DNA from: Endomicrobium sp.
Lineage (GTDB): Bacteria; Elusimicrobiota; Endomicrobiia; Endomicrobiales; Endomicrobiaceae
DNA length: 33,283 nucleotides
Assembly (NCBI GenBank): GCA_031290155.1
Contig: JAITOB010000009.1
Coordinates: 1 to 33,283 of the forward strand
Direction of reading: 5' to 3'
Positions 1-33,283 of the stretch are shown piece by piece. Below the pieces are notes generated by a model, which made no database searches, was not told the origin of the DNA, and saw nothing but the letters and a program-made list of their open reading frames with translations. The stretch's first letter is position 1; the number at the start of each line of letters is the position of its first letter. A program made the translations under genes and the position numbers.

Positions 1-3
1 AAA

Positions 4-1203
4 ATGGGGAAAGAAAAGTTTGACAGAAGCAAACCACATGTTAATGTAGGGACGATAGGACATGTTGATCACGGGAAGACTACGCTTACAGCGGCAATAA
101 CGAAAGTGCTGGGAGATAAAGGCTTAGCGCAGTATATATCATACGATCAGGTAGCAAAAGCATCAGAATCGCAGGGCAGAAGAGATGATTCAAAGATAGT
201 AACGATAGCGGTAAGCCATGTAGAATATTCAACGGTAAAAAGGCATTATGCGCATATAGATTGTCCCGGGCATGCGGACTATGTAAAGAATATGATAACC
301 GGAGCAGCGCAGATGGACGGAGCGATTTTAGTGGTGAGCGCTTTAGACGGACCGATGCCACAGACAAGAGAGCATATACTGCTGGCAAGACAGGTAAACG
401 TGCCGTCGATAGTAGTATTTTTAAATAAATGCGATGTAGTAGAAGATAAAGAGTTATTAGATTTAGTGGAGATGGAAGTGAGAGATCTGTTGACGAAATA
501 TAATTTTCCCGGCGACAAGACGCCTATAATAAGAGGGAGCGCGCTTCAGGCTTTGGAAGGGAAGCAGGAAGGAGTAGACTCAATAATGAAGCTAATGGAT
601 GCGGTAGACGAAACTATTCCGCTGCCAACAAGAGACATAGACAAGCCGTTTTTGATGAGCGTAGAGGATGTATTTTCAATAACAGGAAGAGGGACGGTTG
701 CGACAGGGAGGGTAGAGAAAGGGAAAATAAAAGTAGGCGAGAATGTAGAAATAATAGGGATACAGGATACAAGGAAGTCCGTGGTAACAGGGATAGAAAT
801 GTTTAATAAACTGCTTGACGAAGCGCAGGCGGGAGACAATATAGGTATGCTGTTAAGAGGGGTAGAAAAGAATCAGGTAGAGAGAGGGCAGGTAATAGCA
901 GTGCCGGGAGCGATAAATCCGCACAAGAAGTTCAAAGGACAAGTGTACGTATTAACGAAAGAGGAAGGAGGAAGGCATACTCCATTTTTCAACGGATACA
1001 GGCCGCAGTTTTATTTTAGAACGACAGACGTTACCGGTATAGCGCATCTGCCTGAGGGAGTGGAAATGGTAATGCCCGGGGATAATATTACGATGGACAT
1101 AGAATTAATAATGCCTGTCGCTATGGAAAAGCAGCTGAGGTTTGCAATCAGAGAAGGCGGAAGAACAGTAGGTTCGGGCGTTGTTACCGAAATAATTGAA
1201 TAG
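4..1203 (+). CDS. tuf: Elongation factor Tu, with divergent switch I
   Basis: GTPase that delivers aminoacyl-tRNA to the ribosomal A site. The 399-residue length is normal. G1 GHVDHGKT is at residues 19-26, G3 DCPGH at 86-90 (catalytic His90 kept), G4 NKCD at 141-144 and G5 GSAL near 180. Domains 2 and 3 are complete and end in the usual [10 protein letters not shown] stretch. The odd part is residues 48-68: the family's PEE..RGITI effector segment is replaced by a loop about five residues longer that ends KIVTI. The Mg-binding Thr (Thr67) is kept. Arginine is written only as AGA/AGG by my reading, while the following ribosomal genes also use CGN. It sits upstream of rpsJ, the usual str/S10 junction. 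The EF-Tu identity is certain; whether it is a canonical or a divergent second copy is open. Confidence 0.97.
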
Positions 1204-1339
1204 TAATTAAATGATTAGTATTTTTAGTTTATGATTTCTAATTGTTGTTGATGGCGAATTTCTAGACTCGTACAGTGTTTAAATTAAAAAATATTTCATT
1301 TTTAGTGAAAGAAATAAAAATAAAACGGGATTAAAATTT

Positions 1340-1666
1340 ATGGTAAATGAAGAAGTGGTATCGACTCAGCGGTTAAGAATTAAATTGCGAGCATATGATC
1401 ACAAAATGTTAGATGATTCGTTGGCGAAGATTGTGGAAACAGCAAGACGTACCGGTGCAGTTGTAACTGGTCCTGTGCTTTTGCCTACCAGCATAAGGAA
1501 ATATACAGTTAACAAATCTGTTCATACTGATAAAAAATCACGAGAACAATTTGAAATGAGGATTCACAAAAGATTGGTAGATATTCGTGAACCTTCATCA
1601 AAGACTGTGGAAGAACTTATGAAACTTGATTTGCCGGCAGGTGTTGATATTGAAATTAAGATGTGA
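1340..1666 (+). CDS. rpsJ: 30S ribosomal protein S10
   Basis: Small-subunit head protein, also the NusE partner in antitermination. The 108 residues match the family length plus a short N-terminal extension. The sequence [15 protein letters not shown] opens the conserved core, and [15 protein letters not shown] and [12 protein letters not shown] close it, both family hallmarks. A 135-base spacer separates it from tuf, longer than usual for this junction. The ATG follows a GGGA about 9 bases upstream that lies inside the motif AATAAAACGGGAT, which recurs before rplX. It is the first gene of the S10 operon. Confidence 0.97.
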
Positions 1667-1698
1667 TCTTTAAAAATATTGAATTGTAGAGAGAAAAT

Positions 1699-2370
1699 AT
1701 GCTAAAATCAATTATCGGAGAAAAAATAGGTATGACGCAGGTTTTTGACGACAGAGGCAATCTTGTTCCTGTAACGGTAGTAGAAGCCGGGCCTTGTGTA
1801 GTCGCAGGAATGCGTACAATTGAAAAGGACGGTTATTCTGCCGTTCAACTTGCTTTTGGGAAAATAAAAGACAAAAATCTTAACAAACCTCAAGCGGGAC
1901 TTTTTGATAAACATAATCTTCCGCCGAAAAAAAATATAAAAGAATTTAAAGTAGCTGACATATCCGAGTTTTCAGTGGGGCAGGAAATAAAAGTGGATGT
2001 ATTTAAAGCGGGCGATTATGTTGATGTTTCTGCCGTTACAAAAGGCAAAGGTTTTGCTGGAGTTATAAAAAGACATAATTTTGGTATGCAGCCTACTACT
2101 CACGGCCAATCCGACAGAACCCGCGCTAGAGGCTCAAGCGGCGGACAAGGACCTCAAAAAGTTTTAAAAGGTATGAAAATGTCTGGACATTTGGGTAATG
2201 AATATGTTACAATACAAAGATTACGCGTTATAAACGTTGATGTTGAAAAAAATATTTTGCTTATTAAAGGTTCTGTCCCTGCAGTTAAAACGGGAACATT
2301 ATTTATAAAAAATACGCTTAAAAAAGTTCCCGTAGTTCGGGAAATAAAAGTCAAGGCTAAGAAAAAATAA
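1699..2370 (+). CDS. rplC: 50S ribosomal protein L3
   Basis: Primary 23S rRNA-binding protein that reaches the peptidyl-transferase centre. The 223 residues are near the family norm. The N-terminus IIGEKIGMTQVFDDRGN is canonical, and the central loop THGQSDRTRARGSSGGQ followed by GMKMSGHLG carries the rRNA-binding extension, including the Gln that is methylated in many bacteria. The ATG follows a purine-rich AGAGAGAA. It lies between rpsJ and rplD as in a standard S10 operon. No defects seen. Confidence 0.97.
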   Translation: MLKSIIGEKIGMTQVFDDRGNLVPVTVVEAGPCVVAGMRTIEKDGYSAVQLAFGKIKDKNLNKPQAGLFDKHNLPPKKNIKEFKVADISEFSVGQEIKVDVFKAGDYVDVSAVTKGKGFAGVIKRHNFGMQPTTHGQSDRTRARGSSGGQGPQKVLKGMKMSGHLGNEYVTIQRLRVINVDVEKNILLIKGSVPAVKTGTLFIKNTLKKVPVVREIKVKAKKK

Positions 2371-2463
2371 AAAGCGAATATTAAAAATTGAACTTTGAAA
2401 TGTTCTTAAATTAATTTAAAACTTGTTTTGCAGTGTTGGAGTTAAAAGAATAGAAGAGAGAAA

Positions 2464-3087
2464 ATGGAAACAATAGTTTATGATGCGAATGGGCAGGAAA
2501 AAGGGAAGATAAATATCCCTGTTTTTTTTGGTGGAGAAGTATCCAGTATACTTTTACATGAAATTACAACTGCATACTTAAACAATCAAAGAGCCGGCAC
2601 GCACAAAACAAAAACAAGAGGCGAAGTATCTTTTTCGGGAGCAAAACCCTGGAAACAGAAAGGCACTGGTAATGCCCGCGCGGGACAGAGAAATTCTCCG
2701 TTGTGGAGAAAAGGCGGCATTATTTTTGGACCGCAGCCTAGAGATTATTACACAAAAATATCTAAACAGAAAAAAAGAATTTCTTTAAGTATGGCGTTTT
2801 CCGCACAATTTCAAAACGGTAATATAATTATTGTCGATTCAGTAAAAATAGACGAAGCTAAAACAAAAAAAGTTTCAGAGTTAATAAAAAATCTTAAAGT
2901 GGAAGATAAGAAAGTTGTTTTCTTAATTCCTAACGATACAAATTTTAAAATTGCAGCAAGAAATATAAAAAATATTGTTGTTGAAAACATTAAAAATATT
3001 AATACATATCGAGTTCTTTGGGCGGATAAATTGATTATTACGCCTGAAGTTATTGATTTAATGAAAGAAAGACAAATCAAAAGTTAA
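2464..3087 (+). CDS. rplD: 50S ribosomal protein L4
   Basis: Large-subunit protein lining the exit tunnel; in some bacteria it also represses its own operon. The 207 residues are typical. The tunnel loop is recognisable from RAGTHKTKTRGEVSFSGAKP through KQKGTGNARAG to the PLWRKGGIIFGPQPRDY block. The C-terminal Rossmann-like part is AT-biased (rich in K, I and N) but uninterrupted. The start ATG follows AGAAGAGAG about 4-8 bases upstream. A 93-base spacer precedes it. Confidence 0.96.
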   Translation: METIVYDANGQEKGKINIPVFFGGEVSSILLHEITTAYLNNQRAGTHKTKTRGEVSFSGAKPWKQKGTGNARAGQRNSPLWRKGGIIFGPQPRDYYTKISKQKKRISLSMAFSAQFQNGNIIIVDSVKIDEAKTKKVSELIKNLKVEDKKVVFLIPNDTNFKIAARNIKNIVVENIKNINTYRVLWADKLIITPEVIDLMKERQIKS

Positions 3088-3119
3088 GATAGATTGTCTT
3101 CTATTATTTGGGAAATAAA

Positions 3120-3407
3120 ATGAATATCAGAAATGTTATTAAGAGGCCTATTGTAACGGAAAAAGCGGCAATTTTGAAAGAGAAAAACAATAAATATACC
3201 TTTGTAGTAGATAAAGATGCAAATAAATTTCAAATAAAACAGGCTGTTGAAACTTTATTTAAAGTAAAAGTTGAAAGTGTTCATACTTCAAATTATTTAG
3301 GAAAAAGCAAAAAAATGGGTATACATTCCGGCTACAGAAGCGATTGGAAGAAAGCGATAATCAAACTTGCCGCAGGACAAGAAATTCAAATGGTCGATGA
3401 AGCCTGA
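3120..3407 (+). CDS. rplW: 50S ribosomal protein L23
   Basis: Large-subunit protein at the tunnel exit, docking site for trigger factor and SRP. It begins MNIRNVIKRPIVTEKAA, the canonical L23 start, and gives 95 residues. I prefer ATG 3120 to an in-frame TTG at 3108 because TTGGGA just upstream serves as the ribosome binding site and the family begins close to this Met. The core YTFVVDKDANKFQIKQAVE and SVHTSNYLGKSKKMG match the family. It follows rplD closely; a 127-base spacer precedes rplB. Confidence 0.96.
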   Translation: MNIRNVIKRPIVTEKAAILKEKNNKYTFVVDKDANKFQIKQAVETLFKVKVESVHTSNYLGKSKKMGIHSGYRSDWKKAIIKLAAGQEIQMVDEA

Positions 3408-3534
3408 CTTTAGGCTTAATAAAATAGTAAATATAAATATCTTTTTTGATTATGAGAAAAGTAATTTTACTGTAAGAAGTAACTATGGGTATAAAAATTA
3501 GTAAGTTTACATTGCCCGATAATAGGAAAAAGTA

Positions 3535-4380
3535 ATGCCGATTAAAACATTTAAGCCTTATACGCAATCAAGAAGACAAATGTCAGTCTCTATTTTTTCA
3601 GATATTACGAAAAAATCCCCTGAAAAATCTCTTATAAAAATAGTAAAGAAAAACGGGGGGCGTAATAATACTGGACAAGTAATGGTTCGTTTTAGAGGCG
3701 GAGGTCATAAAAGATTTTACAGGATTATTGATTTCAAGAGGGATAAATTTAACATACCTGCAGAAGTGATATCAATAGAATACGATCCTAACCGTTCAAG
3801 CAGAATTGCGCTTCTGCAGTATAAAGATGGCGAAAGAAGATATATAATTCAACCTGTAGGTGTAAAGGTTGGAGATTTCCTTATGTCCGGTCCGGATGCC
3901 GAGATAAAACCAGGAAATGCTCTTCCTCTTGTAAGTATACCTGTGGGTACTTTCATACATAACTTAGAGTTTATGAAAGGTAAAGGCGGGCAGCTTGTTC
4001 GCTCAGCCGGGGCAGTAGCGCAGCTTCTTGCCAAAGAAGATGATTATGCTCATATTAAAATGCCTTCAGGAGAAATAAGACTTATACAGGTAAAATGTTA
4101 TGCAACAATTGGACAAGTTGGAAATTTAGATCATGAAAATATTGTAATAGGTTCTGCAGGAAGAAACCGCCATATTGGAAGAAAGCCTCATGTACGCGGA
4201 ACCGCAATGAATTCTGTTGATCATCCGCATGGAGGAGGCAGAGGCAGATCTAAAGGGAATAATCAGCCAAGAAGTCCTTGGAATCAGCCTGCTAAAGGGT
4301 TCAAGACAAGGCCTAAAAAAATATGGGATTGGGTAATAGTGAGCCATCGTAATAAAGATAGGACGCATTCGCATTATTAG
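3535..4380 (+). CDS. rplB: 50S ribosomal protein L2
   Basis: Large-subunit protein needed for subunit joining and peptidyl transfer. The 281 residues are full length. The first OB-like domain includes [17 protein letters not shown]. The SH3-like domain contains MPSGEIRLI, and the C-terminal block has [21 protein letters not shown] with the conserved His residues near position 230. The ATG follows AGGAAA. It is the fifth gene of the S10 operon, with no defects seen. Confidence 0.97.
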
Positions 4381-4401
4381 ATTGATTTAAGGGGAAAATA
4401 G

Positions 4402-4686
4402 ATGAGTCGTTCAACAAAAAAAAAGCCTTATATAGATGGGAAACTTTTGAAAAAATTGCAAAAGCTTAATGAAACTGGTGATAAAAAAGTTATTAAAACT
4501 TGGGCTAGAGCAAGCGTAGTAACCCCGGAATTTGTCGGACATACAATAGCAATACATAATGGTAAAAAGTTTCTCCCGATATTTATATCGGAGCAGATGG
4601 TAGGTCACAAGTTAGGAGAGTTTGCTCCTACTAGGACTTTTAAAGGTCATGGCGGTATGACAAGGCAAGAGACATCTCTTACATAA
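4402..4686 (+). CDS. rpsS: 30S ribosomal protein S19
   Basis: Small-subunit head protein contacting S13 and the A-site region. The 94 residues are typical. It begins [18 protein letters not shown], and the C-terminal block [16 protein letters not shown] is diagnostic. A strong AAGGGG ribosome binding site lies 8 bases before the ATG and 21 bases after the rplB stop. Intact and in the standard place between rplB and rplV. Confidence 0.97.
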
Positions 4687-4762
4687 GAAAAAAGTCTTAT
4701 TAGGTTATTTTTATAAGCTTTAATTTAATCAATAACTGGCGGTGGAAAAAAAGGATATTAAG

Positions 4763-5194
4763 ATGGAAGCAAAAGCAACAGCAAAATTTGTTAGATATAC
4801 TCCAAGAAAAGTGAATCAGATTCTTGCGCTTATCAGAAACAAGCAGGTTGAGAAAGCTCTTGAAGTTCTTTCTTTTCTTCCAAAATCTGCTGCAACGCTT
4901 GTTGAAAAAGTTTTAAAAAGCTCCGCTGCAAATGCAGGAAAAATTAAAAATTATTCAACACTTAAAGTTAAGGAAGCATGGGTGGGAAACGGACCTATAT
5001 TAAAGAGAATGAGACCGGGACCTATGGGAAGAAGTATGCCCATAAAAAAAAGAACGGCCCATCTTGCTATAATTGTTACAGATATCGGGATATCGAAAGA
5101 AAAGAGAAATAAGAAAGCACTTAAAAATGAAATAAAAACAGAAACAAAAAATAATATAAAAAAATTTTTAGGAAAGGTAAAAAATGGGTCATAA
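4763..5194 (+). CDS. rplV: 50S ribosomal protein L22
   Basis: Tunnel-wall protein. From ATG 4763 it has 143 residues; an in-frame GTG at 4742 would add seven residues but lacks a good ribosome binding site, whereas AAGGAT sits 7 bases before ATG 4763. The domain runs from KFVRYTPRKVNQILALIRNK to RMRPGPMGRSMPIKKRTAHL, the beta-hairpin that reaches into the exit tunnel. A lysine- and asparagine-rich tail of about 25 residues extends past the usual end. Its last 11 bases overlap rpsC. Confidence 0.95.
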   Translation: MEAKATAKFVRYTPRKVNQILALIRNKQVEKALEVLSFLPKSAATLVEKVLKSSAANAGKIKNYSTLKVKEAWVGNGPILKRMRPGPMGRSMPIKKRTAHLAIIVTDIGISKEKRNKKALKNEIKTETKNNIKKFLGKVKNGS

Positions 5195-5879
5195 AGTACA
5201 TCCCAAAAGTGTAAGATTAGGGTATATCAAAGACTGGGAATCTAAATGGTTTAATTTAAAAGAAATGCCTGATTTTATAGAAGAGGACTATCGTATAAGA
5301 GTTTATTTGAAAAATAAACTTAAATTAGCTTCTGTTTCAAAAATTGGTATTGAAAGACCTGGTAAATATTTGCGTGTAAATGTTTATACGTCTCGTCCGG
5401 GAATTGTAATAGGAAAAGGCGGACAAAGCATTGAAAATTTAAGAAAAGAACTTGAAACAATAACGTCAAAAAAAACTTTTGTAAACGTTACGGAAATTAA
5501 AAAACCTGAACTTGACGCTCAGCTTGCTGCTGAAAGTATTGCATTCCAGCTGGAAAAACAAATTGCCTTTAGAAGAGTAATGAAGAAAGCAATAGAAAAA
5601 GCAATGATATCAGGAGCGCAGGGAATAAAAGTTATGGTTTCAGGCAGACTTGGCGGAGCTGAGATTGCAAGAACTGAATGGCTTAAAGAAGGAAGAGTTC
5701 CTTTGCAGACTTTCAGAGCAGATATAGATTACGGTTTTACGGAAGCGTGTACGACTATGGGCCAGATAGGAGTAAAAGTCTGGATATTTAAAAAAGAACT
5801 TTTTAAAAAAACAGCAAAAGAGTTGCTCAAAGAAACAAAGCTTATAGATGCTTCAGCTATAGCGGCAGAACAAAAATAA
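5184..5879 (+). CDS. rpsC: 30S ribosomal protein S3
   Basis: Small-subunit protein at the mRNA entry channel. The 231 residues include the N-terminal MGHKVHPKSVRLGYIKDW, the KH domain with the loop VIGKGGQSIENLRKELE near residues 74-91, and the C-terminal domain with VSGRLGGAEIARTEW. The start codon overlaps the end of rplV, and GGAAAGG upstream of it lies inside rplV, so translation is probably coupled. Intact. Confidence 0.97.
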   Translation: MGHKVHPKSVRLGYIKDWESKWFNLKEMPDFIEEDYRIRVYLKNKLKLASVSKIGIERPGKYLRVNVYTSRPGIVIGKGGQSIENLRKELETITSKKTFVNVTEIKKPELDAQLAAESIAFQLEKQIAFRRVMKKAIEKAMISGAQGIKVMVSGRLGGAEIARTEWLKEGRVPLQTFRADIDYGFTEACTTMGQIGVKVWIFKKELFKKTAKELLKETKLIDASAIAAEQK

Positions 5880-5931
5880 AAACAAGAAGAATCTAAACAA
5901 CTAAAATATAGATAGAGGATATTTAAATACT

Positions 5932-6345
5932 ATGTTAATGCCCAAAAGAGTTAAATATAGAAAAACGCACAGAGGAAGAATGAAAGGTAAAGCTAAAGGA
6001 GGAACATATTTAGCTTTTGGCAAATATGGTCTGCAGGCTCTTGAACCCGTATGGATAAACAGTAATCAAATAGAAGCTGCTCGTGTAACTCTGACAAGAT
6101 TTACAAAAAAAGGCGGAAAAGTTTGGATTAGGATATTTCCTGATAAACCGGTTACAAAGAAGCCCGCTGAAACGAGAATGGGCAAAGGTAAAGGCGATCT
6201 GCAGTTTTGGGTTGCTGTAGTAAAACCCGGAAGAGTAATGTTTGAAATGGAGGGTATTCCGGAAATTGAAGCAAAGAAAGCCCTGACTCTTGCTTCAAAT
6301 AAGCTCCCCATACATACAAAAATTTTAGTAAGAGCTGATAATTGA
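5932..6345 (+). CDS. rplP: 50S ribosomal protein L16
   Basis: Protein at the A-site tRNA elbow of the large subunit. The 137 residues begin [19 protein letters not shown], the canonical L16 start; both Met1 and Met3 are possible starts and the AGAGGA upstream is far (about 13 bases) from the first. The loop [16 protein letters not shown] and the sequence [11 protein letters not shown] match the family. It is followed 7 bases later by rpmC. Confidence 0.97.
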
Positions 6346-6352
6346 GGGTAAG

Positions 6353-6601
6353 ATGAAAAGTAAAAATTGGAATGAAATAAAAAATATGTCTGATGTTGAG
6401 CTCAGTGTAAAGCTTATTGATTTACAAGACAGGATTTTTAAATTAAAATTTCGTCATTCAACATCTCCTGTAAAAAATCCTCTTGAAATAAGGTATATAA
6501 GAAGAAACATAGCAAGAATTAAAACGCTTATTACTCAAAAAAAGAGGCTGAAGAAATATAAAATAATAGGAAGGAACAATGTCAGAACGTGGAAAGCGTA
6601 A
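6353..6601 (+). CDS. rpmC: 50S ribosomal protein L29
   Basis: Small helical-hairpin protein by the tunnel exit. The 82 residues are slightly longer than the usual 60-70. The conserved helices read MSDVELSVKLIDLQDRIFKL and RYIRRNIARIKTLI, and an extra basic tail replaces the usual end. GAGGG lies about 5 bases before the ATG. The tail overlaps the start of rpsQ by 23 bases, which suggests coupled translation. Confidence 0.93.
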   Translation: MKSKNWNEIKNMSDVELSVKLIDLQDRIFKLKFRHSTSPVKNPLEIRYIRRNIARIKTLITQKKRLKKYKIIGRNNVRTWKA

Positions 6602-6842
6602 ATGCCGTATAGGCGTAGTTATAAGTGATAAGAGCGAAAAAACAAGATATGTTTCTGTTGAGAGGACTTATCGTCATTCTTTGTATGACCGGGTGCTTCG
6701 CAGTAAAGATAAATTTGCTGTCCATGACGAAAAAAATATTTCTCATCTAGGGGATAAAGTTAAAATAATGGAATCAAGACCATTATCAAAAACAAAGAAG
6801 TGGGTGTTGGTTGAAATTGTAAACAAAATATCAGAAGTTTAA
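6579..6842 (+). CDS. rpsQ: 30S ribosomal protein S17
   Basis: Primary 16S rRNA-binding OB-fold protein. The 87 residues include [20 protein letters not shown] at the start and the diagnostic [19 protein letters not shown] and [18 protein letters not shown]. The start lies inside the end of rpmC, with AAGGAA 4 bases upstream of the ATG. It completes the S10 operon before the spc genes. Confidence 0.96.
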
Positions 6843-6868
6843 AAATAAGTTTATCTAAGGATATCGGA

Positions 6869-7237
6869 ATGATTCAAGAAAGGACTATTTTGAATGTCGC
6901 AGATAATTCAGGAGCAAAAAAAATTCGTTGCTTTAGAGTTACAAAAGGTTTAAAACGCCGTTATGCCAGCATAGGGGATGTAATCCATGCGTCGGTTCAG
7001 GACGTATTGCCGCATGCAAGTATTAAAAAAGGTGACGTTGTTAAAGCTGTAGTGGTGCGCACCGTGAAAGAAATCAGACGTAAAGATGGAACATATATTA
7101 AGTTTGACGACAATGCAGCTGTCATTATAAATGACGAAGGAGAACCAAAAGGAACTCGTATTTTCGGGCCAGTTGCAAGAGAATTGAGAGAGAATAATTA
7201 CCTTAAAATAATATCTTTAGCGCCGGAAGTAATATAA
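6869..7237 (+). CDS. rplN: 50S ribosomal protein L14
   Basis: Large-subunit interface protein, docking site of the silencing factor RsfS. The 122 residues are exactly the family length. The sequence [19 protein letters not shown] opens it, and the end carries [22 protein letters not shown] lies before the ATG. It is the first spc-operon gene; a 119-base spacer follows, longer than the usual few bases before rplX. Confidence 0.97.
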
Positions 7238-7356
7238 TAAATTAAGAATTTTTAGTTAATAGTATGGTTTTTGTATATCTTATAAATTATAAAACGGTGC
7301 GTTAGTCTGAGTAAAATGCGGTTTAAGGTAAAAAATAAAACGGGATATATTATAAA

Positions 7357-7668
7357 ATGTTGAAAATTAAAAAAAAAGACAAAGTATTAGTTTTATCTGG
7401 GAAAGACAAAGGAAAGAAAGGTGAAGTTCTCGACATTTTTCCTGATAAAGGCAAAGTTGTTGTTGCAAAAATAAATTTAGTAAAAAAACATACTAAGCCT
7501 ACACAAAAAGATCCTGGGGGGATTCGTGAGAAAGAATCGCCTATTGCCGTGAGCAAAGTTATGCTTGTATGTCCTAAATGTAGCCAGGCTTCAAGACCTA
7601 AATTTGACAAACTTTCAGATGGTAAAAAAATAAGAATATGCCGTAGATGCGGAGAAATGATAATTTAA
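7357..7668 (+). CDS. rplX: 50S ribosomal protein L24
   Basis: Assembly initiator of the large subunit. The 103 residues carry the KOW motif in VLVLSGKDKGKKGEVLDIFP near the N-terminus. The C-terminal half has two Cys pairs, CPKC and CRRC, in the arrangement of zinc-ribbon-like L24 proteins seen in many bacteria. The ATG follows the motif AATAAAACGGGAT, whose GGGA may be its ribosome binding site. It is followed by an unusually long spacer of 322 bases before rplE. Confidence 0.95.
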   Translation: MLKIKKKDKVLVLSGKDKGKKGEVLDIFPDKGKVVVAKINLVKKHTKPTQKDPGGIREKESPIAVSKVMLVCPKCSQASRPKFDKLSDGKKIRICRRCGEMII

Positions 7669-7990
7669 CAAAAAAATAAAGAAAAAATAGGTTATATAAA
7701 AAGCAGCAAAATTTATGTGGTGGTAATTTGAAAAGCAAAGATGATATTTTTTATTAATTGGAAGAGAAGCGAGCGGGATTTCGTCATTGTTAAGAGGGAT
7801 GATTAAGTTCGGAATATTCGTATTGTTTAGTGCAGCTTCGCCGGATTTTATTTGATGTATTTTAAATTATTTTTTTTGTTGTAAACGATGTTTCTTCAAA
7901 TGTAAAGTAGTTTTGGCAAGCATCAAATAATTGTAGAGTTGAATAGAACAATAAATGTTAATTAACATTGAAGCAATAAAGGAAAGAATA
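7669..7990 (+). other. Long spacer between rplX and rplE
   Basis: These 322 bases separate two genes that are usually a few bases apart. I see no convincing coding frame, no strong promoter pair and no clear terminator. The last part (7955-7990) could be read as an in-frame N-terminal extension of rplE, but the good ribosome binding site lies at its end. It looks like neutral or decayed sequence inside the spc operon. Confidence 0.4.
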
Positions 7991-8560
7991 ATGAATCAAC
8001 CTCGTTTAAAAGAATTTTACAAAAAAAATGTGGCAGTTGAACTAAAAAAACAGTTCAACTTTAAAAATGTACATCAAATCCCAAAACTTACAAAAATTGT
8101 TGTAAATATAGGTTTGAGCGAAGCAAAAGAAAATATTAAAGTTTTGGATATTGCAACTGCAGAACTTGCGACTATTACCGGACAAAAGCCTTTGGTTTGT
8201 CGTGCAAAACAGTCGGTTTCAAACTTTAAAATACGACAAGGAATGCCTATAGGTATTAAAGTTACGCTCAGGGGTGCTATTATGTATGAGTTTTTAGACA
8301 GACTTATTAATATGGCAATACCGCGTGTAAAAGATTTCAGAGGTATTGAATCTAATGGTTTTGACGGGTGGGGTAATTTTAATTTAGGTATTACCGAACA
8401 GTATATTTTCCCAGAAATAAATGTTGAAAAATCAGATAAAACAAGAGGAATGAATATTACTATAGTAACTACAGCGGACAAAGATGAACATGCTAAAACA
8501 TTACTGGAATCCCTCGGTATGCCGTTTAAAAAAAAGATAATGGATACAAGCAACAAATAA
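7991..8560 (+). CDS. rplE: 50S ribosomal protein L5
   Basis: Binds 5S rRNA and contacts the P-site tRNA. I choose ATG 7991 (189 residues) because AAGGAAAG lies 5-12 bases upstream and [14 protein letters not shown] aligns with the family start; an earlier in-frame ATG at 7955 has no ribosome binding site. The motifs [38 protein letters not shown] and the end [19 protein letters not shown] are typical of L5. Confidence 0.95.
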
Positions 8561-8578
8561 AGTAAAGGATATTTTTCT

Positions 8579-8764
8579 ATGGCAACAACTTCAGCAGAAG
8601 CAAAAATGCGCAAACCTCAGAAATTTGCAACACGGTACAGAAACAGATGCCGTATCTGTGGGCGGCCCCGTGGTTTTTACAGAGATTTTGGATTATGTAG
8701 GATATGTTTACGAAAGTTAGCGCATAACGGTGAAATACCAGGCGTTACAAAATCAAGCTGGTAA
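8579..8764 (+). CDS. rpsN: 30S ribosomal protein S14, zinc type
   Basis: Small-subunit head protein. The 61-residue length marks the short zinc-binding form. The two Cys pairs CRICG and CRICL, separated by [11 protein letters not shown], form the zinc site, and the tail [18 protein letters not shown] is diagnostic. AAAGGA lies about 9 bases before the ATG. It is placed between rplE and rpsH as normal. Confidence 0.97.
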
Positions 8765-8787
8765 AAATTTAAAAAGAGGTTGGTTGA

Positions 8788-9183
8788 ATGATTACAGATC
8801 CAATATCAGATATGTTTGCACGCATTCGTAATGCAAATGTAAAATTACACGAAAAAGTTGATATTCCGTCTTCAAAGCCTAAAGTAGAAATTGCAAAGCT
8901 TTTAAAAGAAGAAGGATATATCGTAAATTACAAAAATGTTGAAGATCATAAGCAAGGAGTTTTAAGGATTTATCTTAAATACACAACTGGTGGAAAAGCA
9001 GTTCTTCAGGGAATAAAGAGAGTTTCAAAATCAAGCTTAAGAATATACAAAGGTTATGCAAATATGCCTAAAACTGTTGGCGGATTAGGTGTTACTATCG
9101 TTTCTACGTCTAAAGGCTTAATGACTGACAGGCAGGCAAGAAAAAATAAAATCGGCGGAGAAGTACTAGGGTGTATTTGGTAA
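8788..9183 (+). CDS. rpsH: 30S ribosomal protein S8
   Basis: Primary 16S binder and, in E. coli, the spc-operon repressor. The 131 residues begin MITDPISDMFARIRNAN. The C-terminal motifs VGGLGVTIVSTSKGLMTD and ARKNKIGGEVLGCIW are canonical. AGAGG precedes the ATG. Intact. Confidence 0.97.
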   Translation: MITDPISDMFARIRNANVKLHEKVDIPSSKPKVEIAKLLKEEGYIVNYKNVEDHKQGVLRIYLKYTTGGKAVLQGIKRVSKSSLRIYKGYANMPKTVGGLGVTIVSTSKGLMTDRQARKNKIGGEVLGCIW

Positions 9184-9278
9184 TTTTTCTGAAAAATAGG
9201 GAAATATAAATCTTTACATACGTTTTAATTTGCTGGGTATAATGATGATTATTAAAAATTTATATTGAGGTTCGAACA

Positions 9279-9845
9279 ATGAGTCGCTTAGGCAAAAAGC
9301 CAGTTAAAATACCTGAAAAAGTTAAAGTAGAATTTAAAAATGAAGTGTTAGAAGTAACGGGACCGTGCGGAAAACTTTCACAGGCTATAGATAAAAAAAT
9401 AAATATAAAAATTGATAAGGATAGTATTCTTGTTGAAGCGCTTGGAGATTCGCGTGAACATAATATGTTCCACGGACTTGTAAGGGGTCTGATTGTCAAT
9501 ATGTTTGAAGGTGTTACAAAAGGTTTTAAAAAGGAACTTGAAGCAATAGGACTTGGTTATAAAATAAATGTAGAAAACGGTAAAAAATTAGCGATGACCG
9601 TTGGTTTTTCGCATATGGTAAATCTTGATATACCTTCTACTGTAAAAATTGCTGTAGCTATTACGCCTGATAAAAACACCTTGATTACCGTAACAGGAAT
9701 AGATAAGTATGAAGTTGGAGCGTTTGCTGCTAAAATAAGAGCTGTAAAACCGCCTGAACCGTATAAAGGATTTGGTATAAGATATTTAGGCGAAAAAGTT
9801 ATAAGAAAAGCCGGTAAAGCTGCGGCTGGTTCAGGTAAAAAATAG
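9279..9845 (+). CDS. rplF: 50S ribosomal protein L6
   Basis: Protein near the factor-binding site, contacting EF-G and EF-Tu during translation. The 188 residues hold two repeats. The N-terminal repeat opens MSRLGKKPVKIPEKVKVEF. The C-terminal repeat contains PPEPYKGFGIRYLGEKVIRKAGKAA, a family signature (residues about 155-180). The ATG follows GAGG. A 95-base spacer lies upstream. Confidence 0.97.
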   Translation: MSRLGKKPVKIPEKVKVEFKNEVLEVTGPCGKLSQAIDKKINIKIDKDSILVEALGDSREHNMFHGLVRGLIVNMFEGVTKGFKKELEAIGLGYKINVENGKKLAMTVGFSHMVNLDIPSTVKIAVAITPDKNTLITVTGIDKYEVGAFAAKIRAVKPPEPYKGFGIRYLGEKVIRKAGKAAAGSGKK

Positions 9846-9926
9846 TTTGCTTTAGCATTATCTTTCGGTGTTTGTTTTATGCTGCATAAGTTTTATTTTT
9901 TATCTTTAATGAAAATAGAGGATTAG

Positions 9927-10286
9927 ATGAAAGATTCAAACAAGAAATTTAATTATCGCGTAAAAAGAGTCAGAAGTAAAATTGAAGGTACGAATGACAG
10001 ACCGCGTTTAAGCGTTCGCCGAGGGCATAAACATATTTATGCGCAGATTATTGACGATAGTAAAGGGACAACTATTGTGTCAGCATCGACATTATCGCCG
10101 GAATTAAAAGGGAAATTAGACGTTACTGATACTGTGTCTGCCGCTAAAAACGTTGGCGGTCTAATTGCGAAAAAAGCAACTGAAAAAGGTGTAAAAAAAA
10201 TTGTTTTTGACCGCAGAGGGTACAAATATACAGGTAAGATTAAAGCCCTGGCGGATGCTGCAAGAGAACAAGGTTTGGAGTTTTAA
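9927..10286 (+). CDS. rplR: 50S ribosomal protein L18
   Basis: 5S rRNA-binding protein. The 119 residues include [20 protein letters not shown] and [30 protein letters not shown], the family's C-terminal signature. AGAGGA precedes the ATG. It is followed by a 255-base spacer before rpsE, unusual for this gene pair. Confidence 0.97.
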
Positions 10287-10438
10287 TAATAATTTTTGCC
10301 TTTGTTGCAATGTTCTTTATCGAAGGTTCAATAATAAAATATGTAAGTCTATAAGCAGCACGGGGATAGTAAATTTCTAAAAATATTATGGAAATCCGCA
10401 GCGCAGTATTTTTCTTGTAAATTTAAATATAAGTTTGT

Positions 10439-10468
10439 TTGTAAAAAATATATGATTATTTATAGAAT
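10439..10468 (+). promoter_or_regulatory. Possible weak promoter before rpsE
   Basis: TTGTAA at 10439-10444 and TAGAAT at 10463-10468 are separated by 18 bases in the long rplR-rpsE spacer. Matches to the sigma-70 boxes are four and five of six. In such an AT-rich region this could arise by chance, so it is only a candidate internal promoter for rpsE-rplO. Confidence 0.25.
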
Positions 10469-10541
10469 AATTGAAGTAAAACCTTTTGTAAGTATTAACG
10501 AAGTATATTTTAGCTATATCAAGTAGTTTTGGGAGGATAAG

Positions 10542-11048
10542 TTGGACGAACAATTAGGGAAGAGACAGCAAAATAACAATTCCTTTAAAGAATCTGTAGT
10601 CGTTGTTAACAGAGTTGCAAAAGTTGTTAAAGGTGGTAAGAGATTTTCTTTTAATGCTTTAGTAGTGGTAGGCGATGGAGCTGGAAAAGTAGGCTGCGGA
10701 CTTGGTAAAGCAAATGAAGTGCAGTCTGCGATTCAAAAAGGTAACGCTCAAGCTTCAAAACATATGATTTCCGTAACGCTTAAAGGAAGTACTATACCTC
10801 ACGAAATAACTGGTATTTCAGGTTCAGGAAAAGTTTTTCTTAAACCTGCCGCTCTGGGAACAGGCGTTATTGCAGGCGGAGCAGTAAGAGTAGTGCTTGA
10901 AGCTGTAGGAGTCAAGGATATTCTTACAAAATCCATGCGCTCTTCAAATCCTTTTAATGTAGTTTATGCGACGCTAGAGGCTCTTAAAGGACTTCGTTCA
11001 AAAGAAGATGTTGCTAAAGTCAGAGAAAAAGAGGCTGAAGAAATATGA
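10542..11048 (+). CDS. rpsE: 30S ribosomal protein S5
   Basis: Small-subunit protein at the mRNA entry and decoding region. The start is TTG 10542, chosen because a strong GGGAGG lies 6 bases upstream; this gives 168 residues. The motifs [20 protein letters not shown] (residues about 21-40), [18 protein letters not shown] and [20 protein letters not shown] match the family. Its stop overlaps the rplO start as ATGA, leaving no room for rpmD (L30). Confidence 0.96.
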
Positions 11049-11491
11049 TAGGTTTAGATAATTTAAAACCAGCCAAAGATTCAAAGCATAGAAAAAAAAT
11101 TGTCGGACGCGGAGTGGGTTCTGGACATGGTCGTACCTCTACACGCGGCTCTAAAGGTCAAAAATCCCGTTCAGGTGATGGCTCAAAGAAAATAGGTTTT
11201 GAAGGCGGACAAATGCCTATTTTTAGAAGAATACCTAAAAGAGGCTTTAATAATCGATTCCGTAAAAAATATGAAATTGTTAATATTGGCAGTTTAAATA
11301 AATTTGAAGCGAATACTGAGATTAGTCTTTCAGTATTAAAAGAAGCCGGGATTGTTGCAAAAGGAAAACTTTTAAAGATTTTAGGTGTTGGCGATATTAA
11401 AAAATCTTTAACTGTGAAAGCAAATGCTTTTTCAAAATCTGCTCTTGATAAAATTAAATCTGCCGATGGAAAAGCAGAAGTTGTTAAATAA
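11045..11491 (+). CDS. rplO: 50S ribosomal protein L15
   Basis: Late-assembly large-subunit protein. The 148 residues begin [18 protein letters not shown], then [20 protein letters not shown], the glycine- and arginine-rich N-terminal extension, and [15 protein letters not shown]. The start overlaps the rpsE stop by four bases, so coupling is likely. The C-terminal globular half is complete. Confidence 0.96.
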
Positions 11492-11655
11492 AACAGTTTT
11501 TGAAGTAGAAATTAAAAATAAAATAATAAAATTGTTTTGATTTTATTATAGATTGGGAAGGGTATAGTTTTGATTTGACAGACTCTAATCTGTGTCTTTC
11601 GGTGTGTGATTTTGTTTTTTTTGTACGGCATACTTTAGCTGTTAGGCGGATTTTA

Positions 11656-11664
11656 TGGTATAAT
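11656..11664 (+). promoter_or_regulatory. Extended -10 promoter before secY
   Basis: TGGTATAAT at 11656-11664 is a perfect extended -10 (TGnTATAAT). The best -35 candidates (around 11635-11641) are weak, as expected for extended -10 promoters. The predicted start of transcription is about 11671, some 15 bases before the secY start. It lies at the end of a 190-base spacer after rplO and would drive secY-adk-map-infA. Confidence 0.55.
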
Positions 11665-11686
11665 ACTTAGATACCAGGGATTGGGA

Positions 11687-13030
11687 ATGTTAAAAAGTTT
11701 TACAGATGTATTCAAAGTAAATGAACTGAGGAAGAGATTATTTTTTACAGTGTTGGTCGTTATTGCTTACAGGATAGGAGCTGCGGTTCCGATACCGGGC
11801 ATTAATGTTGAAGCTGTTAAATCTTTGTTTGCCTCTCAAAGTAACGGTCTTTTAGGTTTTTTAGATATGTTTTCAGGCGGCGCTCTAAATAGAATGTCGG
11901 TTTTTTCTATGGGGATTATGCCGTATATAAATGCGTCTATTATAATGAGTTTAATGCAGGGAGCACATATCCTTCCTTACTTAGATAAGCTTGCAAAAGA
12001 AGGAGAGCAAGGTAGAAAAAGGATTACGCAAATAACAAGATATGGAACGCTTATACTTGGCGCAGTACAATCTTTTGGTTTGACAATGGCAATAACTAAA
12101 ATACCTACTCCATCTGGGCTGCCTGTAGTTCTTGATCCGTCGTGGTCTTGGATTATTTTAACAGCTTCTACTCTTGTTACGGGTACTGTTCTAATTATGT
12201 GGCTCGGCGAACAAGTTACAGAAAGAGGCATAGGCAACGGTATTTCTCTTATAATTTTTGCCGGTATAGTAGAGAGACTTCCGCATGCGGCGTTTAGACT
12301 TGTAAAACTTGTGCAGATGGAAGAACTTTCAATATTGTATACTTTAGTTCTTCTTGCTGTTGTAATTATTGTTTTAATTTTAGTAGTCTGGATTGAAACA
12401 GCCCAGAGAAGAATACCAATACATTATGCAAAAAGAATGGTTGGAAGAAAAATGTACGGCGGACAAACATCGTTTTTACCTATAAAAGTTGATCAGTCCG
12501 GCGTTATTGCTGTAATATTTTCAGTGTCAATTCTGTCGGTGCCTTTAACTATAGCGCAATTTGCTTCGGAATGGACAATACTAGGGTTTCCTGTAGCCAA
12601 AAAGATTACAGAATTGTTTAATACCGGTTCTTTAATATATAGTTTAGTTTATGCGTCTTTTGTTATTTTCTTTTGTTATTTTTATAATTCCATATCTTTT
12701 AACCCAAAAGACTTGGCGGAAAATATGAAAAAATCAGGCGGTTTTATTCCAGGTATAAGACCGGGCGAGCCTACTTCTTTATATATACAAAAAGTTTTAG
12801 AGAGAGTTACTCTTGGCGGCGCGTTGTTTGTTGCATGTATTGCCGTTTTGCCGAATTATTTACGGTCAGTAATGAGCCCCCCATTTTTTTTTGGAGGAAC
12901 ATCATTGCTTATTGTTGTAGGTGTGTCTCTAGACACTATAGGACAAATTGAATCGCACCTTATCATGCGCCATTACGAAGGTCTTATGAAAAAAGGTCGC
13001 ATAAAGGGAAGATGGTTTAATATAAAATAA
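11687..13030 (+). CDS. secY: Protein translocase subunit SecY
   Basis: Core of the Sec channel in the inner membrane. I choose ATG 11687 (447 residues) over an in-frame TTG at 11681, because AGGGA lies 6 bases before the ATG. The N-terminus LRKRLFFTVLVVIAYRIGA holds TM1. The plug region follows, with GGALNRMSVFSMGIMPYINA (TM2). The conserved cytoplasmic loop AQRRIPIHYAKRM and the end YEGLMKKGRIKGRWF are diagnostic. Ten membrane segments are expected and hydrophobic blocks are present for them. adk begins 3 bases after the stop. Confidence 0.97.
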   Translation: MLKSFTDVFKVNELRKRLFFTVLVVIAYRIGAAVPIPGINVEAVKSLFASQSNGLLGFLDMFSGGALNRMSVFSMGIMPYINASIIMSLMQGAHILPYLDKLAKEGEQGRKRITQITRYGTLILGAVQSFGLTMAITKIPTPSGLPVVLDPSWSWIILTASTLVTGTVLIMWLGEQVTERGIGNGISLIIFAGIVERLPHAAFRLVKLVQMEELSILYTLVLLAVVIIVLILVVWIETAQRRIPIHYAKRMVGRKMYGGQTSFLPIKVDQSGVIAVIFSVSILSVPLTIAQFASEWTILGFPVAKKITELFNTGSLIYSLVYASFVIFFCYFYNSISFNPKDLAENMKKSGGFIPGIRPGEPTSLYIQKVLERVTLGGALFVACIAVLPNYLRSVMSPPFFFGGTSLLIVVGVSLDTIGQIESHLIMRHYEGLMKKGRIKGRWFNIK

Positions 13031-13033
13031 ATT

Positions 13034-13675
13034 ATGAATTATATACTTTTAGGGCCTCCGGGAGCGGGTAAAGGCACACAGGCAAAAAAAATTGTTGAAT
13101 ATTTTGCCATAGTCCATTTATCTACTGGCGATATGTTCAGAGAAGCAAAAAAGTCAAATGAAGCTTTGAGTAAATTTCTCTCGTCCGGGCAGCTTGTTCC
13201 TGACGAAATAGTGATTAATATGATAAAGGAGCGTCTTGAAAAAGATGATATAAAAAAAGGATTTCTTTTTGACGGATTTCCGAGAACTATAAAACAAACT
13301 GAAGAGTTAGAAATAATTCTTAAATCTAAAAACTTAAAAATAGATGCGGTTTTTTTAATAAATATATATTTTGAAGAAGTGATTAAGAGAATAACAGGAA
13401 GAAGGGTTTGCGAATGCGGGACAAGTTACAATATAGGGATGATCCCTTCAAAAGAAGACGGGAAATGTGATCGCTGCGGTCGTAAACTTATTCAAAGGAA
13501 TGATGATAAAGAAGATGTTGCTAAAGAGAGGTTTACTGTTTACGGAAAACAGACAAAACCTTTAATAGGATATTATAAGAAAATCGGTCTGCTTGTTAAC
13601 ATAGAAGGCGCAAAAGATGAAAAAGACGTGTTTGAACAGATAAAAAGACATATAAAAGCAAAGAATGATAAGTAA
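13034..13675 (+). CDS. adk: Adenylate kinase, zinc-lid type
   Basis: Cytoplasmic enzyme that interconverts ATP + AMP and 2 ADP. The 213 residues have the P-loop GPPGAGKGT at 7-15, the AMP-site STGDMFR, and [10 protein letters not shown] near residue 80. The long lid carries CEC and CDRC cysteines, implying a zinc site, but the first pair is C-x-C, not the usual C-x2-C. It begins 3 bases after secY without its own ribosome binding site, so translation is probably coupled. The secY-adk-map order is common in bacteria. Confidence 0.97.
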
Positions 13676-13728
13676 AAAAGTAAATAAATAATTCTTTGTT
13701 TATTGTATTTTAGTAAAGGGATAATGAA

Positions 13729-14508
13729 TTGTTTTTTAATAAACAAAGAATAGAGTTAAAAACAGCAAAAGAAATTGAAAAAATGAAGATTGCCGGCAGG
13801 GCTGTTGGAGAGATTTTACAAAAACTTGAAGATATAATAAAGCCGGGAATAACAACAGAAGAGATAAATATTTTCTCGGAAAGGTATATAAGATCATTGA
13901 AAATGTTGTCAGCTTTTTTGGGGGTGAAAGGAATAAGCTCTTCTTTCCCAGCTTCAGCATGTGTTTCAATAAATGACGAAGTAGTGCATGGTATTCCGAA
14001 TGATTCACGTGTACTTAAATCAGGTGATATAGTTTCTGTTGATATGGGAGTAATTTATGAAGGTTATTATGGCGATGCGGCAAAAACTTATGCGGTTGGC
14101 AGCATATCCGATACTGCATCAAAACTTCTTAAAATTACTGAACAATCTTTACAGAAAGGTATTGAACAGACATTGCCGGAAAAAAGACTTGGCGATATTT
14201 CTTTTGCAATACAGAAAACTGTTGAGTATGCGGGTTTTTCTGTTGTAAGAGATTTTGTCGGACATGGAATAGGAAGATTTTTGCATGAAGCTCCTCAAAT
14301 TCCAAATTTCGGTAAAGCCGACACCGGCATTAAACTGTTTCCCGGTATGGTTCTTGCGATAGAGCCTATGGTGAATGTTGGCGGTTATGAGGTTTGTACG
14401 TCAAATGATGATTGGACGGTTTTTACAAAAGATGGCAGTTTAAGCGCCCATTTTGAGCATACCGTCGCAATAACTGAAAATGGTTATGAAATTTTAACAA
14501 AGGTATAG
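13729..14508 (+). CDS. map: Methionine aminopeptidase, type I
   Basis: Removes the initiator Met from nascent proteins. The start is TTG 13729, chosen because AAAGGG lies 8 bases upstream and [17 protein letters not shown] aligns with the family start soon after; an out-of-frame ATG at 13724 quickly hits a stop. The 259 residues carry the metal ligands in VSVDMG and YYGDAAKTY (two Asp), [12 protein letters not shown] (His), EPMVNVG (Glu) and HFEHTVAIT (Glu). infA starts 1 base after its stop. Confidence 0.97.
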
Positions 14509-14509
14509 A

Positions 14510-14728
14510 ATGACTAAAGAAGAAAAAATTATCGTTGATGGTAAAATTTTAGAATCCCTACCCAATGCAATGTTTAAAGTAGAAATTGAAGGTAGGCATG
14601 TAGTTTTGGCGCATATATGTGGTAGAATGCGGGTGCACTATATCAAAATTCTCCCTGGTGATAAAGTAAAAGTTGAACTTTCTCCTTACGATTTAACAAG
14701 AGGAAGAATAACATATAGAGAGAAATAA
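14510..14728 (+). CDS. infA: Translation initiation factor IF-1
   Basis: OB-fold factor that occupies the A site during initiation. The 72 residues are exactly the family length. [20 protein letters not shown] and the end [11 protein letters not shown] are canonical, and KIRMxxIxI is replaced by [17 protein letters not shown], as in many families. It directly follows map. The 200-base spacer after it precedes rpmJ. Confidence 0.96.
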
Positions 14729-14928
14729 GGAAGTAAATTTATTATTGAAATCTTGAACTTTGTTGGAAGTCATTTGTTTATTTATTATATTTGGCGCTGA
14801 ACAAATATAAGCGCGGTAAAACGTAAGACTCTTAAAAGGTTTGTCGGGCAGTTTAAGTTATTGAAAATAATGCGGTGAATCAGGATAAAAATTTCACAAT
14901 AAAGATAGGAAATAAAACGGAGTATTAA

Positions 14929-15042
14929 ATGAAAGTCAGAGCATCGGTAAAACCGATTTGTCAAAAGTGCAGAGTAGTAAAACGCAGAGGCGTTGTAAGA
15001 GTGACCTGTTCGGATCCCAGACATAAACAGAGACAAGGATAA
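14929..15042 (+). CDS. rpmJ: 50S ribosomal protein L36
   Basis: Smallest ribosomal protein, 37 residues, located on the large subunit and often needing zinc. It reads [20 protein letters not shown] and ends [12 protein letters not shown]. Two Cys (CQKC), then Cys and His (CSDPRH), form the zinc site. The ATG follows ACGGAG 6 bases upstream, within a copy of the AATAAAACGG motif found also before rpsJ and rplX. It sits in the usual place between infA and rpsM. Confidence 0.96.
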
Positions 15043-15192
15043 ATCGGTAAATTATATTGTTTATAGTTGTTAACTGCTAAAAAAGTAGTTTTGATGGTTT
15101 GATTATGTTTTATATTTGTTTGTGTGGATTCGTTGTAAAAATGTGTCCCGATAGGAATAAAAATAGAAGTAAAGAATCCGGAGGATAGATAA

Positions 15193-15591
15193 ATGGCTCG
15201 TGTAGCTGGAGTAGATTTGCCAAAGAATAAAAGACTTGATATAGCGTTGAGATATGTTTGCGGGGTCGGCCCTGCCATATCAGATGAAATAATTAAAGAA
15301 CTTTCTTTAGATCCTTCAAAAAGAGTTAAGGATTTGACAGAAGAAGAAGTTAACAAGATAAATAATCTTATAACGAAAAATCTTAAAGTTGAGGGAGACC
15401 TAAGAAGAGAAATTCAGTCAAACATTAAAAGGCTTATAGAAATAGGAAGTTACAGGGGTTCACGCCATAGAAGAAATCTTCCCGTAAGAGGGCAGAGATC
15501 TAAAACAAATGCGCGTACAAGACGTGGAAAAAGAAAAACCGTTGGAGCAGGTAAAGCGCCTGCGCCTGATAAAAAAAAGACTGATGTCTGA
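15193..15591 (+). CDS. rpsM: 30S ribosomal protein S13
   Basis: Small-subunit head protein contacting S19 and the large subunit. The 132 residues begin [20 protein letters not shown]; the motif [20 protein letters not shown] and [11 protein letters not shown] near residues 88-115 are diagnostic. A somewhat long basic tail follows. The ATG follows GGAGGATAGATAA, with a good ribosome binding site. First gene of the alpha operon. Confidence 0.97.
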
Positions 15592-15782
15592 TTTTTAAGT
15601 TTTTTACATCGCAGAGACTTAACTCATTTGTAATTTTTAGGAAATTTAAATGGATTTTATTTGGTAAAAAATTGGGAACGTTATATAATGATGTAAAAGC
15701 TGATTGTAGTATAATGATTTGTTTTGTTGGTGCCGGTGTTAAACGAAAGTTGGATATCAGTAAAGCAATAAACGGAGGAAGT

Positions 15783-16175
15783 ATGGCAGAGGAAAAGAAG
15801 TCAGGCGGGTCTAAAAAGAAAAGATATGTTGGCGGAGTGGCAAGGGCTTATATATTATCGACATTTAACAATACGATTGTTAATATAACTGATGAAAGAG
15901 GAAATACTTTAGCCTGGGTTTCCGCAGGAGCTTCCGGATTTAAAGGCACAAAGAAGGGTACTCCTTTTGCGGCTCAGATGAGTGCGGCAACAGTAGGTAA
16001 AAAAGTTATTGATATTGGCGTTAAACAAGTTGCTGTTTTTGTAAACGGTCCCGGACCGGGGAGAGAAACTGCAATAAGAGGTTTACAAAGCTCCGGGCTT
16101 GCAATAACAGCTATAAAAGACATCACTCCTATTCCTCATGACGGATGTCGTCCGTCAAAACCTAGAAGGGTATAG
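15783..16175 (+). CDS. rpsK: 30S ribosomal protein S11
   Basis: Small-subunit platform protein. ATG 15783 is chosen because GGAGGA lies 4 bases upstream; a longer in-frame start at 15672 would add unrelated residues. The 130 residues begin [18 protein letters not shown]. The conserved core includes [53 protein letters not shown] and the end [14 protein letters not shown]. The spacer before it (about 190 bases) is longer than usual. Confidence 0.97.
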
Positions 16176-16255
16176 TAAAAATAATGTTCTGGTAAATCTT
16201 TCTGCCAAATATTTATTTAAATAAGTAATAAAATAATCTTGGAGGATTTTAATAG

Positions 16256-16882
16256 ATGTCACGTTATTTAGGGTCAGTATGTAAATTGTGTCGTCGAGAA
16301 AAAGAGAAGCTTTTCCTTAAAGGAGAAAGATGTTCTTCTAACTGTACTCTTAATAGAAAAAGAGGTAAAAACGTACCCGGACAGCATGGAACTACAAAAG
16401 GTAAAATGTCTGATTACGCGAAACATTTGCGCGAGAAGCAGAAAGCAAGAAGAGTTTACGGTTTAACTGAAGAACAGTTTAGTCACTATTATGAAACAGC
16501 GGACAAAATGAAAGGTTCTACCGGCGACAACTTATTTAAACTTCTTGAATTAAGGCTTGATAATGTAGTTTATTGTCTTGGGTTTGCTTTGTCTAAAAAA
16601 ATGGCAAGACAAATGGTAAACCACGGTAATATTTTAGTTAATGATAAGAAAATAGACGTCCCGCGCTATCAGGTAAAAGTCGGCGATGTTATAACAATTC
16701 CTGAAAAATATAAAGCAGTCGCGGTTATAAAAAATCTTGTTGAAAAAACAGTATCAAACGTTCCATTATGGTTAAGTTTTGATAAAAATAAAGTTGCCGG
16801 AATAGTTGTAAGCGAACCGCCTGCGGGCGAAATTTCTCATCCTATAAACAGTCAGCTTATTGTTGAATACTACTCAAAATAA
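16256..16882 (+). CDS. rpsD: 30S ribosomal protein S4
   Basis: Primary 16S rRNA binder and alpha-operon repressor in E. coli. The 208 residues have an N-terminal zinc-type block (CKLCRREKEKLFLKGERC, then SNC), the S4 RNA-binding domain around LELRLDNVVYCLGFA and HGNILVNDKKID. A strong GGAGG lies before the ATG. It is intact and precedes rpoA. Confidence 0.97.
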   Translation: MSRYLGSVCKLCRREKEKLFLKGERCSSNCTLNRKRGKNVPGQHGTTKGKMSDYAKHLREKQKARRVYGLTEEQFSHYYETADKMKGSTGDNLFKLLELRLDNVVYCLGFALSKKMARQMVNHGNILVNDKKIDVPRYQVKVGDVITIPEKYKAVAVIKNLVEKTVSNVPLWLSFDKNKVAGIVVSEPPAGEISHPINSQLIVEYYSK

Positions 16883-16922
16883 ACTAACAGCCATAAAGGC
16901 TCGTTAAGTGAGGATATAAAGA

Positions 16923-17906
16923 ATGAAAGTTCCGGATTTAGAAAAATTACGAACACTTGTTTTAGATGAAAAAACTGCTACAAAATTTTATGGTCGTTTT
17001 ACTGTGGAGCCTTTTGAACGTGGTTACGGTCATACAATAGGTAACTCGCTGAGAAGAATTCTTCTTTCAAGTCTTGAAGGAGCCGCTATTACTTCTGTAA
17101 AAATTGCAGGGGCTATGCATGAATTTTCGGTTTTGAAAGGCGTGAAAGAAGATGTAGCGCAGATTATCTTAAATCTTAAAAAAATCAGAGTTAAACTTCA
17201 TTCAGCAGGCGCTGAAACGCTTTATTTAAAAGTAAAAAAAGCAGGGAAAATAACTGCAAAAGATATTGATGTAAATACAAGCGTTGAAATAATGAGTCCT
17301 GAGCAGGAAATTGCTAATATAGATAATGGCACAGTGATTGAAATGGAATTAGAAGTTTCCTTGGGTAAAGGTTATATTCTTGCTGAAGAGATTATATCTA
17401 ATAAACATTCTGTAGGAACAATAGTTTTAGACTCATTATTTTCTCCTGTAATAAAAGTTAACTATGAAGTTGAAAATACTCGCGTAGAGCAAACCCTTAA
17501 TTATGATAGACTTGTTATGGAAATATGGACTGACGGGACGCTGTCTCCTCAAAACGCTTTAATACAATCTGCAAAAATACTGAGAAATAGTCTTTTAATT
17601 TTTCCAGGCGATGTGGCAGAATCCGACAAGCTTATTGCAAAAGAGGTTAACGCGGAAAAAGAAGAAGATAAAGGAATTTTTAGCCAGTCAATAAGTATTA
17701 TGGATCTTTCAACCAGAGCTTCAAATAGCTTGAAAAACGCCGGTATTGAAACTATAGGAGATCTTATTGAGCTGGAAGAATCGGATATAATGAGTTTTGA
17801 TAATTTCGGAAAACATTCGTTTGAAGAAATTAAAAATAAACTTAAGGGGTTAGGTTTGTCTATTGGAGAGGGCAAGAAGGGAGTAAAAAATGATAAAAAC
17901 TTATAA
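16923..17906 (+). CDS. rpoA: RNA polymerase alpha subunit
   Basis: Scaffold of RNA polymerase assembly. The 327 residues hold the N-terminal domain with RFTVEPFERGYGHTIGNSLR and RRILLSSLEGAAI, and the C-terminal domain (residues about 255-315) with STRASNSLKNAGIETIGDL and a helix-hairpin segment typical of DNA and activator binding. The ATG follows GTGAGGA. The end overlaps rplQ by 17 bases, a common alpha-operon coupling. Confidence 0.97.
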   Translation: MKVPDLEKLRTLVLDEKTATKFYGRFTVEPFERGYGHTIGNSLRRILLSSLEGAAITSVKIAGAMHEFSVLKGVKEDVAQIILNLKKIRVKLHSAGAETLYLKVKKAGKITAKDIDVNTSVEIMSPEQEIANIDNGTVIEMELEVSLGKGYILAEEIISNKHSVGTIVLDSLFSPVIKVNYEVENTRVEQTLNYDRLVMEIWTDGTLSPQNALIQSAKILRNSLLIFPGDVAESDKLIAKEVNAEKEEDKGIFSQSISIMDLSTRASNSLKNAGIETIGDLIELEESDIMSFDNFGKHSFEEIKNKLKGLGLSIGEGKKGVKNDKNL

Positions 17907-18243
17907 TGGAAGCAAGCTCGGTATTACAAGCTCTCACAAAAAAGCTTTGCTTCGTAATTTGGTAAAAGAGCTTTTCTTACATGAAAAGATAACTTCTACG
18001 TTATCTAAAGCAAAAGAACTTGTAAGCTACTCTGAAAAACTTGTAACGAAAGCTAAAAAAGCCGATTTAAATGCTATAAGAGCAATAAATAGCGCTATAA
18101 ATAATAAAGCTATTGCAAAAAAAGTTTTTGATGTTTTAGTACCCAGGTATAAAGAAAGAAACGGCGGTTATACGCAGATTATTAAAGTAGGAACAAGGCG
18201 CGGCGACAGCGCGGACGTTGCTATAGTTAAATTAATTGTATAA
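17890..18243 (+). CDS. rplQ: 50S ribosomal protein L17
   Basis: Large-subunit protein near the tunnel exit. The 117 residues include SSHKKALLRNLVKELFLHEK and TLSKAKELVSYSEKLVTKAK, with the ending RRGDSADVAIVKLI as in the family. Translation starts inside rpoA, with GGGAG 5 bases upstream. It closes the ribosomal cluster; a spacer of 104 bases follows before mreB. Confidence 0.97.
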   Translation: MIKTYNGSKLGITSSHKKALLRNLVKELFLHEKITSTLSKAKELVSYSEKLVTKAKKADLNAIRAINSAINNKAIAKKVFDVLVPRYKERNGGYTQIIKVGTRRGDSADVAIVKLIV

Positions 18244-18347
18244 AAGCAGCGTGAAAAATTAAATTAGAAAATTTTTTTAGGTTTTTTATTTTAAGATTTT
18301 AAAAAATAATGATAATTTATATTTGTACTCTGTTTTTGAGGTAATAA

Positions 18348-19376
18348 ATGTTCAACTATATTTTGGGATTATTTTCAAACGATATGGGAATAGATCTTGG
18401 AACATCTTCTGTTCTTGTTTTTATTAAAGGGAAGGATATAGTTTTAAGAGAACCTTCTGTGGTAGCTATGGAGTGCAACACTAAGTGTGTTTTAGCCGTA
18501 GGAATAGAAGCAAAAAAAATGCTTGGTAAAACGCCTTCAAATATTATTGCAATAAGACCTTTAAGAAACGGCGTTATTGCAGATTTTGAAGCAACTGAAA
18601 AAATGATAAGGTACTTTATAAAAAAAGTTCATAATAAAAAAACACTCGTGCATCCTAGAGTTGTTATAGGTATTCCTTCTGGAATTACTGAAGTTGAAAG
18701 AAGGGCTGTGAGGGAATCTGCAGAACAGGCTGGAGCCAGAGAGGTTTATCTTATAGACGAACCCATGGCGGCTGCAATTGGCGCAGGCATTCCAATTCAA
18801 GAACCCAGGGGGAGTATGATAGTTGATATAGGAGGAGGCACGACTGAAGTCGCTGTTATATCCTTAGGCGGAATGGTTGTTGCAAAGTCGCTTGATGTTG
18901 CAGGCGATAAATTAGATGAAGCTGCGGTCCACTATTTTAGGCGCAAGTATAATCTCGCTATAGGTGAGAATACTGCTGAAGAAGTCAAAATGAAAATGGG
19001 GTCTGCTTTTCCTCTTGAAAAAGAACTGTCTATGAATGTAAAAGGCAGAGACTTGCTGACCGGTCTTCCTAAAACGATTAATATTACGTCAGAAGAAATA
19101 AGGATTGCATTATCAGAGCCTATAGATAAAATAATAGGAGCTGTAAAAAACGTTCTTGAAGAAACTCCTGCAGAGCTTGCCGCAGATCTAGTAGATCAGG
19201 GTATAATATTAAGCGGGGGAGGATCTCTTATCAAAGGTCTTCCTGAACTCTTGGCACAGGAAACAGAACTTCCCGTTAATCGTGCAGATGATCCGCTTAC
19301 CTGCGTTGCAAAGGGTACGGGCGTATATTTGGAAGAATTAGACAAATATCAAAATTCTAGAAAAATAAATATATAA
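18348..19376 (+). CDS. mreB: Rod-shape protein MreB
   Basis: Actin-like filament that positions elongation machinery under the inner membrane. The 342 residues carry phosphate 1 [26 protein letters not shown], and phosphate 2 [16 protein letters not shown] (near residue 160), plus the adenine motif [14 protein letters not shown] near 290. TTTTGAGG lies 6 bases before the ATG. It opens an mreB-mreC-mreD-mrdA-rodA cluster with gaps of only a few bases for the first four genes. Confidence 0.97.
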
Positions 19377-19384
19377 ATCCGTAT

Positions 19385-20251
19385 ATGTTTATTTTGCGCG
19401 GATCGGGTTTTTATAAAATGTATCGGCATCAAAAATCAAAGTATGGAAACATAATCTTTGTAGTTTTACTTCTTCTTGGTTTTTCTTTTATAATCTTCAG
19501 GTTCACTTATCCGTTAAAGCTTGTAAAAACTCTCATTTATTATAGTGTTTATCCAAATATAAACACGGCAGACTATATTTTTTGTTCTGTTGGCGATTTT
19601 GCCGATAACATTAAATCAACTATTTACGTACGTCAGGAAAATATTGCATACAAGCAAAAAAATCAGGAACTTACGGATAAACTCCGTAATTATGATGCAA
19701 TATTTAAAGAGTATGATGATTTATCAAAATTTTTAAAATTTAACAAAATAAAAAATACCGTATCTGTTTTCGCTAGGATCTCTGTTAGAGAACCAAATGA
19801 ATGGTATCAATGGTTTATAATAGACAAGGGTGAAAAAGACGGTTTATATAATGAGCTTCCAGTAGTAATGTTTAACAAAAAAAACGGTACTTTGTGTTCC
19901 GTGGGGAAAATAGTAGAAACATATAAAACCTCGTCTAAAGTTGTTATGATAACAAACTCAATTTATACGCTGCCTGTTGAAATTAAAAATAAAGATATTA
20001 TTTGCCTTGCCGAAGGATTTAATTCGGATTTATTAAGAATTAAATATATCCCGTATGGAGCTGACGTTAAACCTGGCGATGAAATTGTCGTAAGCGCACT
20101 AAGCGCGGTTTTTCAAAAAGGTATACCCGTAGGTATTGTTGTTAATGTATCGGAAGATGAATCCACGGATTTTAAAACTGCTACGGCTGAAGTTTTTTTT
20201 GAAAAAGATACTATTTGCCAAGCGATTATTCTTATTCCTCAGGCGGAATAA
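19385..20251 (+). CDS. mreC: Rod-shape protein MreC
   Basis: Periplasmic scaffold linking MreB to the PBP2-RodA synthase. The 288 residues have one N-terminal membrane segment (IIFVVLLLLGFSFIIFRF near residues 21-38), a short coiled coil (residues about 80-115, with KQKNQELTDKLRNYDAIFKE), and a C-terminal beta domain. In-frame ATGs at 19385 and 19418 are both possible; neither has a strong ribosome binding site. Its stop is 2 bases before the mreD ATG. Confidence 0.9.
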   Translation: MFILRGSGFYKMYRHQKSKYGNIIFVVLLLLGFSFIIFRFTYPLKLVKTLIYYSVYPNINTADYIFCSVGDFADNIKSTIYVRQENIAYKQKNQELTDKLRNYDAIFKEYDDLSKFLKFNKIKNTVSVFARISVREPNEWYQWFIIDKGEKDGLYNELPVVMFNKKNGTLCSVGKIVETYKTSSKVVMITNSIYTLPVEIKNKDIICLAEGFNSDLLRIKYIPYGADVKPGDEIVVSALSAVFQKGIPVGIVVNVSEDESTDFKTATAEVFFEKDTICQAIILIPQAE

Positions 20252-20253
20252 AA

Positions 20254-20739
20254 ATGAAAAATGTAATTTTCTATATTATTCTTTATATCGGTTTATGTCT
20301 GCTTCAATTTTTTTTTGGTAAATATATAAATATATATGGCATTTTTCCAAATTTTATATTAATAGTTATAGTATATCTTGGTCTTTCAAAAGGAATAATA
20401 GACGCAGAGTTAACGGGTTTTTTATTTGGTTTAACTTGGGATGTTTTTTCAAGCGAAGTTTTCGGCGTGACAGCCGTAATGTTTACAGTTATAGGATATT
20501 TTGCCGGCAGGATACACAGAAATTTTAACAGAGAGAAAGTTTTTACACAGTTTGTAATTGTATTTTTTGCAAGTATTATTTACTGTTTAGGAGCAAATTT
20601 ATTTTATTTTATTTTTACAGATAATAGGAATTATGCGGTTTCTTTTATCGCTAAGCCGGGTTTTGTCAATATTATTGTTACAGTATTTGCTGCTCCGGTA
20701 GTATTTTATATATTAGACCGCATTAGGCGGTACGCATAA
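20254..20739 (+). CDS. mreD: Rod-shape protein MreD
   Basis: Inner-membrane partner of MreC. I choose ATG 20254 (161 residues) because AGGCGGA sits 7 bases upstream and a longer in-frame start adds polar residues. The protein has about five hydrophobic segments, the first at FYIILYIGLCLLQFFF. The motif GLTWDVFSSEVFGVTA (about residues 64-79) is the conserved DxxSxxxxG-type signature of MreD. mrdA starts directly after its stop. Confidence 0.87.
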   Translation: MKNVIFYIILYIGLCLLQFFFGKYINIYGIFPNFILIVIVYLGLSKGIIDAELTGFLFGLTWDVFSSEVFGVTAVMFTVIGYFAGRIHRNFNREKVFTQFVIVFFASIIYCLGANLFYFIFTDNRNYAVSFIAKPGFVNIIVTVFAAPVVFYILDRIRRYA

Positions 20740-22506
20740 ATGGTTTGGCAAAGAGAAGATAAATTTGCTTATGAAACTTTTCTAAAAAAACATAATATTA
20801 TTTTTGTGTTTTGTATATTCTTGTTTATTTGTCTTTCAATACGTCTATTCTATTTGCAGATTATTAACGGTAACAGGTATAGAAGAATTTCAGAACAGCA
20901 AAGACTGCACAATACGTATGAACATGCGCCGAGAGGAATCATTTATTCTGCAGACAACGTGGCGCTTGTGGAAAATAAATTTAATTATACTGCCTTATTT
21001 TATCATTTAGAAAGAGAACAAACTTCGTTAACCGACAGCATAAAAGAACTTAATAAAATTTTAGGAAGAGATATAAGACCTGCACAAGTATGCAGATACA
21101 GCGGGGTTGTAAAACTTTCAGACAATCTTACTACGGAAGAGATGTTTAAGATACAAGAAAAAAAACTGAATTTAAAAGGTATTAAAGTTGTTAAAGAAGT
21201 GCATAGGGTATATTATTATCCGGAAGCTTTAAGCCATATAACAGGTTATACAGGCGAGATAAGAATTGAAGAGCTGTTAGATAACGAATATAAAATAGGC
21301 GATTATGTCGGCAGAGGAGGCATAGAGCAGTTTTACGATAAATATTTAAAAGGGCAAGATGGAGGATGGCAGGTTGAAGTAAATGCAAAAGGGCATCATG
21401 TAAAAGCGTTTAAGTACGTTCCGCCGAAAATTGGAGCAAGCGTTTACTCAACAGTAGACTTAAAGCTACAAACAGCAGCTTATAACGCATTACAGAATAG
21501 TGATACCGGCAGAGGGGCGGTAGTAGTTCTTGATACAAGAACAGGTGCCGTAAAGGCGCTGGTTTCTTGTCCGGGTTTTGATACAAATACGGCGGGCACA
21601 AAAGATTTCAGTAAATATTTAAAAGATAAAAAACTTCCGCTTTTTAACAGAACGCTCCAAGCTCTTTATCCCCCCGGTTCTATATTTAAAGTAGTAACGC
21701 TTACCGCTGCTTTAGAGCTTTTAAATATTGATTACAGACAAACAGTACGGTGTACAGGCAGTTTTGAACTTGGCGATAGACGCTATTCTTGCTGGTACAA
21801 ACCGGGACACGACGTATTAAATCTTATTTCTGCAACAGCGCAGTCGTGTAATATTTATTTTTATCAGTTAGGTCTTAAAGTGGGAGTAAAAAATCTTGAG
21901 AAATATGCGAAGAAATTTTATTTTGGACAAAAAACAGGTATAGATTTGCCTAATGAAAAGAGAGGATTTATTCCTAGTCCTCAGTGGAAAAAGCTGAAAA
22001 TGAAAATGTCGTGGCTTCAGGGCGATACAGTTATATTTTCAATAGGGCAAGGTGCTCTTTGTACGACGCCTCTTCAAATGGCATATATGATGTCTGCTGT
22101 TGCAAACAAAGGTATATGCTGTAAGCCATACATTGTTAATAGAATTGAAGACTTTAATGGTAATGAAATATACAAACATAAAATAAAGTTTGGAGAGCAG
22201 ATAAATTTATCTGATAGGACGTGGAAAGTGATGCATAAAGCGCTTGTAGAGGTTGTTGAAAATGGCACAGGAAAGAGAATCAAAATACCTGCTGTTAAAA
22301 TTGCCGGTAAAACTGGAACGGCACAAAACCCGCAAGGAGAAGGACACGCTTGGTTTATTTCTTATGCGCCTGCAGATAATCCTGAAATTGCAATGGCAGT
22401 TATTGTTGAAAATGGCGGCGGGGGCGGATTAAATGCTGTTCCTATAGGCAGAAAAATCTACGAAGCATATTTTAATATAGAACCGGAAAATAAGAAGCAA
22501 AAATAA
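20740..22506 (+). CDS. mrdA: Penicillin-binding protein 2, class B transpeptidase
   Basis: Cross-links peptidoglycan during rod elongation. The 588 residues start with a single membrane anchor (IIFVFCIFLFICLSIRLFYL, about residues 19-38). The pedestal domain includes the RGIIYSADNVALVENKF block. The transpeptidase domain has SIFK (Ser314-Lys317), SCN (369-371) and KTG (524-526), all intact. It follows mreD without spacing. The last codons form the left arm of a long AT-rich hairpin (22488-22530). Confidence 0.97.
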   Translation: MVWQREDKFAYETFLKKHNIIFVFCIFLFICLSIRLFYLQIINGNRYRRISEQQRLHNTYEHAPRGIIYSADNVALVENKFNYTALFYHLEREQTSLTDSIKELNKILGRDIRPAQVCRYSGVVKLSDNLTTEEMFKIQEKKLNLKGIKVVKEVHRVYYYPEALSHITGYTGEIRIEELLDNEYKIGDYVGRGGIEQFYDKYLKGQDGGWQVEVNAKGHHVKAFKYVPPKIGASVYSTVDLKLQTAAYNALQNSDTGRGAVVVLDTRTGAVKALVSCPGFDTNTAGTKDFSKYLKDKKLPLFNRTLQALYPPGSIFKVVTLTAALELLNIDYRQTVRCTGSFELGDRRYSCWYKPGHDVLNLISATAQSCNIYFYQLGLKVGVKNLEKYAKKFYFGQKTGIDLPNEKRGFIPSPQWKKLKMKMSWLQGDTVIFSIGQGALCTTPLQMAYMMSAVANKGICCKPYIVNRIEDFNGNEIYKHKIKFGEQINLSDRTWKVMHKALVEVVENGTGKRIKIPAVKIAGKTGTAQNPQGEGHAWFISYAPADNPEIAMAVIVENGGGGGLNAVPIGRKIYEAYFNIEPENKKQK

Positions 22507-22530
22507 ATAATTTATTTTTGCTTCTTATTT
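22488..22530 (+). terminator. Perfect 20-bp AT-rich hairpin over the mrdA stop
   Basis: The arms 22488-22507 and 22511-22530 are perfect reverse complements with a 3-base loop (22508-22510), so this is a long stem with only six GC pairs. It covers the last codons and stop of mrdA. The right arm ends in a T-rich ATTT, but no further long T tract follows. It may end transcription, stabilise the upstream mRNA, or be a mobile-element trace. Confidence 0.5.
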
Positions 22531-22678
22531 GTTCCAGTTTGCTTCCAATAGCGTTGAGAAAATAATATTTTATAATAAGCGTACAAGTTTTTTAAAGCGG
22601 CAAATTTAAAGATTGTCAATTATATTTAAAATTTCTGTTTGCTGGACAAATTAAAATTTGTGATGTGAAACTAACATA

Positions 22679-24025
22679 ATGATTAAAGAAAAACTTTTAT
22701 TTCAGCGTATAATTTCTAATATAGACGGCGGTCTTATTTTTGCCGTTGCAGTTTTACTGTTTATAAGTTTTATTACAATATATTCTGCAGGCGTTAATTA
22801 CAGGACGTCGTTTAGATATATTTCAGTTCAGTCTATAGCATTAGGGATAGGATTTATAGCGTTTATTATTCTTACTAGTTTTAATTACCAATATTATAAA
22901 CATCTCTATAAATTTATTTATGTTTTGTCGGTCGGTCTTTTAATTTCAGTTTTGATTTTTGGTTCTGTAAAAAGAGGAACAAGAGGCTGGTTTGATTTTG
23001 GATTCATTTCTTTTCAGCCTGTAGAAATTGCAAAAGTAATGTTTATTTTGGTGCTTGCTTCTATTCTTGACAAAAAAGAAAAAGAAATAAGAAAAATTTC
23101 GTTTTTAATTCCTGTATTTTTAACGCTTGCAGGTCATTCGTTACTTATAATGATGCAGCCTGATTTTTCTTCAACACTGTCATATTTTCCTGTAACTTTA
23201 GCTCTTCTTTTTATAGCGGGCGTTGAACCTTTTTATTTGTTTTGTATAATAGTCTCATGTTTTCTTGCCGTAGGCATACCGCTTGCAGAAACTTTTTTTA
23301 ATATGCAGACGCAGTTTTTGCAAAGTGGCACGTGTATAACGAATTTTATGCCTTCTTTTAAAAACGGTTTGACAGGCATTTATATTATTGCGTCAGTATT
23401 GTTATTTATAATGGCTTGCTGGCGGTTTTTATGGAGATTGAGGATTAGGATACCTGTTATTTATCCTGTTATATTGTGTATCTCTATATTGCTGGGCTGT
23501 GCAGCGGCTGTTCCTGTAGAAAAATCTTTAAAAGATTATCAAAGAAAAAGATTGTTAGTATTTTTAAATCCAAAATTTGACCCAAGAGGTTCGGGTTATA
23601 ATATAATACAGTCTAAAATAGCTATAGGATCAGGAAAACTTACTGGTAAAGGTTTTAGAAAAGGTACGCAGACTCAGCTTGGATTTCTGCCTGAACAACA
23701 TACGGATTTCATTTTTTCAGTCATAGGGGAAGAAGGCGGCTGGATTACGGCGCAGCTCACGCTTTTGTTTTATTGTTTTTTTATATGGCGGTCTCTTGTA
23801 ATAGCAAGAGAAGCCCGGGATAGATACGGGTCTTTTATCGCAACAGGGCTTGCCGCTATGTTTACATTTTATGCTGTAATAAACATAGGTATGGTTATGG
23901 GTATGATGCCTGTAACGGGTATGCCGTTACTTCTTCTTTCTTATGGAGGTTCTTCAGTTTTCTCGTCGCTGTGCGCCGTTGGTATTTTGTGTTCGGTTAA
24001 TATTAGAAGATACATCTATTATTAA
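22679..24025 (+). CDS. rodA: Peptidoglycan polymerase RodA (SEDS family)
   Basis: SEDS glycosyltransferase that works with PBP2 in rod elongation. The 448 residues are somewhat longer than usual, with about ten hydrophobic segments. The conserved motifs are RGTRGWFDFG, FQPVEIAKVMFIL, MMQPDFSSTL, NPKFDPRGSGYNIIQSKIAI, GKGFRKGTQTQLGFLPEQ and HTDFIFSVIGEEGG, whose Asp is the catalytic residue. GMPLLLLSYGGSSV closes it. A hydrophilic stretch of about 20 residues near 215-235 looks like an insertion. It lies 172 bases after mrdA, past the hairpin. Confidence 0.94.
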   Translation: MIKEKLLFQRIISNIDGGLIFAVAVLLFISFITIYSAGVNYRTSFRYISVQSIALGIGFIAFIILTSFNYQYYKHLYKFIYVLSVGLLISVLIFGSVKRGTRGWFDFGFISFQPVEIAKVMFILVLASILDKKEKEIRKISFLIPVFLTLAGHSLLIMMQPDFSSTLSYFPVTLALLFIAGVEPFYLFCIIVSCFLAVGIPLAETFFNMQTQFLQSGTCITNFMPSFKNGLTGIYIIASVLLFIMACWRFLWRLRIRIPVIYPVILCISILLGCAAAVPVEKSLKDYQRKRLLVFLNPKFDPRGSGYNIIQSKIAIGSGKLTGKGFRKGTQTQLGFLPEQHTDFIFSVIGEEGGWITAQLTLLFYCFFIWRSLVIAREARDRYGSFIATGLAAMFTFYAVINIGMVMGMMPVTGMPLLLLSYGGSSVFSSLCAVGILCSVNIRRYIYY

Positions 24026-24156
24026 TATACGGTCGATATAAATATTTAAAGAAAATTAAATGTGTTAATTATTTTAAGTTATCCGTCTCAATTGTTCAAA
24101 AAATATTTACAGATAGAATTTTAAGATGCCATATATACAGAAAACAATATATAGAT

Positions 24157-24185
24157 TTGCAAAAATGTATTAAAATATATAAAAT
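24157..24185 (+). promoter_or_regulatory. Promoter candidate for the small lipoprotein gene
   Basis: TTGCAA at 24157-24162 and TAAAAT at 24180-24185 are 17 bases apart, matching four and five of six consensus positions. They precede the 24224 gene by about 38 bases, with a strong AAAAGGAG ribosome binding site between. The gene thus forms its own transcription unit with the terminator at 24483. Confidence 0.5.
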
Positions 24186-24223
24186 TACTATACGGCGTTA
24201 ATTAAATAAAAGGAGAAGTAAAG

Positions 24224-24412
24224 ATGAAGAAATTTGTGTTGTTTGCAGCATTTGTAGCAGTATTAGGACTGGGTTTTGCAGCTTGCGGAACTAAACCGAA
24301 AGCCCCTAAAGAAGCGGCTGTTGAAGAAGAAGCTGCGGAAATAACAGAAACTGCGCCTTCAACTTCAGCAGGTGAAGATACAACCACAGCTGAAAATTCC
24401 GCAACAAAGTAA
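24224..24412 (+). CDS. Small acidic lipoprotein, function unknown
   Basis: The 62-residue product has a signal peptide MKKFVLFAAFVAVLGLGFAAC with the lipobox FAAC at about residues 18-21 (Cys21; the -3 position is Phe, a mild departure from the usual Leu). The rest is a soluble tail rich in A, E, T and S (KPKAPKEAAVEEEAAEIT). It should be lipid-anchored in a membrane. A strong AAAAGGAG ribosome binding site precedes it. Its own promoter and terminator suggest an independently and possibly highly expressed gene. I recognise no domain. Confidence 0.75.
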   Translation: MKKFVLFAAFVAVLGLGFAACGTKPKAPKEAAVEEEAAEITETAPSTSAGEDTTTAENSATK

Positions 24413-24482
24413 TTTAGGTTTCTGGTTTTGTTTAGAACTATGAGCATGGGCCCGGTAAAATTAAAATAGTTGAATGTTTTGT

Positions 24483-24529
24483 CAGCCGCCTTCACAGTAC
24501 GTATATTATGAAGGCGGCTGGTTTTGTTT
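24483..24529 (+). terminator. Rho-independent terminator after the lipoprotein gene
   Basis: Arms CAGCCGCCTTCA (24483-24494) and TGAAGGCGGCTG (24509-24520) form a perfect 12-bp GC-rich stem with a 14-base loop, followed by GTTTTGTTT. It is the clearest terminator in the window. Confidence 0.9.
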
Positions 24530-24544
24530 ATATGACTTAAATAT

Positions 24545-24577
24545 AAAAAGAACTGTCTCAAGAAAACAGTTCTTTTT
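24545..24577. terminator. Bidirectional terminator between convergent genes
   Basis: AAAAAGAACTGT (24545-24556) pairs perfectly with ACAGTTCTTTTT (24566-24577) around a 9-base loop. The A-rich left flank and T-rich right flank allow termination on both strands, so it can end the minus-strand porin transcript and back up the lipoprotein terminator. Confidence 0.75.
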
Positions 24578-24679
24578 ATAAAAAACTTATAGTAAAGTAC
24601 TTTATTCTGTTTAATATTTTCCAAAACATCCCTGATTAAAAATTCAGCAGATAAATAAACAAAAATAAATTTACAAAAA

Positions 24680-25852
24680 CTAAAAATCAAATCGAGTCCT
24701 TATCCCATAAATAATTATATTATCTCCGTTTGTATTTCCATTTCCACCTAGAGGATTTACAAAATACTGTACAGCCGGAGTAACAGCAATATACTCATTT
24801 AATACTAATTTGTAATAAAGTTCTAATTGTGTCTCAGCTTTATTTTTATAATTATTGGCACATTTTCTGCATTCGTCGGAGCCATACATCCGTCCTAAAG
24901 CAAAGCCGATTACGTCATTTGTTCTTACCGAACAAAAATCTTTCAGCTGAACGCCGATACTCCATGATAATGAAACGGTTTGTTTGATGTTTTCATAGTT
25001 AGTACTGCTGATGGCAACGCTCGAGATACCGTCTGAAGGATTTTTGTATCCAAATCTGCCAAACGCGCCGATTTTTTCATTTATTTCCTGGTCTGCGCTT
25101 AGTCCTGCGCCATAAGTTCCGGATTTATCTTTCAAATCTTTAAAAGAGTAGCGGTCATTATTGCTAGTCCATACGTATACTCTGCAATTTCCTTTTTCGC
25201 AAGGTTTGTAAGTAGCTTGTAAAATATTTATGCCCTTCGCGTCAAAGTGATTAAGCCGTGTAGCAAAATATGCATAATCAACGTCAAGCTTATCAGTCAC
25301 AGCATAATTTAATCTTATTGCAATGGCTTGTCCGGTTTTTTCTATTAATTCATCTGCTGCAAAAGATTTTGTTATAAATTGTGACGTTCCGCCGCCGGCA
25401 TATTGATTTTTAGCAAAATATGACCCTAAGCTCAACTTACCGAAATTTATAGTAAATTTATTATCAAGAAAAGATTGTTGATAGAACAATTGAGTAAGTT
25501 TTGTATGGACGTAACCCTCAGGCGTGATGGTTTCATCAGCGTCGGCATTGACTGTCGCGTATGTTATTAATTCTCTGGCTATGCCTTTACCTGCGCCGCC
25601 TTTAAAACGAGCTGTGATCCTTCCATTATTTTCAAATTCTTTTGTTATGCTTAAATCCAGCGAGTATGATGCGTTGTTTTCGCCGTTATTATCGTTTTGC
25701 GTAACATTTAATTTCGGCGTACCGGCTAAAATGAATGTACCGCCTCCTGAAAATTTTAATCCTAATTGATCGGCTAGACTGTCTGCTGCAAATACTACTC
25801 TTGTTATACTCGCAATAACTAATGCGGCTATTAAAACTGTCACTTTCCTGTT
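24680..25852 (-). CDS. OprB-family outer-membrane porin
   Basis: Predicted outer-membrane beta-barrel for sugar or small-solute uptake. The barrel shows OprB-like features: FTINFGKLSLGSYFAKNQYA, then SQFITKSFAAD; near the end RTNDVIGFALGRMYGS, ETQLELYYKLVLNEYIAVTP and VQYFVNPLGG, ending in Phe, as outer-membrane proteins do. The signal peptide VTVLIAALVIASITRVVFAAD lacks a basic n-region if it starts at GTG 25843. Reading three codons upstream gives the start ATA 25852 followed by N-R-K, and GGAGG stands 4 bases before it, so I place the start there; no ATG exists in frame before a stop. OprB-family identity is inferred from motifs only. Confidence 0.8.
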   Translation of the reverse strand, partial: NRKVTVLIAALVIASITRVVFAADSLADQLGLKFSGGGTFILAGTPKLNVTQNDNNGENNASYSLDLSITKEFENNGRITARFKGGAGKGIARELITYATVNADADETITPEGYVHTKLTQLFYQQSFLDNKFTINFGKLSLGSYFAKNQYAGGGTSQFITKSFAADELIEKTGQAIAIRLNYAVTDKLDVDYAYFATRLNHFDAKGINILQATYKPCEKGNCRVYVWTSNNDRYSFKDLKDKSGTYGAGLSADQEINEKIGAFGRFGYKNPSDGISSVAISSTNYENIKQTVSLSWSIGVQLKDFCSVRTNDVIGFALGRMYGSDECRKCANNYKNKAETQLELYYKLVLNEYIAVTPAVQYFVNPLGGNGNTNGDNIIIYGIRTRFDF

Positions 25853-25859
25853 TATATTG

Positions 25860-25960
25860 CCTCCATTGTTCTATCTGTTTCTGGTATTGTTTCAAGAGCT
25901 TCTCTTGTCGGATTTTCTGAACGGTCGCATCCAATCCCTTGTTTTTCCGGGTTCTAATTG
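25860..25960 (-). pseudogene. Short ORF relic, basic and glutamine-rich, unassigned
   Basis: On the minus strand a frame without stops runs through TIRTRKNKGLDATVQKIRQ and continues EKLLKQYQKQIEQWRQYK, entering the porin 5' end out of frame. A TAG stands just upstream in the same frame. The stretch looks helical and rich in Q and K. It resembles in general terms the C-terminal helices of phage minor capsid proteins, but I cannot establish that. Most likely a decayed gene remnant. Confidence 0.25.
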
Positions 25961-25991
25961 TCTAAATGTTGTAGCCCGATAGATAGTATAA

Positions 25992-26147
25992 CTAAAGCTC
26001 CTGTGTTTCATCTTCGCTCATACCGCCGTGTACGCATAGCGAAGACTCTCCTAAAAAATCATTCTCTTGCATCCACCCCCACTTGTTAGTCTTATTGTAA
26101 TAATACAAATTAATTGGCTTTATATCAATAGTAATTTCCAGCGACAT
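25992..26147 (-). pseudogene. 51-residue ORF relic upstream of the porin, unassigned
   Basis: An ATG at 26147 opens a 51-codon frame reading MSLEITIDIKPINLYYYN and ending in LCVHGGMSEDETQEL before TAG. It has no good ribosome binding site. A second frame just past the stop (YTIYRATTFRQLEPGKTRDW) stays open for about 35 codons, suggesting that one longer gene was broken by a frameshift. I recognise no family with confidence. Confidence 0.3.
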
Positions 26148-26797
26148 GCCTAATTAAAATTTAAGATATGCAAAAACAACACAATTTGTATTATTATTTT
26201 TAAAAATATTACTGTAAACATAAAGAAATTTAATATCTAATACATTAAATGAGGGCAAACAATGTTATAATTTTTTAATCTAAATCCGAATTTTTAGCGA
26301 AGCCAAAAATGTTGCAATAAATAAATACTTACGTTTTAAATCTCTAAAATAATAAATAATATTTTTATATTTGCTGAATTTATCTTATATTTAGACAATA
26401 ATATAACTTTAATTTAAGCATGTCAAACGAATTTATATTATGTCAAGGTATGATGTCAGAGAGCTGATTTTATATGCTTGTACAAAAAATTGTTTTAAAT
26501 TTTGTTAATTAAGAAATAATATAAGGTTATTTTATTGCATTTAAAATAATGTTAGATTGTAGTTTCTTAAAACTCTGAAAATAACGTAAATAACCCCAAA
26601 ATCTTAAAAGCCTTTTAAAGCTGTTTATTAATGAATTTTTTTAATAATTATTAAAAAAACAATAAATATTTAAAGAATAGCGTATAATACAAAAAAGCAG
26701 ATGCTAAATTAGACAGTATCCTTTTCGTGATTATATTTTAAACTGGATATATATCTTAAAGTGTAACAGCTATATAATATAATATGGCTGCAGATAT
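26148..26797. other. About 650 bases without recognisable genes
   Basis: Very AT-rich sequence with stops in all frames. I saw no DnaA-box cluster, tRNA or repeat array. Notable are a perfect palindrome at 26636-26659 and an isolated TATAAT at 26683-26688 without a good -35. It is likely decayed intergenic DNA between the porin and the trp relics. Confidence 0.5.
26636..26659. repeat. 24-bp perfect AT-only palindrome
   Basis: Seven T, then AATAATTATT, then seven A: a perfect self-complementary sequence in the gene-free region. It may be a weak bidirectional termination structure or chance in AT-rich DNA. Confidence 0.6.
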
Positions 26798-26825
26798 TTG
26801 ACTTCTGTTAATTTTATTTTACAAT
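26798..26825 (+). promoter_or_regulatory. Promoter candidate of the trp relic operon
   Basis: TTGACT at 26798-26803 and TACAAT at 26820-26825 are separated by 16 bases, each matching five of six sigma-70 consensus positions. It is the best promoter pair in the gene-free stretch and lies about 380 bases before the trpE start, leaving a long leader. Confidence 0.45.
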
Positions 26826-26831
26826 ATAGCA

Positions 26832-27203
26832 AAAGTAATAAAGAAGGTTAAACAAGATAAAATTGTATTTTGACGATACTCAGTTGTAGACAATGAGTGT
26901 GGTTTATGTTTGTGTCCCTGCGTATTTTGTAGAATAAACTGTAGAGACTCGCTGAAAAGGGTTACGGCTTATGCTTGTTAGCAGCAGGCTATGTTTTGTC
27001 CTGAGTGTTTTTTTACATATTGTAAGCGTTATTTATTATCGGTATTTCAATGCTCTTTAAGGAACATTAAGGAACATTGGTTTTGTTTTGGCTGTTCCTG
27101 CGCATCATAAACGCTTAAAATTTCAAACGTCTGTTCTTGACATATTTCTTATGTCATGGACTGGCGTTTTTTTATTGCTAATCATCTTAACTTAGAGGCG
27201 CGA
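26832..27203 (+). promoter_or_regulatory. Long trp leader with attenuator-like end
   Basis: The leader before trpE contains a hairpin at about 26972-26988, a 39-codon ORF at 26991-27110 (Cys- and Phe-rich, one Trp codon), a tandem 10-base repeat TAAGGAACAT at 27058-27077, and a terminator at 27126-27173. The GGAACA in each repeat copy can pair either with TGTTCC (27093-27098) or with TGTTCT in the terminator's left arm (27132-27137), a possible switch. No T-box sequence and no run of Trp codons are present. Regulation by tryptophan is inferred from position only. Confidence 0.4.
27126..27173 (+). terminator. Attenuator-like terminator before trpE
   Basis: The inner stem TGACATA/TATGTCA (27138-27144 with 27150-27156) and the outer AACG/CGTT close a long imperfect hairpin with a 5-base loop, directly followed by a seven-T tract ending at 27173. 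It stands 30 bases before the trpE start codon, where an attenuator is expected. Confidence 0.7.
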
Positions 27204-27540
27204 ATGATTAAACCTTCACTAAAAGAGGCGAAAAGGTTTTTTAAAAATTACACAGTAGTGCCTTTATGTGTGGAAATTTTTTCGGATATCAGAACCCCCG
27301 TTGAAATACTTAAAATTTTTATGTCGGAAAACAAAAATGTTATTCGCTAGAAAGCGTTGACAATAGCGAAAGCGGCGAGAGTTGGGGGGGGGAGAAGATA
27401 TTCTTTTATCGGCTGTGATCCAAAGCTTATAGTCAAATGTAACAATAATAAAGTTTTTGTAAGCGACGGCAAAGAAGAAAAATAATAACAGATGACCCTA
27501 TAAAAATATTAAGAAATATTATTTCAGAGTATAAAATTCC
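27204..27540 (+). pseudogene. trpE: Anthranilate synthase component I relic (5' fragment)
   Basis: The start ATG 27204 with GAGG upstream opens MIKPSLKEAKRFFKNYTVVP, then EIFSDIRTPVEILKIF. The reading frame then breaks near 27348 (TAG); the next frame gives LESVDNSESGESWG, and after a nine-G run another gives RYSFIGCDPKLIVKC. A last shift near 27481 leads to [20 protein letters not shown]. These are the TrpE N-terminal domain motifs, covering only about 110 of 450-500 residues. The chorismate-binding domain is gone; homology stops at about 27540, where a trpD fragment begins. Confidence 0.85.
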
Positions 27541-27625
27541 GCCGTATGTTTATATATGTTTTATAATAACTTAACGCTGAAACAGTGTTTAAAAATAGCG
27601 CAGGAAATGATTGACAGTAAAAAAA
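27541..27625 (+). pseudogene. trpD: Anthranilate phosphoribosyltransferase 3' relic
   Basis: Read in the frame of the following trpC fragment, this stretch gives AVCLYM, then [18 protein letters not shown]. This resembles the C-terminal end of TrpD (ALY..AG..LKEG...A.E.IDSGKA). If correct, one deletion removed the end of trpE, trpG and nearly all of trpD. It is read open into trpC. The assignment rests on about 25 residues, so it is tentative. Confidence 0.55.
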
Positions 27626-28301
27626 GAGGCTTTAAAGAAAAAAAGAATTTTTCTCTTTTTGAAGCAGTATTGTCAAAAGTAGGCATAAACTTTATATGTG
27701 AAGTAAAAAAAGCATCTTCGTCAAAAGGATTAATATCTAATGATTTTAGGTATAAGGAAATTGCTTTAAAATATGAGCAGGCAGTCGCCGCTGCGATTTC
27801 AGTTCTTACCGAACCTGATTTTTTCTTGGCAGCGCAGAATACTTGCGGGAAATAAAAAATATTGTAAAGCTACCCATTTTACGTAAAGATTTTATTATAG
27901 ATTTTTATCAGATATACAAATCAAAAATTATAGGCGCGGATGTGCTTCTTTTAATCTGTTCTATTTTATCTAAAGATATTTTAGAAGAATTTTTGGAAAC
28001 GTTGCTAAAACTAGGAATGTCTTGTCTTGTTGAGGCGCATGACGAGAAAGAAATTAATACAGCTTTAGAAGCCGTCGCAAAAATAATAGGCGTGAACAAT
28101 CGCAGTCTTAAAACTTTTGAAGTCGATTTTAATAACAGTATAAAACTGCGTAAACTTGTGCCAAACGACAAGATTTTTGTTTCAGAAAGCGGAATTAAAA
28201 CCAAAGAACATAAGACATACTTAAAATTAAATAATATCAATGCCGTTTTAATAGAAGAAGAACTTATTAAAGGAGTTGAAAAGCTGAAATTATGTTTTTG
28301 A
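27626..28301 (+). pseudogene. trpC: Indole-3-glycerol-phosphate synthase relic
   Basis: Family motifs are clear: [25 protein letters not shown], then in another frame [35 protein letters not shown] and KIFVSESGIKT. The frame breaks at a run of six T (27819-27824): seven T would give the expected [11 protein letters not shown]. The usual first 30 or so residues are missing; the preceding bases look like trpD. The final VLIGE glycine is Glu. The enzyme would have closed the indole ring in tryptophan synthesis. Confidence 0.9.
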
Positions 28302-28330
28302 TCACTGTTTTTATGGAATAAGGCAGATAT

Positions 28331-28856
28331 ATGTCAAAAATAAAAATATGCGGACTTAAAAGCGCAGCAGATATCAATTTTGCAAATATTGCAAAACCTG
28401 ACTATATTGGTTTTATTTTTGCCGAAGTTAAAAGAAAAATAGATTTTAACGCAGCGTTAAAATTTAGATATTTACTTAATAATGAAATTAAATCAGTCGG
28501 CGTTTTCGTAAATGATAAAATTGAAAATATTGTTAATTTGCATAAAAACAAAACTATAAATTTAGTCTAGCTTCACGGCGATGAAGATAAAATTTTCAAT
28601 ACTGAAACAGCCGCCGATTTTATACTTTTTGATTCTAAACATGGAGGCAGCGGAAAAGTTTTTGACTGGGGATTGCTTAAGAAATATAAAAAACCATTTT
28701 TTTCTTGCTGGCGGATTAAACAAAGACAATATAGAAACAGCTGTAAAAAAGATAAATCCTTGTTGCGTTGATTTAAGCAGCGGTATTGAAACCGAAGGAG
28801 TAAAAGATTTAAACAAAATTATTGAAATAATAAAAATTGTAAGAGGTATAAAATAA
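28331..28856 (+). pseudogene. trpF: Phosphoribosylanthranilate isomerase relic
   Basis: It begins MSKIKICGLKSAADI and DYIGFIFAEVKRKI, typical TrpF. A TAG at 28568-28570 stands where INLVQLHGDE expects Gln, a single C-to-T change. After HGDEDKIFN about 25-30 residues are missing before ADFILFDSKHGGSGKVFDW. A seven-T run (28697-28703, six expected) shifts the frame; the other frame continues FFLAGGLNKDNIETAVKK and DLSSGIETEGVKD to the stop at 28856. Three independent lesions make this a clear pseudogene. Confidence 0.9.
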
Positions 28857-29948
28857 TGCCGAAAGGAAGATTCGGTATCTATGCGGTCAGTACATTCCAG
28901 AGACGCTGATGAGCGCAATAAACGAGTTTGAAGCGGCTTATAATCATTTAAATAACGAACAATTTAACAAAGAGCTTGCCTTTTTACTTAAGAATTATGC
29001 AGGGAGACCGTCTAGATTATATTATGCTAAAAACGCAACAGAAAAACTCGGAGGCGCAAAATATATTTAAAAAGAGAGGATTTAAACCATACGGGTTCGC
29101 ATAAAATAAACAATGTTTTAGGGCAGACTTTGCTTGCCAAAAAATGGGCAAAAAAGAATTATAGTGGAAACCGGAGCGGGACAGCGCGGTGTTGCAGCCG
29201 CTACTTCTGCTGCGCTGCTTGGTATGGAATGTGAAATCTTTATGGATGAGGATACTACTCAAAGACAAGCTTTGAATGTTTTCAGAATACAGCTTCTTGG
29301 CGCAAAAGTTCATAGCGTTAAAAACGGCACAAAAACTTTAAAAGATGTCATAAACAAAACGATGAGATAGTGGACAAGAAGAATTGACGATACGTTTTAT
29401 GTTGTAGGTCCGGTAATGGGGCCTCATCCGTATCCTCTGGTTGTAAGAGATTTTCTTCAGAGCGTTATAAGCAGAGAAATAAAAGAGCAGTTATTTGAAA
29501 AAGAAAATATTCTACCGTCTGCAGTTGTTGCCTGTGTCGGAGGCGGTTCAAACTCAATAGGCGTTTTTATAATTTTATAAACGATAAAGAAGTTGAGCTT
29601 ATCGGTTGTGAAGCCGCAGGCAGAGGCATTGACACTTTTGAAACCGCAGCTACAATTGCAAAAGGAAAGCTTGGAATATTCCATGGGAAATCATATTTTG
29701 TCAGATAGAAAATGGGTAGATTGCGCCTGTATATTCATTTCTGCGGGGATTGGATTATCTGGTATAGGCCGGAACACGCATATCTGCACAGCATAAAAAG
29801 AGTGTGGTATGTTTCGGTTACTGATGATGAAGCTGTAAAAGCATTTGAATTTTTGTCAAAAACAGAAGGAATTATTCCCGCAATAGAATCCGCTCATGCA
29901 GTGTATTGCGCAATGATTGCCAGGTATAAAGGAAAGGAGTGGATATAA
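28857..29948 (+). pseudogene. trpB: Tryptophan synthase beta relic
   Basis: It starts directly after trpF with [10 protein letters not shown]; one missing G near 28883 breaks GGQYIPE. Other frames recover [28 protein letters not shown] (the PLP Lys kept), [19 protein letters not shown] and NAFRIQ-like text, [24 protein letters not shown], and [18 protein letters not shown]. Lesions include shortened A runs at 29058-29061 and 29139-29144, a TAG at 29368-29370 for Glu, a shortened T run at 29564-29568, and a TAG in place of Gln in ENGQIAPVY (near 29720). The conserved GQH is GQR. Non-functional. Confidence 0.93.
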
Positions 29949-30767
29949 ATGAATAACAACCGTTCTTCTTTTGCTTCCTTTTATTAAAAAGTGAAACGAG
30001 TATTTCTGAAATATTTAAAAATAAAAAAGTTCTAATAACATATCTTACGGCCGGGGACCCTTCTCTTGATAAAACCGAAGACTATATATTGGCGTTGGCT
30101 GAAAATGGAGCCGATTTAATAGAAATAGGCATACCTTTTTCAGATCCTATAGCGGAAGGAGAAACTATACAAAATGCTATGTCAAGAGCATTGTCAAAAA
30201 TATAAATTTAGATTATACTTTTAATATGGTTGTAAACGTCAAAAAAATCAAAAATCCCTCTTATGTTTATGACATACTTAAATCCTTTATTATCCTACGG
30301 ATATGAAAGATTTTTTAAAAGATGCAGTCAGACAGGAATAAGCGGCATAATTATTCCGGATATGCCTTTTGAAGAACAATGCGAAATCAAAGAATTTACA
30401 GACAAATATGGAATAACTGTTATTAATCTTATTGCGCCTACATCCGAAGAAAGAGTAAATATTTTGCCAAACCAAGCAAAAGGTTTTATATACCTTGTTT
30501 CATCGCTCGGCGTTACCGGTACGAGAAACAGGATAACGACGGATATCAGCGCTATAGTTTCAAAAATAAAAAAAAGTAACCGATGCTCCGATCGCCGTAG
30601 GGTTTGGAATTTCTCCTACCGAACAGGCAAAAAATATGACAAGATGTGCCGACGGCGTAATAATTGATAGTTCTGTTGTTAAAATAATCGCAGAACATAA
30701 AGAAAATGCTGCTGCCAAACTTGCAAAATATGTTTCAGATATCAAAAAATCTATATGCGGCTTATAA
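29949..30767 (+). pseudogene. trpA: Tryptophan synthase alpha relic
   Basis: The ATG right after trpB hits a stop within 13 codons; the neighbouring frame gives [48 protein letters not shown]. It breaks at an A run (30196-30200) and again near 30250; MFMTYLNPLLSYGYERF, GIIIPDMPFEE and YLVSSLGVTGTR follow. An expanded A run (30568-30575) shifts the last frame, DAPIAVGFGISPTEQAK to the stop at 30767. The catalytic Glu of [11 protein letters not shown] is present, but no continuous frame remains. Confidence 0.92.
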
Positions 30768-30811
30768 GAAATTTCTTTCAAATTTAACAATAGAATTTCT
30801 ATAAGATTTTT
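30761..30811 (+). terminator. Candidate terminator after the trp relics
   Basis: CTTATA and GAAATT (30761-30773, with one bulged A) pair with AATTTC and TATAAG (30794-30805) around a 20-base loop, followed by five T (30807-30811). The stem is AT-rich, so strength is uncertain. It overlaps the trpA stop. Confidence 0.4.
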
Positions 30812-30862
30812 GGTTTATAAGACATATTATGGTAAAATTTCTCAGAAGGTAAATTTTTGCAT

Positions 30863-31658
30863 ATGGCAAAAAAGATTTGTTATCAATTTACGATTTATCG
30901 GAAAAAGAAATAAAATTACTGTTTAATAAGGCGCTCGAGCTTAAGAATAAAAGCAAAATATCTGAAGTTTTTAAAGGTAAAACGTTAGGATTGATGTTTG
31001 AAAACATTCTACAAGAACAATGGTTTCTTTTGCAGCGTCGATGATACAGCTTGGAGGAGCGCCTCTTCTGCTTAATTCTGAAAATTTGCAGCGTAAAAAG
31101 AGGAGAATTCGTTTTTAGCGGATATTATGACTATAATGGGGATACATAAAATAAAAGCGGTCGAAGCTTTAAAAAAGATTAAAATTGTTTATACCGGAGA
31201 CAGTAATAATAATATTGCAAATTCACCTCTCGCAGTATCTGCTATTTTGGGGCTTGATTTCACGCCGATAACTCCAAAAGAAATATTTGCCTAAAAAGAA
31301 AATATTAAGCAAATCTTTAGAATATATTTCGTTAACCGTCGCTGAAATTAAAATCACAAGCGATAATCAGCGCGGCTGCAGCCGCCGATGTAATATATAC
31401 GGATGTCTGGACGTCAATGGGCTTTGAATCTGAATCAGAAAAGAGAAAAAAGATACTTGGCGTTACCAGATAAACGGCGAACTTCCTAGAAAAGCATCTC
31501 CAAAATGTATTGTGCTGCATTGTCTTCCTGCAGTAAGAGGCGAGGAAATTACTACGGAAATTATGGATAAATACGAAAATTCAATATTTACGCACGCTGA
31601 AAATAGGCTTCATATCCAAAAAGCCGTATTGTTGCACTTACTTGATACGGTTAATTAA
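30863..31658 (+). pseudogene. argF: Ornithine carbamoyltransferase relic
   Basis: Would form citrulline from ornithine and carbamoyl phosphate. The N-terminus, after a short A run (30868-30873), reads LLSIYDLSEKEIKLLFNKAL and VFKGKTLGLMFE; a second short A run (31001-31004) breaks the carbamoyl-phosphate motif, which in the other frame is STRTMVSF. Between RGE and VLADIMTIMG about 50 residues are missing, including the HPCQ motif. Later frames give KIVYTGDSNNNIANSPL, DVIYTDVWTSMGFE, VLHCLPAVRGEE and THAENRLHIQKAVL. HCLP marks ornithine, not aspartate, carbamoyltransferase. Confidence 0.9.
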
Positions 31659-31664
31659 ATTTTA

Positions 31665-32217
31665 ATGCAGATAAATAAAATTATACTTGCTTCATCTTCA
31701 GCGCAAAGAATAGCGTTGCTTAAACAATGGGGTTACCCAGCGGCATATATGAAAAAGTAGTTTTTTTGAGACCTTTATACATAGTAAGGGACATTGCTTA
31801 TAAAAAGGCTTTGAGTATTTTAAAAATATCCCGATTCTTTATTTTATCTGCAGATACGCTTGTCGTTTAAAAGGAGATATTATCGGCAAACCTAAAAATA
31901 AGAAAGAATCAAAGAAAATACTTAAAAAGTTAAACTGCGACAAACATAAAGTATATACGGGGGGGGTGCAATAATAGAGAAAAACAGGAAGATTGTTTTT
32001 TTTGCGATGTTGCCTTTGTAAAAATGAGAAAACTGTCTGAAAATATGATATCGATAAGCTTGTCGGAAAACACATGGATAAAGCAGGCGCTCACGCCGCT
32101 CAAGATAATAATGACGAATTTGTAGAAAAAGTTTACAGCGATTATTACACTGTTATAGGTCTGCCTTATATAAAACTTTATGGCGAATTGACAATATTAA
32201 ACAAAACTGACAAATAA
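31665..32217 (+). pseudogene. maf: Maf-type nucleotide pyrophosphatase relic
   Basis: The ATG 6 bases after argF opens MQINKIILASSSAQRIALLK, the Maf start motif (ASSSxxR), but a TAG comes at 31758. Other frames recover FILSADTLVV, DIIGKPKNKKESKKILKKL, KHKVYTGG (broken at an eight-G run, 31959-31966) and VYSDYYTVIGLPYIKLY at the end. House-cleaning NTP pyrophosphatase in living relatives; here no continuous frame remains. Confidence 0.85.
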
Positions 32218-32290
32218 AATAAATTGTTTGAATAAATTCATATACAATACGAAGGACTGTTGTTTTACAGATAACGCGGTTTAACATCTC

Positions 32291-32953
32291 TCATTTAAAA
32301 ATTGCATTATTTATTGTGATTTTGGAACTTTTAATAATATTTGAATACCATTCGTTTATAATCAAATTTATTTTTGTATTGATCAGAGATTCTTTTGTTG
32401 CTGTCGGATCCTGTTTAAGAGAATTTTCCAATTCATAATTCCACAATCTCACCGAGTAAGAAATAATATCTTTAACTTTACCGCCTGCAATTTGTTTTTT
32501 TCTCATTACTTCATATTCTTTCGGAGTCATTTTTATAGAATTTAAAAATAAATAATATTTACGTATATCAAAAATATTATTATTTCTAAACGTTTCTGAG
32601 TTTTGTAAATCAGTTTTTAATTCTTCGTCGGCAACTGTAATATTGTAAAGTTTTGACTGCTGATAAAAAATTTCTTCCTGTATCAACGCCTGAACAATCT
32701 TCATCTTTAATTCGTTTAAATCGTTTTTAGTCGGTTCGCCGTTTATTGTTTTTTTGTACATTTCAACTGAGTGGGTATAAAATGAATTGAATAGTTTCAT
32801 AGATATTTTATTTTTATTGACGGTAACAGCGGTTTGAGGATTGTATTTACGCCCGAACAAATAATCGCCAAAGCCCATAAAAGCGCCGCCGATAAAGGCA
32901 ACAATTGTTGCAATAAAAATTATACGCGTATGTTTTCTTAAAAAATTCATCAT
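32291..32953 (-). CDS. Membrane-anchored SurA/PpiD-type N-terminal protein
   Basis: Probable periplasmic folding factor or its remnant. The 220 residues start MMNFLRKHTRIIFIATIVAF, with one membrane segment (residues about 10-34). Then follows the SurA N-terminal-like fold: VTVNKNKISMKLFNSFY, LIQEEIFYQQSKLYNITVAD and RKYYLFLNSIKMTPKEYEV. No parvulin (peptidyl-prolyl isomerase) domain is present, so it is much shorter than PpiD (about 600 residues). It is the only intact gene in the last 6 kb. ATGs at 32953 and 32950 are both possible. It could be a complete small protein or a 3'-truncated PpiD. Confidence 0.7.
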   Translation of the reverse strand: MMNFLRKHTRIIFIATIVAFIGGAFMGFGDYLFGRKYNPQTAVTVNKNKISMKLFNSFYTHSVEMYKKTINGEPTKNDLNELKMKIVQALIQEEIFYQQSKLYNITVADEELKTDLQNSETFRNNNIFDIRKYYLFLNSIKMTPKEYEVMRKKQIAGGKVKDIISYSVRLWNYELENSLKQDPTATKESLINTKINLIINEWYSNIIKSSKITINNAIFK

Positions 32954-32978
32954 TGTTTTTTTGCCCCGGCAGTATTAT

Positions 32979-33083
32979 TATTTTGTCATTATTGTTACGC
33001 TGGCGCTTAAAAATAAAATGCTGACACCAAGAACCGCTACTGCATTGTTTCATGAACGGCATCGCGGCAGACGATTCTTAATT
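32979..33083 (-). pseudogene. Possible 3' relic of a small membrane protein (SecG-like?)
   Basis: On the minus strand one frame reads NNAVAVLGVSILFLSASVTI and ends MTK before a stop; just upstream, another frame reads SSAAMPFM. Together they resemble the C-terminal end of SecG (Ser/Gly linker, then the second membrane segment), broken by a frameshift. It lies just upstream of the SurA-like gene. The match is short and judged by eye. Confidence 0.25.
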
Positions 33084-33161
33084 TTTAAATTATTTTTAGC
33101 ATTGTAGCTTATTTTATTAGATAATGCTACCATATACCAGAAATTTCTGTCAATGTTTTTT

Positions 33162-33205
33162 ATCATTTATATACCTGACACCACAGGCCCAGGTATATAA
33201 ATGAT
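33162..33205. repeat. Perfect 16-bp inverted repeat near the window end
   Basis: ATCATTTATATACCTG (33162-33177) and CAGGTATATAAATGAT (33190-33205) are perfect reverse complements around a 12-base loop. There is no T tract. It lies about 20 bases upstream of an IS1595-like transposase start, so it may be part of an insertion-sequence end or a terminator for the minus-strand gene side. Confidence 0.7.
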
Positions 33206-33223
33206 TTCATAATAAAAGGAAAA

Positions 33224-33283
33224 ATGAAAAGAGTATGACACAGAAGAAAAGTGTCGTGATTATTTTGTGAAGCAACGTTGGAA
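33224..33283 (+). pseudogene. IS1595-like transposase, N-terminal start, cut by window end
   Basis: AAAGGA precedes an ATG (33224) that reaches a stop after four codons, but the next frame reads EYDTEEKCRDYFVKQRW to the window end. This is the N-terminal signature of IS1595/ISXO2-type transposases, just before the zinc-ribbon (normally RW..G..CP.CG). Three A instead of four after the ATG would join start and motif, so the gene appears frameshifted at its second codon. Only 60 bases are visible; the rest lies outside. Confidence 0.6.

Follow-up and report, generated by a model that had tools for sequence, protein, structure and literature searches.

A probable pseudogenized tryptophan T-box riboswitch preceding a pseudogenized trp operon in Endomicrobium

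Introduction

What kind of element controls, or once controlled, the trp genes on contig JAITOB010000009.1 of an Endomicrobium sp. genome (GCA_031290155.1)? We analyzed a stretch of 33,283 nt from this contig, here called the window, in which a leader with several conspicuous elements precedes trpE. Two exact tandem copies of TAAGGAACAT (27058–27067 and 27068–27077), each containing GGAACA (at 27061 and 27071), are followed by TGTTCC (27093–27098), by TGTTCT (27132–27137) within the left arm of a hairpin, and by a T7 tract ahead of trpE. An initial sequence-only reading had correctly recorded all of these elements and had interpreted them as a fossil attenuator of a different type of trp control, without a T-box, in which the repeat copies could switch the terminator.

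T-boxes, whose mechanism and spread are described in the portion of PMC2494555 available to us, are a known alternative for such a position. We present the leader here in comparison with trpE leaders from the same genus, from the same family and from the wider phylum.

Results

Trp T-boxes precede trpE in the genus

Among 41 genomes of the same genus, 12 contained a chorismate-binding gene; in 11 of these the gene was a trpE of the trp type, and its leader could be read. G022, with a broken chorismate-binding gene 31–33% identical to the TrpE of relative G023 and no leader, was excluded. Second chorismate-binding genes in G042, G054 and G055 (L041, L043 and L045), which gave no T-box match, were also kept out of the leader set. 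Remnants of trpC were present in G005, near a contig end, and in G013, with no leader on the stretches taken. In nine of the 11 genomes, trpC and trpE were located on one contig (in G043 in part only), and in G010 and G019 on separate contigs.

Nine of the 11 leaders represent textbook Trp T-boxes, comprising a UGG specifier, a core and a terminator with a 5′ arm complementary to the core. In these nine, the specifier place is CAAATGGACC, the core follows the consensus AAGGTGG-N-ACC-RCGG (with G for the first A in G019) and the terminator 5′ arm is UCCGUCCUU. The UGGN bulge of a T-box core pairs with the 3′ NCCA end of the tRNA. Scores of the nine leaders against the Rfam family RF00230 ranged from 57.8 to 85.3 bits (E values of 2.4e-12 to 1.9e-19 per genome). 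None of the 41 genomes exceeded the RF00230 gathering score of 93, and Rfam at gathering thresholds gave no match on 11 relative loci. Such sub-threshold but clear matches are in line with PMC12452182, which, in the portion available, describes Rfam thresholds as too stringent for the T-box. Two weak RF00230 matches, in G042 (C10, 27.0 bits) and G011 (C11, 21.7 bits), fell within an ORF that, by eye, is UvrC and were taken as chance.

The structural assignment was assessed by counting pairs across the alignment. Antiterminator pairs were present in 81 of 81 cells of the nine leaders, compared to 35–56% when the partner was slid by 1–3 columns; as this segment is nearly invariant among the relatives, it provides no covariation support. 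Terminator pairs were present in 92.5% of 134 cells (27–56% when slid). Covariation in the terminator was weak: a single pair showed a compensatory A-U/G-C exchange, and 28 of 500 shuffles reached the score. Contig BNVV01000057.1 from Endomicrobiia bacterium MS502-33, which encodes the nearest named TrpC to that of the window (72%), likewise features a core-like AAAGTGGTACCGCGG and a terminator directly before trpE. By this TrpC similarity, the bacterium of the window most likely belongs to the Endomicrobiia (Elusimicrobiota).

The window leader is homologous to these T-boxes

An nhmmer profile of the nine intact leaders gave one significant match in the window, a decayed Trp T-box leader at 26946–27176 on the forward strand (E 9.4e-17; 54.3 bits, within which the composition bias is 21.1 bits). 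The profile was built without the window sequence, though the underlying alignment included it. The second-best match, at 5.7 bits, was the complement of the same terminator hairpin. Core and terminator were also combined in a covariance model, again built without the window, which scored 53 bits at 27097–27174, 27 bits on the hairpin complement and otherwise at most 17.3 bits in the window. In a genus scan with this model, the nine intact leaders scored 89.0–108.6 bits, the window 53 bits, and the leaders of G054 and G011 52.3 and 29.7 bits, respectively. The window did not reach the RF00230 gathering cut-off; Rfam detected nothing in it at the gathering score and, at E values up to 10, four chance-level matches, none of them to a T-box.

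The case for homology comes chiefly from the terminator, from stem II/III and from the location ahead of trpE. The window leader qualifies as a degenerate descendant of intact T-boxes and not as a functional member of the family. With Trp T-boxes in nine of 11 same-genus leaders and a homologous leader in the window, neither the proposed absence of a T-box nor the proposed different type of trp control was borne out.

The sensing half has decayed and the terminator has been retained

To localize the decay, we counted alignment columns at which the window differs from all three of its nearest relatives (G048, G023 and G056). In the stem I part, 76 of 169 columns differed. The presumed remnant of stem I and the specifier loop (26791–26945, forward strand), placed by MAFFT alignment only, is nearly unrecognizable, and at the place aligned to the specifier the window contains no UGG, the window alignment being weak in this part. 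For stem II/III, the count was 38 of 103 columns. The remnant of the T-box core (27102–27119, forward strand), identified by alignment and covariance model, carries a 5-nt gap and substitutions relative to the nine intact leaders, and 13 of 23 columns differed, including the gap. A core with the UGGN bulge, present in nine of 11 same-genus trpE leaders, was not found in the window. For the antiterminator segment, the folding energy is 0.0 kcal/mol in the window versus −9.2 to −12.4 kcal/mol in the nine intact leaders, and no antiterminator alternative to the terminator was detected there. Because core and specifier have decayed, the T-box is invisible from the window alone.

The intrinsic terminator has a different status. 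Its hairpin (27125–27169, forward strand) is intact, with 15 of 15 modelled pairs unbroken and an energy of −20.5 kcal/mol versus −13.1 to −26.6 kcal/mol in the nine intact relatives. Together with the T7 tract at 27167–27173, apparent from the sequence, it forms an intrinsic terminator (27125–27173) ahead of an amino acid gene, here the trpE remnant, as is typical of T-boxes. With the antiterminator at 0.0 and the terminator at −20.5 kcal/mol, the off state has therefore been kept and the on state lost.

The trp operon of the window is truncated and frameshifted

The trp operon from relative G023 served as tblastn query against the window, and all matches lie on the forward strand. A trpE fragment (27204–27556) covers residues 1–116 of 491 in two frames, with pieces of 59% and 39% identity to the G023 TrpE. 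It is followed by a trpD fragment comprising residues 292–321 of 341 (27535–27624; E 1e-13) and by trpC from residue 27 (27619–28271), trpF (28331–28850), trpB (28885–29915) and trpA (29987–30755), each of the last four in two frames. For trpG, no tblastn match was obtained in the window at E values up to 1e-3. The operon is, thus, truncated and frameshifted. Complete tryptophan biosynthesis is reported for five other Endomicrobium genomes in the portion of PMC8809381 available to us. Further downstream in the window, a peptidylprolyl isomerase-like ORF of 220 aa (32291–32953, reverse strand) covers only positions 1–168 of a 626-position model and is possibly truncated too.

Taken at the level of sequence, the locus very probably represents a pseudogenized Trp T-box riboswitch heading a pseudogenized trp operon. 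The part of the initial interpretation that saw a fossil attenuator of a dead trp operon, with descent from a terminator/antiterminator system, is supported. Compared to an RF00230 Trp T-box, the window leader is alike in homology, in its place before trpE and in its terminator, but lacks the core, the specifier, a recognizable stem I and an Rfam match. By analogy with the T-box family, the intact leader of the relatives would read tRNA-Trp through its UGG specifier. Uncharged tRNA would stabilize the antiterminator, formed by the T-box core and the terminator 5′ arm, while charged tRNA would leave the terminator free, so that transcription would stop before trpE. In the window, because specifier and core are lost and the terminator still folds, a transcript arriving from upstream should stop at around 27173 at any state of tRNA charging.

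Is the retained terminator under selection?

The contrast between terminator and sensing half raises a rival explanation for the same decayed T-box, in which the terminator is maintained by selection as a constitutive off-lock that silences the dead operon. Consistent with this idea, only 6 of 49 hairpin columns set the window apart from all three nearest relatives, compared to the 13 of 23 in the core (post hoc Fisher test, p 1.5e-4), the 38 of 103 stem II/III columns (p 0.002) and 23 of the 34 columns that separate the hairpin from the start codon (p 3e-7), and all modelled pairs of the terminator are unbroken. The first 20 trpE codons, however, are equally well kept (8 of 60 columns changed, p 1.0). 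As the hairpin is conserved no better than the start of trpE, special retention is unneeded, and the counts lend no support to selection on the hairpin. The data also derive from a single lineage, and in G054, which has an open trp operon, the terminator likewise outlasts the core, so that an operon need not be dead to show this pattern. We, therefore, consider an off-lock under selection unlikely and retain the reading of a decayed T-box with a surviving terminator.

The tandem repeat is a lineage-specific insertion

The TAAGGAACAT array (27058–27077, forward strand) is the sole tandem 10-mer in the 33-kb window, the filter having returned three adjacent registers of this one array; any tandem 10-mer occurred in 1 of 20 first-order Markov sequences. 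In the alignment with the 11 relatives' leaders, the repeat copies stand out as inserted sequence within the stem II/III region. Both TAAGGAACAT and GGAACA are missing from all 11 leaders. The initial reading had proposed to compare leaders of related genomes for covariation and had named relatives with intact trp operons but without these elements as the outcome that would count against it. This is the situation in the genus, where none of the 11 leaders holds the repeat and nine hold a T-box.

Folding of the window leader (27058–27180) gave −35.6 kcal/mol, with a z score of −4.83 and none of 200 shuffles as good. The leader, thus, folds beyond chance. Repeat copy 1 forms a hairpin (27060–27099, forward strand; −11.9 kcal/mol) with the stretch containing TGTTCC, the counterpart in the alignment of the 3′ strand of the relatives' stem III; this hairpin is likely fortuitous.

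According to the rival explanation proposed initially, the GGAACA repeats toggle between TGTTCC in this upstream hairpin and TGTTCT in the terminator arm, constituting an attenuator unrelated to T-boxes. The complementary stretches that it needs are present, and in the predicted ensemble the pairing with TGTTCC holds for copy 1 (probability 0.95–1.0), but not for copy 2 (0.002). Pairing with TGTTCT, on which the toggle depends, has a probability of 0.0 for both copies, and with either copy forced onto it the energy becomes −20.3 or −20.2 instead of −35.4 kcal/mol, a penalty of ~15 kcal/mol. Contrary to the suggestion of mutually exclusive structures, the predicted fold places the upstream hairpin and the terminator in separate stretches; they can therefore coexist and do not compete. 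Moreover, in 18.5% of 5,000 Markov sequences a 6-mer complementary (counting G-U pairs) to both a middle stretch and the terminator arm arose by coincidence. Together with the absence of the elements from the relatives, these results make a repeat-based switch highly improbable. The duplication, unseen in the relatives examined, would instead be a local 10-bp event that plays no part in regulation.

TRAP-controlled leaders carry about ten spaced GAG/UAG triplets, and ribosome-mediated attenuators respond through a leader peptide whose ORF contains Trp codons; both types share a terminator before trpE with the window. Either type has a negligible probability here, as the sole short leader ORF examined (27050–27070), the one point in favor of a leader peptide, comprises six sense codons without a Trp codon, the TRAP-like repeats that the initial reading had suggested looking for are absent (no GAG and no TAG triplet in 27058–27173) and nine of 11 relatives have a T-box.

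Degenerate cores ahead of open operons

The two same-genus leaders outside the textbook set belong to G011 (L005 and L178) and G054 (L036 and L177). In both genomes, all seven trp genes are open; for trpG, one stop at residue 209 of the 212-residue query corresponds to a slightly earlier end. Their T-box cores are degenerate, with no UGG at the specifier place. No T-box match was obtained in L036 or L005 at E values up to 0.01, and the RF00230 scan of the genus likewise gave none at the trpE leaders of the two genomes. The terminator is strong in G054 (−22.7 kcal/mol) and weak in G011 (−8.2 kcal/mol), and the segment equivalent to the antiterminator folds otherwise in both (−8.2 kcal/mol in G054 and −6.0 kcal/mol in G011).

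Discussion

Our analysis removes a candidate for a new trp regulator and identifies in its place a known regulator in decay, novel only in where it occurs. Together with those of G011 and G054, the window leader offers three readable cases of riboswitch loss during genome reduction. A broader model, which we put forward tentatively and regard as doubtful, would be that Trp T-boxes of Endomicrobium-like bacteria lose their tRNA-sensing half to decay but keep the terminator, ahead of a dead operon as in the window or of an open one as in G054. Termination at such leaders might then be fixed and tRNA-independent, throttling or silencing the operon, with regulation being lost ahead of the pathway.

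Across the phylum, RF00230 at E values up to 0.001 matched 41 of 198 genomes, of which 10 belong to the same genus, 29 to other members of the same family, one to the same order and one elsewhere. Among 15 phylum T-box loci inspected, a core followed by a TrpE-like start was recognized by eye in eight from the same family, seven of which contain AAATGGACC in stem I. In two further loci (L144 and L150), TrpE-like sequence is present and the T-box itself lies outside the stretch read. We infer that a Trp T-box before trpE is likely the ancestral state of the family. These data document Trp T-boxes before trpE across an Elusimicrobiota family. The other five of the 15 loci (L139, L140, L141, L142 and L146), in another genus of this family, carry T-boxes of a second kind that lead into a gene resembling acetolactate synthase by eye; four of them score over the Rfam cut-off, and L146 scores 87.4 bits.

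Trp-related T-boxes outside Firmicutes are known from Dehalococcoides (Chloroflexi), according to the portion of PMC2494555 available. The Dehalococcoides Trp T-box described there matches the present one in regulator type, in its place before trpE and in lying outside Firmicutes, but belongs to another phylum; Table 3 of that study, covering 242 genomes, names no Elusimicrobia in the same portion. In the open-access full-text literature searched, we found no article joining T-boxes with Elusimicrobiota or Endomicrobium, or riboswitches with Endomicrobium. For T-boxes with Elusimicrobia, the same literature yielded PMC9413887 only, which, in the portion available, mentions Elusimicrobium for HisR only.

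One further T-box in the genus concerns another amino acid. In G041, which gave no trpC and no chorismate-binding match, locus L055 (G041:C4:141265-141498, minus strand) contains a T-box of 59.1 bits with UAC, a Tyr codon, at the specifier place, as read by eye from the Rfam alignment. It precedes broken pieces of a gene of the tryptophanase/tyrosine phenol-lyase type, and a Tyr T-box on a β-eliminating lyase would be unusual.
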